Assembly: GCF_000467125.1 (NCBI RefSeq) | Contig: NZ_BATJ01000006.1 | Coordinates: 1 to 64,000 of the forward strand | Origin: Vibrio proteolyticus NBRC 13287 | Lineage (GTDB): Bacteria > Pseudomonadota > Gammaproteobacteria > Enterobacterales > Vibrionaceae | DNA length: 64,000 nucleotides | Direction: 5' to 3' | Part shown: positions 1-64,000 of the stretch, one piece after another | Position numbering within the stretch: the stretch's first letter is position 1 | Layout: every line of letters begins with the position of its first letter | Translations under genes and position numbers: made by a program | Notes under the pieces: generated by a model | The model's database searches: none | Seen by the model: only the letters and a program-made list of their open reading frames with translations | Told to the model about the DNA's origin: nothing

Positions 1-2850
1 TCACTGGCGTTTAGCAAGAAGGTCACAGAAGTCACGGCGACATTCGGTGGACAAGAAGCCGCATTCACGGCGAATGCCGATGGCGATATCTGGAGCGCAG
101 ATCTGGTTGTTCCATCCATAGACTCAACGGATGCTGTAACACTGACCATTTCTAGCTTTAAGGATGACTATGGCAATCTGGGTGCTCAGAACAGCGACTA
201 CTCACTGGCATACTCACCAGAAATGGCGGTGGCAGGTCTTCCAATGCTGGTCAATGGCTCTGAGTCGGGGGCGGTGAGCATCAGTGGTACATTTAACCAC
301 GTTGTTTCTTCAGCACTGACACTGAAACTAACCGGTTTGGATAAAGATGGCGCTGCAGTAGAAACGGACGCTCTGCTGGTGAGCTACGACGACACTGCCG
401 GCACGTGGACAAGTGCGCAGTACAATCTTGCTGAATTTGCCGATGGTTCGATTGCTTTGGTGTTTGGCGGGAATGTGACGGTGGCAAATGGCGTTACCGT
501 GAATGCCAGCGATTTCGCACCTACGGATAAGACAGTGACATTGAATCAGCAGAAACCGGTTGTTACTGATATTGCCGTCGATACCCTGAGCAACGGTGCT
601 CAGGGGGTGGTCACAGTGTCCTTCAGCGAGTCGGTGACCGAAGGGGCAGTAACGATTGCGGGTGTAAACACGACCTTAACGGGCTCAGGCACGGAATGGA
701 CGGCCACCACAACATCAACGTTATCACTTGCTGCCACGCAGGAAACAGTAGATGTTGAAGTGAGTGGTTTCAAAAACACCGTGGGAAATACTCTGGATGC
801 GCATTCACAAACCGTGAATACACCGGTGACCTGGGCTTTGACACCAAATCAGGATACGCCATACAGCCAGGAAGAGGCGAAGAACATGGTGCTCAGTGGC
901 CAAACAACGGGTCTGGCTGCCGGTACCTCGATCACTGTGGTCGCAAAACAGGCGGGCAGTACGCTTCAATCGGAAACCGCTCAGGTTCTCAGCGATGGTC
1001 AGTGGTCTGTAGCGTTTGATTTGAGTGCCAGTGATGGCGAAGTCAGTGTTCAGGCATCAGCAACACGTAATGCGCAGACTTTTGAATCAGAAACCAAAAC
1101 TCTGCAATTGGATACTCAGGCGCCTTCGGTCGATGGCACCCCACAACTGACACCAGCGACACCGCTTTCTGGTGAAGCTGTGGCGGTGAAGGTGAACTTT
1201 ACCAAGGCCATTACCTCTGTGGGCGCAACCACACTGGGTGGTCAGTCTGTTGTCTGGAGCACAAGCGGTGCTGCAACACAATGGACAGGCGAAGTCACAT
1301 TAGGAAACATGACATCGGCTGAAGCGACCTTGATTCTGGGTCAATACCTGGATGAAGTGGGTAATACAGTCGCAGCGGGAGCCGAATACGACTTTGCAAT
1401 CAAACCAACGGTCACACTGGATACCGTCACCATCACCCCAGATAACGCGAGCAATGTGACATTAACTGGCGATGCATTCGGCTTTGGTGACCTGGCTGCT
1501 GATCAAGTGACAGTGAGTTTCATCAGTAAAGAAGGAGCCACCGAGCCAGCACCACAAACTGTCGATGTGACCGGCAGCACAGGTCGCTGGACGTTAAGCA
1601 ATGTCGATGTCAGTACGCTGGATGAAGGGAACTGGAGCATTGAAATTGCCGGTCAGAATAGCCAGGGTCAAAGTGCAGAAGTGGTTACGCAAGATGTTGA
1701 GTTGTCGAACAAAGCACCGATTTTAAACAATGTCACCTTTAATCCATTGCATCAGGATGCTGGCGAGTCGGTTCATGCCTCACTGGCGTTTAGCAAGAAG
1801 GTCACAGAAGTCACGGCGACATTCGGTGGACAAGAAGCCGCATTCACGGCGAATGCCGATGGCGATATCTGGAGCGCAGATCTGGTTGTTCCATCCATAG
1901 ACTCAACAGATGCCGTAACACTGACCATTTCTAGCTTTAAGGATGCCTATGGCAATCTGGGTGTTCAGAGCAGTGACTACTCACTGGCATACTCACCAGA
2001 AATGGCAGTAGCAGGTCTGCCAATGCTGGTCAATGGCTCTGAGTCGGGGGCGGTGAGCATCAGTGGTACATTTAACCACGTTGTTTCTTCAGCACTGACA
2101 TTGAAACTAACCGGTTTGGATAAAGATGGCGCTGCAGCAGAAACGGACGCTCTGCTGGTGAGTTACGACGACACTGCCGGCACGTGGACAAGTGCGCAGT
2201 ACAATCTTGCTGAATTTGCCGATGGTTCGATTGCTTTGGTGTTTGGCGGGAATGTGACGGTGGCAAATGGCGTCACCGTGAATGCCAGCGATTTCGCACC
2301 TACGGATAAGACAGTGACATTGAATCAGCAGAAACCGGTTGTTACTGATATTGCCGTTGATACCCTGAGCAACGGTGCTCAGGGGGTGGTCACAGTCTCC
2401 TTCAGCGAGTCGGTGACCGAAGGGGCAGTAACGATTGCGGGTGTAAACACGACCTTAACGGGCTCAGGCACGGAATGGACGGCCACCACAACATCAACGT
2501 TATCACTTGCTGCCACGCAGGACACAGTAGATGTCGAGGTGAGTAGTTTCAACAACGCCGTGGGAAATACTCTGGATGCGCATTCACAAACCGTGAATAC
2601 ACCAGTGACCTGGGCTTTGACACCAAATCAGGATGCGCCATACAGCTTGACTGAAGCGAAGACAGTTGTGATCAGTGGTCAAACAACCGGTTTGGCGACC
2701 GACACGCTAATAACCGTTGTAGCAGAGCAGGCGGGCAGTACGCTTCAGTCGGAAACCGCTCAGGTTCTCAGTGACGGTCAGTGGTCGGTAGCGTTTGATT
2801 TGAGCGCTAACGACGGTGACGTCAGTGTTCAGGCATCGGCAGATCGCAAT
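1..2850 (+). repeat. 1779-bp tandem duplication inside the Ig-like protein gene
   Basis: Bases 1 to about 1070 are repeated from 1780 to about 2850, a period of 1779 bp, exactly 593 codons. The first roughly 840 bases differ at only scattered, mostly synonymous positions. Identity then falls off through the module that starts TPVTWALTPNQD. This points to a recent in-frame duplication or to gene conversion between copies. The true number of copies may extend to the left of the window. Confidence 0.9.
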
Positions 2851-4074
2851 AGCGAGAGCTTTAGTTCAGCGGCGCTCTCTCTGGAGCTGGATACACAGGT
2901 TCCAACCCTGACTCAGGTGGAATTTAACCCAGAGCATCAAAGTGCTGGTGAAGACGTGGCGGTGACACTGACCTTTAGCGAAGTGGTCCACAGCGTGGCT
3001 GCGACACTGGGAGGAGAGGCTGTGGCGCTAAACTCCAACGATGACATCGTTTGGAGTGGTACTGTCACAATGCCGACTCAATCAGGAGATAGTGCCTCTT
3101 TGCTGGTCTCTGGGTATGAAGACAGTGCGGGCAATCTAGGCGCGGAAGATTCTAGCCATATATTGCCATATACGCCGACGATCTCTGTCAATGCTCCGGG
3201 TACATCAAATAGCAATCTTACCGTGACAGGAAGCACAACCTACTTCGAGCAGGGCAGTGCACTATCCGTCACATTGACGGATCAGCGTGACCAAACGGAA
3301 ACTGCGCAAGTAACGGTCGATGAGTTTGGTGACTGGAACCTGACACAAGATATTGCGAGCTTAGATTCTGGCACGATCAAAGTGGATGTGGCCGGTACGA
3401 ATCAGAAATCGGTTAGCGTGAGTGCCACTCAGGTTGAGTTGACACTGGATAAAGACGCGCCAAGCGTCCAGATCGTGGTTTACAGTCCTGAGTCACCGCA
3501 AAATGGCGATGAAGTGACGGTGACCATCACCTTTGATGAACGGGTTTCTAGCGGTGTTGCCGCGACTCTGGGAGGCGAGGTTATCGATTTTAGCAGCGTA
3601 ACTGCACCTGCGACGACTTGGGAAGGGACTGTTGCGGTAAATGTTAGCGCAGTAGATGAATCACTGGATTTGGTATTGGGTAGTGGCTATCAGGATCAAG
3701 TAGGCAACGACGGCAGTCAACATGATGATGTATTCAAGATCACACCGACCATTGCGATAGAGGAACCGGTGGAAATGACCAGTTCAACCGTGATAACTGG
3801 CACGTCAACCGGTCTGGCGGAGTCAACGACAGTCACCATTACTATCACCCAAGATTCAGAAGTTTCCAATGAGTACTTAGGCACTACCACTATAGGTAGT
3901 GATGGCAGTTGGACATCAGAATCCATTGATATGGAGTCATGGTCAGTAGGCACGTACACCATAGAAGTTAAAGCGACTAACGGCCAGGCTCTGGACGCGA
4001 TTGATACGCTGACGATAAGTAAGTCAACGGCGATGTTAACCACGGACAATTGGAATTATCCGTTAGCGGCATAG
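1..4074 (+). CDS. Giant Ig-like repeat surface protein/adhesin, 3' part (5' end outside window)
   Basis: The frame is open from base 1 to the TAA at 4072-4074, so this is the last 1357 residues of a longer protein. The ATG at 223 is internal, because the same residues lie inside an identical upstream context in the next repeat. The sequence is a string of about 90-100-residue beta-sandwich modules rich in Thr, Ser, Val and Asp, as in bacterial Ig-like adhesins of the BapA/LapA style. Two module types alternate; one carries a motif of the type A-T-L/F-G-G and ends with D-x-x-G-N-L/T. Residues from base 1 recur from base 1780 almost unchanged. I see no RTX nonapeptides, no LPxTG-like anchor and no obvious type I secretion signal in the last 60 residues. 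Role in cell-surface adhesion or biofilm is inferred from architecture only. Confidence 0.8.
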   Translation, partial: SLAFSKKVTEVTATFGGQEAAFTANADGDIWSADLVVPSIDSTDAVTLTISSFKDDYGNLGAQNSDYSLAYSPEMAVAGLPMLVNGSESGAVSISGTFNHVVSSALTLKLTGLDKDGAAVETDALLVSYDDTAGTWTSAQYNLAEFADGSIALVFGGNVTVANGVTVNASDFAPTDKTVTLNQQKPVVTDIAVDTLSNGAQGVVTVSFSESVTEGAVTIAGVNTTLTGSGTEWTATTTSTLSLAATQETVDVEVSGFKNTVGNTLDAHSQTVNTPVTWALTPNQDTPYSQEEAKNMVLSGQTTGLAAGTSITVVAKQAGSTLQSETAQVLSDGQWSVAFDLSASDGEVSVQASATRNAQTFESETKTLQLDTQAPSVDGTPQLTPATPLSGEAVAVKVNFTKAITSVGATTLGGQSVVWSTSGAATQWTGEVTLGNMTSAEATLILGQYLDEVGNTVAAGAEYDFAIKPTVTLDTVTITPDNASNVTLTGDAFGFGDLAADQVTVSFISKEGATEPAPQTVDVTGSTGRWTLSNVDVSTLDEGNWSIEIAGQNSQGQSAEVVTQDVELSNKAPILNNVTFNPLHQDAGESVHASLAFSKKVTEVTATFGGQEAAFTANADGDIWSADLVVPSIDSTDAVTLTISSFKDAYGNLGVQSSDYSLAYSPEMAVAGLPMLVNGSESGAVSISGTFNHVVSSALTLKLTGLDKDGAAAETDALLVSYDDTAGTWTSAQYNLAEFADGSIALVFGGNVTVANGVTVNASDFAPTDKTVTLNQQKPVVTDIAVDTLSNGAQGVVTVSFSESVTEGAVTIAGVNTTLTGSGTEWTATTTSTLSLAATQDTVDVEVSSFNNAVGNTLDAHSQTVNTPVTWALTPNQDAPYSLTEAKTVVISGQTTGLATDTLITVVAEQAGSTLQSETAQVLSDGQWSVAFDLSANDGDVSVQASADRNSESFSSAALSLELDTQVPTLTQVEFNPEHQSAGEDVAVTLTFSEVVHSVAATLGGEAVALNSNDDIVWSGTVTMPTQSGDSASLLVSGYEDSAGNLGAEDSSHILPYTPTISVNAPGTSNSNLTVTGSTTYFEQGSALSVTLTDQRDQTETAQVTVDEFGDWNLTQDIASLDSGTIKVDVAGTNQKSVSVSATQVELTLDKDAPSVQIVVYSPESPQNGDEVTVTITFDERVSSGVAATLGGEVIDFSSVTAPATTWEGTVAVNVSAVDESLDLVLGSGYQDQVGNDGSQHDDVFKITPTIAIEEPVEMTSSTVITGTSTGLAESTTVTITITQDSEVSNEYLGTTTIGSDGSWTSESIDMESWSVGTYTIEVKATNGQALDAIDTLTISKSTAMLTTDNWNYPLAA

Positions 4075-4082
4075 TTTCATTA

Positions 4083-4111
4083 AAGGGCCAGCAGCATGCT
4101 GGCCCTTTTTC
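4083..4111 (+). terminator. Rho-independent terminator of the Ig-like protein gene
   Basis: A perfect 12-bp stem (AAAGGGCCAGCA with TGCTGGCCCTTT) with a 3-base loop is followed by a T run. It begins nine bases after the stop codon, which supports 4074 as the genuine end of the gene. Confidence 0.92.
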
Positions 4112-4357
4112 TATATATTGTTGGTAATGTGATTTTGTTTCCAAATTCTATTCAGAATGTCATCTGGATTGTGAGCCTAATAGTGATTTGTTGTGATTTT
4201 ATTTGAAGAAATTGCTTTTTTTAGACATCGGATTTGCACTAATTTTCGACGATTACCATAACCCAACTGTGCTAATAAATGCAGCCATAGCCTAATTACA
4301 CATTTATGAACAATGATTGGTAGTGGATTAGTCGGTTATGCTGGCGGATTAGTCATC

Positions 4358-4386
4358 TTGTTTCAATACAATCGAGCCTATATAGT
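4358..4386 (+). promoter_or_regulatory. Putative sigma-70 promoter
   Basis: TTGTTT and TATAGT are separated by 17 bases, close to the consensus. Transcription would start near 4393, just before the 24-bp palindrome at 4397-4420. The product would be either an RNA ending at the hairpin at 4526-4560 or the leader of the gene at 4694. Confidence 0.5.
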
Positions 4387-4490
4387 CCTGTCCTGTGTGT
4401 TTTCAAAGCTTTGTAAACACAGTCCTGCTTTTAAAGTAAGCGTTGCTTACAACCTAGCATAGTATCGGTTTTGCGTGTGGGAATGCGTAG

Positions 4491-4560
4491 TGGCAGCTAA
4501 GGCTGCCAGACATATCGTTACTTTCGGAGTGCTGCTTATAATAGCCGCACTCCTTCTTTT
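4491..4560 (+). terminator. Tandem hairpins, the second terminator-like
   Basis: The first hairpin is TGGCAGC-TAAG-GCTGCCA (4491-4508). The second pairs GGAGTGCTGC (4526-4535) with GCCGCACTCC (4544-4553), with one mismatch, and is followed by TTCTTTTTCTTC. The T tract is interrupted by C, so termination may be partial. Confidence 0.5.
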
Positions 4561-4693
4561 TCTTCTCATGCTCCTCCAAGCCTTCCATTGCTATAAACAA
4601 AAGCGTATCTCATGTGTGCAAACGATCAGATAGTCACGACACAGTGGAATCAAATGATAGTGATATGCGTACGACGACTTTTTGGATAGAACT

Positions 4694-5917
4694 ATGAATA
4701 AAAAAATCCTGATATCAGTTACCGTCGCTACAGTTATTGTCTGTGGGACTCTTTTTTGGGTTACTAAGTCACATAAAGTAGATCCGGAATTCCAAGTTCA
4801 ACTTGACTGGATTGCATATGATCATTTAATGAATCCTGGTAGAAAAACTAGGACACCTAACTGGAAAATTACTGTTGAAATGCCGAAAAATTCAGCTGTA
4901 GAACGTTGGGATGCAGTAAATAAACAGCCACAAATTATGTTTCACTATGGACGAGATGGTACGATTTATACCATGAATATGAACGGTACAGATGTTCGGT
5001 TGCTATTGGATCGTGATGAACTGGGAGAGCTACCTGCTTCAGGCTACGATATACGTTCTCCAAATGGAAGATACTTGTCAATTCATTACGCGTTAAACTT
5101 AGACCCTACAGCTTGTCTTATTTTTGACTTAAAAGAACGTAAGATTGTTACTAAATTGCGTAGTTGTTGGGATGGAACCTTTAGTAAGGATAGCCAGTCC
5201 TACTATTATTCAGATCTTAGTCCGGCTCACCGTCAACCTAGAAAAGTTAACTTGATATCAGGTAAGGCATCCGATGTATTGCCAGAGACAATCACAATTG
5301 ATGGTTCAAAGTATTACCCAGAAACTCAAACTCAAACGTTTATGATCAACGAAGCATTGAACTTATTGATCTGGTCTGGTGCAAAGAAAAACCCTGGCGG
5401 AGAAATTATAGAACGAGTTCAGGTGGGCTTTGATTTAGAAACATTGGCGTTAAAAGAAGTGAAAAATTACCTGGCACCTGAATGCCAAGGCAGCTTTAAC
5501 TATAACCCTAATCCCGACTACTTTATTTGTGGATATCGCGTTGAACAACAAAACTTTGTTTTTTCTTCGTCTGAACCGGATGAGAAAATTGAAAATGCTT
5601 CCATTAGAAACGTAATAAAAAGGAATGCATGGTATTTCAATGGTTCCGCTAATAATTACGATAATACCTTGTTGCGCTATCGCCAACCAAATGAAGCCGG
5701 CATGTTTGATAAAATCAAGTACTACTATGAACTAGAAATAGGGAATAAAGACGATTATGACCGACTTAGTCACCTTAACCTTTTTATTCCTGATAGCTTG
5801 TTGTACAAGTTTGAACAGGTTGATTTAAAATCATTTTTCCCCGCGATTCCAACCCAAGAGCAGTATGACGAATCCTATCGGCGCCAGTTAAAAGCTCGTA
5901 AGGAAGGGAAAGAGTAA
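4694..5917 (+). CDS. Orphan immunity-like protein, membrane-anchored, paralogue A
   Basis: The product is about 407 residues. I start it at the ATG at 4694 rather than the TTG at 4682, because GGATAG sits seven bases upstream of the ATG. Residues 1-23 are Lys-Lys then hydrophobic, giving a signal anchor with the rest in the periplasm. It shares with the genes at 6329 and 9677 a block like YTMNMNG, then RSPNGRYL near residue 120, and a C-terminal block of the form FIPDSL...FPAIP...QY..SY. The blocks recall beta-propeller strands. In the complete module at 8006-15751 the paralogue lies between co-effector and effector, the position of the immunity gene (VP1389-like) in the V. parahaemolyticus binary effector module. 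Here no co-effector or effector gene flanks it directly, so it is an orphan immunity candidate. Assignment rests on paralogy and position. Confidence 0.6.
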   Translation: MNKKILISVTVATVIVCGTLFWVTKSHKVDPEFQVQLDWIAYDHLMNPGRKTRTPNWKITVEMPKNSAVERWDAVNKQPQIMFHYGRDGTIYTMNMNGTDVRLLLDRDELGELPASGYDIRSPNGRYLSIHYALNLDPTACLIFDLKERKIVTKLRSCWDGTFSKDSQSYYYSDLSPAHRQPRKVNLISGKASDVLPETITIDGSKYYPETQTQTFMINEALNLLIWSGAKKNPGGEIIERVQVGFDLETLALKEVKNYLAPECQGSFNYNPNPDYFICGYRVEQQNFVFSSSEPDEKIENASIRNVIKRNAWYFNGSANNYDNTLLRYRQPNEAGMFDKIKYYYELEIGNKDDYDRLSHLNLFIPDSLLYKFEQVDLKSFFPAIPTQEQYDESYRRQLKARKEGKE

Positions 5918-5948
5918 GCATCCTATGTCTGACGCTGTTAGGTGAGCT

Positions 5949-6305
5949 TAACGGGTTGGTACGTCTGGCATCACCGCTTTGAATTCACTCTATGTGATCG
6001 ATCACAATAGCGATTATAAAGACGTCTTTGATTTAGAGTTTTATGAAGGGGAAGACCACGACTGGCAGCAAGCGTTATTAAGTGGGCTACCATCGGACGG
6101 GGTCTTTACTATGTCCCTAGTACATGACCAAGACCCAGACAGTCGTCACATACTTTTTGATCGGGTCGCTTACAACGATTTATTTGTTGAACCTGAGAGC
6201 GCTACTGAACGTTCGCCCGAAGCTCAGCCAAACGATAAGCCTAAAAGTATGACTGCAGCAGAAAAACAACGCTTTGAGTCATTAGTGCTGGATTGGCCGT
6301 TGTAA
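5949..6305 (+). pseudogene. 3' remnant of a MIX co-effector gene
   Basis: The open stretch runs from just after a stop at 5949-5951 to the TAA at 6303-6305. The only initiator-like codon near its beginning is TTG at 5979, without a ribosome-binding site. Its residues align with the C-terminal part of the co-effector at 8006-9673: SLYVIDHNSDYKDVFDL corresponds to HYAVISDSESDWVLSEAL, and LLSGLPSDGVFTMSL to QLGGFPPKGKFTLQI. The MIX region and everything upstream are missing, so this is the tail of a deleted copy. It sits 23 bases before the second immunity-like gene, the same order as in the intact module. It might still be translated as a 108-residue peptide, but I consider that unlikely. Confidence 0.7.
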
Positions 6306-6328
6306 CCTAAATAGAAAATGGATTAAGA

Positions 6329-7573
6329 ATGAAAAAGAAAATATTACTCGGCTTGGGTTTTACGACTACTGTCGCCGCAGGTGTTGGTTACATAGCAACT
6401 AAACCCTATTTTGATGAAAAAGCAAGAATAGGCTTGTTAGCTGATTGGTTAGATACAAACCGGGGAGATACTAAAAGTTGGCTTTATCGTTATGATTTTA
6501 AAATCCCAACGAACTCGGAGGTGGCAGATTGGAATACTGAGAATGTAACACTCCCTCAGTTGCTGTTTACTATCGAAAACCTAGAAGACAATTCTAAGGT
6601 TAGTTACTGGGCTGTGAATATAGACGGTACTAACCCTCAATTGCTAATCCCTGAGGGGGTATTTCCGCCGCCAATCTATCGAAGTACGACTGATTACGCA
6701 AAATATATGTCACGCTCGCCAAACGGTCGCTATCTTGTTATCCCTCAGAAAAATAGCACCGTCTTGTACGATCTAGATAACGGAGAAGTAACAAACATTA
6801 GTGAGGAGTCTGGTTCAACTCGTCACGACATTATGTGGGATACAGACAGCACACAAGTTGTTGTGAAAAAAAGAGATGAGCTTCTGCTGGTTAAGCTAGA
6901 CACCAAAGAGGTAGTGAAATTTACTGATGTAAATGGTTCATACGCACGTTACATGACCTCTTTTGCCAAGCCTTATATGAGCCAGTCAGAGCAAGCGATA
7001 TATTTTAGTTACGAACCTGGCTTGGCGGGTTTTGGCTGTAAAGGAGAGGAAGAGGAGTATCTCGAAACTTTTGGGGATAGTGATGTTCCAAAATGCGGTA
7101 ACACATTTGTGTTCGATGCCAAAACCTTAAAATTGGTCGATCGTGGTGATTTTACTCCGGATAGCTACGATTGTAATGTTTGGGGCGGAAAGTATGGAGA
7201 TGGCTTTTATTGCCTTGGAGGTGCGGCATACCGCTCGGGAAGGCCATCTGAAAAAATGGGTAACTTCCCTGCTACAGTGGATTTGTTGGCTTTCAACGGT
7301 GGTGATATGTGGTTCGTCCCCGCGCATGGTCGAAATATTACCCGCGTGTTACACCAACCGACCGACAATAGCCCTACGACAGAGATGATATACACATATA
7401 GGGCGCTGAAAAATGGCGAGCGTGTCAAGCAATCAGCTTTCGGTTTGGGTTTTAGTCGTTATGTGATTGAGCATAAAAAGACGGATAATTGGAGTGAGTC
7501 ACTCTATCCGCTGCCAAGTTATGCTGACATCAAAAAAGCAAGAACAGTTCTAGAGGAGCGTAATCATGGCTAG
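6329..7573 (+). CDS. Immunity-like protein, membrane-anchored, paralogue B
   Basis: The product is 414 residues starting at an ATG with GGATTAAG upstream. The N-terminus (MKKKILLGLGFTTTVAAG) is a signal anchor, followed by a periplasmic body. It shares the blocks VNIDGTNPQLL, SRSPNGRYL near residue 131, and a C-terminal LPSYADIKKA motif with its paralogues at 4694 and 9677, at modest overall similarity. Its stop codon overlaps the ATG of a truncated effector gene at 7566 (CATGGCTAG), so it was once translationally coupled to an effector. With the co-effector remnant just upstream, it is the surviving member of a decayed three-gene module. Function as immunity protein is inferred. Confidence 0.6.
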   Translation: MKKKILLGLGFTTTVAAGVGYIATKPYFDEKARIGLLADWLDTNRGDTKSWLYRYDFKIPTNSEVADWNTENVTLPQLLFTIENLEDNSKVSYWAVNIDGTNPQLLIPEGVFPPPIYRSTTDYAKYMSRSPNGRYLVIPQKNSTVLYDLDNGEVTNISEESGSTRHDIMWDTDSTQVVVKKRDELLLVKLDTKEVVKFTDVNGSYARYMTSFAKPYMSQSEQAIYFSYEPGLAGFGCKGEEEEYLETFGDSDVPKCGNTFVFDAKTLKLVDRGDFTPDSYDCNVWGGKYGDGFYCLGGAAYRSGRPSEKMGNFPATVDLLAFNGGDMWFVPAHGRNITRVLHQPTDNSPTTEMIYTYRALKNGERVKQSAFGLGFSRYVIEHKKTDNWSESLYPLPSYADIKKARTVLEERNHG

Positions 7574-7652
7574 GACTAAGATTGAACAGCACTCTCTTTA
7601 TTTGATGGGGCAATTAGTCGGACCAACTGGAGAAGCAGTAATAGAGAGATAG
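7566..7652 (+). pseudogene. Truncated N-terminus of an effector gene
   Basis: The ATG at 7566 overlaps the end of the preceding gene and opens 28 codons before a TAG at 7650-7652. The peptide includes LYLMGQLVGPTG, matching VYLLGQLFDDMGP at the start of the 1539-residue effector at 11132. The position directly after an immunity-like gene is the same. The rest of the effector is gone: the next intact gene begins at 8006. This is the 5' stub of a deleted effector gene. Confidence 0.65.
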
Positions 7653-8005
7653 TTGTTCGATAAGATAAACCCAATCCACTTCTTTTTGAGTGCTGTAAAC
7701 AGGCAGATTTGTTGTCAGTCACGCTTGTTTAGCTAGTTAATGATTGAAGTGTTAATTAAATTGGCTCAAAACTGGGAGGAAGGTTTCTTATCTTCGGTTT
7801 CTATCTGATAAATAAAGAATTACCATGTGAGGTTCGGTTGTGTTGGGTGGTGCGCCACAACAGTGACAGCGCCAAATAATGATGGTTGAAGTTCAAATAG
7901 TGAATGGGTATCATATCAGAACCAAATCGCCCAAATTTAAGCCTTATCAGCTTAAGCATCACCGCAGCCGAATGAACAAAAGATTCTTGGTTGTGGAGAT
8001 CTCAA
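7653..8005. other. Non-coding scar between truncated effector and intact module
   Basis: I find no ORF with a credible start and no clear promoter. The stretch is AT-rich, with a GC-richer patch near 7840-7880. It ends with a good ribosome-binding site (GGAG at 7995) for the co-effector at 8006. It lies exactly where the body of the truncated effector gene would have been, so it is probably a deletion scar plus the promoter region of the intact module. Confidence 0.4.
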
Positions 8006-9673
8006 ATGCAATTGTTTTGCAAATTTATACCGGGTTCTAAGTTAACGTATGACGAACTCGATTACGTCCTGACGCCAGATGAGTGCATCGGGCAGCTTTC
8101 GCGCGCGCGAAACATGCAAGACGTCCTGCGGCAACTTCCCAAGCCGCTATCGGAAAGACTCACCCTGTCAGCAAAGAAAGACATCCACAGCCTACTCAAC
8201 AACGTCAGGCAGCGCCTCGTTCGTGCCGAGTGGATTGCGCTGTCTTCTTTTACCCGCCGCACTAGCCTTACAGACACGCAACTTCAGGCATTTCCTGCAC
8301 TGAGAATGCAAGTTGATAAAGTGTTGGCAACGCAAGATGCAAAACCGGTCAAAGCTAACTATCAGGCAGTCACTGATGATGTTCCTTTGGCACGAAACCT
8401 GACTTACACACCGGTACCACCCTCTCCGGATCATAAAATTGTGGTTGAATTCGCTGGCCAGTGGTCAAGCAATGCTGCCTGTCTAATGTTGGCTAAAACA
8501 GAAGCCCAAAAAGAGAAAGTGACCGTAGGCAAAGCCGATCTGGACAACAAACACCGCAGCCTCGCCACTTTCAAAGACTTAGAAGTTGAGGGGAAAACGC
8601 TTTATATCAAGATTCCGTGTGCCGATCAGCCCACTCCTATCTTGTTGAAGCTTGCTGAAGATCTTCAGCCAGTGGACAAGGAAACGGAGATGGATGAATG
8701 GGATAACGTGTTGGTGCCGGTTAGGCCGCTTGCCTACCTTGACGGTAACAAAGATAAGGCCAAAGCGTCTGAGCTGTGTGGCGGTTACCTCTATGTCTTT
8801 TGGAAGAATAAGCTTTGGCGAGAGCTGGCAATCACCGAAAAGGGTTACTACCAAGACGTGGATGTCGAGTACTATCGAAACCTTTATAAAGAAGAGCAGC
8901 AAAAAGAGACACCTCAGGTCATAAAACGCAAAGCTGAAGGTTTTGCTGTCCCTCATTTTTGGGCGCCATATAAGATCAACGGCGAACTTCAACAAGGTGA
9001 CAATGGCCTCAAACTCATCTTCTCCCCAAAACAGAAACGCTTTGCCCAAATTGAAGCATTAGAATCGGATGCTGCTTTGCTAGAGAAATCAAGTACACCA
9101 CTTGATGAATTAAGCAGCTACAGTGATGGGCAGTCATTCAGTGCACAACAATTCACTTCCGATGTAGACAGTGCAGCCATCCATAAAGTTACCGAAGATG
9201 ACATGCCCTGGCTAAGCGACCAGCAAGCCGTAGTTCGCAGCTATGACCAGAGCAATACCGTGATTGCTTATGTGGATGGAAAAAACAGTGGTTTTCTATT
9301 GTCAGTTGAAACCGGTCTGATCGATTTTAACACCCCTGTCATACATTATGCGGTGATATCTGATAGTGAAAGTGATTGGGTACTGAGTGAAGCGCTTCAA
9401 TATGACAACGAAAACCCACATTTTGCGACGGCGCAGCTCGGTGGTTTCCCACCAAAAGGAAAATTCACTTTACAGATCACTTCTCCAGGTTATGCCCATC
9501 ACTCGGAACTGGTTTTTCAAGATTTAACTCTTGAGCAGATACAGAATTGGCCGACTCCGAACCAAATGGCGGAAAGGGTAGAACCCGAGCCAGAACGCAG
9601 CGAACAAGAGCTGAATGCAGAAGATAATCTCAGCCAATATATGTCGCTGTGGAAACAAGAATTAGGAATGTAA
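8006..9673 (+). CDS. MIX-domain T6SS protein, probable co-effector
   Basis: The product is 555 residues. The ATG at 8006 is chosen over the TTG at 7991 because GGAG lies six bases upstream. Three blocks fit the three-part MIX (marker for type VI effectors) signature as I recall it: PVRPL at residues 238-242, a central GGYLYVFW...LWREL at 259-274, and VPHFW...FSP from about 315 to 343. The Arg expected early in the central motif is replaced by Cys258. The protein has no signal peptide or membrane segment. It is followed after three bases by an immunity-like gene and then a 1539-residue effector. That order matches the V. parahaemolyticus module VP1388-VP1389-VP1390, in which the MIX protein is a co-effector secreted together with a periplasm-targeting effector. 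It could instead carry its own toxic C-terminus. Confidence 0.72.
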   Translation: MQLFCKFIPGSKLTYDELDYVLTPDECIGQLSRARNMQDVLRQLPKPLSERLTLSAKKDIHSLLNNVRQRLVRAEWIALSSFTRRTSLTDTQLQAFPALRMQVDKVLATQDAKPVKANYQAVTDDVPLARNLTYTPVPPSPDHKIVVEFAGQWSSNAACLMLAKTEAQKEKVTVGKADLDNKHRSLATFKDLEVEGKTLYIKIPCADQPTPILLKLAEDLQPVDKETEMDEWDNVLVPVRPLAYLDGNKDKAKASELCGGYLYVFWKNKLWRELAITEKGYYQDVDVEYYRNLYKEEQQKETPQVIKRKAEGFAVPHFWAPYKINGELQQGDNGLKLIFSPKQKRFAQIEALESDAALLEKSSTPLDELSSYSDGQSFSAQQFTSDVDSAAIHKVTEDDMPWLSDQQAVVRSYDQSNTVIAYVDGKNSGFLLSVETGLIDFNTPVIHYAVISDSESDWVLSEALQYDNENPHFATAQLGGFPPKGKFTLQITSPGYAHHSELVFQDLTLEQIQNWPTPNQMAERVEPEPERSEQELNAEDNLSQYMSLWKQELGM

Positions 9674-9676
9674 GTT

Positions 9677-11119
9677 ATGAACAAAAAAGTCGTATTTGGC
9701 TTGACCGTACTAGCCATAGCGGGCGTTGGGGTAGGCAGTGCCTTTAGCCCACAAGTTCAGCAATGGTTAGATGAAAGAGCGATTGCACAAGCACAGCAAG
9801 CTAAATATAACAAGGCGTTAAACACGGTGGTTTCTTCTATGGGACTCTTTGTTGATAGGACGTCAGAGCAAGCCGATTGGGCTTTAGAAGTCGCAGACCC
9901 TCGTACGGCACCATTGGCTGAGTGGGACAAGCCCGGAGACAAGCCGCAAATTATTACTCAGATTTATCGTGCTGAAAACCGCAAACAAGCTGGTTTATAT
10001 ACCATGAACTTAGACGGCAGTAACCTACAAACCCTGTTGACCCCAGAAGAAGTTGGCAGCCTGGTGAGTTTTACCAAAAATTTGCGTCCGCAGCGCTCAC
10101 CAAATGGCCGTTTCTTGTTTTTTAACATGGGGTTATTCGTACAGCTAAAAGGGTGTGCGGTTGCCGACCTTAAAACCCGCCAAATTGAACGCTTTGGTGG
10201 CGATTGTAACTTTGGTGGCTGGCTACCTGACAGCAGTAAAGCGTATATATCGCAACTCGGCAAGGCGTACGAATTTGATACAAACACCATGGTTATGAGT
10301 GAGCTGCCGTTGGCTTTACCCAATCCGGACTCTCCTGAACTGAGAAAGAAATGGCTTGAAGGTAATTGGGGAGATCTTGCCTATGACAAAATTAAAAGAG
10401 TAAGGCTTTTAAATGATGGGAAGGAGCTTCTGGTTAAGACAAGAACATCACGTAGCAAAAAAGTTTTGGGTAGAGCCGATAAGGAAACCAATCTCGTCTA
10501 TCAAGTCGGCGATTGGCAACATTACACGGTGGAGCGTTATTACCCTGAGGGGTGCTATCTAGCGGAAGAACAGAGAAAGTACGATGTCTTTTCAGCGTAC
10601 ATCTACTGGCGGGAAGATGGTGGTGCGTTTACGTGTAACACAAAAAATGGTTACCGTTCGTTTAATACCCGAGAAATGGGAAAATCAATTCCTTTGGTTG
10701 ATAAAAATACTCGCTACACATTACAACTAGGCGTATTAAGCGGTATGGATGCTCCTACGCCGAGATTGTATAGAGCGCGTCAGGCAGATGAGAGTTCGCC
10801 GATTGATGTATTAGCCTACCAGTATAAACCGCCTGTAGAAGGCGATAGTGTTAATGGCTTCTCCCTTTATGTACCAGCGAGTTTGCAACCCCAGTTCTCT
10901 GATTATGATTTACGGCAGGAATTCCCTGCTTTGCCAAGCCATGCCCAGTATAAAGATGCCTACGCTCGCTACCTCGCAACTCAGGAAAAAAAATGCAAAA
11001 AAGTGAACTACGAAAATTCGACAGGTGAAGAAATCTTTCGATGTGAACGGACATGTCAAATTGAAAGACAAGGCAATCATTTTGTGACGGCATATTGCGA
11101 ATCAAATCAGGTTAATTAA
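9677..11119 (+). CDS. Putative immunity protein of the intact binary effector module, paralogue C
   Basis: The product is 480 residues with an N-terminal signal anchor (MNKKVVFGLTVLAIAGVGVG), placing the body in the periplasm. It starts three bases after the co-effector stop, and the effector GTG follows 12 bases after its own stop, so the three genes form one operon. Blocks shared with paralogues A and B are YTMNLDGSNLQTLL, RSPNGRF near residue 141 and the C-terminal FPALPSHAQYKDAY. Unlike them it has about 50 extra C-terminal residues with four cysteines (KKCKK, RCERTC, YCES), which could form disulfides in the periplasm. Position and localisation fit an immunity protein against a periplasm-acting effector; no enzyme motif is visible. 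Confidence 0.65.
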   Translation: MNKKVVFGLTVLAIAGVGVGSAFSPQVQQWLDERAIAQAQQAKYNKALNTVVSSMGLFVDRTSEQADWALEVADPRTAPLAEWDKPGDKPQIITQIYRAENRKQAGLYTMNLDGSNLQTLLTPEEVGSLVSFTKNLRPQRSPNGRFLFFNMGLFVQLKGCAVADLKTRQIERFGGDCNFGGWLPDSSKAYISQLGKAYEFDTNTMVMSELPLALPNPDSPELRKKWLEGNWGDLAYDKIKRVRLLNDGKELLVKTRTSRSKKVLGRADKETNLVYQVGDWQHYTVERYYPEGCYLAEEQRKYDVFSAYIYWREDGGAFTCNTKNGYRSFNTREMGKSIPLVDKNTRYTLQLGVLSGMDAPTPRLYRARQADESSPIDVLAYQYKPPVEGDSVNGFSLYVPASLQPQFSDYDLRQEFPALPSHAQYKDAYARYLATQEKKCKKVNYENSTGEEIFRCERTCQIERQGNHFVTAYCESNQVN

Positions 11120-11131
11120 GGAGTAAACTTC

Positions 11132-14100
11132 GTGGCGAAATTAAACCTTAAAGTCCGTGGTGTTTATCTCCTTGGGCAACTTTTTGATGACATGGGACCA
11201 GTACCAAACAGTCGATATTTTCCCCTACGTAATGTGTGTTTCGCGCATAAAGACGACCGTGAGGGCAGGACTGTCAGCTATGATGGAGAGGGAAATCAAA
11301 CTCAAACGACCCCGAAGGCCGCGTTATTGTACAGTGACGCACTCGGGAAAATTACCTATTTTAACGCGCCTGAATCATTAGACTTGCAGCAAGATTTGCC
11401 ATTGCAAGGTAATCCTGCATCTGCGACAACGTTTGCCTCTGGTAACTCTCGCTTGCTATTCTTTCCGCCTTATTTAGCACCAATTCATCTTATGAGTAAA
11501 GAGGGCAAAGACGGTAAATGGCTAGCGAATTTGTATGATGCGCTTATCTCAGGAGCAGAAACTAAGCCTATAGAAAATTATTATCAAGTTTCTGAACAAA
11601 GTGATTATTCCATCTCAGAACTATTACCAAGCAAAGAGGTGAGTGATGAACAATATGCCGCTGCTATCGGTAAACTTGAGGACTCGATAGAGACAGAACA
11701 ACTGAGTACGCTAAAAGCCATTGTTTTACCACAAAAATATACCATCGTAGTGCACTTTTCTGATGCAAATTTCGTTGGTGCCACGGTTACGCTGTCGAAT
11801 TTTCCTTCACACTTGCGTATGAAAGGGGATGAAGACGGCAGTAATTTAACTGCGGTGAGCACGGTCAAAGAAGTGAAATTCAAAGATATCGACGGTCATG
11901 AAAAGAACATTTATAGCGCTACGTTTTGGGTAATGTCCGACTCTGTGTTTTCACTCAAAGAAGCAAGCCAGCATTGCCGTTTTGATATTGACGTATCTAC
12001 AGTAATAAATGGAACCGCAAAAGACTTTTGGCTAAGGAAAAATATTCAAAAATACAGTTTTTGCGAAAGAGTGCTGCACCTGCCAATCTCAACCCCACTG
12101 GGTCGCAGTGCTTTGGTGAATGGCGATCCAATCTCGGTAGAAGAAGCACTGTTCAATCAAGCGCCCCATCTTTATCCAGATTTACTTGAAAAGCTTAAAC
12201 AAAGCCCAACTGATTTGCCGGAAAAATTAGCCAGTGAGTCAAAAAGCGCGATCGCAGCTCAGATATGGCACAGTGTACAAAGCAATAAAGCGTACATTGA
12301 AAGTGCAGCCCAAACGATGCAACATAAGTTAAGCTGGCAGACTGTAGCCAAGGTCGCGGCGGCTTCTGTTGGTGGCAGTGCTGACAGTGAAATCAAAAAT
12401 ATTGCGGGCGCTACTGGGGCTTGTTTATCCGTTATGGGCAAAGCCAATGATCTTTCAGCGAACACGGCCGCATTTGGCCAGAGTCAAATCGATCTGATTA
12501 AGTTGTTCGGTGACAAAGGCAATATCTTATTCGATAAGCTGAAAGATAAAATCAATTTGATTGAAGTACCCTCGCAGTGGCGCCAGTTATTACAAGACAC
12601 TCAAATAGCAGAAAAGATTGGTAAAGCTTACAGCTTAGCGGATGTTATTATTAAAGGCGGAAACTTAGTTGAGGCCTATAACAAAGACGACAAAGCAAGC
12701 AAAAAATTTGATTCTGTTGTCGTTGAATACCTTGCTACGGTTCAACAGCCGGGTATGCAATCTTTAGCGGCGATTAGTGATCAAGAATTGGCGAGTGCAG
12801 AGAAGGTGGCACTTGAACAACTCAAGCAGCTGCTTCCCTATATGGGCGATGATGAGCTGTCGATTAATACTCAGGTCAAAGAAGGGCAACATATTTTTGA
12901 GCTAAGGAGTACAACGTTTGCGTTTGACCGTAGCGAATCTGATAATCCTAAAGCTAAAGCTAACTTAGTTAAGTTGGGGGAAATACTGTCAGAGTTACAC
13001 CGTCCTATCCCTATCACTATTAAAGGACATACGTGTTCCAGAGGTTCTATTGAATACAACCAGAATTTGTCTGAACAGCGAGCAAGCTACATACGAGAGT
13101 GTATTCTTGAAGGGATAAATAGCAACTACGCTGTATGGCAAAAATGTATTCGTGCCGTCGGTTTTGGCGAACAATTGCCTCTTGTTCCTAACGACTCCGA
13201 GGAACAGCGCCGCCGCAATCGTCGTGTCGACTTGGTATTGCATTTTGAAGCAATATTGGACTATCCGTTGTCCCGCGGCGGATTAACGGTCGTTGAAAAA
13301 GCGCGTAAAATGATGATTGCTAATGAGATGCAGCTTGATGAAGCCGCCCTGGATGCAATCGAACTCGCCATTGATACCGCCCTTGACGTTGCCTCAGTGA
13401 CGCCTTGGGGGGCGTCTGCAAACTTTATTTATACTGTTGCAAAGGAAGGCGGAGCAGTATTCTCCAATTTTTATGATTTGTGTACAGAAAATGCTGATAC
13501 ATTGAAGCTACGTAATAACCTTGAACAAATTCAGTACCAAAACATTGTGTCTCAAGAACAGATACTTTCGTTTGATTCAGCCAATCTTACCGATGAGATG
13601 AAATCAAGCTACTATAAACGCGCCCACGCATTGAATGGTTTGAGTCGCTTACTACTTGAGCGCAACTATCAGATGATGTCAGGTGAAAAGGTAAACGTCG
13701 AGATAAAGCATATTGATGGGTACATTAAAGAGTTTTTGCTAAATGATTTGTGGCAGCTCAATGAAAATGGGTTTGGCATGGTTCATCTTGATGAGTTCTA
13801 TATGGACTCCGGTTATGCACAAGCGGAATTATCACTACTGAAAGCCAGTACGTATTCCGCTTACGCGCAGCTTGGTGCGAGTATAGCGAGTAATCAGGTG
13901 AACAATTGGTTTTCTGATGAAAAGGATAGTGAGAGCCCTAAACCATTTATGGAATACTGCCCCATTCATTACACTGCATCTTCAAGCATCAATGCTCTCG
14001 TTGATATGTTTGAGATTCCATTTAATACTGAAGAGCTTGAGGCATTGTACAAAGGGTCCACACAGTCTATTTCTGTCAAAACGGCTCGTGACGGTGCGCC

Positions 14101-15751
14101 GAACGAGTGGATGGCGATGGATGAGTTCTTAGACGAATATGATTCCTTGTCTCCATTTGATGAAGTGAGGATTATCGTGATTTTAGCCCAAGAGGCTATT
14201 CAATCATTAGCCGAAGACAAGCGAAGGCTATTGCATCGTGTAGGGATTGAGACTCAAACTAAATGGAGTTGGTTGAATCATTTGGATCTGACAGATGCTA
14301 TGTTCAAGCGTTCTAAGATTGTGGGTAAAAACTCAGAGTATCTACGAGACATTACTCCTTTGGTTAAGCAGTTAAGAATGACTTCTCAAGAGAAAGCTAT
14401 GATCAACCAGCATTCTGGCAACGAAGTGTGGGGCGCTATTATCGAGCCATCTTTTGTATTCGGCGTTAATAAGATTAAGGGTACACGACCATGGCTAAAT
14501 AGCGATTCGTATAAAAACATGCTTTTAAATGAGTTATTTAAGAAGAAAGGACGAGAAATTCGCACCGGAGAAATGGCCTTAAGCTATGAGTATTTAGCAG
14601 GTATTAAGGGGGTAAAAGATTCATTTAAGCCAGTCAATTATGGTTCCTGGGGAGGATTGAGTTTGTCTACATTCAACCTTTCACTGAGTCCTTCTAGACT
14701 TTATCAGTTCGGTAAAAATAAAGATCCTAGACATGCTGATCATTTGCTTGTTACTGAGAGCTTTCTTTCTGCGCCTAAACCAGATTCTGATGAAGGTTAC
14801 TTCCCTAAAGTATTTGATGACCCTGTCGTGGAACTCCATGTTATGCAAAGAGGCCTTGAAGGCGAATACTCGGATTTCAATCGTTATTACAAAAAGGATG
14901 TAAAAGGGTTTGATTGGAGCCAATGGGTTAACTGTTTGGCTGTTGTCAAAACCGCGCATTGTAGTGACGAGGTATTCACTAACATGGGGTTTGCACCCGG
15001 AAGAGTGGTTGGGGTCGATGCCAAATTAAGAGAAGTTGAACTTGCGAATAGTCTTGACTTCTTGCCAGGAGTATCCGGAGGATCACGTATTGATTTAGGT
15101 CGGAAGGAGTTATATCGACTTGGAACTATTATGGAGAAGGATGGTGATTGGCAGTTTGATAAAGTTACTCCGTCCGAGAGTGTGGCACTCGAATCGTTCC
15201 AGTTGCCTAGCCAACTTGAGACTCTGCAAAGATACTATTCTGAAATGACATCGGATGAACTAAGGAAGCACGTCGTTACTAAATTTGGAATAGGTCAGAA
15301 AACTGATATTTATGCTCAAGCTTTTAAACCAGAATACGTTAATGCGTTAGGCACCAAAGTGCGCGGACTTAAGCCCTTTAAAAGAGTCGAAAAGTTAACT
15401 GATAGCTTCTTTATATTTTTAGAACTGCAACTTGAGCTCATTGGCCCTACAGGCTCTGGGTTAAACGCTCAATCGGATAAGCTAAAGTTGAATGCTCATG
15501 CTATTGATCGCGAGAAGATCCCGGAAGCATGGTATTCATGTAAAGAGGAACATATTCGAGGGGCTAAAGAAATCCTGCAAGTTGAGAAAAAGGATAACCT
15601 CTATGCGAAAAGAAAAATTGCAGAGAACTATGGTAAAAAATATTCGGACATTGTGCCTATTTTACGATGGTTGGAAGCCGGTGAAGCGAAACCTCCTAGA
15701 ATAACGGATGCTCAGCTAGGCTTGATTAACGACTGGATCTCTAACCAATAA
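11132..15751 (+). CDS. Large T6SS effector with internal OmpA-like domain (VP1390-type, inferred)
   Basis: The product is 1539 residues starting at GTG 11132, with AAGGAG nine bases upstream. The N-terminal block VYLLGQLFDDMGP is shared with the stub at 7566. An OmpA-like peptidoglycan-binding domain spans about residues 589-705: GHTCSRG at 632, then NLSEQRASYI, then RRRNRRVDL. Cys replaces the usual Asp after GHT, while the Arg of LSxxRA is kept. About 830 residues follow with no family I recognise; this is probably where toxicity lies. No signal peptide or clear membrane helix is seen. Being last in a MIX co-effector/immunity/effector operon, it corresponds to the periplasm-targeting effector of the known binary module. 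A strong terminator follows the stop. Its enzymatic activity is unknown to me. Confidence 0.65.
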   Translation: MAKLNLKVRGVYLLGQLFDDMGPVPNSRYFPLRNVCFAHKDDREGRTVSYDGEGNQTQTTPKAALLYSDALGKITYFNAPESLDLQQDLPLQGNPASATTFASGNSRLLFFPPYLAPIHLMSKEGKDGKWLANLYDALISGAETKPIENYYQVSEQSDYSISELLPSKEVSDEQYAAAIGKLEDSIETEQLSTLKAIVLPQKYTIVVHFSDANFVGATVTLSNFPSHLRMKGDEDGSNLTAVSTVKEVKFKDIDGHEKNIYSATFWVMSDSVFSLKEASQHCRFDIDVSTVINGTAKDFWLRKNIQKYSFCERVLHLPISTPLGRSALVNGDPISVEEALFNQAPHLYPDLLEKLKQSPTDLPEKLASESKSAIAAQIWHSVQSNKAYIESAAQTMQHKLSWQTVAKVAAASVGGSADSEIKNIAGATGACLSVMGKANDLSANTAAFGQSQIDLIKLFGDKGNILFDKLKDKINLIEVPSQWRQLLQDTQIAEKIGKAYSLADVIIKGGNLVEAYNKDDKASKKFDSVVVEYLATVQQPGMQSLAAISDQELASAEKVALEQLKQLLPYMGDDELSINTQVKEGQHIFELRSTTFAFDRSESDNPKAKANLVKLGEILSELHRPIPITIKGHTCSRGSIEYNQNLSEQRASYIRECILEGINSNYAVWQKCIRAVGFGEQLPLVPNDSEEQRRRNRRVDLVLHFEAILDYPLSRGGLTVVEKARKMMIANEMQLDEAALDAIELAIDTALDVASVTPWGASANFIYTVAKEGGAVFSNFYDLCTENADTLKLRNNLEQIQYQNIVSQEQILSFDSANLTDEMKSSYYKRAHALNGLSRLLLERNYQMMSGEKVNVEIKHIDGYIKEFLLNDLWQLNENGFGMVHLDEFYMDSGYAQAELSLLKASTYSAYAQLGASIASNQVNNWFSDEKDSESPKPFMEYCPIHYTASSSINALVDMFEIPFNTEELEALYKGSTQSISVKTARDGAPNEWMAMDEFLDEYDSLSPFDEVRIIVILAQEAIQSLAEDKRRLLHRVGIETQTKWSWLNHLDLTDAMFKRSKIVGKNSEYLRDITPLVKQLRMTSQEKAMINQHSGNEVWGAIIEPSFVFGVNKIKGTRPWLNSDSYKNMLLNELFKKKGREIRTGEMALSYEYLAGIKGVKDSFKPVNYGSWGGLSLSTFNLSLSPSRLYQFGKNKDPRHADHLLVTESFLSAPKPDSDEGYFPKVFDDPVVELHVMQRGLEGEYSDFNRYYKKDVKGFDWSQWVNCLAVVKTAHCSDEVFTNMGFAPGRVVGVDAKLREVELANSLDFLPGVSGGSRIDLGRKELYRLGTIMEKDGDWQFDKVTPSESVALESFQLPSQLETLQRYYSEMTSDELRKHVVTKFGIGQKTDIYAQAFKPEYVNALGTKVRGLKPFKRVEKLTDSFFIFLELQLELIGPTGSGLNAQSDKLKLNAHAIDREKIPEAWYSCKEEHIRGAKEILQVEKKDNLYAKRKIAENYGKKYSDIVPILRWLEAGEAKPPRITDAQLGLINDWISNQ

Positions 15752-15777
15752 AAAAACCGCCTTCGGGCGGTTTTTTT
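15751..15777. terminator. Bidirectional terminator between effector gene and vasH
   Basis: AAAAAACCGCC-TTCG-GGCGGTTTTTT, a perfect stem with a UUCG tetraloop and T runs on both strands. It serves the effector gene (+) and the convergent vasH gene (-). Confidence 0.93.
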
Positions 15778-15782
15778 ATTAC

Positions 15783-17414
15783 TTACTCAGTGGCGGTTAT
15801 CTCGTACTTGCGCATTTTATGGTTCAGTGTACTCAAGGGTAGAGATAGCTGCTCTGCTGCGCGTTTGGTGTGCCAGTTGCACGCATTCAGGCAGTCGAGA
15901 ATAACGGTCTTCTCATACTCGCTCACGGCTTCTTTAAGACCTCGGGAGAAGTCTGTATCGGCTTCATCAAGGTTTTTGGGATCCGCAGTGAGAGTTTCCT
16001 GACTGGGTATTGGCACTGACTGCTCTGATACCAATGGTGTCATCACGCCTTCACCGATTTCTACTTGCGTGATGGTTTCGAAATCAGACAACAACACCGC
16101 GCGTTCTACGATGTTTTTCAGCTCTCGGACGTTACCCGGGTAGGCATATTCCAATAACTGACGTCGTACATTCGCACTGAGTCCGGGTGCCTGAGGCAGC
16201 CCCAGAGAGCTTGCACTCTGTTGCACGAAGTGTTCGGCCAAAGGTAGGATATCCGCTTCACGTTCACGCAAAGGCGGTAACGTGATGGGGAAAACATTCA
16301 GGCGGTAAAACAGGTCAGCCCTGAATTCGCCGGATTTGATTTTCTCCATCAGGTTGCAGTGCGTCGCCGCGACGACACGAACATCCACTTCAATCTCTTT
16401 GCTGGCACCCACCGGTCGGACTTTGCGTTCTTGCAGCACGCGCAATAATTTGGCCTGAAGTAGCAGCGGCATGTCGCCGATCTCGTCCAGGAACAAGGTA
16501 CCACCGTCTGCTGCTTCAAACAGGCCGATCTTGTCTTTGTCTGCACCAGTGAATGAGCCTTTCTTATGACCGAAGAGCTCAGACTCCAACAACTGCTCTG
16601 GTATGGCCGCGCAGTTTTGCACGATCAACGGTTGCTTTGCCCGGTCGGAGTTTTCATGAATGTACTGAGCAATCACTTCTTTACCGGCGCCGGTTTCTCC
16701 GCGCAGCAGTACGTCTACAGGCAGGGTGAGCACTTTATCCAGACGGCGCAAAACTTCAAGCATCTGCTCGCTTTCAGCAATGGGGCCGTTGTACTGGCCT
16801 TGCTTGCGTTTTTTAAGCTGCTTGTTTTCCCGAGCGAGGGCTGCGTTGTCTGCACTGAGGTTTTTGATCATATGCCCGTACTCTTCCAGCCAGAAAGCCT
16901 GACGAATACTGTTCGCTGCGATATGACAAAATGCCGTGAGTGCTGATTCGTTGTCGATCACACTCAAGTCCATCAACGCCAGCAGGCCGATGGTTTTGTT
17001 GTCATCGTCCACCAGAGGCCAGGCAAGCAGGTTAGTACTGCGCAAACCAAGCTTTGCCTCGGTTTGGTAAATCGTATCGCAATCGTAACCATTGTACTGG
17101 TACAACTCATTGATTAGGACGACTTCACCATTCTGGATGGCGTAACTGAACGGGTCGTTTTCGCTGGCTAAATCTAAGGAAAGGGGTTTCCACGGATGGG
17201 CGGAGAAAGCGGTTTCGTTGTGGTGGACAATACTGGGGATCAGTGCTTGTCCGGTCTGATCCAGAACGTAGATGATGCCGTGTTTGGAAAACGTCATCTG
17301 CCGGGCAGCGGTTAACACTGCGTCTAAAGTTTGCGCTAACTGAGAGCGATCAGCCAGAGACTGGCTGATCGCAAGTAAAGCACTACTCAGATCGTTCTGA
17401 TTAGCTGAACGCAT
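15783..17414 (-). CDS. vasH: Sigma-54-dependent T6SS activator VasH
   Basis: The product is 543 residues, starting at the ATG at 17414. The longer frame to 17465 would run deep into clpV, whereas this start overlaps the clpV stop by only 14 bases (translational coupling). An N-terminal GAF domain (about 1-180) is followed by a sigma-54 AAA+ domain with Walker A GETGAGKE, the sigma-54 contact loop GSFTGA, Walker [13 protein letters not shown] and an arginine-finger stretch [13 protein letters not shown] Fis-type helix-turn-helix closes the protein ([21 protein letters not shown]). VasH proteins activate hcp transcription with RpoN, and a near-perfect sigma-54 promoter lies upstream of hcp at 20437-20452. 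Confidence 0.93.
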
Positions 17415-20064
17415 AAGACAGCGTTCCCTGTTCATCGACAGAAACGGTGATCTGGGTATGCGCATCGTCTTTGTCGTGAACCAGCAACTGCGTTGACAGT
17501 TGAGGCAGCAACTGACGGTTGATCACGGCATCAATGTTACGTGCACCAGTTTCCGCCAGACGACAATTACCCAGAACAAACTCAACCAGATTGTCGTCAT
17601 AGTTCAGTGTCAGTTTATGATGATTTTGCAGACGCTGAGACACTTTACCCAGTTTATGATGGATAATATCGGTCATGGCGTCGTCAGACAGAGGCACGAA
17701 CGGCAGAACAGACATACGCGCCAGAAGAGCAGGCTTGAAGTGCTGATTCAGGGTCGGGCGGATAGCTTCGGCAATCACACCCGCTTCGATCTCTTTTGAC
17801 TGTTGAACCAGAGATTCAATTTCATGCGTCGCCAGATTACTGGTCATGATGATCAGGGTGTTTTTAAAGTCGATCGCACGACCTTCGCCGTCGTTCAGCG
17901 TACCCTTATCGAACACCTGATAGAACAGATTCAGTACTTCTGGGTCGGCTTTTTCTACTTCGTCCAGCAGGACTACAGAGTATGGGCGTTGACGGACGGC
18001 TTCGGTCAACATACCACCTTCACCGTAACCCACATAACCCGGAGGTGAACCGATCAGGCGAGATACCGTGTGCTTCTCCTGGAATTCTGACATGTTGATG
18101 GTGGTCATGAAACGTTCACCGCCAAACAGCTGGTCTGCGATGGCACGGGCAGTTTCGGTTTTACCCACACCGCTTGGACCAACCAGCAGGAAGACACCGG
18201 TAGGCGCATCTGGGTTACCCAGACCGGCTTTAGCGGTTTGGATGCCTTCTGCCAGTGCATCAATTGCAAACTCCTGGCCTTTAATGGTTTGAGTCAGATT
18301 GTCTTTAAGGTTCAGCGTGGTCTCAGCTTCATCCTGCAACACTTTACCCATCGGGATGCCTGTCCAGTCGGCAATCACATGGCTGACTTCGTCAGGGCCA
18401 ACTTCAAAGTGCACCAGTGGGTTCCCGCCGCGAATTTGCTCAAGTTGTTCCTGACAAGCCGAGATCGCGATGCGTACCGCTTCTTCATCCATTTCTGCGT
18501 AAGGAGAAACGTCAGCGTCTTGATCGTCTTCTGTCTCTGATGCCGGCTCATCTGATACCAGTTCGTGAAGACGAGCACGCAGTGCGATCATCTCTTCGAT
18601 CTGGTTCTTTTCGTTTTGCCATTGGGCTTCCTGTACTTCCAGCTCTGCACGGGTTTCTTCCATGGCCGCTTTTAGATCAGGAATGGTTGCCAGACTATGC
18701 TTATCACCTGTTTGTTGCAGAGCGTCACGTTCCAGCGCTTCCAGTTCACGGGTTTGCGCCGCCAGCTCTTGTTGCAGCGTTTCTACAGAAGCAGGTACCG
18801 CATTCAGGCTGATGTTGACACGCGCACAAGCGGTATCGAGTACGTCGATCGCTTTGTCCGGCAGTTGACGACCGGAAATGTAACGGGCAGACAGAGCAGC
18901 AGCGGCAGTAATTGCGTCGTCACGCACGTACACGTTGTGAGATTTTTCATACGCCGGGCGTAGACCACGGATGATGAGTGCGGCTTGCTCCGGTGAAGGT
19001 TCGTCGAGTTTCACTAATTGGAAACGACGGGCAAGCGCCGGGTCTTTTTCGAAATACTTTTTGTACTCAGACCAGGTTGTGGCTGCGATAGTTTTGACTT
19101 CACCGCGGGCCAGGGCGGGTTTCAGCAGGTTTGCTGCATCGCTGCCGCCAGCCTGATTACCACCGCCGACCAGAGTATGGGCTTCATCGATGAACAGGAT
19201 AATCGGTGTTGGTGAGTTCTTTACTTCATCCAGAACGGCATTGAGGCGCTTTTCGAATTCGCCCTTTACGCTTGCGCCTGCTTGCAGCAGACCCATATCC
19301 AGGCCGTACAGTTCCACCCCTTTCAGGTTGTCAGGCACCTCGCCCTGGACAATTTTGAGCGCCAAGCCTTCTACCACCGCGGTCTTACCTACACCGGGTT
19401 CACCCACGGCAATCGGGTTGTTTTTGCGACGACGGGCGAGGATATCGACGATCTGACGAATTTCCTGATCACGGCAGAATACCGGGTCGATTTCGCCTTT
19501 ACGTGCTTTACCGGTGAAATCAGTAGTGAATTTGCTCAACGCAGAGCCTTCTTCACGTGCCTGAGTTTTCTCGGATGTTGCTTCACGTGCTTCCAGAGAC
19601 TGCGACGTGAGTTCCGCAAAGTTACGCTTCAGGCTGTCTGGGTTAACGCTTTCAAGAATCGACGCGTAACCGTGTTGGCCGTAACGCAGCGGGTTACTGA
19701 CCAGAGTCAGCAGCAAGGCGCCGGTACGAATCTTAGTTTCCGAAAGATCCAGAGACGACACCAGCCAGCTTTCCTGCAGCCATTCGATCAACAGAGCCGA
19801 GAATACAGGTTTACCGCCGTTACCAGTTGGACTGGAATCCAGTGTTGAACGAATGGACTGGCGTAGCAGGTTTTCAGAACAGTCAAAATGCGCAAGCAGG
19901 ACGTCAATATCACTGTTTGGGCGTTCAAGCAGGCTAAGCAGGTAGTGCTCGATTTGAACTTCATTGGCCTTTTCTGATACAGCCAGTGCTGCTGCATCTT
20001 CTAGCGCAACTTTTGCGATAGGGTGCAGACGTTGTATTAAAGAAGAGAGATTAATATTTATCAT
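17401..20064 (-). CDS. clpV: T6SS sheath-recycling AAA+ ATPase TssH/ClpV
   Basis: The product is 887 residues from the ATG at 20064; an upstream TTG at 20118 would add 18 residues with no supporting ribosome-binding site. Order of domains: ClpN-like N domain, first AAA+ module ([23 protein letters not shown]), coiled-coil middle domain with many Glu and Gln (about residues 400-530), second AAA+ module ([27 protein letters not shown]) and a ClpB D2-small-like C-terminus. ClpV disassembles the contracted TssB/TssC sheath. The gene is divergent from hcp and leads into vasH. Confidence 0.96.
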
Positions 20065-20338
20065 TGTCGTTTCTGAGCTTTTAGATTGTATAAAAGTGGG
20101 CGAGATTATACTAAACAATCGAGTGTGGTTTTTTTTATCCGCTAATTTAACTAGTCAATTTTAGTTATTATGTTGGTGGCTTTTTCCACAATTTAAATAT
20201 ACCTAAGCAGGCTTTCGGTGTTTGTGAATTAATTGATGGGTAAAGTGACTGAAGTGGTAGTTAATATGACTTTTTTACCTCAGTGGAATGCCGTTATTTT
20301 CTCTTTATCGCCGAGGAACAATAAATTAATATGGGAGA

Positions 20339-20370
20339 ACAAGATTTTGTTTAAATTTCTAAAATCTTGT
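20339..20370. promoter_or_regulatory. Inverted repeat upstream of the hcp sigma-54 promoter, candidate VasH enhancer
   Basis: ACAAGATTTT and its perfect reverse complement AAAATCTTGT are separated by 12 bases. The dyad centre lies about 100 bp upstream of the sigma-54 core promoter, the usual place for a bacterial enhancer-binding protein site. VasH binding is inferred. Confidence 0.5.
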
Positions 20371-20436
20371 AATTGTGTATAGTGTGAATAAGATGGAATT
20401 TTTACTAAGTCATTGTAATTAATACTATTTTAAAGT

Positions 20437-20452
20437 TGGCATGCTGGTTGCA
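20437..20452 (+). promoter_or_regulatory. Sigma-54 (RpoN) promoter of hcp
   Basis: TGGCATG-N4-TTGCA gives GG and GC at the required 10-base separation, a near-perfect -24/-12 match. It lies 75 bases before the hcp ATG, so transcription would start near 20464. Confidence 0.88.
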
Positions 20453-20527
20453 TTGTTATATTGGGTCGCGGTGATAAGCGATTTGGTGAATGTAAATAAT
20501 ATAGAATTTTTTAAGAAGGAAATTTCA

Positions 20528-21046
20528 ATGCCAACTCCAGCATATATGTCTATCAATGGTGAAACTCAAGGTCACATCACTAAAGATACTTTCTCTGCGG
20601 ATTCTGTCGGTAACACTTGGCAAGAAGCTCACGTAGACGAGTTTCTGGTACAAGAACTGGATCACGTTCTGACTATTCCACGTGACCCACAAAGCGGCCA
20701 ACCAACTGGTCAACGTGTTCACAAACCAGTTGTGGTAACTAAAGTTCAAGACCGTTGTTCTCCACTGCTGTTCAACGCGTTGGTTTCTGGTGAGAAACTG
20801 CCTGAGTGTCAGATCCGTTTCTACCGTACCTCTGTACAAGGTAAGCAAGAGCATTACTACACGATCAAACTGATCGATGCTTTGCTGGTTGACGTGCAAA
20901 CTCGCATGAACCACTGTCAAGACGCTGCAACTGCAGACCGCGTGACTGAAGAAGTTCTGAAGTTCACTTACCGTGCAATCGAAGTGACTCACGAAAACTG
21001 TGGTACTGCGGGTAACGACGACTGGCGTGCTCCACGCGAAGCGTAA
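20528..21046 (+). CDS. hcp: T6SS tube protein TssD/Hcp
   Basis: The product is 172 residues, the standard length. The ATG at 20528 has AGAAGGA upstream; the frame is open further left but without initiation signals. The start MPTPAYMSI, the central IPRDPQSGQPTGQRVHKP and the end DDWRAPREA match Vibrio Hcp closely. Hcp hexamers stack into the inner tube and chaperone cargo. It is transcribed from the sigma-54 promoter at 20437 and separated from vgrG by a strong hairpin. Confidence 0.97.
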   Translation: MPTPAYMSINGETQGHITKDTFSADSVGNTWQEAHVDEFLVQELDHVLTIPRDPQSGQPTGQRVHKPVVVTKVQDRCSPLLFNALVSGEKLPECQIRFYRTSVQGKQEHYYTIKLIDALLVDVQTRMNHCQDAATADRVTEEVLKFTYRAIEVTHENCGTAGNDDWRAPREA

Positions 21047-21066
21047 TAGCTATCGCGGTACGTATC

Positions 21067-21089
21067 AGGGCCAACATGATGTTGGCCCT
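21067..21089 (+). terminator. Hairpin between hcp and vgrG (attenuator or mRNA stabiliser)
   Basis: AGGGCCAACAT pairs perfectly with ATGTTGGCCCT across one base. It is followed by AACTCCTTTATT rather than a T run, so it probably lets part of the transcription through or protects the hcp mRNA 3' end. Confidence 0.7.
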
Positions 21090-21118
21090 AACTCCTTTAT
21101 TAGTATCAGGTAAAAGAT

Positions 21119-23197
21119 ATGGTGAATGACGTAGAGTTTAAATTTGAAGTCCTCGGGACAGGACATGAGTTTCGGGTTGAGAGTTTTCAGGTAACGGAAG
21201 AACTGTCCAAACCTTTTCATGTCAGCCTTTCATTACTTTCACTTGATGCTGATATTACATTCGATGCATTGATTCGAAAGCCAGCTCTGTTGACCTTGTA
21301 TGGTCAGGGAGCGGGCTCTGCGCGTTTGTTCCACGGTGTTGTCAACGAGGTTCGTTATCTGGGGCAGGGGCGACGCTTTGCACGTTATCAAGTCGTGTTG
21401 GTTCCACAGTTTTGGTTCCTGACTCAGCGTCAGGATTGCCGTATTTTCCAACATAAAGCGGCGCCGGATATTATTTCTGAAGTGCTGGACGACGCGTCGG
21501 TGACTGACTATCGTCTGGAGTTATCAGGGACTTACCCACCAAAAGAGTATGTGCTTCAATATCGTGAAACAGACAGCCATTTTGTTCAGCGTATGTTGGC
21601 TGAGCATGGTATGTGGTATTACTTTGAACACACTGAAGCCAACCATACGATGGTGATCGTCGACAGCAATGACGCCATTGCTGAACTGCAAAGCACCCCG
21701 CTAAACGCGTCTTACATCGGTCCGATCGTTTACCATTCGGATGCTGGTGGTGTGGCTGACCGCGAGCACATCTTTGATCTGGAGTTGATCAATCGCGTTC
21801 GAACTGGTCACGTGACGTACACAGATTACAACTATGAACAGCCGAAGATCCCTCAGGAAATGGCGTCAAATGGTGACCTTGATCAGGATCTAAAACTGTT
21901 TGATTATCCGGGCCGTTACGGGGACCCTGCGCAAGGGCAAATTCGTGCCACGGAATGGATGGCCGATCATGTCGTAGAGAATCAGCAGATTGAGGCCTCC
22001 AGTAACGTGATGCGCCTTACTGCGGGTTACAGTTTTAATATCGGAGAGCATCCTCGCGCGTCAATTAACCGTGATTTTACCATGTTGGCAGTGACTCACC
22101 ATGGTCATGACCCTCAGGTTCACGAAGACGAAGCGAGCGGCATGCCAACGTCATATCACAACCAGTTTGTATGTATTCCTCGTGATATTGTTTTCCGGGC
22201 GCCAAAGCTGCCAGCACCTATGGTCGATGGCCCGCAGACGGCCGTTGTAGTGGGGCCGGCTGGAGAAGAGATTTATACCGATAAGCTTGGTCGGATTAAA
22301 GTTCAGTTCCATTGGGATCGTTACGCGAACAACGACGAGCATGCCAGCTGCTGGATTCGTGTCAGCCAGTCAATGGCGGCGCCAACCTGGGGTGCGGTGT
22401 ACTTGCCACGAATTGGTCACGAAGTTGTGGTTACGTTCCTGGAAGGTGATCCGGATCGTCCGTTAGTGACGGGGGCCGTTTACAACGGTCTGCACTATCC
22501 TCCGTACTCGCTGCCGGAAAACAAAACACGGACCACTTTCCGTACTCAGACGCACAAAGGCACTGGTTACAATGAACTGAGTTTTGAAGACGAAGCGAAC
22601 CAGGAAGAGATCTATATCCATGCACAAAAGGATATGTCGACCAAAGTCCTGAACAACCGTTATCGTGACATTGGTCAGGATGAGTTTCTCAAAGTCGGCC
22701 GTCACCAGACGAATGAAGTCCACGGCGACCACAAAGAGACGATTGACGGGCATAAGACCACACAGGTGAACAGCACCTTTACGGAGACGGTTGAGCAAGA
22801 CGTTACCGTCACCTATAACGCCAACGAAACTCAGTACGTAAAAAATAACAGCAGCCTTGAAATTGGTGACAATCGTACCACCAAGATTGGTAAAAACGAC
22901 GATCTGGATGTCGGTGAAAACAGCAACCTGACGGTTGGGGCTTCACGCTCTTCGGACGTTGGTGCGGATGACAACCAAACGGTCGGCGGTAACCTGACGG
23001 TTTCCGTCAAAGGCAATACCTCATATAAGGCAGACGGGGCCACACAGATTATCAGTGGTGAAAAAATTGTACTCAAAACCGGCGGCTCGTCGTTGGTGAT
23101 GAGCAGCGACGGCACGATTAAACTTTCTGGTACTTCAATTACCATCGATGGCAGCGCTAAAGTGGTTGTGAAGGGTGGTAACGTAGCGATTAACTGA
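21119..23197 (+). CDS. vgrG: T6SS spike protein TssI/VgrG
   Basis: The product is 692 residues, with start ATG-GTG-AAT at 21119. The first 370 residues are the gp27-like module (NEVRYLGQGRRFARYQVVLVPQFW; IGEHPRASINRDF). A gp5 OB-fold follows (KVQFHWDRYANNDEHASCWIRV; GHEVVVTFLEGDPDRPLV). From about residue 480 there are short repeats forming the needle (TKIGKNDDLDVGENSN), and the protein ends in GGNVAIN with no extra effector domain. VgrG trimers sit on the Hcp tube tip. The next gene starts at the stop codon (TGATG), so the two are translationally coupled. Confidence 0.96.
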   Translation: MVNDVEFKFEVLGTGHEFRVESFQVTEELSKPFHVSLSLLSLDADITFDALIRKPALLTLYGQGAGSARLFHGVVNEVRYLGQGRRFARYQVVLVPQFWFLTQRQDCRIFQHKAAPDIISEVLDDASVTDYRLELSGTYPPKEYVLQYRETDSHFVQRMLAEHGMWYYFEHTEANHTMVIVDSNDAIAELQSTPLNASYIGPIVYHSDAGGVADREHIFDLELINRVRTGHVTYTDYNYEQPKIPQEMASNGDLDQDLKLFDYPGRYGDPAQGQIRATEWMADHVVENQQIEASSNVMRLTAGYSFNIGEHPRASINRDFTMLAVTHHGHDPQVHEDEASGMPTSYHNQFVCIPRDIVFRAPKLPAPMVDGPQTAVVVGPAGEEIYTDKLGRIKVQFHWDRYANNDEHASCWIRVSQSMAAPTWGAVYLPRIGHEVVVTFLEGDPDRPLVTGAVYNGLHYPPYSLPENKTRTTFRTQTHKGTGYNELSFEDEANQEEIYIHAQKDMSTKVLNNRYRDIGQDEFLKVGRHQTNEVHGDHKETIDGHKTTQVNSTFTETVEQDVTVTYNANETQYVKNNSSLEIGDNRTTKIGKNDDLDVGENSNLTVGASRSSDVGADDNQTVGGNLTVSVKGNTSYKADGATQIISGEKIVLKTGGSSLVMSSDGTIKLSGTSITIDGSAKVVVKGGNVAIN

Positions 23198-23691
23198 TGA
23201 AACAGACACAAACATTACTAGAGTCCCCTCTGGAAACGGAAACTACACAGCAAGCCGAGCAATCGGCTTGCTTTTCGCGTTTTGGACGCATTGTGGCCAT
23301 CAATGAATCACTGGATAGCGTGAAGATCGATTTCGAAGGCAATACTTTCGGCCAGCCCATCACCGCCAGACTCGGACGTATGTTTCGCAAGGCGGAGCTG
23401 GATATGGCGGTGACCAATCAACTCAATTGTAGGATTGAATTCATTAATGGTGATCTGAACTTGCCAGTTGTGACGGATATTTTCTTCTCGATCCTGAATG
23501 ACTCAGATGAGTTCGTCTTGCGTGCCGACAAAATGGTCATTGAGGCCTCTCAGGAGCTGGTGGTACGCAGTGGTGAAACCGAAACTCGTTACAGTGGGCG
23601 TGATAACCGCGTCACCACCAAAGCGAAGTATGTCACTTCTCAGGCCGAAAAAGCCCAAAAAATTCAGGGCGGCACGATCGCCATCAATTAA
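23197..23691 (+). CDS. T6SS-associated DUF6484-like protein
   Basis: The product is 164 residues; its ATG shares one base with the vgrG stop. A small beta-rich module (FGRIVAINESLDSVKIDFEGN) recalls an OB fold, and the C-terminus (IQGGTIAIN) mimics the end of the VgrG needle (VKGGNVAIN). Genes of this type accompany vgrG in T6SS loci with DUF2169 proteins. A role in loading or capping the spike is inferred. The family name is given from memory. Confidence 0.6.
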   Translation: MKQTQTLLESPLETETTQQAEQSACFSRFGRIVAINESLDSVKIDFEGNTFGQPITARLGRMFRKAELDMAVTNQLNCRIEFINGDLNLPVVTDIFFSILNDSDEFVLRADKMVIEASQELVVRSGETETRYSGRDNRVTTKAKYVTSQAEKAQKIQGGTIAIN

Positions 23692-23720
23692 GCCGTCATC
23701 AAAAAGAAGTAAAGAACGGA

Positions 23721-25040
23721 ATGCGACAAAGAATTGGTGTAGAACAACTGAAATCGCCGTTGTCAGACGGTGAGATCGAGCAGGCATTAGCTGCGGTAGA
23801 AAAAGCCGTGTCAGAACTGGATAAACTGGATCCGGCATGGTTGTCGTTTTGCCGTGACAAATCGATTTTAGCGATCGAAAACCTCAGTTTCTTTCTCAGA
23901 CAATGGCTACGCCTGCATCAGCAGGGATATCCCAGTACCGAAAACGACTATTTGAGAATCATCGAACGGCAGATGGGCGAGTTGAAGCAGGTTTATGTTG
24001 CCTTGTACAAGCTGGCGCCCGGATTGGTTTACGAGTTGCAACAACAAGCGCCAGAAGTGTTTGTCTGGTTGATGTTGTCAGCAGAATTTGGCCAGGAGAA
24101 AACCCATCTTCTGAGTGGACTAAGTACCAGCCAGGATATTTCGCGCGAAATGGCCTGCATGCTTGTGGTTCAGTCAAAACTGATGCATCTCGACTTGTAT
24201 CTTGCGGGCTTGGTTGACGGCAAAACGAAACTGGCAAAAGACACGTTTGACTATTTACGCCTACGCCAGACATTGAGCGTGTCACTAAGTAAACGCTGGC
24301 TGAAAGAAGGAATGATCCCGGAGCGAACTGTGCATCCGGTATTGGCGACGTTTGACGTGGTGGACAGTATTGAATGGATGGAAGAGAATCTGTCTGGTGA
24401 GCAGAATTTATTTGAACGCTTGCTGGTTAAGCAAGATCGTAACACCTGGTTCCGCCAGTACTTCGGAATCCAGCCAGATGCACTGCCTTCCGAACAAGTG
24501 AATACGTTCGCTAAGTTACTCGAACTCAAAGAGTTTATGCAGTTTGATTTGTCTTCGCCTCACGCGCCATTCCATCTGGCGTTAACTGGTGATCCGGAGT
24601 GGGCATACAATGTGCTGGCGGCGTTACAGGATATGGACGAGGAAGACGGTGAGCGCTGGTTAGACTCTCTGCACGTTGTTTATGGAGAAAGCTTTCCACT
24701 CAATCCAACCGGACTTGGGGTTGACTACGAATGGCAAGATGCTCTTGAGATACTGGATGAATGGGTCAGCGACGGCCATCACCAACTTCATGTACCGGCT
24801 CGCCTTGGCTTTGCGCTTTCTTATGATTCGACGTTGGCAGCCCTGCAAACCGCGACCATACCGGAAACGTACCGAATCTGGCTATGGCGTCAACTGTGCT
24901 TGCATGCCCGGGTATACATCCCCTGGCACGCCACTATGCCTGAAATTCAGCAGGCATGGATCATCAGTAAACTGAAAGAGATACCATCGGCTTCCGAACG
25001 ATTTAACCTAAGGAGTCATCATGCAACTGTGGGATATTGA
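23721..25040 (+). CDS. T6SS accessory protein of unknown function, possibly TIGR02270-like
   Basis: The product is 439 residues, almost entirely alpha-helical and without signal peptide or membrane segment. Its last 120 residues have the helical repeat look (LALTGDPEWAYNVLAALQD; RLGFALSYDSTLAAL; WRQLCLHARVYIPW) of HEAT-like T6SS accessory proteins such as TIGR02270, a weak assignment. The stop overlaps the start of the DUF2169 gene by 20 bases, so it belongs to the vgrG operon. It could be a cargo adaptor or chaperone. Confidence 0.45.
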   Translation: MRQRIGVEQLKSPLSDGEIEQALAAVEKAVSELDKLDPAWLSFCRDKSILAIENLSFFLRQWLRLHQQGYPSTENDYLRIIERQMGELKQVYVALYKLAPGLVYELQQQAPEVFVWLMLSAEFGQEKTHLLSGLSTSQDISREMACMLVVQSKLMHLDLYLAGLVDGKTKLAKDTFDYLRLRQTLSVSLSKRWLKEGMIPERTVHPVLATFDVVDSIEWMEENLSGEQNLFERLLVKQDRNTWFRQYFGIQPDALPSEQVNTFAKLLELKEFMQFDLSSPHAPFHLALTGDPEWAYNVLAALQDMDEEDGERWLDSLHVVYGESFPLNPTGLGVDYEWQDALEILDEWVSDGHHQLHVPARLGFALSYDSTLAALQTATIPETYRIWLWRQLCLHARVYIPWHATMPEIQQAWIISKLKEIPSASERFNLRSHHATVGY

Positions 25041-26013
25041 TGAGCATCCGGAACTGGAAGTTAAAGGTCGATTCCAACGCGACCATAACGGGCATGAGGT
25101 CTGGGTTCTGACGGCAAAGCGTCAGTGGCGCTGGATAGAAAAGCAGTGGATGGAAGAGCGCGCAGAACAAGTCTTCGATGATCCCGTTTATCTGGGGGAG
25201 GCGGGCTTTTCAGCGATGCAAGTGGACCATGATTTTCCCGTTTACAAACAAAACACCGATGTCGTCGTGTATGGGAAAGCACGCGCTTATGCGAAGCGAC
25301 CAGTCACCTATATGGAATGTCGGCTGTTGGTAGATGGGCATATCGATAAAACGCTTGCGGTGCATGGTCTGCGTCATTGGGTCGAGCACGCTGGTAGTGT
25401 GACGATTGCCAAGCCGCAGCCATTTATTGAACGGGATATGGACTACTCGATGGCGCTCGGTGGTGATGAGCGCAACCGGATTGGTGGTGGTATTGCAGAC
25501 AGCAATCGAGAGTTGCTGGAGCAGAATGTACCCAGCGTGTTTTATCCAAAAGAAGACTGGTCGGCTAATCCGGCGAAAGTGAAAGTGGCAGGCTTTGGCC
25601 CGGTTCCCCCGTTTTTTGCCCAGCGCTTTCGTTACGCCGGAACATTCGACCAACAGTGGGAAGAGGAGCGCAGACCGCTGTTACCACTCGATTTCGATGG
25701 TCGTTTTTTCCAGTCGGCACCCATTGACCAACAGTGTAAGGGGTACCTGCAAGGTGGAGAGCGAATGATGCTCAGTGGTTTTTCTCACGACGATACACTG
25801 TCGTTTCGTATTCCAGCCGAGCAATACCGTGCTCGTGTGATGTTCGGAGACGAACCTGTAGTGGCAGATATGCCGATTTATACGGTTTTTGTGGATACAG
25901 AGCAGCAAATCATTACTCTGGCTTACACGGCCGCGTTTCCTTGTCAGGGGCAAGAGCATTTACTGACGACATCACAAATTCTGGATAGTTTTGATACTGA
26001 GGAGACGGCATGA
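25021..26013 (+). CDS. DUF2169 family T6SS accessory protein
   Basis: The product is 330 residues, with AAGGAG before the ATG. DUF2169 features: an N-terminal WVLTAKRQWRW region, the D-V-V-V-Y-G-KARAY strand, FGPVPPFFAQRFRYAGTFD, the LPLDFDGRFFQSAP segment and a late GGERMMLSGF. DUF2169 proteins sit in vgrG operons and appear to help load effectors or PAAR proteins onto the spike. The start of the next gene overlaps its stop (ATGA). Function is family-level knowledge, not visible chemistry. Confidence 0.8.
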   Translation: MQLWDIDEHPELEVKGRFQRDHNGHEVWVLTAKRQWRWIEKQWMEERAEQVFDDPVYLGEAGFSAMQVDHDFPVYKQNTDVVVYGKARAYAKRPVTYMECRLLVDGHIDKTLAVHGLRHWVEHAGSVTIAKPQPFIERDMDYSMALGGDERNRIGGGIADSNRELLEQNVPSVFYPKEDWSANPAKVKVAGFGPVPPFFAQRFRYAGTFDQQWEEERRPLLPLDFDGRFFQSAPIDQQCKGYLQGGERMMLSGFSHDDTLSFRIPAEQYRARVMFGDEPVVADMPIYTVFVDTEQQIITLAYTAAFPCQGQEHLLTTSQILDSFDTEETA

Positions 26014-26957
26014 ACAACCGACTGGGTCGTTACGTTTTAGCCGGCGACGTTATTACGCCATCTGGCATGAATCTGGATATTTCGCTTGCGGTGGCTCAGG
26101 CGGATTTGGCTCGTTTTAGTCAGCGTGTTGATAATGGCGGCTTAGATCGCTACACCTATGCTCGGGTTGATTTCTGGCTGGGTGAAACACTGCAAGACAA
26201 AGTACAGACAGCTGTGGCTACGTTACTGGATTCACTCTTAGGTAAGTTACCGAAATCACTCAAACCGATTCCACTGTTGCTATCACTGCCAGATAAAGTA
26301 GACGCGCAACCTTTGGTGGATTGGCTGGAGGAGAGTCAATATGACAAGTGGATCTCGCAGATCGACACTTCTTACAGTGGATCCGTCACTCTGCTCAATG
26401 AAGCCTTTGCTAAGCTTGACCATCACGACGCCTTGTTATGTGTTGCTGTTGACTCTTTGGTGGATGATCTAGACCAACTGATCGAATCCGGGGTCGTGAT
26501 GGGGAATAAAAACCCCTGGGGTGTCATCCCGAGTGAAGGCGCAGCAGGTTTGGTGGTGACGAAGAAAAACATTGTCGACACGCTAAAGCTGAAACCCTTA
26601 TCGCGTATTGGCTACACAGCGCGTGAGTCTGGGGTTTCTGATCGCCGAGGAATGATGAGGCTGACCCGCAAGGCAGCGAAAGCCTGCGATCACCTCGGCA
26701 GTATCTACAGCGACATGAGCAATGATCGAACCGATACCGAGGACTACGGATTTGCGATCGGTGCTCGGGCTGAGCAATTTACGAATCCGCAAAACCCGTT
26801 TTTAATCAATGAGCTGTGGGGAACACTCGGTAAGTGTTCTGCGTTGGCATTGATGGCGACGTTCAATCACGTTCACCGGTCGACAGCGCCGGCTTCGCTG
26901 ATGTTGTTTGGCCGAGATGGTCAGCGTGCCATTATGCAGTTGGAGCTTTGTGCGTGA
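26010..26957 (+). CDS. Thiolase-fold (ketosynthase-like) T6SS accessory protein, probably inactive
   Basis: The product is 315 residues. Ketosynthase landmarks are recognisable: IDTSYSGS at 118-125 in place of the catalytic VDTACSSG, then WGVIPSEGAAGLVV, and near the C-terminus INELWGTLGKCSALALMATF in place of the glycine-rich loop. Tyr122 occupies the position of the catalytic Cys, so condensation is not expected. Such proteins occur beside DUF2169 genes, probably as scaffolds or adaptors. It overlaps the DUF2169 gene by four bases and ends the vgrG operon. Confidence 0.68.
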   Translation: MNNRLGRYVLAGDVITPSGMNLDISLAVAQADLARFSQRVDNGGLDRYTYARVDFWLGETLQDKVQTAVATLLDSLLGKLPKSLKPIPLLLSLPDKVDAQPLVDWLEESQYDKWISQIDTSYSGSVTLLNEAFAKLDHHDALLCVAVDSLVDDLDQLIESGVVMGNKNPWGVIPSEGAAGLVVTKKNIVDTLKLKPLSRIGYTARESGVSDRRGMMRLTRKAAKACDHLGSIYSDMSNDRTDTEDYGFAIGARAEQFTNPQNPFLINELWGTLGKCSALALMATFNHVHRSTAPASLMLFGRDGQRAIMQLELCA

Positions 26958-27081
26958 TTGAGAACTTAGTGATAAAACGGTAAGTATATCATTACCTAAA
27001 CTGGCATGAATATTCCGTTATTTATCTCTTTTGTGAATGTAATTTAACCCGTCAAAGCGAGTGTGTATTTTTAATTTAGGA

Positions 27082-27162
27082 TAGTGAATATCACTAAATT
27101 GATAGATATAGCGTTCGTTTTATTTTGCAGCGTTGAAATAGACATTCCACACTAATTAATAT
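27082..27162 (+). promoter_or_regulatory. Putative ppkA operon promoter with upstream palindrome
   Basis: TTGAAA (27133) and TAATAT (27157) are 18 bases apart, 40 bases before the GTG start. A palindrome TAGTGA-ATA-TCACTA lies at 27082-27096. It is followed by ATTGATA, resembling one half of a LuxR/HapR-type quorum-sensing site. No sigma-54 core promoter is present. Confidence 0.4.
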
Positions 27163-27202
27163 GCCTCACTAATTATTATTTTAAGTTGGCTAAGAGAATA
27201 AC

Positions 27203-29197
27203 GTGTCTGATCAGCAGGGATCAACCAACGGCTATATTAATCGTCTGGTTGTAAAAGCTATTGAAAAGAAAAAACATCATGAACAACATGTGGCAAACAA
27301 GAATAAGCCCAAGTTGGAGTATGTTCTATTCTCTCAATTCGACGTCCTCGATACCTTGCCGTCTAAAAACGGTAAAACAACGGTGTACCATCTGGCAAAG
27401 AAAAATGAACCAGAGAAACAGGTATGCTGCAAGGTTGTAAACGAGGAAGCGCCTGAACTTGCACGCGCAATGCTTATTGGCGAAGCCAGCCGCCTTGAGA
27501 TATCCCAACACCCGAGTGTCGCGGAATTTATCAAGGTTGGTCATGAGTTTGACCGCCCTTATTTGATGTACGAGTGGATTACCGGTGAATCCTTAGCGGA
27601 GAAAATGACCCGCCATTCATCCAAAGGCTTTCGCCACGATCATATTGCCTGGCTGATTTATCAATTGGCTGGTGCGCTGGAGTACATGCACACTCGCGGT
27701 GTTTGCCACCTCGATATTAAACCGTCGAATGTGATTGTCGGTGAAGATGACAGTGTTCGTCTGATCGATTTTGGCGCCGCACGCTACACCGACGAAGCCG
27801 AAGGCCATGCGGAAGCCAGCTTGCAATATGCCTCACCTCTCTATCTTGAAAGCGGTGTTGCCAAGCCCCAGGATGACGTTTATTCCTTGGCTCTGTTAAC
27901 CGGGCATCTGTTTTTGGGGGCCATTTACGGCAATGCCTGGTGCCAGCAACTGACTCAACGTAAGCGCCCGCGCTTAATTCCAAAACATGTCTGGTTGTTA
28001 ATTAAAACGGTAATCAATAAGCCACGCGCTCACGGTTATACGGCCATTTCATTTGCACAAGATCTAGCGAAGATCGATGCAGATGCGTTGAAAGCTGACA
28101 ATAGTGCGCCGATTTTTACTAACCTGAGAAACGCGGATCTGGTGCTCACCCAGCGCCGTGGCTCAGACAAATTCGCCTTTGGTCGTTTCAAATATCTGGA
28201 AGCCGCCATGGTTGCCAGTGTTGTCGCTGTCACGGGTACCTACTTATATGATGCTTCACAACCGGACTGGCAGCCAGTACTCAAGTCTGAGCTGGTCAGC
28301 CCGGAGAAAGTCGTGCGCACGATCAAACCCGCACAAACCGCCGCATTCCTTGCTCAACCGCCTTGGAAAATTGAGAACGCCCTGAGCGATTCTTCAAACG
28401 ATCTGGTTACCATGGCGCCTTACCGTGAAGCTTATCATGTGCAACAAAAGAAGCTGTTGGAAGTGTACGAGGATTATAAAGCGACATTGTATGAGCAACG
28501 TGATGATGCCTCACAGTTACCAGGTTATCTAGGCGACATTCGTCGTGATCTGGTCAAACTGCGTGAAGAGCTGAACCAAGACGGTGCCTTGTTTCCACAG
28601 GCTGATCGTAAGTTAACGGATGTTATGTCCAAACTAAATACGGTGGCGCTGCAGTCCCAGACCTTGACGGACTTTCTTGGTAAGAAAGATGATCAGCTCG
28701 CCCAACAGGTATTGGATGGTAATGCCGAATACGTCGATCAGTACATCAAATACGCCTGGCAATCACATCAAGCTGAGGCGTATTACTACAGCCAGATTCT
28801 ACCTAGCCTGATTCTTGACAAAGTGTATGCGTCGGTCGATGACAATGCCAAGAAGCATTATTACTCCAAAGCGATAGCTGAAGTTGAAGCTGCCCGTAAG
28901 TTCTTTGGTAATACTGCTCAGCTCAATGCCAAAGCTCGCGAGCTGCGCGTCGCCAGAAGTGAATTTATCCTATTTAGCACGGTGACAGAACAGAACATAT
29001 ATGAGCCTCAGAAACTGAACGCGGCATTAAACGATTTGGAACAAAGCGCGCCGAAGAAATTTGATGAAGTGAGTGAGTTGCTTAATCGTATGGCGTCACA
29101 AGCTATTCAACAAAGCCATCAGAAATCGAAGCCTGCTCGTGGGGCTTTAGCGATACAGCGTGCGTTGCTGGATTACAACGTAGATGGCAGGAGCTAA
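27203..29197 (+). CDS. ppkA: T6SS Ser/Thr protein kinase PpkA (TagE)
   Basis: The product is 664 residues from a GTG. The Hanks-type kinase domain covers about residues 40-290. It has a Lys in QVCCKVV, the catalytic loop HLDIKPSN at 169-176 (a non-RD kinase, with Leu in place of Arg) and DFGAAR at 189. A single membrane helix follows at about 330-348, then a roughly 310-residue, helix-rich and probably periplasmic domain. PpkA phosphorylates Fha proteins to trigger assembly, and an FHA gene lies at 42546. No cognate PppA phosphatase gene is in the window. The tssA gene starts two bases after its stop. Confidence 0.88.
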   Translation: MSDQQGSTNGYINRLVVKAIEKKKHHEQHVANKNKPKLEYVLFSQFDVLDTLPSKNGKTTVYHLAKKNEPEKQVCCKVVNEEAPELARAMLIGEASRLEISQHPSVAEFIKVGHEFDRPYLMYEWITGESLAEKMTRHSSKGFRHDHIAWLIYQLAGALEYMHTRGVCHLDIKPSNVIVGEDDSVRLIDFGAARYTDEAEGHAEASLQYASPLYLESGVAKPQDDVYSLALLTGHLFLGAIYGNAWCQQLTQRKRPRLIPKHVWLLIKTVINKPRAHGYTAISFAQDLAKIDADALKADNSAPIFTNLRNADLVLTQRRGSDKFAFGRFKYLEAAMVASVVAVTGTYLYDASQPDWQPVLKSELVSPEKVVRTIKPAQTAAFLAQPPWKIENALSDSSNDLVTMAPYREAYHVQQKKLLEVYEDYKATLYEQRDDASQLPGYLGDIRRDLVKLREELNQDGALFPQADRKLTDVMSKLNTVALQSQTLTDFLGKKDDQLAQQVLDGNAEYVDQYIKYAWQSHQAEAYYYSQILPSLILDKVYASVDDNAKKHYYSKAIAEVEAARKFFGNTAQLNAKARELRVARSEFILFSTVTEQNIYEPQKLNAALNDLEQSAPKKFDEVSELLNRMASQAIQQSHQKSKPARGALAIQRALLDYNVDGRS

Positions 29198-29199
29198 GC

Positions 29200-30753
29200 A
29201 TGGAATTGATTGCAATCGATAGCTTGTTGGCTCCGATCAGCGATGCTTCGCCATGTGGTGATGATGCACGTTACGAGTTCAGCTATGAAATGATGGAGTC
29301 GGAAGTTAAGAAATTCGGCTCATTATTCGGGGAGACGGTCGACTGGAATATCGTTAAAACCAACGCTGTTGAAGTTCTCAGTCATCACAGTAAAGACCTT
29401 AAAGCGTTATGTTATCTGGTTCGTGCGCTGGTGGAAGAAGCCAATGTGGATGGGCTAGAACAGGGCCTGACCCTGTTAGCGCGTTCGATTGAAAGCTTTG
29501 GCACTGGTCTCTACCCAAGCCGTAAACGCGGTCGTGACGGTGCAGTAGAGTGGTTAAATCATCAGATCAAACTGAGCCAACCGACGCTCGAGCAAGAGGC
29601 GTTAAGCTGGGAGCAACTTTCTCGTTGTAATGATTTAACGGAAGAAGTGCAGCGTCATTACGATAACGTCTTCAGTGATTCAGAAGCGGACTTCTACGAA
29701 ATCCGTACCTCGATCAATGCATTGATGCAACGTGCGGGCTCTGACGTGGCACCGCAAACGGCGCCCGTCGCAGAAGCGCCCGCCGTGACTCCCGTCGCTT
29801 CTGAACCGGAACGTGCACCAGAGACGGCACCGGTTAAAACGGCGCCTGTTGCGGCACCGACTCCACCTCCGGTCAAACCGCAGCGCAAAGAAGTGGACGT
29901 CGATACCGACTTCTCTTCACCGACGGCTTCAAAACGTACGTTAAAGAAAGTGGCCGAAACGATGTTGGCGGCTGAGCCGACTGTGCCGCTGTCTTATCGG
30001 ATTCATCGCCACCTTACCTGGATGGACATTGATGAACTGCCGGATCATCAAAACAACGTCACGCCGTTGAGCCTGGCGGTATCTTCTGATCAACAGTCGG
30101 AATACCGGGACAAAGCTAAACAGGAGAGTGATATTGATACCGTTAAGCGACTTGAGCGCACCCTAACAGATGCGCCGTTCTGGTTGACGGGTCATTACAT
30201 GGTGTTCCAGATGCTCGACAATCTGGAACTTCATGAGGCCGCTCAGGCGGTCAAACAAGAGACGCAAAAATTTGCTAAGTCTCTACCGGGCCTTGAAGCC
30301 CTTTCATTTAAAAATTCTGTTCCATTCGCTGATGAAGCGACGCTTGGTTGGTTGTCTACAAGCGATAGCATGTCTTCTGGTCAACAAGTGGTGATGCCAA
30401 GCATCATCATTGCAGAAGATGATTCATTGTCGATGGACGATGTCACCCTCGAGAATTTGGGGGAACGTGTGGCAGAGGTTGCTCGTCGTCTGGAGCTTGA
30501 TAGCTCAGGACGAGGGCAATTTATGTTGCATTTACAAATGGTAAAAGCCTACCACGGCGTAGGATTATTTTCTCTTTGCCTGCCTTATCTGGAAAAGGTC
30601 TGGACAGTACGTGAGGAAATGGATCTTGCCAGCTGGGAACCACATTTGTCTTTGCAATTGGATTCTCTTACCGAGAGAACCCTCAAAGAGCTGTATCCAT
30701 CTAAGGAGCAGTTACCTGCAAAATATCAAGAGTGGGAAACAATTTATAACTAG
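29200..30753 (+). CDS. tssA: T6SS baseplate/sheath-assembly protein TssA (VasJ type)
   Basis: The product is 517 residues. The ImpA_N domain fills the first 130 residues (PCGDDARYEF; GLYPSRKRGRDGAVEWLN). A Pro/Ala-rich linker (about 185-230) leads to a C-terminal VasJ-type domain (LSYRIHRHLTWMDIDELPD; FMLHLQMVKAYHGVGLFSL). TssA rings initiate tube and sheath polymerisation at the baseplate. GGAG precedes the ATG. A second ImpA_N protein of different architecture is encoded at 39976. Confidence 0.9.
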   Translation: MELIAIDSLLAPISDASPCGDDARYEFSYEMMESEVKKFGSLFGETVDWNIVKTNAVEVLSHHSKDLKALCYLVRALVEEANVDGLEQGLTLLARSIESFGTGLYPSRKRGRDGAVEWLNHQIKLSQPTLEQEALSWEQLSRCNDLTEEVQRHYDNVFSDSEADFYEIRTSINALMQRAGSDVAPQTAPVAEAPAVTPVASEPERAPETAPVKTAPVAAPTPPPVKPQRKEVDVDTDFSSPTASKRTLKKVAETMLAAEPTVPLSYRIHRHLTWMDIDELPDHQNNVTPLSLAVSSDQQSEYRDKAKQESDIDTVKRLERTLTDAPFWLTGHYMVFQMLDNLELHEAAQAVKQETQKFAKSLPGLEALSFKNSVPFADEATLGWLSTSDSMSSGQQVVMPSIIIAEDDSLSMDDVTLENLGERVAEVARRLELDSSGRGQFMLHLQMVKAYHGVGLFSLCLPYLEKVWTVREEMDLASWEPHLSLQLDSLTERTLKELYPSKEQLPAKYQEWETIYN

Positions 30754-30779
30754 TAACACGATTAGATAAGGAACTAATT

Positions 30780-31289
30780 ATGTCACGCGATGGCTCGGTA
30801 GCTCCTAAAGAGCGAATTAATATCCGTTATGTTCCAGCGACTGGTGATGCGCAAGAAGACGTAGAACTGCCGCTGAGTATGATGGTTGTTGGTGACTTTA
30901 CTGCACGTGCAGATGAGACACCAATCGAAGAACGTACGCCTATCAACATCGACAAAGATAACTTCAACGAAGTTCTGGAAGGCTACTCGCCTAACGTGAA
31001 AGTAAACGTTGATAACCGTCTGAGTGATGAAGAAGGTGCCCAACTGGCAGTCGATCTGACTTTCAAAGACATGAAAGACTTTTCACCTGAAACTATTGCT
31101 AAGAACGTCCCAGAGCTGAACGGCTTGTTGGAACTGCGTGAAGCATTGGTTGCACTGAAAGGTCCACTAGGTAACGTTCCTGCGTTCCGTAAGAAGATTG
31201 CAGCAGTACTTCAGGACGAAGAAGCACGCAAGAAACTACTAGAAGAGCTGAGTCTTGGTGGAAACCAAGATGCGGATAAAGCAGAGTAA
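30780..31289 (+). CDS. tssB: T6SS small sheath protein TssB/VipA
   Basis: The product is 169 residues, the usual size, with AAGGA before the ATG. The start (PKERINIRYVPATGDAQEDVELPLSMMVVGDF) and the region around NRLSDEEG are TssB hallmarks, and the C-terminal helix is Lys/Glu rich. It pairs with TssC to form the contractile sheath. Ten bases separate it from tssC. Confidence 0.97.
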   Translation: MSRDGSVAPKERINIRYVPATGDAQEDVELPLSMMVVGDFTARADETPIEERTPINIDKDNFNEVLEGYSPNVKVNVDNRLSDEEGAQLAVDLTFKDMKDFSPETIAKNVPELNGLLELREALVALKGPLGNVPAFRKKIAAVLQDEEARKKLLEELSLGGNQDADKAE

Positions 31290-31298
31290 GAGGATATT

Positions 31299-32777
31299 AT
31301 GACGGCAGAAGCTCAAGCTCCAGAACAAGAAGCAGCCCTTGCGGAATCAGGTTCACTTCTGGATAGCATTCTAAACGAAACGCGCCTTAAGCCTAGCGAT
31401 GAAGGTTTTGATGTTGCTAAGCGCGGTGTTGAAGCGTTTATCGGCGAACTACTAAGCAACAGTGCATCTGAAAAAGTTGACCAGTCTCTGGTTGACCTGA
31501 TGATTGCTGAAATCGATCAAAAATTGTCTACGCAAGTTGATGCAATCCTGCACAATGAAGAAGTTCAGGCAATCGAATCAACTTGGCGCGGTCTGAAGTA
31601 TCTGGTGGATCACACTGACTTCCGCGAAAATATTCAGATCGAACTGATTTCTGCGAAGAAAGACGAAGTTCTGGACGATTTCGAAGACGCTCCAGAAGTG
31701 GTTAAGTCTGGTCTGTACAAGCAGATCTACACTCGTGAATACGGTCAATTCGGTGGTAAACCAGTTGGCGCGGTGATCTGTGATTACCAGCTTTCTGCTG
31801 CTACACCAGACATCAAACTGATGGAATACATGGCGAACGTAGGTGCGATGTCTCACGCTCCGTTCATCACGTCTGCTTCATCGAAGTTTTTCGGTCTGGA
31901 CAGCTACGAAGAGCTGCCTAACCTGAAAGATCTGAAAGCGGTATTCGAAGGTCCTCAGTACGCTAAATGGCGTGGTCTGCGTGAACACGAAGATGCTCGT
32001 TACCTGGGCCTGTGTACTTCTCGTTTTATGCTACGTAATCCGTACTCAGTTGAAGACAACCCGATCAAGGCGTTTGACTACAACGAGATGGTGACTGACA
32101 ACCACGACCACTTCCTGTGGGGTAACTCTGCGTACGCGATGGCGTCAAAGATCAGTGAATCGTTCGCGAAATACCGCTGGTGTCCGAACATCATCGGTCC
32201 TCAGAGCGGCGGTGCGGTATTTGACCTGCCAGTATACAACTACGAGTCAATGGGTCAGATCGAAACTAAGATCCCAACAGAGATCCTGGTTTCAGACCGT
32301 CGTGAGTTTGAACTGGCAGAAGAGGGTTTTGTTGCTCTGACCATGCGTAAGGGTTCAGACAACGCAGCGTTCTTCTCTGCGAACTCTATCCAGAAGCCAA
32401 AAGTGTTCCCGAACACGCCAGAAGGCAAACAGGCTGAAATGAACTACAAGCTGGGTACTCAGCTGCCATACATGTTCATTATCAACCGCCTGGCACACTA
32501 CATCAAAGTTCTGCAACGTGAGCAGATCGGTTCTTGGAAAGAGCGTTCTGACCTGGAAATCGAACTGAACAAGTGGATCCGTCAGTATGTTTCTGATCAG
32601 GAAAACCCGCCAGCAGAAGTTCGTGGTCGTCGTCCACTGCGCGCTGCGAAAGTAGAAGTGTCTGATGTTGAAGGCGATCCAGGTTGGTACCGTGTATCAA
32701 TGTCTGTACGTCCTCACTTCAAGTACATGGGCGCAAGCTTCGACCTGTCACTGGTTGGTAAGCTGGATCAAAACTAA
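31299..32777 (+). CDS. tssC: T6SS large sheath protein TssC/VipB
   Basis: The product is 492 residues. Conserved blocks include AIESTWRGLKYLVDHTDF, KSGLYKQIYTREYGQFGG, GNSAYAMASKISESFAKY, WCPNIIGPQSGGAV and the C-terminal GDPGWYRVSMSVRPHFKYMG. It forms the contractile sheath with TssB. A terminator-like hairpin follows before tssE. Confidence 0.98.
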   Translation: MTAEAQAPEQEAALAESGSLLDSILNETRLKPSDEGFDVAKRGVEAFIGELLSNSASEKVDQSLVDLMIAEIDQKLSTQVDAILHNEEVQAIESTWRGLKYLVDHTDFRENIQIELISAKKDEVLDDFEDAPEVVKSGLYKQIYTREYGQFGGKPVGAVICDYQLSAATPDIKLMEYMANVGAMSHAPFITSASSKFFGLDSYEELPNLKDLKAVFEGPQYAKWRGLREHEDARYLGLCTSRFMLRNPYSVEDNPIKAFDYNEMVTDNHDHFLWGNSAYAMASKISESFAKYRWCPNIIGPQSGGAVFDLPVYNYESMGQIETKIPTEILVSDRREFELAEEGFVALTMRKGSDNAAFFSANSIQKPKVFPNTPEGKQAEMNYKLGTQLPYMFIINRLAHYIKVLQREQIGSWKERSDLEIELNKWIRQYVSDQENPPAEVRGRRPLRAAKVEVSDVEGDPGWYRVSMSVRPHFKYMGASFDLSLVGKLDQN

Positions 32778-32799
32778 GATCGTTTCATTATCAATAAGA

Positions 32800-32829
32800 A
32801 GCGGTCAGCGCAAGCTGGCCGCTCTTTTT
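32800..32829 (+). terminator. Terminator/attenuator inside the T6SS operon, between tssC and tssE
   Basis: AGCGGTCAGC-GCAA-GCTGGCCGCT is a 10-bp stem with one G-U pair, followed by CTTTTTC. It would cut read-through to tssE-tssF-tssG and keep sheath proteins in excess over baseplate proteins. Confidence 0.8.
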
Positions 32830-32840
32830 CAGAGTTCAGT

Positions 32841-33251
32841 ATGGAAAAAGGCTATCGTCTTCTGGAGCGTATCGAGCTCGGAGAACCGAAAAACTGCTAC
32901 GAAAAGGTAGTATCACATCAACATTTGGTTGAATCCATTCATATACACCTCGCGGACTTACTGAATACACATGCGGGGAATGCAATGATAGACAATGACT
33001 ACGGTCTGCCGGATTTCAACGATGTGCTGTCCACCAACACCAATCTGGTGCGCCATATTCAGCAGAATATCCGCACGACGATTGAAAAGTTCGAACCACG
33101 ATTAAAAGGCATCGAAGTGTTTCACCGGGATGATTTTCACAACCCGTTGCAACTCAGCTTTGGCATCAGTGGTGAAGTGACGCACAACGGCGGCAAAGTG
33201 CCTATGTCTATCAATGTGTTCATGGGTGTCGACGGACAATTTAACGTTTAG
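32841..33251 (+). CDS. tssE: T6SS baseplate wedge protein TssE (gp25-like)
   Basis: The product is 136 residues. gp25 features are LLNTHAGNAMIDNDYGLPDFND, then HIQQNIRTTIEKFEPRLKGIEV, with a conserved EPR. It forms part of the baseplate wedge with TssF, TssG and TssK. The start lies just after the hairpin at 32800. Confidence 0.95.
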   Translation: MEKGYRLLERIELGEPKNCYEKVVSHQHLVESIHIHLADLLNTHAGNAMIDNDYGLPDFNDVLSTNTNLVRHIQQNIRTTIEKFEPRLKGIEVFHRDDFHNPLQLSFGISGEVTHNGGKVPMSINVFMGVDGQFNV

Positions 33252-33269
33252 TCTTAGGAGCAAGCTTTC

Positions 33270-35018
33270 GTGAGCAGCAGTAAATATTTTCAGGATGAGC
33301 TGACCTACCTGCGTGAAGCAGGCAGTGAGTTTGCCAAATACCATCCCAAGCTAACCAACTTCCTATCAGAAGGAACCTACGATCCAGATGTTGAGCGTCT
33401 GATGGAAGGCTTCGCGTTCCTGACCGGACGCATTCGGGAGAAAATCGACGATGAGCTACCGGAGCTGACGCAGTCGCTGATGACGCTGCTCTGGCCGCAT
33501 TATATGCGCTCTGTGCCGTCGATGTGCATTACGGAACTGTCACCCCATGTCGGGAGCGTGACTGAGCGGACGGTGATTGCTCGTGGTGCTGAAATGGCCA
33601 GCGAGCAGGTTGAAAGCACGCAGTGCCTGTTCCGGTCGTGTTATGATGTCGACTTATACCCGGTCCGTCTGACCGGAATTGAGCAGGCGAATAGCCGGAC
33701 CAGCTCAACTGTGGATGTGTCTCTGTCGACAGAGCATGGCCTGGAGCTGTCTCGTCTGAAAATGGACTCACTGCGCTTCCATTTGCACGGGGAAGTGCAT
33801 ATCACCCGTACGCTGTATCTCTGGCTGTTCCGGTATTTGGATTATGTTGAACTGGATGTCGGTGGTGGTTACAAGCATCGTCTGCGTGCAGATCAGATCA
33901 AGCCGGTTGGATTTGCTGAAAATGAAGCGATCTTGCCGTACAGCAAAAATTCCTTTTCTGGCTACCGGTTGCTGCAAGAATACTTCTCTCTGCCTGAAAA
34001 GTTCATGTTCTTTGATGTGACAGGTCTGGAATGGTTAAAAGGCATTCCTCAACGATCGACACTGAAGTTTTCTTTTGTATTTAAACGTGCGCTGCCATCG
34101 GAAGTTGTGCTGAAAGATAAGCACTTCAAACTGCACTGTACACCTACGGTCAATTTGTTCTCTATTGATGCGGATCCGATTCGCCTTGAGCATCGTCGCA
34201 ACGAATACAAAGTGCGTCCACAGACCAACAGTCAGGAGCACTTCGAAGTTTATTCGATTGAAGAGGTTCAGAGCTGGAGTAAAAGTGAGCGTCGGCGCAA
34301 GAAACTGATCGAATTTGAATCGTTTGAGCATCAGATCAATCAGCGTGACAAGCGTGAGTTCTACAAAACTAAGGTGGGTGAGCGCATCAACGGCCGTGGT
34401 CTGGAGCGGTATATTTCGTTCCACACACACGACAGCGGCATCGCTGATCTGGGCACAGAAACCGTTCTCATGAAATTGGTGTGCAGCAACGCTGACCTCG
34501 CTGAGCGACTGTCAGTCGGGGACATCACATACACCACCCACAAGTCGCCAACCTATGCTACGTTTCGCAATATCACTAAACCGACCCAGTCGGTCAGCCC
34601 GCAGATCAACGGTGAATTACAGTGGCAGTTGATCGCTAATATGTCACTCAACTACTTGTCACTGGCCAATATCGATGTACTGAAAGTTCTGTTATCGACG
34701 TATGATTTTCATTCGCGTGTTGACCGTCAGGCTCACCGTGCGTCGATTCACCGTCTTGATGGGATACGCTCGTCGGAGATGGAGCCGATTGATCGTGTAT
34801 TCCGTGGTGTTGCTGTGCGTGGTACTCAGTTTAATCTGATAGTGAACTCCAGCTACTTTGTGAACGAAGGTGACATGTTTCTGCTGGCCAGCGTGTTGAA
34901 TGAGTTTATCCGTCTCTATTCGAGTCTCAACTCGTTCACGGAGCTGGAAGTCTTTGACGAGAAAACCGGTGAAGTCTACCACTGGCCTAGTCTCCCTGGT
35001 AAACAGACAGTGTTATGA
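33270..35018 (+). CDS. tssF: T6SS baseplate protein TssF
   Basis: The product is 582 residues from a GTG with TTAGGAG upstream. The N-terminus (YFQDELTYLREAGSEFAKYHPKL, then DPDVERLMEGFAFLTGRIREKIDDELPELTQSL) is typical of TssF. It assembles with TssG into the baseplate wedge. The tssG ATG overlaps its stop by four bases. Confidence 0.97.
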   Translation: MSSSKYFQDELTYLREAGSEFAKYHPKLTNFLSEGTYDPDVERLMEGFAFLTGRIREKIDDELPELTQSLMTLLWPHYMRSVPSMCITELSPHVGSVTERTVIARGAEMASEQVESTQCLFRSCYDVDLYPVRLTGIEQANSRTSSTVDVSLSTEHGLELSRLKMDSLRFHLHGEVHITRTLYLWLFRYLDYVELDVGGGYKHRLRADQIKPVGFAENEAILPYSKNSFSGYRLLQEYFSLPEKFMFFDVTGLEWLKGIPQRSTLKFSFVFKRALPSEVVLKDKHFKLHCTPTVNLFSIDADPIRLEHRRNEYKVRPQTNSQEHFEVYSIEEVQSWSKSERRRKKLIEFESFEHQINQRDKREFYKTKVGERINGRGLERYISFHTHDSGIADLGTETVLMKLVCSNADLAERLSVGDITYTTHKSPTYATFRNITKPTQSVSPQINGELQWQLIANMSLNYLSLANIDVLKVLLSTYDFHSRVDRQAHRASIHRLDGIRSSEMEPIDRVFRGVAVRGTQFNLIVNSSYFVNEGDMFLLASVLNEFIRLYSSLNSFTELEVFDEKTGEVYHWPSLPGKQTVL

Positions 35019-36013
35019 TCAATCAGATTTCAGATAAAGCTTACGAGTTCAGCTTTTTCCAGGCTGTATCGCTACTGGAAAAACACTATAAATCTGACAG
35101 CAGTGTCGACTTTAGCGGAGTCGGTGAAAACAAGTACTTTCATCAGGAACGCATTCGCTTTAGCGTGTCTGCCAGCTTGGCTTTTCCCAAGAGTGATATG
35201 GACTTTGTCACTCATATGGATATGGCTGGCGAAGCGTATACCCGGGTCGAGGTCAACTTTCTAGGTCTCCACGGCTCTAGCTCACCTCTGCCGTCCTCGT
35301 ACACGGAAAAGCTGGCAGGCAGGGAAGAAGAAGATAACCCGGTTAAGCAGTTTTTTGACTTCTTTCATAACCGCTATGTCTCGATGGTTTATCGGGTATG
35401 GAAAAAGTACCGTTACCACATTCAGTATGAGAGTGGCGCTCAGGATCCGTTTTCCAGCCGTATGCTGCATTTACTTGGCCTGTCCAGTGTCATGCAGGAA
35501 GCAGAAGCGGCGGATTTGGACAGAGCGAAGCTGTTGTCCTATGTTAACCAGTTATCCACCCGGACCCGTTCCCCTAAACTGATTTCGGGTATTGTTGCGC
35601 ACTATTTCTCACTGCCTAATGTGTACATTGAGGAGTGGGTGTTCCGCCGGATCGAGATACACCCTAGCCAGCGCAATCAGCTTAATCAGATGAATTGTCA
35701 GCTCGGACAGGACTTTCACTTGGGGCAGAGCATGCCGGACCTGGTGGGTAAATTTAATCTGTGTATCGACGAAATTGATTTCTCCACCTATCAGGCGTTT
35801 TTGCCAGGTAAGACGCAGCATGAGACGCTGGTGGGCCTGATTCGCTTCATCTTAAGAGACCCGATGGCTTGGGATTTAAAAATGCGAGTTAAGTTAGATA
35901 CCGTGCCTCAGAACAGTCTTGGTCAGGGGGAAGGCAATGTGCTCGGACAGACGGCGTGGCTGGGTATTCCAACGGAAGATGATACTCAAATCCGGCTTAT
36001 CGGTAGTGTATAA
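35015..36013 (+). CDS. tssG: T6SS baseplate protein TssG
   Basis: The product is 332 residues. TssG features are FSFFQAVSLLEKHY, VNFLGLHGSSSPLPSSYTE, FFDFFHNRYVSMVYRVWKKY and the C-terminal LGQTAWLG. It bridges TssF and TssE in the baseplate wedge. It overlaps tssF by four bases and is closed by a bidirectional terminator. Confidence 0.96.
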   Translation: MINQISDKAYEFSFFQAVSLLEKHYKSDSSVDFSGVGENKYFHQERIRFSVSASLAFPKSDMDFVTHMDMAGEAYTRVEVNFLGLHGSSSPLPSSYTEKLAGREEEDNPVKQFFDFFHNRYVSMVYRVWKKYRYHIQYESGAQDPFSSRMLHLLGLSSVMQEAEAADLDRAKLLSYVNQLSTRTRSPKLISGIVAHYFSLPNVYIEEWVFRRIEIHPSQRNQLNQMNCQLGQDFHLGQSMPDLVGKFNLCIDEIDFSTYQAFLPGKTQHETLVGLIRFILRDPMAWDLKMRVKLDTVPQNSLGQGEGNVLGQTAWLGIPTEDDTQIRLIGSV

Positions 36014-36019
36014 CAGACG

Positions 36020-36049
36020 AAAAAAAACCGCCGTTTCCGGCGGTTTTTT
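36020..36049. terminator. Bidirectional terminator between tssG and lrp
   Basis: AAAACCGCC-GTTTCC-GGCGGTTTT with A/T runs on both sides. It ends the tssG transcript (+) and the tagA-tssM-lrp transcript (-). Confidence 0.92.
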
Positions 36050-36050
36050 A

Positions 36051-36500
36051 TTATCGGCTTACAGGTTGGTGTAGTACGACCGTGGTATGCAATGACTTGA
36101 TGCCATTAAAGGATTCAATCTCATTCGCCAGGTAGTGGATCGACTGGAGATCGGGAGCCTCAATTAGCGCAATAATATCGTAGGTGCCACCTACGATACT
36201 GGTCGAACGAACCTCAGGAAGCTCTTTGAGAGCTTCCGTAACGTCATTTTTCTTACCCTTTTCACATGATATCAGCAGGTAGCTGGCTGCCTTACGTCCT
36301 TCGTTTTCTACGCGGATTTGAGCAGTGTACCCTTTGATGATCCCTGTTTTTTCCAAGCGGTTAATGCGCTCTGCGACGGCAGTGCGCGATAAACCGATGT
36401 TTCTGGACAAATTAGCAATGGACTCTCGACCGTTTGACAAAAGGTTAGACAAAATCTTACGGTCCAGCTTATCCAAGCCTTGTAGATTCATATTTGACAT
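36051..36500 (-). CDS. Lrp/AsnC-family transcriptional regulator within the T6SS cluster
   Basis: The product is 149 residues. An N-terminal AsnC winged helix (LDRKILSNLLSNGRESIANLS; GLSRTAVAERINRLEKTGII) is followed by a RAM ligand-binding domain (VRSTSIVGGTYDIIALIEA). It lies 48 bases downstream of tssM on the same strand, so it is probably co-transcribed with the T6SS membrane-complex gene. Its ligand and targets are not visible in the sequence. It may be a local amino-acid-responsive regulator of this T6SS. Confidence 0.88.
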   Translation of the reverse strand: MSNMNLQGLDKLDRKILSNLLSNGRESIANLSRNIGLSRTAVAERINRLEKTGIIKGYTAQIRVENEGRKAASYLLISCEKGKKNDVTEALKELPEVRSTSIVGGTYDIIALIEAPDLQSIHYLANEIESFNGIKSLHTTVVLHQPVSR

Positions 36501-36548
36501 TATAATCCTGCCTTTGCGTTGCTTTTATTGTTATGTGTTTATTTATAA

Positions 36549-39500
36549 TTAGATAGATTCGGGTAACGTAAAGTTGTACAGCTCAGGCAACGTAAACGGA
36601 TTCTTCTGCGTGAGCGGAGTAATGCGCATACGGAGATCGCGGCCAGACACTTTAATATCACTGACGAAGCTACCATTGTGGGAATTTGTTAATGTCGAGC
36701 TGCCCAGAAGACGATACACCGCCCATTGACCATTTTTGCTCAATACGTGCTGCTTACCCTCATCCGTCACATCCTGGATGGTGATGCTGACGCTGAAATC
36801 GCCGCTTTGTGGTGGCCATTGCAGCTCTTTCACCAAGCTTGGCCCCTGATAATAGTTAATGCTGGTGTCGGCAACCTTAATTGTGGCGCGTATAGCACTG
36901 GAGTCCAGATCCAGAACTTTAGCACTGAACGGAATATAGAAGCGGTTGGTACTCTTATTGATCAGGGTATCGCGAATCACGTTGTAGTTTTTCAACTGAA
37001 CCAGCAGTTCTGGCGATAATGGCATGACCTCACCGTCGACACGTTTCGGTGTCCACAGGTTGGTGTCGTAGAACGGAGCGAAGTTCTGCTGGATAAAGGT
37101 ATCCATGATGCCACCCTGAGCGAACAGCAGCTCAAAGTCTTCAAGAGAGATCTCGTCGGTTGCGGTGAGATCGAACGGATACTTGTTGAGGCCAATCTCT
37201 TTAAATTTGCTGTAAACCTCACTATACCACTTGGTTTGAATCCCCTGAGATGCTTCGGTAATCATAACAGACCAAGTTTGGTTGACGATGTCCATCAGCC
37301 AAGAACGCACCGGTTCTGGTGACTTTTGAGCGATCTGTTTGAGACGGATCAGCGGATCGGCTTCCGAGCTGTTCATCCGTTTGCGCGTTGCGGCCAGGGC
37401 GGCCATTTGGGCATCCGGTGAGTCGGCAATATCTTTAACGTAAGAGCGCACCTGGCTCAGAGCGGTAATGGTCTCTTCCCAAGGGGTAGGGGAGTTCGGC
37501 GTCTCGTTAACTTGCAGTTGGTTCAGCAGGCGGAACGCTTGTTCTACACGCGACATCAGCAGGTAATCTGGCTGGACAACGTCTTCTGCCGCACCTTTTG
37601 CCGCTTCCACAGCATCATTCAACAGAGGCGCTTTGTTTTTCAGCAGTTCGGTCTTATCACCAGTAGGAGAGAATTGTGTATTGGTATACACCTGCTTCAG
37701 AACGGTAGTCATCGGTGATGACGGACCCGAAATCAAATCGATGGCATTGGTTAAATCACCAATGTTGTTGTATCGCTTCACTTTCAGCTCGCTGAGCGCA
37801 TTTCGCCAATAACTGATGTAGTCATCGGTGTATTTCTTACGTACCTGCTCTTTGAAGCTGTCTTGTTCCTGCTGGGTCGGGATGACGTTATCTGACAAGC
37901 CCAGCACCCAGTTGTCGGCGATGACGTTCTTCGACATCAGATCCACACGTGGGCGATAGAACGTGGTGAAACCGGTGGAGGTGTACACTTTGCTGATGGT
38001 CAGACGGTTTTCGTCGACACTGTCGTTGAAGACGTTAGTAAAATCGAAGCCAACGGCGCGTTCGATATCCAACGTACCCAGATCGATTTCATCTGCCTGA
38101 TCCAGCATCTGTGCGTAAACGAGATCGACGTTCGAGTTGGACAGCAGTTGTCGACGTGTCGCCCGTACCAGATCCATATTGATATTAACCGGGGCAAACT
38201 GCGTTCGGAAGTAGGCATCAAGATACGCCATGGTTTGTGCCGTCATCTCGTTGCTGCCCGTCAGTGAGCTGACCACTAACTCGGTTTTCTTACGCAGATA
38301 CGCCATGTCGCGCTTGGCTGGATCTTTCAGCATCAGGTAGCCTTTGAGCAGCGGCAGAGCACGAGTAGGTTTGTCTTGTACTTTGGTTAACTCAAGACGG
38401 TAGCCTTTTTCAATGACAGGCATCAGGTTCGTTGAGATACCATCCAGCAGAGTGTTGTAGGCCAGTTTAGTCGTGTCTTCCAAACGGCTGATCTTCATCG
38501 TCGATAGCTCTTGGTCCAACGCCTGGTTACCAGTTAGCCACGCCGCGTAAGACGGAGCGATAGACTGGTTGGCATTCAGCAATTGAGCATTGAATGAGGA
38601 TACTTGATCGTCGCTTTCTTCTGTGCCTTCTACCCCAATCATCTGGTTCATCACATTCAGGTTACTGTCCAGCACCTGGAACAACAGATAGCCGCCGCCA
38701 AGAATGATCGCGACACTCGCAGCCATTGACAGGTAGCTGTGACGTTGGATACGACGCAAGTAGGTCTTGTTCTCGCCGGCGAAATCGGCTTCTGGCAGAA
38801 TCTGCGATTCAACCAGGAAGCGGGTGAAATACGGAGTTTCACTTAGGTGAGAGTGCTCCGACGCGATAATTGGCAGGTTGAAATAGTTACTGCAACTTTT
38901 GGCCAGCAAGTTGTATTTTCTACCACCTTGTAAGTTGGAGCTGAAGAACACCTCTCGAATATCCAGACAGTAACTGCCGTGATTGAGACTATTCAGACGC
39001 TCGACCACATTACGTACTTCTCCTTGACACAACTCGAATTGCTTAGGAAAGGCCAGAATGGCTTTTTTCTCATCCACATTGTTGGAGTGAGAGGACGAAT
39101 CCAGTGCGTTGGACTCCATCACTTTGACCAGATTGGTGAAACTGTCATTGAAGTAGTCGATCATCGCACCTTTTGCATCTTTCAATGGAATGCTCAGGTA
39201 CTCGATCGCTGTTTTCAGTGGACTGAAGTGCACATATTCTTTAAATCCATCCAGTTTATCCAGTTTCGACATCACCAGATAAAGAGGAATGGCGGCCGCC
39301 GTTTCCTGACCAATGTATTCCAAACGTTGTAACAGTGCGGTCAGGGTGTAGTCGACCTGTTCGTCTTCATGGACAATCAGAAACTCAAAGTCGATGAAAA
39401 ACAGACAGCCACTGAACGGTTTACGTGGACGGAGTCGGATGACTTCATTGACCAATGTATGCCACAGCGCGGAATCCGCACTGGATACTTCCTGAAAAAC

Positions 39501-39941
39501 CAGACGGCGGTCTGGTTTGATGTAGATAGCAGAGTCGGACTCGTACCATTCAAAGAAATCATTCTTGATGGTGTTGGGGCGGTCCATCGGCTTTATCGCG
39601 TTAGAAGTGTGCAGAAACTGGGCTTTACCGGAAGACTTATTACCCAAAATCAGGTAAATCGACTTTTTACTGGCCCGCTGAAGCAACGGACGCAACACCA
39701 TCGACAGCGTTTCTTCTTCGGTTTCCAGTTGTTGTGATTTTTGTTGACGGCGCTTCTTCACCCACAGAATTGTGTTGAAAGTCGCGTAGATGACCAAAAT
39801 CGCAGCCAAAGGTCCGTATAAGTACCAGGCACTGCTTTCTGCAAACCAGACAAAATACACCGTCAGGGTGATCGCTACCCCAATCAATGCCAACAGTGTT
39901 GATAAAAACACTGGGTTCCTAACCAAATTCTTCTTGAACAT
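36549..39941 (-). CDS. tssM: T6SS membrane-complex protein TssM/IcmF
   Basis: The product is 1130 residues. Two N-terminal helices (about 13-33 and 39-57) and a third near 405-425 (YLSMAASVAIILGGGYLLF) bracket a cytoplasmic NTPase-like domain. A large periplasmic part follows (VIEKGYRLELTKVQDKPTRALPLLKGYLML) and a C-terminal TssJ-binding beta domain. The Walker A equivalent is GNKSSGKA, with Ala where Ser or Thr is normal, so nucleotide binding may be weak. TssM forms the trans-envelope complex with TssL and TssJ. It is preceded by tagA and followed by lrp. Confidence 0.95.
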   Translation of the reverse strand: MFKKNLVRNPVFLSTLLALIGVAITLTVYFVWFAESSAWYLYGPLAAILVIYATFNTILWVKKRRQQKSQQLETEEETLSMVLRPLLQRASKKSIYLILGNKSSGKAQFLHTSNAIKPMDRPNTIKNDFFEWYESDSAIYIKPDRRLVFQEVSSADSALWHTLVNEVIRLRPRKPFSGCLFFIDFEFLIVHEDEQVDYTLTALLQRLEYIGQETAAAIPLYLVMSKLDKLDGFKEYVHFSPLKTAIEYLSIPLKDAKGAMIDYFNDSFTNLVKVMESNALDSSSHSNNVDEKKAILAFPKQFELCQGEVRNVVERLNSLNHGSYCLDIREVFFSSNLQGGRKYNLLAKSCSNYFNLPIIASEHSHLSETPYFTRFLVESQILPEADFAGENKTYLRRIQRHSYLSMAASVAIILGGGYLLFQVLDSNLNVMNQMIGVEGTEESDDQVSSFNAQLLNANQSIAPSYAAWLTGNQALDQELSTMKISRLEDTTKLAYNTLLDGISTNLMPVIEKGYRLELTKVQDKPTRALPLLKGYLMLKDPAKRDMAYLRKKTELVVSSLTGSNEMTAQTMAYLDAYFRTQFAPVNINMDLVRATRRQLLSNSNVDLVYAQMLDQADEIDLGTLDIERAVGFDFTNVFNDSVDENRLTISKVYTSTGFTTFYRPRVDLMSKNVIADNWVLGLSDNVIPTQQEQDSFKEQVRKKYTDDYISYWRNALSELKVKRYNNIGDLTNAIDLISGPSSPMTTVLKQVYTNTQFSPTGDKTELLKNKAPLLNDAVEAAKGAAEDVVQPDYLLMSRVEQAFRLLNQLQVNETPNSPTPWEETITALSQVRSYVKDIADSPDAQMAALAATRKRMNSSEADPLIRLKQIAQKSPEPVRSWLMDIVNQTWSVMITEASQGIQTKWYSEVYSKFKEIGLNKYPFDLTATDEISLEDFELLFAQGGIMDTFIQQNFAPFYDTNLWTPKRVDGEVMPLSPELLVQLKNYNVIRDTLINKSTNRFYIPFSAKVLDLDSSAIRATIKVADTSINYYQGPSLVKELQWPPQSGDFSVSITIQDVTDEGKQHVLSKNGQWAVYRLLGSSTLTNSHNGSFVSDIKVSGRDLRMRITPLTQKNPFTLPELYNFTLPESI

Positions 39942-39975
39942 AATCTAAGTTTCGTTCTGACGTTGTTGTATATAG

Positions 39976-41328
39976 TTATTGAGCGGTGGCGGACTGTTCT
40001 TGTTGCAGCTCCACTTTTAACTCATTGAGTTTGTGTTGATAGATATTCAGTAAACGCTGAGACTTTGCGACTTCTTCCGGCATTTGATTTTGAGCGGCAT
40101 ATTCAATGCGGCCCAGTAAAGGGAAGAGGGTATTACTGTAACGGTAGGCTCTTTCTATGCTGGCTTTGTCGTTGTTTTTCGCCTTGGCGTTTGCAAATAC
40201 GGTGCGTGCTTGTTTGAACTCGGCGCTGAGTTTCTGATACTCCGCTTCCAGGTCCGCGCGGCTCTGTTCGAATGTTGCTGACAGAGACTGTGCCGATGAT
40301 GAATCGGGGTACAGTTCAGTGACGGTTTGTGTGACGCTACCGATGTCATCAATTTGACTGACGCGGATAGGGTCGAGATCCCAGCCGTTTACCAACGCGG
40401 ATACGCGTTGCAATAGCGTATCTTTGATGGCTTGTTTCGTGGAATTGTCTTCAAGCTTGATGGCATTGGCCAGAGGTACCAACTGATTGATCGACGCAAT
40501 CTCTATTTGCGTCTTCATTGCCTCAACTCTTCTGTCCTGATAAACAAAATGGCTAAACAGAGCAACAAGAACCACCACGGCTAACGCTGCCATGAAGAAA
40601 CCCATTCCTGAGCGCTTTTTTTCTGGCTCTGAAGCCGCAGAGGGTGAGACGTTCACTGGAGTCGCAGATGTCGGTGATGGAGAGGGTGACACATCCATCT
40701 TCATCATAGGCTGCGAGCGAGGTGCAGGGGCTGGCTGAGCAACAGAAGCGGTTTGTTGTTTGACGGCTTCTTCTCGCTTAGCCATTTCGGTTTTGAGCTG
40801 TTCAATCCACTGCGTAAAAATGCGTCGAATCGCGCCTAAAGAGGGGGCTTTGATACCGTAGTGCAGACGCAGCTCTTCTTCTATCTTGAGGGTCAATCGA
40901 TGCCCTGCCTCAATAAGAGGCAGATCCTGCTCAGAAGGATTGATGTGTTTTTGGCGACGTTCCGCGTATTCGACAAACCACTCGATGGAAGACATGCGGG
41001 CATTGGCCTTGTCTTCCGTCGGGTAGCCGGAGTGCCAATACACCACGCATAAATCGTAGATGGCGTTAAGACCTTCTACCAGGCCTTTCAGGCCATGATT
41101 ATTGGTGGCAGCGACACCGAAGTAACACGCGCAGCGAAAATCCTTTCCATGTTGTGTCAGAACCTGTTTTGATAGTTCTTCCACTTTTTTCCATGAAACA
41201 CGGCCAGTAACTTTGTTGATGTTGTTGATTTGACGTTTAATTTCGTCAAATTCTTCTAGGCCGTTTGGATTAATGCCACTGGGATGCTCATGATCTATCG
41301 GTCGACGAGCAAAATCCGAGAAGTACAT
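39976..41328 (-). CDS. tagA: VasL/TagA-type ImpA_N protein with membrane segment
   Basis: The product is 450 residues. The ImpA_N domain occupies the first 120 residues (WHSGYPTEDKANARMSSIEWF). A Pro/Ser-rich linker (about 195-235) leads to a membrane helix (GMGFFMAALAVVVLVALFSHFVY), then a VasL-type C-terminal domain with a coiled coil (residues 350-440). Proteins of this layout (TagA in E. coli, VasL in V. cholerae) stop sheath elongation at the opposite membrane. It is the first gene of the leftward tagA-tssM-lrp operon. Confidence 0.85.
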   Translation of the reverse strand: MYFSDFARRPIDHEHPSGINPNGLEEFDEIKRQINNINKVTGRVSWKKVEELSKQVLTQHGKDFRCACYFGVAATNNHGLKGLVEGLNAIYDLCVVYWHSGYPTEDKANARMSSIEWFVEYAERRQKHINPSEQDLPLIEAGHRLTLKIEEELRLHYGIKAPSLGAIRRIFTQWIEQLKTEMAKREEAVKQQTASVAQPAPAPRSQPMMKMDVSPSPSPTSATPVNVSPSAASEPEKKRSGMGFFMAALAVVVLVALFSHFVYQDRRVEAMKTQIEIASINQLVPLANAIKLEDNSTKQAIKDTLLQRVSALVNGWDLDPIRVSQIDDIGSVTQTVTELYPDSSSAQSLSATFEQSRADLEAEYQKLSAEFKQARTVFANAKAKNNDKASIERAYRYSNTLFPLLGRIEYAAQNQMPEEVAKSQRLLNIYQHKLNELKVELQQEQSATAQ

Positions 41329-41932
41329 ATAAACCCTACCAAACTGATGTTATTAGCTTTTATTAATATAAATACATTAGCCTTACCTAATTTTATTTTT
41401 GTTGTACTGTGGCAAAGCAAAAAAATTTCGAGCAATTTTATTCTTAAATTGACCAAATGAAATTTAAAACTTTATAAAAATGTATTTAATTTAACTAAAT
41501 GTGAACTGCATCACTAAGCCTAATGCAGATGTTAGGCAGAGTCGCATAAGTAATTTCTGACACTTTCCTTTTGATATAAGTCTCACTAGCAATGAGGGGT
41601 GATGCTTGCTAGTTGTTGACAATGTTGATAGTAAATGCTGGATGAATCTGAATTGAGGTATCAATGTTGCTAATGTTATCTATTTATTTGTGATTAAAAA
41701 AACACCACAAATAATATTCACAAATCTAATTTGTTTACATATTAATCAATAGAGTGACAACGTTTTGACGGGTGTTGAATTTACTAAAAGTATAGATGTT
41801 TTCACTAATCTCGTTGTCATAATGAGCTATTTATTAGCGCTCTCGGAAGGGGATATTGAAAAAGGGCGATAGCTTGGTATCTTCGCGTGTCAATAAAAAA
41901 GGAAACCTTATTTTCGGCCGAGGAAAATTATA
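41329..41932. other. Divergent tagA/omp regulatory region
   Basis: This 604-bp AT-rich stretch has no credible gene. It contains an inverted repeat TATTTGTG-N13-CACAAATA (41685-41713), a LuxR/HapR-like site (41732-41751) and a weak -35-like TTGACG at 41765. No sigma-54 core promoter was found on either strand. Both flanking T6SS operons should be controlled from here. Confidence 0.5.
41732..41751. promoter_or_regulatory. Candidate quorum-sensing regulator (LuxR/HapR/OpaR-type) site
   Basis: The 20-base sequence TGTTTACATATTAATCAATA matches 15 of 20 positions of the palindromic Vibrio LuxR/HapR-family site as I recall it (TATTGATAAATTTATCAATA), with a complete right half. It lies about 180 bp before the omp-fha-tssJKL operon. 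Confidence 0.35.
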
Positions 41933-42535
41933 ATGGCGAAGCCAATCAATATCGCTTTGGCACTCTTGATGTGTGCCGTTTCTAGCAGCGCAGTGGCAAA
42001 AGGCGAGCGTTACGGTGGTAGCGTGAGTATGCTTAGTATCGAAGGTATCGACTACGACGAAGGTACCAGTGGTGAAGCTGATGCGCTTCGCTACGGTTTG
42101 CTGCATACCCGACCAATCGATGAGAGCAATAATCGCTGGCGTTGGTGGTTAGGTTTGAACTACCTGGATGAATCTGTGGATGCACCATCAAACGGGATTT
42201 ATCAGGAAGTCACCAGTTACGAGCTGCGTGTGGTACCTCAATACGCACTGGCAGACTGGGGCTGGTTTACTCCGTATGTGGGTGCTGGCCTGTCTCTGGC
42301 ATACTCTCAGTACTCTAATCGTTGGGTCGTTGACGGTGAAGGCTACCGTTACGGCGAGCAACTTGACGATATCGATCAGTTTGAAGTCGGCGCCGTTGCG
42401 ACACTTGGCACTGTTATCAAGCTGGGTGGCAACCCAGATGCGCATCTGCAAATCGTGCCTCAGGCATCATACATTTTACCTGTGTATAACGATGGTCTGG
42501 GTGGCGTAGAGTTCTCAGTCGCGTTGCTGTTCTAA
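41933..42535 (+). CDS. Small outer-membrane beta-barrel protein of the T6SS cluster
   Basis: The product is 200 residues, with AGGAAAA before the ATG. A signal peptide (residues 1-22, ending SSSAVA) is followed by alternating aromatic/polar strands (WRWWLGLNYL; YELRVVPQYALADWGWFTPYVGAGLSLAY) and a terminal Phe (GVEFSVALLF), as in an 8-stranded barrel sorted by BAM. It is the first gene of the omp-fha-tssJ-tssK-tssL operon, ten bases before fha. It is not a core T6SS component; a role in envelope docking is only a guess. Confidence 0.75.
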   Translation: MAKPINIALALLMCAVSSSAVAKGERYGGSVSMLSIEGIDYDEGTSGEADALRYGLLHTRPIDESNNRWRWWLGLNYLDESVDAPSNGIYQEVTSYELRVVPQYALADWGWFTPYVGAGLSLAYSQYSNRWVVDGEGYRYGEQLDDIDQFEVGAVATLGTVIKLGGNPDAHLQIVPQASYILPVYNDGLGGVEFSVALLF

Positions 42536-42545
42536 GGAAATCGGT

Positions 42546-44057
42546 ATGCGAACTAGTCAACTCGTTCTTTATATTGCCAAGTGCCCGGAAGAGTACACCG
42601 GCTCTAAACATATTGAGATGCCAGAAAGTGGTGGTTCAATAGGGCGGAATGCCGGGAGCACTGTTGCGCTGACGGATCACAACCGCTTCATTTCTGGTAC
42701 ACACTGCTTGATCAGCGTGTATGGCGATACTTACTACATCAGTGATGTCAGTACCAATGGGACCTTAGTCAACGGTAATCGTATTCTGAAAAATCAGCCA
42801 ATTTCGATTCAAGAAGGCGATTCAATCGCCTTGGGACGTTACGAAATCTCAGTGGCGTTTGAACAGTTGACTAGTAACCTTGACATCGCTGCGGACATTG
42901 TACCCGATCGCGATTCCACCGACCCCTTAGTCGGTCTGGGCGAACATATCGTGCATGAAGAGCAGCAAGTCGAAAGCATCGAAGAGCTGTTTATGGAGAC
43001 CAAGAGCGAGCAAGTCGACACTCATGATCCGGTCGCTCATCTTGATTTTGCCATGCAAATCGAAGATGACCATTTGATTCGCGACGAGAACACCCAGAAA
43101 GAGGTGCCAAAGTCGAATGAATACAAACGTCAGATCCCTGATGATAGTTTCAGTATTTATTCAGAGTTTGAAGCCCCTAACCTGATCCCTGAAGATTGGA
43201 TGGCTGGCGAAACAACATCGCAACCTCAGCCCGCTCCTCAAGCCGCACCAGTAAAAGTGAATCCAGCACCACAGCCAGAGCCACAGCCGGCAGCACCTCG
43301 TCCTCAGTCAGATATGGTGATGCAGGCTACCCAGCCTGAGGCTGCGCCATATACGGCACCTTCAACTGAGGCGCCAGCACCAAAACCGGCGGAACCTAAG
43401 TCCAGGTCTGCGTACTGGGAAGAAGTGACTCAGCCAATTCCTGCTCAATCTAATACCGAACCTAAGCAAGAAGAACCGAAGCCGCAAACCATGGCAATGG
43501 TGCAGCATGAGCAGCAAGAACCAGCTCAAGCTACTCATGACGCGGTGCATGCTGCGTTTTTCCAGGGGTTGGGTATTTCTGATTCCAGCTTGCAGTCGGC
43601 AGATCCCAAGCTCTTTCAGCAGATGGGGGCGTGTCTGCGCTTATGCATCGATAAACTGCAGAAAGATCTGAGTGAAGTCGAAGATCTTAAACAGCAAGGG
43701 GAGCAGGAAACTCTGGCCACGAATCTGACGGAATTGATGCTGACCCTTAATCAACAGAACCTGCTGTCTCCGAATGAGTTGATCGAACAAATGCTGGATG
43801 AACTTGACGAGCACCGCTCGCATTACAACCAAGCGGTGAGTGATGCGATTTATGCAGAAGTGTCTGATTGTGATCCCGAGCAGTTTGCCAAGAAAGTCGC
43901 CGCAGAGTCTAAGTTTGTAACCCGGGGTAAGCTGTGGAGTAAGTATGAAAACTTCTACCACAACAAACGTCAGGGAATGTCGGACACCAGCGGCGCTTTT
44001 GCTCAGAAGAAAATCAAAGAACAGTATCATAAGAATTTAAAGGTGAAACATGCGTAA
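42546..44057 (+). CDS. fha: FHA-domain T6SS protein (TagH/Fha, VasC-like)
   Basis: The product is 503 residues. The FHA domain spans about residues 5-105 with GRN (GSIGRNAGSTVAL), the SxxH equivalent ISGTHCLI and STNGTLVNG. A long low-complexity Pro/Gln/Ala region (about 215-320) separates it from a C-terminal helical VasC-type domain (FFQGLGISDSSLQ; KYENFYHNKRQGMSDTSGAF). FHA binds phosphothreonine, and PpkA at 27203 is the likely partner kinase. The tssJ gene overlaps its end by eight bases. Confidence 0.92.
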   Translation: MRTSQLVLYIAKCPEEYTGSKHIEMPESGGSIGRNAGSTVALTDHNRFISGTHCLISVYGDTYYISDVSTNGTLVNGNRILKNQPISIQEGDSIALGRYEISVAFEQLTSNLDIAADIVPDRDSTDPLVGLGEHIVHEEQQVESIEELFMETKSEQVDTHDPVAHLDFAMQIEDDHLIRDENTQKEVPKSNEYKRQIPDDSFSIYSEFEAPNLIPEDWMAGETTSQPQPAPQAAPVKVNPAPQPEPQPAAPRPQSDMVMQATQPEAAPYTAPSTEAPAPKPAEPKSRSAYWEEVTQPIPAQSNTEPKQEEPKPQTMAMVQHEQQEPAQATHDAVHAAFFQGLGISDSSLQSADPKLFQQMGACLRLCIDKLQKDLSEVEDLKQQGEQETLATNLTELMLTLNQQNLLSPNELIEQMLDELDEHRSHYNQAVSDAIYAEVSDCDPEQFAKKVAAESKFVTRGKLWSKYENFYHNKRQGMSDTSGAFAQKKIKEQYHKNLKVKHA

Positions 44058-44550
44058 GTTGACGGTCGCCCTGACACTGTTTTTGTTATCGGGCTGCGCG
44101 ATGTGGGAACAGTTTAAAGAATCTTCTGGTATTACCCCGGAAACCTCCTCGATTGAACTGGTGATCGAAGCGTCGGACGTGTTGAACGTTCGAGATGGCG
44201 GCCAGCCATCGCCGGTCATTATGCGAGTACATGAACTGACTTCGCCGGTATTGTTTCGGAGTTTGGATTTCTTTGCGTTGTTTGAAAACGACAAGGCGGC
44301 ACTGGGTGATGAATACATCAAACGTTATGAGTATCAGATAAAGCCAGGCGAAAAAATCCATGAGCTGATCGAGCTGGACCCTACCACTCGAGCGCTGGGT
44401 TTCTCGGTCGCGTTTCGTGACATTAATGGCTCTTCATGGCGCAAAGTGGAAGCTATCGAAGAGAAAACAGAATACTTCCTGAGACTGAAACTGGAAGGTA
44501 GCGAAATGATCTCTGATACCACGAAAGGTATCGAGCAGACTTATTTTTAA
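44050..44550 (+). CDS. tssJ: T6SS outer-membrane lipoprotein TssJ
   Basis: The product is 166 residues with a lipoprotein signal ending LLSGC (lipidated Cys at 16). The mature transthyretin-like domain includes IELVIEASDVLNVRDGGQPSPV, the usual TssJ block, and FFALFENDKAAL. It anchors TssM to the outer membrane. The start overlaps fha; tssK follows after 11 bases. Confidence 0.95.
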   Translation: MRKLTVALTLFLLSGCAMWEQFKESSGITPETSSIELVIEASDVLNVRDGGQPSPVIMRVHELTSPVLFRSLDFFALFENDKAALGDEYIKRYEYQIKPGEKIHELIELDPTTRALGFSVAFRDINGSSWRKVEAIEEKTEYFLRLKLEGSEMISDTTKGIEQTYF

Positions 44551-44561
44551 GGAAATCGAAC

Positions 44562-45887
44562 ATGTCTTTATATAATCCAGTTGTATGGCAAGATGGTATG
44601 TTCATGAAGCCACAGCATTTCCAGCAGCTCGACCGGGCTCAGGGAAAAGCGAGTGGTATGCTTAGCACATACAGTGCGCCACTGCATTGGGGAATTAAGC
44701 GTCTAGAGATCAACACGGAACTGCTGGCGCTCGGAAAAATCGGTATTACCCGTGCAGAGGGGGTTTTGCAGGATCGTACCCCATTTGAACTGCCGCTGCT
44801 GGCCGATCTACCAGAAGTAAAAGAAGTGGATCCGTCAGTCACTGACAAAGTCGTGTATTTGTGCTGCCCTTTGCCTTCAGAGCGCTCAGAATTATTCGGT
44901 ACGCAACGTGATGGTGCTCGTTATTCCATGCACCCACAAGAAGCTGTGGATTCATGTTACAACAGTGAAGACATGGCTAATATCATGGTCGGGAAGCTGA
45001 ATTTTTGTTTGATGTACGATCATGAAGATAAGAGTGCTTTTACCTCAATTCCGATCCTCAAGATTTCTGAAGTAAAACCAGACGGCAGTATTGTTCTGGA
45101 TGAGAGTTTTATCCCGACCTGTCTGGATATCAAAGCGTCGACGGTATTGAATAAATTCGTGACCGAATTTGCCTCGATGCTGCGTCATCGCGCAGAATCC
45201 ATTGTTCAGCGCCTGGGCGTGGTGGATCAGCAGGGGGTTTCATCGGTTTCTGATTTTATGTTGCTTCAGGCATTGAATCGTTATGAACCACTGTTCTGGC
45301 ATTTTGCCGCGACGGAAGGGGTGCATCCGGAATCCTTGTATCGAATTCTGCTGCAGGCAGAAGGCGAATTGTCGACCTTATGTTCTTCTGCGCGTCGCCC
45401 GCAAGAGTATGTGGAATACAATCACGCTGACCTAACGGCATGCATGAGCCGTACACTGGAAAGTTCGAAGATGACCTTGAGCGTTATGTCTGAGCAGCGC
45501 GCAATTCCGTTGACGCTGAAAGAGCAGAATTACGGTATTCGCACTGCACCGATTCCGGATCAGCGAATTGTTGATTCTTCAACGTTCATCCTTGCGGTGA
45601 AAGCCGATGTTCCTCTGGATATCCTGCATACACAATTTGTAAGTCAGGTGAAGATCGGTTCTATCGACAACATCCGTCAGTTGATCAACTTGCAGTTGCC
45701 AGGCATTAGCATCAAGCCGATGCCAGTTGTGCCACGCGCCTTGCCATACCACGCCGGTTACACCTATTTCGAACTGGATCGCAACAGCGAAGAGTGGATG
45801 GCGCTGAATAATGCCGCTGCGATCGCTGTTCACGTAGCGGGTGAGTTCGCTAACCTGTCACTACAACTGTGGGCTGTGAGATTATGA
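44562..45887 (+). CDS. tssK: T6SS baseplate-membrane connector TssK
   Basis: The product is 441 residues. The N-terminus (VVWQDGMFMKPQHFQQLDRAQ) is diagnostic for TssK, and the C-terminus (LPYHAGYTYFELDRNSEEW, HVAGEFANLSLQLWAV) is also typical. TssK trimers link the baseplate wedges to TssL and TssM. The tssL start overlaps the stop by four bases. Confidence 0.97.
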   Translation: MSLYNPVVWQDGMFMKPQHFQQLDRAQGKASGMLSTYSAPLHWGIKRLEINTELLALGKIGITRAEGVLQDRTPFELPLLADLPEVKEVDPSVTDKVVYLCCPLPSERSELFGTQRDGARYSMHPQEAVDSCYNSEDMANIMVGKLNFCLMYDHEDKSAFTSIPILKISEVKPDGSIVLDESFIPTCLDIKASTVLNKFVTEFASMLRHRAESIVQRLGVVDQQGVSSVSDFMLLQALNRYEPLFWHFAATEGVHPESLYRILLQAEGELSTLCSSARRPQEYVEYNHADLTACMSRTLESSKMTLSVMSEQRAIPLTLKEQNYGIRTAPIPDQRIVDSSTFILAVKADVPLDILHTQFVSQVKIGSIDNIRQLINLQLPGISIKPMPVVPRALPYHAGYTYFELDRNSEEWMALNNAAAIAVHVAGEFANLSLQLWAVRL

Positions 45888-46675
45888 GTTACGCAGATGA
45901 TGATGTAACCGTTGTTCTCTTTCAGCCTGAGCCCGGCAAGCCTATGGAGGTTATGCCGGCGCCGGATCTGTCGCGTAATATTGCGGTGGATGATCTGGAT
46001 ATTTCCACCATGGGGGTTAACCCCTTGGTGGATCAGTTTTCGTGGCTGATTGCGAGTTTATCCTGTATGGACTCGATTCCATGGCTGGACGATCCAATGC
46101 CATTTCGCGAGCAGGTAGCACGAGAAATTCGCAAAGGTGAACGCAAGCTCAATGAGATGGAAATCGACCGGGCGACCATTCTGGTGGTGCGTTACTGTTT
46201 ATGTGCTGCGGTCGACGAAGCGGTACTGGCGCAGGAGTGGGGCACCAACAGCCGTTGGAGTCAGAACAGCTTGTTGGCCGAGTTTCACAATGAGACATCG
46301 GGCGGTGATAAGTTTTTCGTTATCCTTGAGCGCCTGAAAGCAGAACCAAGAAAGTATCGCTATGTAATTGAGTTTCTGTACTTGCTGCTACAGCTTGGTT
46401 TTAAAGGTAAATTTGGCCGTGAAGAGCGTGGTAACGAGCAACTGGCGGAAATTGGCAATACAATTTATCGTCTGATTCGGGATGACCGTCTTGCGGAACA
46501 AGAGAAAGTTTCGTTGGTCAATCTTAAGGCGAAATACCTTAAGAAGCCGCTCAAGCGCGTCATCTCACCGAAAATGATACTCGGTGTGACCGCCCTAGTT
46601 TTTGCTGCCATGTACGCGGCGTCTTATCTGCTGATCGATGTTAAGTACCAGCAACTTCTGGGTGTGTACCAATAA
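45884..46675 (+). CDS. tssL: T6SS inner-membrane protein TssL/DotU
   Basis: The product is 263 residues. I start it at the ATG at 45884, which overlaps the tssK stop (ATGA), rather than the upstream codon at 45869. The DotU domain carries NPLVDQFSWLIASL, RYCLCAAVDEAVLAQEWG and FFVILERLKAEP. One C-terminal membrane helix (MILGVTALVFAAMYAASYLLI) is followed by a short tail with no OmpA-like peptidoglycan-binding extension. It ends the omp-fha-tssJKL operon. Confidence 0.96.
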   Translation: MSYADDDVTVVLFQPEPGKPMEVMPAPDLSRNIAVDDLDISTMGVNPLVDQFSWLIASLSCMDSIPWLDDPMPFREQVAREIRKGERKLNEMEIDRATILVVRYCLCAAVDEAVLAQEWGTNSRWSQNSLLAEFHNETSGGDKFFVILERLKAEPRKYRYVIEFLYLLLQLGFKGKFGREERGNEQLAEIGNTIYRLIRDDRLAEQEKVSLVNLKAKYLKKPLKRVISPKMILGVTALVFAAMYAASYLLIDVKYQQLLGVYQ

Positions 46676-46691
46676 TAGCTATGGTGTTGAA

Positions 46692-46719
46692 AAAGCCCGC
46701 TTTAACGCGGGTTTTTCTT
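46692..46719 (+). terminator. Terminator after tssL
   Basis: AAAAAGCCCGC-TTTAAC-GCGGGTTTTT, a stem with one G-U pair followed by a T run, 17 bases after the tssL stop. Confidence 0.9.
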
Positions 46720-46750
46720 TGTCTAAACACTTTCCGTTTAAGGATATAGC

Positions 46751-46780
46751 AAAAAGCCCGCTGAAGATTCAGCGGGCCTT
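46751..46780 (-). terminator. Terminator of tRNA-Ser
   Basis: On the minus strand GCCCGCTGAA-TC-TTCAGCGGGC is followed by TTTTTG, nine bases beyond the CCA end of the tRNA gene. Confidence 0.85.
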
Positions 46781-46788
46781 TTCAATAG

Positions 46789-46879
46789 TGGCGGAGAGAT
46801 AGGGATTTGAACCCTAGATACGCTATTAACGTATGCCGGTTTTCAAGACCGGTGCTTTCAACCACTCAGCCATCTCTCC
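46789..46879 (-). tRNA. tRNA-Ser (anticodon UGA), CCA encoded
   Basis: Read on the minus strand, the gene starts GGAGAGATG and ends in CATCTCTCC-complementary ATCTCTCCGCCA. The anticodon arm is CCGGT-CTTGAAA-ACCGG with anticodon TGA. A long variable arm (CATACG...CGTATC) and the T loop GGTTCAAATCC are present, and the 91-base length is right for a class II tRNA. Its own promoter and terminator flank it. Confidence 0.97.
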
Positions 46880-47196
46880 ATGTGGGCGCTATGATAGGAA
46901 TATCCAACAGGCTTGTAAAGCGAAGAATCGAGATAAACGGCGCGGTTGCTCGTTAACTAGCCGATTGTCAAACTCGTGCTAAACTACTAAAAATGCTTAT
47001 AAATACTAATTTTGTGACGTAAATACTCTATTCATACTTATGCTAATAAAATAATGTTTTATTAATAAGGTTTTGAATTTTAAAAGAAATATGGGTTTGA
47101 GAAAACGCTTGTACGCCCGAAAGTCGTTGCACGTAAGTGTGAACTGTTTCAAAATTAGCTAATTACCAGTCTGAAGTGGTTAATTCTGAGGTATTT
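46880..47196. other. Divergent intergenic region between tRNA-Ser and the MaoC-like gene
   Basis: No gene is seen in this AT-rich stretch. It contains the tRNA promoter (46891-46919, minus strand) and a weak plus-strand promoter-like pair TTGTCA-N17-TAAAAA at 46965-46993, which could serve the gene at 47197. Confidence 0.5.
46891..46919 (-). promoter_or_regulatory. Sigma-70 promoter of tRNA-Ser
   Basis: On the minus strand TTTACA and TATCAT are separated by exactly 17 bases, 11 bases before the tRNA 5' end. A GC-rich AGCGCCC follows the -10 element and resembles a stringent-control discriminator. Confidence 0.75.
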
Positions 47197-47877
47197 ATGA
47201 AAGTCGCGGATCTTTTCAAACATCGTGGTGAAACAGTGTCCAAGTATCATTCTGAGTTGTTGGAGAAAATGTCTCCCGCAGTACGTGAGTACTGGGGCGA
47301 AATTCTGCATAAGGCGAATAATCGCCAATTCTTCTCATGGGTACGTGATTTTCAGCAGCCAGCAGTCAACGAAGACGTGGTTGTTGAAGAACCGCAGATC
47401 GTGCTTAAGCCTGAAGCACAAGTCTTGTTTGATGAACTTCAGCAACAGATTGGCGAAGTGATCCACACCGGAGACTGGCTGAGCGTTGATCAAGAGCGTA
47501 TCAATCAGTTTGGCCAGGTGACAGAAGACATGCAATGGATTCATACTGATCCTGAGCGCGCAGCCGCAGAGTCTCCATTTAAGACGACCATTGCACATGG
47601 TTTTCTGACCTTGGCATTGCTGCCGCGTTTAACGGACAGTGTTGACCCTGAACATAACCTGTTCCCCAGTGCGAAAATGGTGGTCAATATCGGTCTCAAC
47701 CAGGTTCGATTTCCCTATCCGGTGAAAGCTGGTAATCGCCTTCGTGCAGTGAGCACGCTAACTAAAGTCACACCTATTCGCAAAGGGTTAGAGGTTGAGC
47801 GTGAAATCAAAGTTGAGATCGATGGAGTACGTCGTCCAGCTGCGGTTGTTGTGTCGGTGATTCAACTGCACTTCTAA
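47197..47877 (+). CDS. MaoC-like (R)-hydratase/dehydratase
   Basis: The product is 226 residues from the ATG at 47197, with TGAGG upstream; the frame runs to 47176 without a good start. The C-terminal 150 residues form a MaoC hot-dog domain with the hydratase motif (D at MQWIHTD, then TIAHGFLTLALLP), where the Asp-His pair is the catalytic dyad of (R)-enoyl-CoA hydratases. The N-terminal 75 residues are helical, with no family I know. A role in acyl-CoA metabolism is inferred. A terminator follows directly. Confidence 0.82.
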   Translation: MKVADLFKHRGETVSKYHSELLEKMSPAVREYWGEILHKANNRQFFSWVRDFQQPAVNEDVVVEEPQIVLKPEAQVLFDELQQQIGEVIHTGDWLSVDQERINQFGQVTEDMQWIHTDPERAAAESPFKTTIAHGFLTLALLPRLTDSVDPEHNLFPSAKMVVNIGLNQVRFPYPVKAGNRLRAVSTLTKVTPIRKGLEVEREIKVEIDGVRRPAAVVVSVIQLHF

Positions 47878-47890
47878 GTATCCAGATAGC

Positions 47891-47919
47891 AAAAAGGAGA
47901 GCCATGGCTCTCCTTTTTT
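47891..47919. terminator. Bidirectional terminator
   Basis: AAAAAGGAGAGCC-AT-GGCTCTCCTTTTTT lies between the convergent MaoC-like gene (+) and the pstS-like gene (-). Confidence 0.93.
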
Positions 47920-47929
47920 GTTTCTTAAG

Positions 47930-48745
47930 TTATTTTGTCGGTGTGTAGCCGTACTCTTCAATCAATTTTTTGGCCGCTTCAGAATCAATGTATTCGATAA
48001 ACGTTTTAGCGTCTTTGTTGAGCTTTTCTGGATAGAAGACCAATAAGAACGGACGGGAAAGCTCGTATTTTCCGTCGGCGATGTTCTTTGTTGTCGCTTC
48101 TGTTCCTTCAAACGTAATGGCTTTAACGGACCGATCAACTGAACCGGTGGAGATAAAGCCGATTGCCTGTTTGTTGTGGTTAACCAGTGTTTTTACCATG
48201 CTGTTACTGTTGACCACCAGGTTGTCTGGATTAATGTCAGAAACCTCACGGTTGTTCACGATGCGCGTCAGGCCTAATAGGTGCTCGAAACTGTAACGGG
48301 AGCCTGATGATGCTTCACGGGTAACGACGGCAATTTGTTGATCCGGTCCGCCAACTTGTTTCCAATTGGTGATTTTTCCTTTGTAGATATCATACAACTG
48401 TTCACGGCTGATATTGGTCAGTGGATTTGACTGATGGACGATCACTGCCAGTCCGTCAAATGCAATGGGATCCACCTTCAGGTCGCCAGACATCTCGCTT
48501 TCGACCAGGTAGCGTGAACTCATACCAATGTTGACGACTCCTTTTTTGACCAGTGTTATCCCCGCCGTAGACCCGACGCCCTGAACCGCGACATAAGTTT
48601 CTGGATGAGCTTTATTGAAATCTTCGGCGAGTACATCCATGACACGGGCGACCGACGTTGAGCCGGAAACACTGATTTGTGCCGCAAACAGCGGGAAAGA
48701 AAACAACGTAGTAGACAGCAGGGCAGCCATCGCAATTCGAATCAT
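47930..48745 (-). CDS. PstS-like periplasmic phosphate-binding protein
   Basis: The product is 271 residues with a signal peptide cleaved after residues FAA (about 22). PstS-type anion-binding loops are visible: ISVSGSTSVARVMD near the N-terminus, GVGSTAGI, and REASSGSRYSFEHLL. The length fits the short PstS-like proteins of Vibrio. No pstC, pstA or pstB genes are adjacent, so this is an orphan binding protein that may serve a transporter elsewhere or sense phosphate. GGAG precedes the start, and a Pho-box-like sequence lies about 40 bases upstream. Confidence 0.85.
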   Translation of the reverse strand: MIRIAMAALLSTTLFSFPLFAAQISVSGSTSVARVMDVLAEDFNKAHPETYVAVQGVGSTAGITLVKKGVVNIGMSSRYLVESEMSGDLKVDPIAFDGLAVIVHQSNPLTNISREQLYDIYKGKITNWKQVGGPDQQIAVVTREASSGSRYSFEHLLGLTRIVNNREVSDINPDNLVVNSNSMVKTLVNHNKQAIGFISTGSVDRSVKAITFEGTEATTKNIADGKYELSRPFLLVFYPEKLNKDAKTFIEYIDSEAAKKLIEEYGYTPTK

Positions 48746-48785
48746 ACAAAACTCCGGAGGTGGTATATCAGATGCCGCTTATCAT

Positions 48786-48803
48786 ATGTCGATTACATGA
48801 CAA
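48786..48803 (-). promoter_or_regulatory. Weak Pho-box-like sequence upstream of the pstS-like gene
   Basis: On the minus strand TTGTCATGTAATCGACAT matches about 12 of 18 positions of the two-repeat Pho box (CTGTCAT repeats). Its spacing to a -10 element is not canonical. Confidence 0.3.
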
Positions 48804-48942
48804 TTTTGTGAAAATGAATGCAGACTCAAATATTTATAATTCATATTATGGCTTCTACACTTAATCAGAAGTGATGTTACTCGGGCTAAATAGCTGATAC
48901 AGTCAAAAAAGTGATCACGCCAGCATCGCTAGGGAGAGTTGA

Positions 48943-49293
48943 ATGAGTTTGGTGAATTTGTTGCAAAGGCAGGTTGAAACCCGGGCTCAGGTTGTGTGTC
49001 AGAACCGTAATCAGAGCTTGCCGGTTGAACTGGGCAAGGCCAGTTTTGAAGTGCTCGATAATGGTGTAGTGTTTGTCAAACAACACTATCTTCTCGATTC
49101 TTCGCACTGTGATTACTTTAACCCGGTGGCGCGAGTACTGTGGGATGAAGAACAGCAACGATGGAATTTGTCGGTCATTCAGGAAGAAGGGTGTGACGAC
49201 TGGGTTCCGTATCCTTATCTGGCGTTTAGTAATGACTTAACGGCGTTGATGCGAGAAATTGAGAAAGATCCCAAGTCGTTGTTCTGGGATTGA
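48943..49293 (+). CDS. DUF3024-like small cytoplasmic protein
   Basis: The product is 116 residues, with AGGGAGAG before the ATG. A PVARVLWDEEQQRW block, then W-V-P-Y, and a C-terminal DL..L..EIEKDPKSLFW match the layout of DUF3024 proteins as I recall them. No signal peptide or catalytic motif is seen. It is convergent with rnb and the two share a terminator. Function unknown. Confidence 0.55.
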   Translation: MSLVNLLQRQVETRAQVVCQNRNQSLPVELGKASFEVLDNGVVFVKQHYLLDSSHCDYFNPVARVLWDEEQQRWNLSVIQEEGCDDWVPYPYLAFSNDLTALMREIEKDPKSLFWD

Positions 49294-49313
49294 TGCCTAT
49301 CCGGATACGAATT

Positions 49314-49343
49314 AAAGAAAAGGCGCCCTACGGCGCCTTTCTT
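49314..49343. terminator. Bidirectional terminator between the DUF3024-like gene and rnb
   Basis: AAAGGCGCC-CTAC-GGCGCCTTT flanked by A-rich and T-rich runs, 20 bases after the DUF3024-like stop. Confidence 0.85.
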
Positions 49344-49355
49344 GCGGACAATGTG

Positions 49356-51368
49356 TTATTCGGCTTCAGCCGGAGCCTTTTCCGATTCTTCCGGTTTTGG
49401 CGGCTCAGCGAAGACCTGAGTCGGTTTTGCCACCAGGCTGCGATTTTCCTGGTTCACTTCTGTCAACACCACTTCCAGTGTGTCGCCAAGGCGATAGATC
49501 AATTCTTTGTCGATGGCGATGGTACCGTTGTCGCCATCCAATTGGATACGCTCTTTGTTGGCGACGATCAGTTTGCCTGGAACAAACGCTGCGGCGCCAT
49601 TTTCCAGCAGACGGATACGCATACCGGCACGTGAAATATCGAAGATCTCAGCAGAGAACTTGGTTTCTTTCGCCGGCTCTTCGGCCAGTGTGCGGGCATA
49701 CAGCCAGTCGGCCACGTTGCGCTCAGCAATCTTATGATGCTTGCGGTGCAGTGCAAGCTCTTCGCCGACCGTTTCATCGGGTTGCTGCACCGGCGCTTTG
49801 CCCAGCACGTGCGCTTTGAGCATGCGGTGGTTGATCATGTCGCCGTATTTACGGATTGGAGATGTCCAGGTCGCGTAGATATCCAGGCCCATTGCAAAAT
49901 GCGGCAGCGGTTGGTTACCAATTTCGCTGTATGTCTGGAATTTACGAATACGGTTATCCAGGTAAGTCGTTTCCTGAGTGCCCAACCAACGACGCAGTGC
50001 GGCAAAGCCTTCCAGAGTAGTAATGCTTTCAGCGGTGAACGGAAGGTCGCCTTGTGGATTCACCAGTTCAACGACTTCTTCAATTTTCTCGGCTTTAAAA
50101 CCACTGTGACAGTTGAACACACCAGTTTCAAAGTGAGCACGCAGAACTCTGCCTGCACAAATGTTAGCCGTGATCATGGACTCTTCTACCAGACGGTTTG
50201 CACTGCGGCGCAAGTCGGCATGAATCGCGACAACGTCGTTATCTTCACTCAGTTCAAAGCGGTAGTCCGGGCGATCAGGGAACACGACGGCGTGTTCTTC
50301 TCGCCAGTTTGCACGTGCCTGAGAAAACGCGTACAGATCGCGCACGATCTGTGCGATCTCATCGCTTGGTGTCCACTCGGATGACTCACCGGTCTCCAGC
50401 CAGTCAGAGACATGATCGTAGACCAGCCGTGCGTGGGATTTAATGTTGGCAGAGAAGAAACGGATATCGTCGCCAATAACGCCATCTTTGCTTACGGTGA
50501 CCGTGCAACACAGCGCCGGGCGAACTTCGTTTTCTTTCAGTGAACACAGATCGTCCGCCAAATCACGAGGCAGCATCGGAATGTTGCGGCCTGGCAGATA
50601 AATAGTGAAGCCACGTTCACGTGCCACTTTATCCATCTCATCATCCGGCGTGATGTAAGCCGTTGGATCTGCGATGGCGATGGTCAGCTCAAACTCCCCG
50701 TTTTCTTTTTGTTTGGCGTACAGCGCATCGTCCATATCTTTGGTTGATTCGCCGTCAACGGTCACAAACGGAATATGGGTCATATCGATGCGTTCAAGAT
50801 CCGCATCGTCTTTTAGTTCCCAGTTCTCGATTCCTGCCGGTTCGCTGTTCGGCAAATCGTTTTCTGCCAGCGTAACCCACCACGGCGCAATCTTGTCGTT
50901 TGCGTCGGTGATCTTTTCTGAGATTTCAACAAAGAAGCCATTGTCGCCTTTAAGAGGGTGGCGCGTCAGGTGAGCGACCACCCAATTGCCTTCAGCAAAA
51001 TCGTCTGGCTTGAGACCTTTTTTCACTTTGGCTTTCAGGGATTGTTTCTTCAACTGAGGGTGATCAGGTGCCACATTCAGTTTGCCTTTGAACATCTTAA
51101 CGCGGCCGATAAAACGGGTCAGAGATTGCTCCAGTAGCTCTTGAGGTTCGGCCACTTCACGCTCGTTTTCGGTACGAATAATGGCAACGACTTTATCGCC
51201 GTGCAGACATTTTTTCATGTATGGTGGCGGGATGAAGAAGCTGGTTTTGCTGTCGACTTCCAGGAAACCAAAGCCTTTATCGGTGGCTTTGATGGTGCCT
51301 TCTTTCTTTGGCAGGGTTTCCTGAATTTGTTGTTTTAGCTGAGCTAACAGAGGGTTGTCTTGAAACAT
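49356..51368 (-). CDS. rnb: Exoribonuclease II
   Basis: The product is 670 residues. Two N-terminal cold-shock-like domains ([25 protein letters not shown]) precede the RNB catalytic domain. Its Mg-binding motif is at [14 protein letters not shown], with the four Asp of the active site, and RFELS...[18 protein letters not shown] follows. A C-terminal S1 domain starts near residue 565 ([27 protein letters not shown]). It degrades single-stranded RNA 3' to 5'. It is divergent from the helicase gene at 51799. Confidence 0.95.
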
Positions 51369-51798
51369 CGTAAACTTATCTAATTTTGGGCCGGCGAGAC
51401 ATGTCGCGTTGGCGACTCAGATTTTACGTCGATTATGACGCAGCAATAGCAGCACACTATAAACATTGACGCTGCGGATTACTACCGAAAGCGTGCTTTT
51501 CACTCCGGAAAAGTTGCTGTTTGCCGTAGGGCGTGCCACCCTTTCTAAACTTGGCTTGTGACGTAAATATGACCGTTTTTACCAGTTATGAGAAAAAATT
51601 GTGATGTATTTCAATTTTTTCTGGCTTTTTGTGTGCTTTTACGAAATAATCCGCGTCCCTTAGTTGTCCCTAGCGGCTTGATGCGATTTAACACTTATCC
51701 GCATCTGAAAGGAATCAGCTCTAATTTGTTGTTTGGATTGGTATGGAATTGGTAGAGCTCGTGGGACCTTGTAAATCAATAATCTTAGTGGGATCCCA
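51369..51798. other. Divergent rnb/deaD regulatory region with long helicase leader
   Basis: No gene is seen in 430 bp. The right half is T-rich. I see no clear sigma-70 pair and no confident hairpin. A long 5' leader would be normal for a cold-inducible helicase mRNA, but no cold-shock box was identified. Confidence 0.4.
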
Positions 51799-53682
51799 AT
51801 GCAAGATTCTGTAACACAGTTCAGCGACTTAGCGCTGAACGACGCCATTCTTTCTGCTCTGGACGGAATGGGCTTTGTTTCTCCAACTCCAATTCAGGCG
51901 GCTGCCATTCCGCATCTGATGCAAGGCGCTGACGCGCTGGGTAAAGCTCAGACCGGTACTGGTAAAACAGCGGCTTTCTCTCTTCCTCTGCTGAACAAAA
52001 TCGATCTAGACCAACGTAAGCCCCAAGCTATCGTGCTGGCACCGACTCGCGAACTGGCGATTCAGGTAGCGGCCGAAATGAAAAATTTGGGTCAGAACAT
52101 CCGTGGTCTGAAAGTGCTTGAAATCTACGGCGGTACGTCCATCGTTGATCAAATGCGTGCTCTGAAAAGTGGCGCTCATGTCATCGTCGGTACACCGGGC
52201 CGTGTACAAGACCTGATCAACCGTGAACGTCTGCACTTGGATGAAGTACATACTTTCGTTCTTGATGAAGCGGACGAAATGCTGAACATGGGTTTCGTTG
52301 ACGACGTTACCGATATCATGGAGCACGCGCCAGAGTCTGCTCAGCGAGTTCTGTTCTCAGCTACAATGCCTCCGATGCTGAAAAACATCGTTGAACGCTT
52401 CCTGCGTGAGCCAGTCACTATCGACGTTGCAGGTAAAAACCACACAGTAGACAAAGTAGAGCAGCAGTTCTGGGTGGTTAAAGGCGTTGAGAAAGACGAA
52501 GCCATGTCTCGTCTTCTGGAAACCGAAGAGACGGATGCGTCAATTGTATTCGTGCGTACTCGTCAGGATACTGAGCGTCTGGCAGACTGGTTGTCTGCGC
52601 GCGGTTTCAAAGCAGCAGCACTGCACGGTGACATTCCGCAATCCTTGCGTGAGCGTACCGTTGACCACATCAAACAAGGTGTGATCGATATTCTGGTGGC
52701 AACTGACGTCGTTGCTCGTGGTCTTGATGTGCCACGTATTACGCACGTATTTAACTACGATATTCCATTTGATGTTGAGTCTTACATCCACCGTATCGGT
52801 CGTACTGGCCGTGCAGGACGTAAAGGTAAAGCGATCCTTCTGGTTCGTACCAACCAAATCCGTATGCTACGCACTATCGAGCGTGTGACGAAGTCTTCAA
52901 TGGAAGAAATCCAACTGCCACATCGCGATAAAGTGGCAGAATCTCGCTTGGAGAAACTGGGTGCAGAACTGGAAGCGGAAAAAGAACACAAAGCACTAGA
53001 GAAGTTCGTTGATCTGGTAGAGAAACTGCAAACGTCTCTAGAACTGGATGCAACCACTCTGGCTGCCATTCTGCTGAAGCGTCAGCAAGGCAAACGTCCA
53101 TTGTTCTACATCGGTGAAGATCCGATGATCGAAGCGATTGAGCGTGATAAGTTGCGTCGTCGTGAACGTCGTGAAAACGGTGGTCGTCGTGAGTTCGGTA
53201 ACCAGGAATGGGATACTTATCAATTCCAGGTTGGCCGTGAGCAAGGCGTTCAGGTTAAAGACATTGTCGGTGCGCTGGCAAATGAACTTGGCCTGACTAA
53301 AGGCTCTATCGGTGCCATCAAGCTGGATCGTGGTGAGACTTACGTTCAGTTGCCTAAAGCGATGTCTTCAGATGTAGCGAACAAGCTACGCAAATTACGC
53401 ATTCGTCAGAAGCAAGTGGATGCTGTGGTATGTGACTTTGATGATTTCCGCGAGTCACGTGGTCGTCGCGAAGGCGGACGTCGTGATGGTGGTCGTCGTG
53501 ACGGTGGTTTCCGTAGTAATCGCGAAGGCAATGGCAACTTCCGTGGTAGCCGTGAAGGCGGCAATCGTGAAGGTGGTCGTCGCGAAGGCGAACGTCGCTT
53601 TGATCGCAATCGTGGTGGCGATCACCGTGGTAACCATCGTGGTGAACGTGGTCATAGCCGCGGCCGTCGCACCGAAGCGTAA
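51799..53682 (+). CDS. deaD: DEAD-box ATP-dependent RNA helicase DeaD/CsdA
   Basis: The product is 627 residues. The helicase core (1-370) shows the Q motif (FSDLALNDAIL...PTPIQ), motif I AQTGTGKT, Ia PTRELA, II DEAD (VLDEADEML), III SAT, and VI HRIGRTGR. A DbpA-type RNA-binding domain follows at about 480-555 (VGALANELGLTKGSIGAIKL). The last 75 residues are an Arg/Gly/Glu-rich disordered tail with repeats such as GRREGGRRDGG. CsdA helps ribosome assembly and RNA turnover in the cold. A strong terminator follows. Confidence 0.95.
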   Translation: MQDSVTQFSDLALNDAILSALDGMGFVSPTPIQAAAIPHLMQGADALGKAQTGTGKTAAFSLPLLNKIDLDQRKPQAIVLAPTRELAIQVAAEMKNLGQNIRGLKVLEIYGGTSIVDQMRALKSGAHVIVGTPGRVQDLINRERLHLDEVHTFVLDEADEMLNMGFVDDVTDIMEHAPESAQRVLFSATMPPMLKNIVERFLREPVTIDVAGKNHTVDKVEQQFWVVKGVEKDEAMSRLLETEETDASIVFVRTRQDTERLADWLSARGFKAAALHGDIPQSLRERTVDHIKQGVIDILVATDVVARGLDVPRITHVFNYDIPFDVESYIHRIGRTGRAGRKGKAILLVRTNQIRMLRTIERVTKSSMEEIQLPHRDKVAESRLEKLGAELEAEKEHKALEKFVDLVEKLQTSLELDATTLAAILLKRQQGKRPLFYIGEDPMIEAIERDKLRRRERRENGGRREFGNQEWDTYQFQVGREQGVQVKDIVGALANELGLTKGSIGAIKLDRGETYVQLPKAMSSDVANKLRKLRIRQKQVDAVVCDFDDFRESRGRREGGRRDGGRRDGGFRSNREGNGNFRGSREGGNREGGRREGERRFDRNRGGDHRGNHRGERGHSRGRRTEA

Positions 53683-53698
53683 TTCTTTGCAGAATTAA

Positions 53699-53733
53699 GA
53701 AAAAGCCCCGCTCAGATGAGCGGGGCTTTTTTG
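53699..53733. terminator. Bidirectional terminator after deaD and hutD
   Basis: AAAAGCCCCGCTCA-GA-TGAGCGGGGCTTTT, a perfect stem with A and T runs, between the convergent deaD (+) and hutD (-) genes. Confidence 0.95.
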
Positions 53734-53737
53734 TGCA

Positions 53738-54520
53738 TTAAGCGGCGGGATAAACCATTGGAAAGTCGAGCGTGGGATGTTTAGCAACCATGGCGCTGAA
53801 GCCGTATACCCGCTCAAGCAGTTTGGGTTGCAGCGCTTCCCAAGGCGCGGCATCTTCGACCAGCTTGCCATTATGGAGGATCACCATTCGGTCTGCGTAT
53901 TGCGCGGCCAGATTCAAATCATGCAGCACCACAATGACCGCAGCCTGTTGTGTAGTGGCCAGCTCACGTGCGATGTGCAACGTATTGTGCTGGTGGGCGA
54001 GATCCAGGGCAGATGTCGGTTCATCCAACATCAGGATTTTGCGCTCTCCACTCTGATGTAACTGGGTTAGTACCCGGGCGAGATGCAGCCGCTGTTTTTC
54101 GCCGCCAGATAACGAGGTGTATAGCCGTTCTCCGAGGTGCGCAACATCGGTCAGCTGCATGTAGTGCATGGCGATATCCCGGCTTTCGGCCTGACCGATG
54201 TTCAACGGTAAGGCGCCCAACTCGACCACTTCGTGAGCCAGAAAAGGAAAACTTAAGCTACTGTGTTGAGGCAATATCCCCAAGTGACGGGCCAGCGCTT
54301 GAGACGGCCATTGTGATGAAGATTGAGCAAAATAGGTGAGAGGGCTATCGGAGTTAATCTCACCACACATTAGTTTGAGTAAGGTACTTTTTCCCGCACC
54401 GTTTGGCCCGAGTAGCGCAGTAACCTCACCTGCGCGAATATCCAGATCAATGTTATCCAGTATGGTGTGCTTGCCAAATTGCACACTGGCTTGGCGAACA
54501 CTCAGAACCACTTGTGGCAT
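53738..54520 (-). CDS. hutD: Heme ABC transporter ATP-binding protein HutD
   Basis: The product is 260 residues. ABC motifs: Walker A GPNGAGKST, signature LSGGEKQRLHLARVL, Walker B ILMLDEPTSAL, and the H-loop at VIVVLHDLN. It is the cytoplasmic ATPase of the HutBCD heme importer. Its start overlaps the hutC stop by one base (TAATG), and it ends the tonB-exbB-exbD-hutB-hutC-hutD operon. Confidence 0.95.
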   Translation of the reverse strand: MPQVVLSVRQASVQFGKHTILDNIDLDIRAGEVTALLGPNGAGKSTLLKLMCGEINSDSPLTYFAQSSSQWPSQALARHLGILPQHSSLSFPFLAHEVVELGALPLNIGQAESRDIAMHYMQLTDVAHLGERLYTSLSGGEKQRLHLARVLTQLHQSGERKILMLDEPTSALDLAHQHNTLHIARELATTQQAAVIVVLHDLNLAAQYADRMVILHNGKLVEDAAPWEALQPKLLERVYGFSAMVAKHPTLDFPMVYPAA

Positions 54521-55557
54521 TACAGGATTCGTCCTTTTTGTTGAAACAGAAGATAGAGAAAGAAGGGGGCCCCAATCAATGCGGTAATAATCCCGACTGG
54601 CAATTCGGCAGGCGCAAGAACGACGCGAGACGCCATGTCTGCACCGGTCAGCAACAGTGCGCCCATCAGTGCAGAAAGCGGCAGCAAACGTCGATGATCC
54701 GGTCCGGCTAACATACGTCCAAGATGGGGAATCACCAGGCCAATGAAACCTATCATACCGGATACACTAACGGTCACGCCGACACCGACCGCCGTGAGCA
54801 AAATCAGGTGGCGTTTGAGACGTTGTACCGGAATACCAAGATGACGAGCTTCCGCTTCACCGAGCAATAAAGTGTTGAGAGCCCGGGCGTGACGATAAAA
54901 CAGCACCATTAAGAGTAGGAAGGTGGTGCCCGCCAGGCCTATGGAAGACCAGCTTGCACCAGCCAGCGAACCCATCGACCAGAGTGTCAGATCACGTAAC
55001 ATTTGATCGTCCGCGAGAAAGTTAAGAAAGCCGATGCCCGCCCCTGACAAAGCGCTGATTGCAACGCCGGCAAGCAGCATAATGGTGACGGAAGTGCCGG
55101 TTTTAGATGTGCCAAGATGGTAAACGATAACCGTGGTCAGCGCTCCGCCTAAAAAAGCAAATACCGGAATCGCAGTGACGTTCATCAGGACAGGATAGGC
55201 TTGCGCCAGTTCGGAAAATAGGACTATCGCAGTCGCCGCCCCTAACGCGGAGCCGGCTGATACACCAATGATGCCCGGTTCTGCCAGCGGGTTGCGAAAC
55301 AGGCCCTGGGTCACCGTGCCGCACAGAGCCAGCGTTGCGCCAACAAATACACACAGAATGGTGCGTGGGAAGCGAATTTCATGGATCACCAGATTTATGT
55401 GCGCTGGAAGTGTGTTCGAGCGCACAAGCAGACTGTACAAACTGTCGGTGAACCCGATCTGCATTGGGCCGACGGTGATCGAATAGACGGAGGTTATCAC
55501 CAACATCAGCGAAAACAGCCCAAGTGTCACGCTCAAAGGAAGTCGTCTCAACAACAT
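54520..55557 (-). CDS. hutC: Heme ABC transporter permease HutC
   Basis: The product is 345 residues, a FecCD-family permease with about ten hydrophobic segments. The conserved region EIRFPRTILCVFVGATLALCGTV and the EAA-like loop GIPVQRLKRHLILLTAVGVGVTVSVSG are visible, as is FIGLVIPHLGRML. It forms the inner-membrane channel for heme. Nine bases separate it from hutB. Confidence 0.95.
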   Translation of the reverse strand: MLLRRLPLSVTLGLFSLMLVITSVYSITVGPMQIGFTDSLYSLLVRSNTLPAHINLVIHEIRFPRTILCVFVGATLALCGTVTQGLFRNPLAEPGIIGVSAGSALGAATAIVLFSELAQAYPVLMNVTAIPVFAFLGGALTTVIVYHLGTSKTGTSVTIMLLAGVAISALSGAGIGFLNFLADDQMLRDLTLWSMGSLAGASWSSIGLAGTTFLLLMVLFYRHARALNTLLLGEAEARHLGIPVQRLKRHLILLTAVGVGVTVSVSGMIGFIGLVIPHLGRMLAGPDHRRLLPLSALMGALLLTGADMASRVVLAPAELPVGIITALIGAPFFLYLLFQQKGRIL

Positions 55558-55566
55558 GATTGAGCC

Positions 55567-56412
55567 CTATTTTGACAATAGTTGATGCAGTCGTTCGGCT
55601 TCGGCTAGGCTCTTTAAACCCAGTCCGCCAACCAATGCATGCCCGTCGATGGTGAGGATCTGTTTATTCTGACCCGCCGGGGTGGCTGCGAGCATCGGCA
55701 TCGCCTTGAGGAGCGCGTCAGCGCCGCCTAACTTGTCGTAGCTACGGCCACTCACCAGAATCACATCAGGTTGCATCTCGACCATAGATTCCATCGAGAG
55801 CGGTTTGTACGAAGTTAGCTGTCTAGCTGCCGGGTTGATTCCGCCCGCCAGGCGAATAATGGCGTCTGGCGTCGTATCTTTGCCAGCCACGTTGGCTGCC
55901 CGGCCTTCATGAATTAGCAGGAAGAGGACTTTTTTCGGGGTATTTAACGGTTGGTGTGTCAGAGCATCGAGCTGCTGTTGGAGATCTTTTTTCAGCGTTT
56001 CGGCTCTGGTTTCGCTGTGGGTCAGAGCGGCAATTTGATCAACACGCGCTAAGAGTCCCGCAGTGCTGGCCTGAGTGTTAACGATTTCAACACGTACGCC
56101 AGCGGATTTGAGCTGCTCTAAAGTGGAGCCAGGCCCCATTTCATCCGATCCAATCAGCAGTGTCGGGGACAAGGCCAGCAGACCTTCCGCAGACAGGCGG
56201 CGATGGTAGCCTATCTTGGGTAGTGTTGTATTCCCTGGTAGTGTGCTAGTGACATCCACAGCGACAAGTTGATCATCCACGCCTAACGCAACCATCAACT
56301 CAGTGACGGCACTGCCTGCACTGACGATGCGTTCGTTGGCAGACGCGGTGATTGGGGAGAGCAGACTCAACGCTAAGGCGCCAAGGCAGAAAAAAGGTTT
56401 GAGCGGTAACAT
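55567..56412 (-). CDS. hutB: Periplasmic heme-binding protein HutB
   Basis: The product is 281 residues with a signal peptide (cleaved near ASA, residue 24). A cluster A-2-type binding protein: ERIVSAGSAVTELMVALGVDDQLVAVD, then LPKIGYHRRLSAEGLLALSPTLLIGSD, both typical of HutB/HmuT. It delivers heme to HutCD. Its start lies 14 bases after the exbD stop. Confidence 0.93.
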   Translation of the reverse strand: MLPLKPFFCLGALALSLLSPITASANERIVSAGSAVTELMVALGVDDQLVAVDVTSTLPGNTTLPKIGYHRRLSAEGLLALSPTLLIGSDEMGPGSTLEQLKSAGVRVEIVNTQASTAGLLARVDQIAALTHSETRAETLKKDLQQQLDALTHQPLNTPKKVLFLLIHEGRAANVAGKDTTPDAIIRLAGGINPAARQLTSYKPLSMESMVEMQPDVILVSGRSYDKLGGADALLKAMPMLAATPAGQNKQILTIDGHALVGGLGLKSLAEAERLHQLLSK

Positions 56413-56426
56413 GTTAAAAATCTCGT

Positions 56427-56840
56427 TTACTTAGAATCTTCGGTGAGCAATTGGGTCGCCTGAATGCCGTTTTCTTGCAGGTAAGCCAACAGTTTGACCA
56501 GGTATTGAATATCGGCCGTTTTCTCGGCGCCGATGACGATCGGTCGCGGTTGAGAGCTGTGTTGTTCCAACAGCGCCAGCGTAAAATTTTCCCAGTCGAG
56601 GTATGTCTGACCATCGATAGCCCAATGTGGCTCATCATTAAGAATGTTGATGGTCATGGATTGGCTGTCGATGGCGGCAGAGACTGGGGAATCGGTGGTT
56701 GGCAGGCTCACGTCCAGCGAGTCCAGCTTGACGGCAGCCGTCAACATCAGAAACACCATAACGATAAAAATAATGTCCAGAAGCGGTGTTAAATCAGGCG
56801 TCATACTGAAGGACGTGTGGTTGTGCCCAGTTTTAATCAT
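56427..56840 (-). CDS. exbD: Energy-transduction protein ExbD
   Basis: The product is 137 residues. One N-terminal membrane helix follows the motif TPDLTPLLDIIFIVMVFLML, whose Asp is the proton-path residue of ExbD. A periplasmic domain follows. The start overlaps exbB by four bases. Confidence 0.95.
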   Translation of the reverse strand: MIKTGHNHTSFSMTPDLTPLLDIIFIVMVFLMLTAAVKLDSLDVSLPTTDSPVSAAIDSQSMTINILNDEPHWAIDGQTYLDWENFTLALLEQHSSQPRPIVIGAEKTADIQYLVKLLAYLQENGIQATQLLTEDSK

Positions 56841-57526
56841 TGTGAAGCCACCGGGGAATTCATCGCTGTGCCATGTGTCTGAGCCGGGATTGGTCCGGCC
56901 AAATTGACGCCTTCAAGCCAAAGGTTGACATAGTTCAGTGTGTGCTCGAGTTTGGCCATCACACGGTCTGCCCATAATCCCAGTAACTGAGCGGCAACAA
57001 TAGCGGGCAGTGCGATCAAAAGACCGGCAGCGGTGGTGAACATGGCGATGCCTAGCCCATCGGCCAGATCGCTTGGGGTCACATTGCCTGAAGATGCGGC
57101 CATGCCCTGAAACATCTCGATCAGGCCAAGTACAGTTCCGAGCAAGCCCAGTAATGGGCTGATCACTCCAACCAAGGTTAACAATCGCAAACCTGAATGG
57201 AGTTGGTGACGCTGCTCTTGCAGCCAGATACCGGCGGCGTCTTCTCTTAGCGTTTTCTCTACATGGCGATGTGTCAGCAACATACCGACGCCCTTAAACA
57301 GTAAGGGACGGCGGGGAAGTAGCGCTTCTGCTAGCTCGTCCAACTGTTGATGGTGTTGCGGTGAAAGCTGCATGAGTTTGTATTGAACCGCGCGTTTTCC
57401 CACTGAGAAACTGATCGCGACTTGGATCAGGCGCTCAGCAATAATCATTGCGGTCAGAGCGGAACAAACGAGCAGTGGCCAGGTCATCAGGCCAAGCTGT
57501 TGCTGTAATTGAGCAAAGGTTTCCAT
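56837..57526 (-). CDS. exbB: Energy-transduction protein ExbB
   Basis: The product is 229 residues, a MotA/TolQ/ExbB-family protein with three membrane helices. The signature LTLVGVISPLLGLLGTVLGLIEMF and the later LADGLGIAMFTTAAGLLIALPAIVA are present. It forms the proton channel with ExbD that powers TonB. It starts two bases after the tonB stop. Confidence 0.96.
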   Translation of the reverse strand: METFAQLQQQLGLMTWPLLVCSALTAMIIAERLIQVAISFSVGKRAVQYKLMQLSPQHHQQLDELAEALLPRRPLLFKGVGMLLTHRHVEKTLREDAAGIWLQEQRHQLHSGLRLLTLVGVISPLLGLLGTVLGLIEMFQGMAASSGNVTPSDLADGLGIAMFTTAAGLLIALPAIVAAQLLGLWADRVMAKLEHTLNYVNLWLEGVNLAGPIPAQTHGTAMNSPVASQ

Positions 57527-57528
57527 GG

Positions 57529-58239
57529 TTAATCCAACTTAAAACGAACGGGAATTTGTACTCGGTGTGCGACTTTCTGCCCCGCAATGATGTGGGGGGA
57601 AAACCGCCATTGTTTGATGGCATTGAGTGCCGATTTGTCCAGTAGTGTTTCTCCGGAAGAAGCAATCAATACTTGTTTGACCTGATTACCATTTTCATCC
57701 AGCCATACCTCGTACATTGTCACGCCTTCAATTCCCCGTTTTTGTGCCAGACGAGGGTAATGCGGGGCGACCGGCCGAGTGACAAACGATGGTTTTTGTA
57801 CCATGACAGGTTCACTGGATGCGCCTTGTGTCGCCGGTTGAGGTTTCACGTTGTCGATAGGAGGAGTCGGTGGTGTTTCCTGCTCAGGTATTTTTGGTTG
57901 TTGCTTTGTTGCCGGCTTAGCTGACTTAACCTGAGCCGGCTTTGATTTGATTGGCTTTGTGACGTGTTTCTTCACCGCCGGTTTCGTGGCGACACTTTTC
58001 GTCGGTGACGTCAGTTCCGCTGCCGCTTGCACAGTCTCTGGAGCCTCAGTGGGTATGGCGTCGGATGCTGGGCTGGGAGGCGGGGCAGCAACAAAATTTA
58101 TCGCAACAGATGTCGACTGGCTACCCGCGGGCATTGCCAACGCTTTTGGTTCCTGGGCGACAAACAGTAGAGCAGCATGCGCGATCAAAGACACACCGCC
58201 AGCAATTGCATACCTTGTCAGGCTCACTTTTTTCTCCAC
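57529..58239 (-). CDS. tonB: TonB energy transducer for heme uptake
   Basis: The product is 236 residues. An N-terminal signal anchor (about 8-28, ending in the SLIAHAALLF motif with the conserved Ser-His) is followed by a Pro/Lys-rich spacer (60-150). The C-terminal TonB domain reads APHYPRLAQKRGIEG, then WLDENGNQV and ALNAIKQWRFSP. It spans the periplasm to open heme receptors. It is the first gene of the operon, with a Fur-box-like site upstream. Confidence 0.95.
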   Translation of the reverse strand: MEKKVSLTRYAIAGGVSLIAHAALLFVAQEPKALAMPAGSQSTSVAINFVAAPPPSPASDAIPTEAPETVQAAAELTSPTKSVATKPAVKKHVTKPIKSKPAQVKSAKPATKQQPKIPEQETPPTPPIDNVKPQPATQGASSEPVMVQKPSFVTRPVAPHYPRLAQKRGIEGVTMYEVWLDENGNQVKQVLIASSGETLLDKSALNAIKQWRFSPHIIAGQKVAHRVQIPVRFKLD

Positions 58240-58286
58240 TTTGTTGACTGGCTGAACACACAGAGCAGATTATTATTTAAAATCTA

Positions 58287-58314
58287 AATAATATCAATTA
58301 TCAATTGCATTCTC
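58287..58314. promoter_or_regulatory. Fur-box-like site between tonB and hutW
   Basis: On the minus strand GAGAATGCAATTGATAATT matches about 12 of 19 positions of the Fur consensus, and the flanking ATCAATTATCAAT adds a second overlapping half. It lies between the divergent tonB and hutW starts, where iron control of both arms is expected. Confidence 0.6.
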
Positions 58315-58395
58315 ATTTGTGTGCTTTTATGATCCCGAACCAGCACCTAGATTGAAGCCTGAGTCCCTTGAATAAAGGGCATTGCAGGATTGTAT

Positions 58396-59769
58396 ATGAA
58401 GATTGACTTAAATAGTTTTGATGAATCGGTTTTGGGACGTCATACCGACGATCCACTCCGATTTGCTTTCGATGCGAAGCACTCCGCTCACGCTGGTGGC
58501 GGAAGTTCGATAGTGTCGCCGCAGAGTTCAACTACGGTTTTAGACAAGCTGTACCAAACTCCGGGTCGTGCCGGTGACAAGCGTTGTCTCTATATCCATG
58601 TTCCTTTTTGTCGTGTGCGGTGTACGTTCTGCAATTTTTTCCAGAACGCGGCAAGTCGCCGTTTAGTCGATGAATACTTTGATGCTCTGATGTTGGAAAT
58701 CGAACAAAAGTCCCAGCTCGCCTGGACACAGTCCGCGGTATTTCAGGCGGTGTACGTTGGAGGTGGTACGCCAACGGATCTGTCTTCAGAACAGATACAG
58801 CAATTGGGTCAGAGGATACGATCCGCGTTTCCACTTGCGTCTGATTGCGAGATTACCCTGGAAGGGCGAATCAATCGTTTTAGTGATGAAATGTTTGAAA
58901 GGGCGCTCGAAGGCGGATTTAACCGTTTCTCTTTTGGTGTTCAGAGTTTTGATACTAAGGTCAGACGCAGCGCGAAACGACTGGATGATCGAGATACGGT
59001 GCTGGAACGTTTGAGCCAGTTAAGTGCCCGCGATGATGCATTAATTATTATCGATCTTTTGTACGGACTGCCGCATCAGTCGGCTGAGGTCTTTGAGCAG
59101 GATCTGCGCGATTTTCTCTCGACTGGGGCTCATGGACTGGACTTGTATCAGTTAGTGGTCGGCGGAGACGCGCCGATGTTGAATTTGGTGGAAAAGGGTA
59201 AGTCACCTCCGCCGGCAAGCTCCACGGAGAAAGCGCTTCTGTATAAAATTGGCGTTGAGTTTATGCGCCAGCATCATTTTCGGCCACTCAGCGTCAATCA
59301 TTGGGCTCGAGACAACCGGGAGCGCAGTTTGTATAACAGTTTGGCCAAAACGTCGGCTGACGTGTTACCGCTAGGTTGTGGTGCGGGCGGTACGCTTGGC
59401 GGCTACAGTGTCATGCAGCATCGTCATCTTCAGGCCTATCTGCAAGCGATTGAGACACAACAGATGCCAGTGATGATGCTCAGTAAACAGCATGACTTGG
59501 CATCGGTATTTGCCGCTTTAAAAACGGCTTTCGACAGTGGTGTACTGCGTCGCTACGCGCTACCAAAGGTGTTTGGGGTGAACCTTTTTGGTTTACTGCA
59601 TCCTCTGTTCGTCCACTGGGATCACCTTGGTCTGGCAAAGCTTGAAAAGGATTATCTCAGCCTGACGTTGGCGGGTGGTTTTTGGTCTGTCACTTTGACG
59701 CAGGCTTGTATCCGGATTCTGCTTCATACTTATCAAAACACGATGAAGCCATGTTTGGTGGCCTCTTAA
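58396..59769 (+). CDS. hutW: Radical SAM heme-utilisation protein HutW
   Basis: The product is 457 residues from the ATG at 58396 (AGGAT upstream); TTG 58390 is an in-frame alternative. The radical SAM cluster motif CRVRCTFC gives CxxxCxxC, followed by the GGTPT S-adenosylmethionine motif. The layout is that of HemN-like anaerobic heme-opening enzymes (HutW/ChuW). Adding to hutX and hutZ, it forms the heme-degradation arm of the locus, divergent from tonB. Confidence 0.93.
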   Translation: MKIDLNSFDESVLGRHTDDPLRFAFDAKHSAHAGGGSSIVSPQSSTTVLDKLYQTPGRAGDKRCLYIHVPFCRVRCTFCNFFQNAASRRLVDEYFDALMLEIEQKSQLAWTQSAVFQAVYVGGGTPTDLSSEQIQQLGQRIRSAFPLASDCEITLEGRINRFSDEMFERALEGGFNRFSFGVQSFDTKVRRSAKRLDDRDTVLERLSQLSARDDALIIIDLLYGLPHQSAEVFEQDLRDFLSTGAHGLDLYQLVVGGDAPMLNLVEKGKSPPPASSTEKALLYKIGVEFMRQHHFRPLSVNHWARDNRERSLYNSLAKTSADVLPLGCGAGGTLGGYSVMQHRHLQAYLQAIETQQMPVMMLSKQHDLASVFAALKTAFDSGVLRRYALPKVFGVNLFGLLHPLFVHWDHLGLAKLEKDYLSLTLAGGFWSVTLTQACIRILLHTYQNTMKPCLVAS

Positions 59770-59779
59770 TGGAATAACT

Positions 59780-60292
59780 ATGAATACATTAAAACAACAG
59801 GTCGCTCAGGTGATCGAAGATGAACCGAAACTGCTCCCAGCGGCCATTGCACAGCAATTGAAGGTATCGGAGTTTGATGTGGTTGCTGCGTTGCCGGATG
59901 ACATGGTCGCCGTGATGGCAGGTGGACAGGCACAATCGATTCTAGAAGAACTGGTCAGTTACGGGCCGGTGACGACGATCATGCATTCGTTCGGTTCGAT
60001 TTTTGAAGTGAAAGCTCCGTTTCCAAAAGGTAAGTTTGCACGCGGTTATTACAACTTGATGGGGCGCAGTGGGGAACTTCATGGCCATCTTCAACTCGAC
60101 AATATTAAGAATATCGCGTTAGTCAGCAAACCATTCATGGGGCGAGAAAGCCACTATTTTGGTTTCTTTTCTGAAGACGGCAACAACATTTTCAAAGTGT
60201 ACCTGGGGCGGGATGACAAGCGTGAATTGATTCCGCAACAAGTATCGCGATTTAAACAAAAACAAGCAGAAATAAAACAGAACGATCTTTGA
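59780..60292 (+). CDS. hutX: Intracellular heme-handling protein HutX
   Basis: The product is 170 residues, a HutX/ChuX-family protein. Features: VVAALPDDMVAVMAGGQAQSILEEL, then TTIMHSFGSIFEVKAPFPKGKFARGYYNLMG, the usual family block. HutX binds heme and passes it to HutZ. It lies 10 bases after hutW and 18 before hutZ. Confidence 0.94.
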   Translation: MNTLKQQVAQVIEDEPKLLPAAIAQQLKVSEFDVVAALPDDMVAVMAGGQAQSILEELVSYGPVTTIMHSFGSIFEVKAPFPKGKFARGYYNLMGRSGELHGHLQLDNIKNIALVSKPFMGRESHYFGFFSEDGNNIFKVYLGRDDKRELIPQQVSRFKQKQAEIKQNDL

Positions 60293-60310
60293 GAGAGTCA
60301 GGAGATAGCC

Positions 60311-60841
60311 ATGGATCAGCAAATAAAACAAGAGCGTTTGCAGGGACGCCTTGGACCGGAAATTCAGGAGTTTCGTCAGCAACGCAAAACCATTCAACTG
60401 GCGACAGTGGATGAAGAGGGGCGCCCTAATGTGAGTTATGCCCCGTTTGTACAGAATCAGGAAGGCTACTTCGTGCTGATTTCAGAGATCGCACGTCACG
60501 CAAGAAACCTCCAGGTGAATCCGCATGTCTCTTTGATGTTGATCGAAGATGAAGAGAGCTCAAAACAGTTGTTTGCTCGCAAGCGTTTGACATTTGATGC
60601 AATTGCCAGCGTGGTAGAACGTGATTCACCACTGTGGGCGCAAGTGATCGGACAAATGCAGGAACGTTTTGGCGAAATTGTCGAAGGGTTAAGTCAATTG
60701 CAGGATTTTGTCTTGTTCAACCTCAAAGCGGAACGTGGTTTGTTCGTGAAAGGTTTTGGGCAGGCGTATCAGGTATCAGGGGATGACTTGGTTGATTTTG
60801 TGCATCTGCAAGAAGGCCACAAAAAAGCGTCTAACAGCTGA
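60311..60841 (+). CDS. hutZ: Heme-degrading protein HutZ
   Basis: The product is 176 residues with a split-barrel, pyridoxamine-oxidase-like fold (TIQLATVDEEGRPNVSYAPF). His170 (QEGHKK) and Asp132 (LQDF) are at the same numbers reported for V. cholerae HutZ, where His170 binds the heme iron and Asp132 is needed for its degradation. It ends the hutWXZ operon, followed by a terminator. Confidence 0.96.
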   Translation: MDQQIKQERLQGRLGPEIQEFRQQRKTIQLATVDEEGRPNVSYAPFVQNQEGYFVLISEIARHARNLQVNPHVSLMLIEDEESSKQLFARKRLTFDAIASVVERDSPLWAQVIGQMQERFGEIVEGLSQLQDFVLFNLKAERGLFVKGFGQAYQVSGDDLVDFVHLQEGHKKASNS

Positions 60842-60860
60842 TTATTATTAATCATTTTCT

Positions 60861-60887
60861 AAGGGAGCTATAATGCTCCCTTTTCTT
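60861..60887 (+). terminator. Terminator after hutZ
   Basis: AAGGGAGC-TATAAT-GCTCCCTTTTC, a perfect 8-bp stem plus T run, 20 bases after the hutZ stop. Confidence 0.85.
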
Positions 60888-60906
60888 TTATCTGGAGTTG
60901 ATCACC

Positions 60907-61440
60907 GTGAAACCGATAAGCAAAGCGCATGGTGAAATGTGTTACCCGTTTATTTATGAAGACAGCCCAGTGTGTGATTTTGAAATTGCGGCGGACGAAC
61001 TGTGTACACGTGTGGGCAAAGTGTTGAGTATGGAGCTGGACGAGCACAGCCGGGAAATATTGACCCGCATGCAGCCGCACATATACCATCTCAATGGCTC
61101 TGTGCGCGGCAAGTTAGCCATTTTTGAGGAGACGCTCAAGGAACTGCATCGCGATTATGAGCAACTCTGTCAGATTCTGGAAGGCGGTTTTCGTGGATTT
61201 GTGTTGCCTGGCGGGCATCCGATCGCAGGAGAGCTGCACTTGTGCCGTACGCAAGCAAAGAAGGTGGTTCGTGCCTTAGTGGCGGTGGAACACTCGGGCC
61301 AAAAATCGCCTGCGCCCATTCTGTTTAAGTATGCCAACTTGCTGGCGAATATTCTTTACGCACTGGCCTCATACACCAACCGTATTCATGATGTGGCGGA
61401 GACGGAATTTGTCAGTAAAAGCTACGCGATGCCCAAGTAA
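60907..61440 (+). CDS. Cobalamin adenosyltransferase-like protein lacking the N-terminal ATP motif
   Basis: The product is 177 residues from GTG 60907 (GGAG nine bases upstream; the TTG at 60898 is too close to it). The PduO-type adenosyltransferase core is recognisable: DELCTRVGKVLS, LPGGHPIAGELHLCRTQAKKVVRAL, then YANLLANILYALASYTN. The N-terminal glycine-rich TGDKGxT segment that binds ATP is absent, and the catalytic RTxxRR-like pair reads RTQAKK. It may be a diverged or non-catalytic member. It stands alone after hutZ. Confidence 0.7.
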   Translation: MKPISKAHGEMCYPFIYEDSPVCDFEIAADELCTRVGKVLSMELDEHSREILTRMQPHIYHLNGSVRGKLAIFEETLKELHRDYEQLCQILEGGFRGFVLPGGHPIAGELHLCRTQAKKVVRALVAVEHSGQKSPAPILFKYANLLANILYALASYTNRIHDVAETEFVSKSYAMPK

Positions 61441-61674
61441 AGACGGATTGTCTGAATCACTTACCAAGTGATCGCTCAGCCTGACAGCTTGAGAGTGACA
61501 CCGCAAAAAAAATGCTTCACGAATCCATGTCAGCAAGCATTCTGGCTCAAAATTAATACGGTACAAACGCCTGTCTGACGAACTGTTAATGTCCGTGTTC
61601 CAGTGACCTGACAGTGAAACAATCGGCAGGATGTACGCGCGCCTTAATCAAGCGTTAAATAGGAAAATAAAAAA

Positions 61675-62079
61675 GTGAAAAAGTGGTTGTTAATCGGGTT
61701 ATTGCTAACGGGGGCCGCGATGGCATCGGATAAGATTGAACATCCGTGTACCGTGAAAGGTGGTGGCGTGACCGCTGGCTATCTGTGTGCTGTGAACAAA
61801 ATGGATATTGCCGACAAAGAGCTGAATCGAACTTATCTGGAAGCGTTAAAGAGAGTTAAAGAAGAAGAAACCGCTTTAAGGAAAACATGGGAAAAGACAG
61901 ACTTGGTGAAGCCTTTTCGGGCGGCTCAGCGCGCATGGTTAACATTCAGAGACGCTCAGTGTCGATTCAGTGGCCTTTCTTCAACACCATCTCCCTGGCA
62001 AGCCGTTCAGATTGAGGAATGTAAAGTAAGAATGACGCTTGAACGAATCGCTTATTTTAAGGCGGTGTATGTAGGTTAA
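61675..62079 (+). CDS. LprI/DUF1311-family secreted protein
   Basis: The product is 134 residues from a GTG with AGGAAAA upstream. A signal peptide (cleaved near AMA, residue 17) is followed by the DUF1311 pattern: a Cys at the start and an Asp-Lys-Glu-Leu-Asn motif, then RAAQRAWLTFRDAQCRF with W and C, and a C-terminal EECKVRMTLERI. Such proteins are often called lysozyme-inhibitor LprI-like. Small genes of this type are common integron cassettes, and an attC-like relic lies 30 bases downstream. Confidence 0.8.
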   Translation: MKKWLLIGLLLTGAAMASDKIEHPCTVKGGGVTAGYLCAVNKMDIADKELNRTYLEALKRVKEEETALRKTWEKTDLVKPFRAAQRAWLTFRDAQCRFSGLSSTPSPWQAVQIEECKVRMTLERIAYFKAVYVG

Positions 62080-62102
62080 TTGCCTTGCAGTGCAACGTGA
62101 AG

Positions 62103-62175
62103 CCAGTAACAAATCGTTAATTAGGATTCGCGACGCGTGGCATTTTTTAATGATTTAGGTGTAGTGTTGGAGAGG
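62103..62175. other. Degenerate Vibrio integron attC-like relic
   Basis: TAACAAATCGTTAATTAGG, then ATTCGCGACGCGTGGCATTT, then TTTAGGTGTAGTGTT follow the layout of Vibrio chromosomal-integron attC repeats as I recall them (TAACAA..., AACGCGTGGCATTTT..., TTTAGTGTT). The 3' half with the GCGTTA core is missing. It follows the LprI-like gene, as an attC follows a cassette. Confidence 0.5.
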
Positions 62176-62263
62176 GTAGAAGGAGCCGGCAATCATGTAC
62201 TCCTTGCGCGATAGTGCACATCGTATTGATTGACGACCAGAGAAGCCGAAAGGAGGCGAATGC

Positions 62264-62623
62264 ATGCATCAACATGAAAAACTGAATTATGTAGAGTTTG
62301 GAGCCAAAGACTTGGCCGCCACGAAGGCTTTCTTTTCTGCGGTTTTTGGCTGGGCGTTTGTGGATTATGGCCCCGAGTATACCGCCTTTTCAGACCAAGG
62401 CTTGGATGGTGGTTTTTTTCGGGCAGAGACTTGCAATCAAACCAGCACAGGTGGGGCACTGCTGGTGTTTTATAGTGCTGATATTGAATCGACGTTGGCT
62501 AAAGTGACTCAGCATGGTGGTCAAGTGACGCGTCCTGTCTTCGATTTTCCGGGTGGCTGGCGCTTCCATTTCACAGAACCCAGTGGTAACGAGTTCGCGG
62601 TGTGGTCAGAGGCGCGCGGATAG
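62264..62623 (+). CDS. VOC-family (glyoxalase/bleomycin-resistance fold) protein
   Basis: The product is 119 residues. AGGAGG lies seven bases before the ATG at 62264. One VOC module: NYVEFGAKDLAATKAFFSAVFGWAF, GGALLVFYSADIESTLAKV and the closing FHFTEPSGNEFAVWSE, where the final Glu is a usual metal ligand. Substrate unknown. Confidence 0.85.
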   Translation: MHQHEKLNYVEFGAKDLAATKAFFSAVFGWAFVDYGPEYTAFSDQGLDGGFFRAETCNQTSTGGALLVFYSADIESTLAKVTQHGGQVTRPVFDFPGGWRFHFTEPSGNEFAVWSEARG

Positions 62624-62678
62624 AACCGTGCATCATGATCTCAATCGGTTAAGGTCAAACTAGATTTCAGGAGTCGGC

Positions 62679-63161
62679 ATGGAACAGGGAAACGCTTTTC
62701 AGGATTTAGTTCCAAATAATCATTGCTTTGGGTGTGGCCCCGAAAACCCGCTTGGTTTGCAAATCAAAAGTCACTGGGTTGATGAGAACAAATCGGCGTG
62801 TAGGTTTGTGCCTTCACCTCATCATTGTGCGGGGCCCGTTCAGTTTTTAAATGGCGGTATCATTTCGACCATCATTGATTGCCATTGTATATGCACGGCG
62901 ATCGCGAAGGGCTATCAATTGCAGGAGCGGGAAATCGGGACCGGCGAGACGATCTGGTATGTAACCGGGAAACTTGATGTGACTTTTCTTAAGCCGGTAC
63001 GCATTGAACAAGAAGTGGAATTGGTTGCCGAGATAGATGAAATAAAAGGCAGCAAGATGACATTAACTTGCCAGCTCTACTCTGCAGGCGAACTCTGTTG
63101 CTCTAGCCAGGTTGTGGCGATACAAGTGCCCAACAGTTGGCTAAATAATATGACGGGCTGA
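62679..63161 (+). CDS. PaaI-like hot-dog thioesterase
   Basis: The product is 160 residues, with AGGAG upstream. The start (NNHCFGCGPENPLGL) is a widespread PaaI-like signature. A catalytic-loop-like FLNGGIISTIIDCHC and a hot-dog core TGKLDVTFLKPVRIEQEVELVAE follow. It should hydrolyse acyl-CoA or similar thioesters; substrate unknown. The next gene begins at its stop. Confidence 0.82.
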   Translation: MEQGNAFQDLVPNNHCFGCGPENPLGLQIKSHWVDENKSACRFVPSPHHCAGPVQFLNGGIISTIIDCHCICTAIAKGYQLQEREIGTGETIWYVTGKLDVTFLKPVRIEQEVELVAEIDEIKGSKMTLTCQLYSAGELCCSSQVVAIQVPNSWLNNMTG

Positions 63162-63719
63162 TTGGCAAATTCATTGAACGTTTATTCGAAAACAGTTGAG
63201 TCTCTTGTCAGGCGAGATGCGTTGCGGCTAAAAGCATTGCAATGTGTTAAGCAACTTCAGTTGCCTCAATGCTATCTGGCGGCTGGCTTTGTACGCAATT
63301 TGGTTTGGGATTATTTGCACGCCAAACCTCGGTCAACCGCGCTAAACGATGTCGATGTGATCTATTTTGATCCTCTGGAAACGAACCCTGACGCGCATCT
63401 GGCTCACGAAGCTCGACTGAAACACGCCTTGCCTATACTCAACTGGCAAGTGCGTAATCAAGCTTGGATGCACCTTCGCAATGGGGATCGTCCCTATCAG
63501 AGCGCTATTGATGCGATGAGCTACTGGCCTGAGCAGGAGACGGCGGTTGCGGTCAGACTCAACAGTGACAATCAATTTGAATGCGTGTCCGTGTTTGGTC
63601 TTGCTTCGTTGTTTGCATTGAGGATTACCTACAATCCAAAACGTGAACGTGTTCTGTTTGAACAACGACTCCAGACTAAAGGCTGGCTCAATCTATGGCC
63701 TGAGTTGCGAGTCGTATGA
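63162..63719 (+). CDS. Nucleotidyltransferase-family protein (DUF925-like)
   Basis: The product is 185 residues. The likely start is TTG at 63162, directly after the PaaI-like stop; TTG 63174 is the alternative. The pattern CYLAAGFVRNLVWD, then LNDVDVIYF (the DxD equivalent), then NWQVRNQAWMHLRNGDRPY and DAMSYWPEQETAVAVR is that of the NTP_transf_6/DUF925 family. It is translationally coupled to the thioesterase gene. Substrate unknown. Confidence 0.82.
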   Translation: MANSLNVYSKTVESLVRRDALRLKALQCVKQLQLPQCYLAAGFVRNLVWDYLHAKPRSTALNDVDVIYFDPLETNPDAHLAHEARLKHALPILNWQVRNQAWMHLRNGDRPYQSAIDAMSYWPEQETAVAVRLNSDNQFECVSVFGLASLFALRITYNPKRERVLFEQRLQTKGWLNLWPELRVV

Positions 63720-63842
63720 ACGCCTTGGGCTGAGTGCGGCCAAGACAATCTTTTGAAATTAAAATAGAAAAGTGTCGGTCTCATTTCGAGTGGATGGCAA
63801 TACTACACAGCTGAAGAAGAGAATAACGCAGGGAGTAACGGA

Positions 63843-64000
63843 ATGTTTGTGGTTTCAATAACCTATAAAGTCAACTTGGAGCAAGTGGAGTCGCATTTAG
63901 ACGATCATATCGCATACCTTGATCGTCAGTATGAGCTCGGTCACTTTCTGGTTTCGGGACGCAAAGTACCCCGGACGGGCGGTGTGATTCTCGCGTTGGC
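63843..64000 (+). CDS. YciI-like protein, 5' part (continues beyond window)
   Basis: An ATG at 63843 with GGGAG upstream opens a frame to the window edge: 52 codons beginning MFVVSITYKVNLEQVESHLDDH, broken off at GGVILAL. H-L-x-D-H and the FLVSGRKVPRTGG stretch are typical of YciI/YCII small dimeric proteins, whose His/Asp pair lies in the active site. The 3' end is outside the window. Confidence 0.8.
   Translation, partial: MFVVSITYKVNLEQVESHLDDHIAYLDRQYELGHFLVSGRKVPRTGGVILAL

Follow-up and report, generated by a model that had tools for sequence, protein, structure and literature searches.

A conserved array of three CAA-N4-TTG palindromes upstream of hcp in Vibrio proteolyticus and its relatives, a predicted VasH enhancer

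The stretch at positions 20319-20369, upstream of the type VI secretion gene hcp of Vibrio proteolyticus NBRC 13287, very probably represents the VasH enhancer of this gene, at which three predicted VasH dimers would form a hexamer that acts, with the help of an IHF bend, on sigma-54 polymerase. As judged from sequence comparison, this stretch holds an array of three CAA-N4-TTG palindromes that is conserved among relatives in its spacing and in its fixed distance from the sigma-54 promoter, co-occurs with VasH, and is flanked by a base specific to the VasH lineage. All coordinates refer to the window, i.e., the whole analyzed stretch of DNA (64,000 nt; contig NZ_BATJ01000006.1, positions 1 to 64,000).

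Genes and sigma-54 promoter at the hcp locus

The positions of hcp, clpV, and the sigma-54 activator gene (Table 1) agree with an earlier note on this DNA, which had placed VasH near hcp. The activator protein reached no NCBIfam equivalog cut-off, and hence the name VasH rests on its domains, on its position beside clpV, and on its presence in exactly those 37/196 genomes that also have the window-type Hcp (see below); likewise, the name vgrG was assigned from domains. The V. proteolyticus genome contains four Hcp genes, including an orphan copy (99% identical, contig C40) that has an aminotransferase gene, instead of clpV, as its upstream neighbor. In this region (locus L136, 2454-4198), the place of vgrG after the orphan hcp is taken by a 391-aa frame that carries an XAC2610-related domain (NF047539), has no Pfam match, and is perhaps Hcp-carried cargo. 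Farther upstream of the window hcp than the array, a further pair of blocks (TGACTTTTTT followed by TTATTTT...CTTT) was noticed by eye at 20267-20306. It recurs, again by eye, in many loci of main-cluster relatives with a divergent clpV, and these blocks are perhaps part of the clpV promoter.

Table 1. Features of the hcp region in the window
Feature	Coordinates	Strand	Basis
vasH (GAF, sigma-54 activator AAA+, Fis-type HTH)	15783..17465	-	Pfam
clpV (TssH), divergent from hcp	17401..20064	-	TIGR03345, above cut-off
Putative operator 1, CAATAAATTA	20319..20328	.	5/6 core positions of CAA-N4-TTG; same distance in relatives
Exact 10-bp inverted repeat that covers operators 2 and 3	20339..20370	.	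Repeat search
Putative operator 2, CAAGATTTTG	20340..20349	.	6/6 core positions of CAA-N4-TTG
Putative operator 3, TAAAATCTTG	20360..20369	.	5/6 core positions of CAA-N4-TTG
IHF-like site, TAAGTCATTGTAA	20406..20418	+	7/9 to YAANNNNTTGATW; consensus from PMC5963220
Sigma-54 -24/-12 promoter, TGGCATGCTGGTTGCA	20437..20452	+	Pattern search; 75 bp before hcp ATG at 20528
hcp (TssD tube protein, 172 aa)	20528..21046	+	Pfam PF05638, TIGR03344
vgrG, next gene 3' of hcp	21119..23197	+	Pfam domains of VgrG

The element at 20437-20452, which the earlier note had described as a near-perfect -24/-12 promoter 75 bp before hcp, is a conserved sigma-54 promoter. It is the only match to TGGCAY-N5-TTGCW on both strands of the 64 kb, and after dinucleotide shuffling of the 463-bp intergenic region, the pattern appeared on the plus strand in 0/1000 sequences. 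All of the non-redundant hcp promoters compared here (54/54) have TGG at -24, which is partly by construction since each promoter was chosen as the best match, and their -12 element reads TTGC or GTGC in 17/54 and TTGT or TTGA in 37/54 cases. Within the V. proteolyticus genome, the -12 element is TTGCA at the window hcp (20448-20452) and TTGAT at the orphan hcp, so that the two genes may differ in promoter strength.

For hcp2 of V. parahaemolyticus, whose promoter is bound by RpoN, the published site (Table 2 of PMC9817140) is AAGGAGCGTATTTAAAATG, without a -12 box. This string resembles a ribosome site plus ATG and is absent from every hcp locus compared here, and a TGGCAYG-N4-TTG element sits 79-136 bp before the ATG in relatives. 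Judging from these relatives, and not from the sequence of that species itself, TGGCAYG-N4-TTG would be a likelier RpoN site of hcp2 than the printed string, which suggests that the latter is misplaced.

The palindrome array and its conservation

The candidate VasH site of the earlier note was an exact 10-bp inverted repeat with a 12-bp spacer. Such a repeat does exist, its arms ACAAGATTTT (20339-20348) and AAAATCTTGT (20361-20370) being 100% complementary across 12 nt, and it lies upstream of the promoter, with ~90 bp between the centers in place of the ~100 bp first given. By itself, the dyad is weak, since 31/1000 shuffles of the intergenic region contain some perfect 10-bp inverted repeat whose arms are 3-30 nt apart. 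Repeats of this class account for 29 records in the window, many of them nested; a further exact one, its arms separated by 10-12 bp, was seen between long reading frames at 51591-51622. In the 4.75-Mb genome, the dyad at 20339-20370 is the sole exact copy, and one other place matches it with 3 mismatches.

That the long dyad ACAAGATTTT-N12-AAAATCTTGT is itself the VasH operator has only the slimmest chance of being true, even though the repeat is exact in the window and the mutual symmetry of operators 2 and 3 is mildly in excess (2.03 of 4 inner bases vs. 1.57 when permuted, sd 0.16). Besides its frequency in shuffles, the dyad covers operators 2 and 3 but misses operator 1, and the four inner bases of operator 2 are an exact reverse complement of those of operator 3 in just 2/32 non-redundant promoters with the array. 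No second copy lies at the orphan hcp, where the earlier note had proposed to look for one, and of the conservation in relatives that it had called for, the dyad shows none beyond these two promoters, whereas the array is conserved. Hence the region pointed out earlier does hold the best candidate for a VasH site, but the 10-bp dyad is not the unit. The conserved unit consists of three separate CAA-N4-TTG palindromes (putative operators 1 to 3) in steps of 21 and 20 bp.

The array was scored out of 18 core positions in promoters laid out from the -24 element. A scan of genome contigs gave 43 loci with related Hcp, which became 44 promoters after removal of L051 (36 bp upstream only) and addition of the window and the orphan. 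The mean score was 15.1/18, compared with 10.55 for shuffled sequences (maximum 10.91, sd of the mean 0.13), in a set where the motif had first been spotted by eye in the same promoters that gave these first statistics. Individually, 38/44 promoters stood out from shuffles at p<=0.05. The array score was not above shuffles in L025, L034, L036, L039, L041, and L049, all of which except L025 have the common type of VasH helix or no vasH in the locus. Scanning two-operator spacings between 10 and 44 bp, we found 36 promoters with a pair at 20 bp, 23 at 21 bp, and 23 at 41 bp, and at most 6 at any other distance.

The enlarged set comprises 80 promoters (54 non-redundant), in which relatives are not independent samples. 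A score of at least 15/18 with the array starting 116-118 bp before TGG was observed for 32/54 non-redundant promoters (23 at 118, 8 at 117, and 1 at 116), and the other 22/54 score below 15/18. The window array starts within the same range, and that of the orphan hcp scores 18/18 and starts exactly 118 bp before TGG. Three operators are thus present in the window, at the orphan hcp, and in the 32 promoters, and fewer are clear elsewhere, e.g., two full operators in each hcp promoter of Aliivibrio sifiae, both beside vasH (L027, L028) and without vasH in the locus (L030, L031). Operators 2 and 3 are conserved in both halves; operator 1 ends in A, not in the final G, in 22/32 promoters. A further 36 loci were examined later, 26 of which are exact copies of earlier promoters; the other 10, mostly close relatives, include 9 with at least 16/18 in place and one (L119) with 12/18. 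Three more loci (L137, L138, and L139) were retrieved and left out of the analysis. In Photobacterium (L036, L039, L040, L041, L042, L048, and L049), weaker diverged operators of the form YAA-N4-TTR were seen by eye near the same distance, and the VasH helix reads PVSTLNHK or PLSTLNHK in the three of these seven loci with an aligned VasH C-terminus.

In the V. proteolyticus genome, when no more than 3 mismatches are allowed, the triple pattern has 21 strand matches, vs. 7 for the reversed control; one match, at the orphan hcp, is exact, and the window and two other places have 2 mismatches each. A composite pattern, defined as a pair of operators followed at the proper distance by TGGCA, was found in 196 Vibrio genomes at 26 places (25 genomes), vs. 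2 places for the reversed pattern, and 23/26 places are directly before a window-type hcp (the exceptions are L079, L081, and L094). Window-type Hcp (84-100% identity) occurs in 37/196 genomes, and exactly these 37 also encode a VasH orthologue (60-100% identity); when the threshold was relaxed, the next matches were no more than 48% identical. The exact composite is present in 23 of the 37 Hcp carriers, counting the genome of the window via its orphan copy.

Across the family (150 genomes), the composite occurs at 15 places, three of which are the hcp matches known from the genus scan. Among the 12 new loci, an Hcp match adjoins the array in 10 (L176 and L181 have none), although in L178 it lies on the opposite side of the array from the matched TGGCA. 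At the level of the order (394 genomes), a pair of GC-flanked operators was found in 41 genomes, vs. 3 with the reversed pattern. Out of 42 such loci drawn and tested, 7 have an Hcp match and 35 have none, a few of the latter being ended by contig ends; many of these 35 read GCAANCGNTTGC, which we take to be LacI/PurR-like. Triple GCAA-N4-TTGC arrays are found ahead of Hcp matches in another three families, namely f6, f10, and f13 (L240, L262, L263, L267, L268, and L272).

Two explanations of the array were discarded: a chance occurrence in AT-rich DNA, by the shuffles and the reversed-pattern control, and membership in the clpV promoter, by the presence of the array at the orphan hcp.

Flanking bases and the VasH recognition helix

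A second Hcp lineage, ~51-55% identical, was represented by 20 upstream regions from 13 genomes, out of 27 full-length genes listed. It is called here the V. cholerae/V. fluvialis type, with the V. cholerae part of the label being our assumption. The label follows from two loci, L189 and L190, in which the IHF site published for the hcp promoters of V. fluvialis (PMC5963220), TAACTTATTGATT, is present. The 20 second-lineage promoters contain 30 instances of GCAA-N4-TTGC, vs. 0.22 in shuffles, and the 44 window-type promoters contain none. At least one exact core is found in 19/20 second-lineage and 37/44 window-type promoters. The base before CAA in the window type is A in 78, C in 51, T in 15, and G in 0 of 144 half-sites, and in the second lineage it is G in 61/66 half-sites.

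The two lineages also differ in their activators. Each of the genomes searched (5/5) has one VasH-like gene outside the window type, adjoining the second-lineage clpV, with the recognition helix PKRTLAYK (4 genes) or PKRTLAHK (1 gene). The window-type helix is P[LMVI]STL[NS]HK in 34/35 genes with an aligned C-terminus; the 35th (L025) has AQSTLNMK and no array in place. Contacts between arginine and a G-C pair are common, and we infer a link between the Arg of the recognition helix and the G flank. Two genomes, G028 and G052, carry both type VI systems. In G052, G is present at 6/8 half-sites of the second-lineage hcp and at 1/4 of the window-type hcp, where the single G-flanked half-site counts against a strict flank rule. 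At its second-lineage hcp, G028 has G at 6/6 half-sites; its window-type hcp, however, lacks any exact core, which makes this genome uninformative on the flank. We tentatively consider an operator code with the common core CAA-N4-TTG, in which the flank might depend on how the recognition helix begins (Leu/Met/Val/Ile-Ser for A, C, or T; Lys-Arg for G) and might help to separate two VasH regulons in one cell, as in G052; such a code is possible, if not quite probable.

The flanks also bear on whether the three palindromes could be IHF sites, which we regard as very unlikely. IHF sites are one-sided and ~35 bp long, and at 20-bp steps they would overlap; operators 2 and 3, by contrast, have both halves conserved. 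An IHF site has WAT before CAANNNNTTR, but T precedes CAA only in the 15/144 half-sites counted above, and G prevails in the second lineage. Furthermore, IHF is presumably the same throughout one cell, yet the flanks differ between the two hcp genes of G052, and a separate IHF-like site (at least 7/9 to YAANNNNTTGATW) already stands 30-32 bp before TGG, i.e., between the array and the promoter, in 37/54 non-redundant promoters. The idea draws on the IHF consensus WATCAANNNNTTR, which contains CAANNNNTT and thereby has core letters in common with the operators, and on the binding of IHF to V. fluvialis hcp promoters, where its site is next to the sigma-54 site (PMC5963220); the one-sided operator 1 of many promoters also calls for some caution in this direction.

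Nor is it at all probable that the array serves another regulator (of the HapR/OpaR type, the Lrp-type TasR, or H-NS) or the divergent clpV promoter; we rate this as highly unlikely. In V. fluvialis, HapR binds this same zone, if with lower affinity, and protects an hcp promoter from -174 to -146 (PMC8018390), and TasR activates V. fischeri hcp by an unknown route (PMC9972734). However, the distance of the array is fixed relative to the sigma-54 promoter, the array is also found at the orphan hcp with its aminotransferase neighbor, and the flanking base tracks the VasH lineage.

Predicted VasH enhancer and known systems

In the proposed mechanism, each CAA-N4-TTG palindrome would bind one VasH dimer via the Fis-type helix-turn-helix. 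With three sites two helical turns apart, three dimers would be placed on one face of the DNA and could thus assemble as an AAA+ hexamer. IHF would bend the DNA at about 20406-20418, so that the hexamer could open the sigma-54 polymerase held at 20437-20452 and switch on hcp-vgrG; the orphan hcp, with the same layout, would be co-activated. The region has the parts of a sigma-54 enhancer, i.e., a -24/-12 promoter downstream, palindromes ~80-150 bp upstream, and an AAA+/HTH activator in the genome, and it also has the three sites per promoter of a NorR-type triple enhancer. It is best explained as a known kind of device, whose operator unit we would redefine as the CAA-N4-TTG array.

The closest likeness in layout is the NorR enhancer of norVW (PMC2941729), where a GAF-AAA+-HTH activator uses three sites that lie upstream of its sigma-54 promoter, and where all three are essential and act as a scaffold for the oligomer. 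The regulator is a different one, and the likeness concerns layout; hexamer assembly of VasH on three operators is modeled on this system and would proceed by analogy.

Dependence of hcp on VasH was demonstrated in V. fluvialis, whose hcp promoters need it (PMC5963220), and a V. fischeri vasH mutant expresses neither hcp gene (PMC9972734). The hcp promoters of V. fluvialis, V. furnissii, and V. cholerae resemble those described here in having a sigma-54 promoter with an adjoining IHF site (PMC5963220). The same paper (2018) calls the specific VasH sequences undetermined as yet and suggests that the stretch from -335 to -229 possibly affects VasH, whereas in the V. fluvialis-like L189 and L190 the operators are at about -177 and -155. 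Among the matches listed in the literature searched, we found no stated VasH site for Vibrionaceae, and the available parts of PMC8855297, PMC9993120, PMC10482370, PMC8018390, PMC9817140, PMC3417189, and PMC8710571 give none, although an earlier publication is possible. In the H2-T6SS of P. aeruginosa, hcp2 similarly has a sigma-54 promoter, a cognate activator (Sfa2), and "conserved or inverted repeats" upstream, which are known to us by description; it differs in that the only clear Sfa2 site reported, from ChIP, lies 2132 bp away from the RpoN site (PMC8855297, in the part available). A computed VasH site has also been proposed for another bacterial group, as the Pectobacterium VasH profile of SigmoID (2016, PMC4888284), likewise known by description.

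A defined operator, with its spacing and distance, would allow likely VasH targets to be listed in any genome, and one could ask whether two systems in one cell stay apart. VasH couples the supply of spent type VI secretion parts (Hcp and VgrG) to the state of the apparatus. Small changes in the array could test the need for three sites in hexamer loading, and the layout would be old, given that triple GCAA-N4-TTGC arrays precede hcp in three more families of this order.
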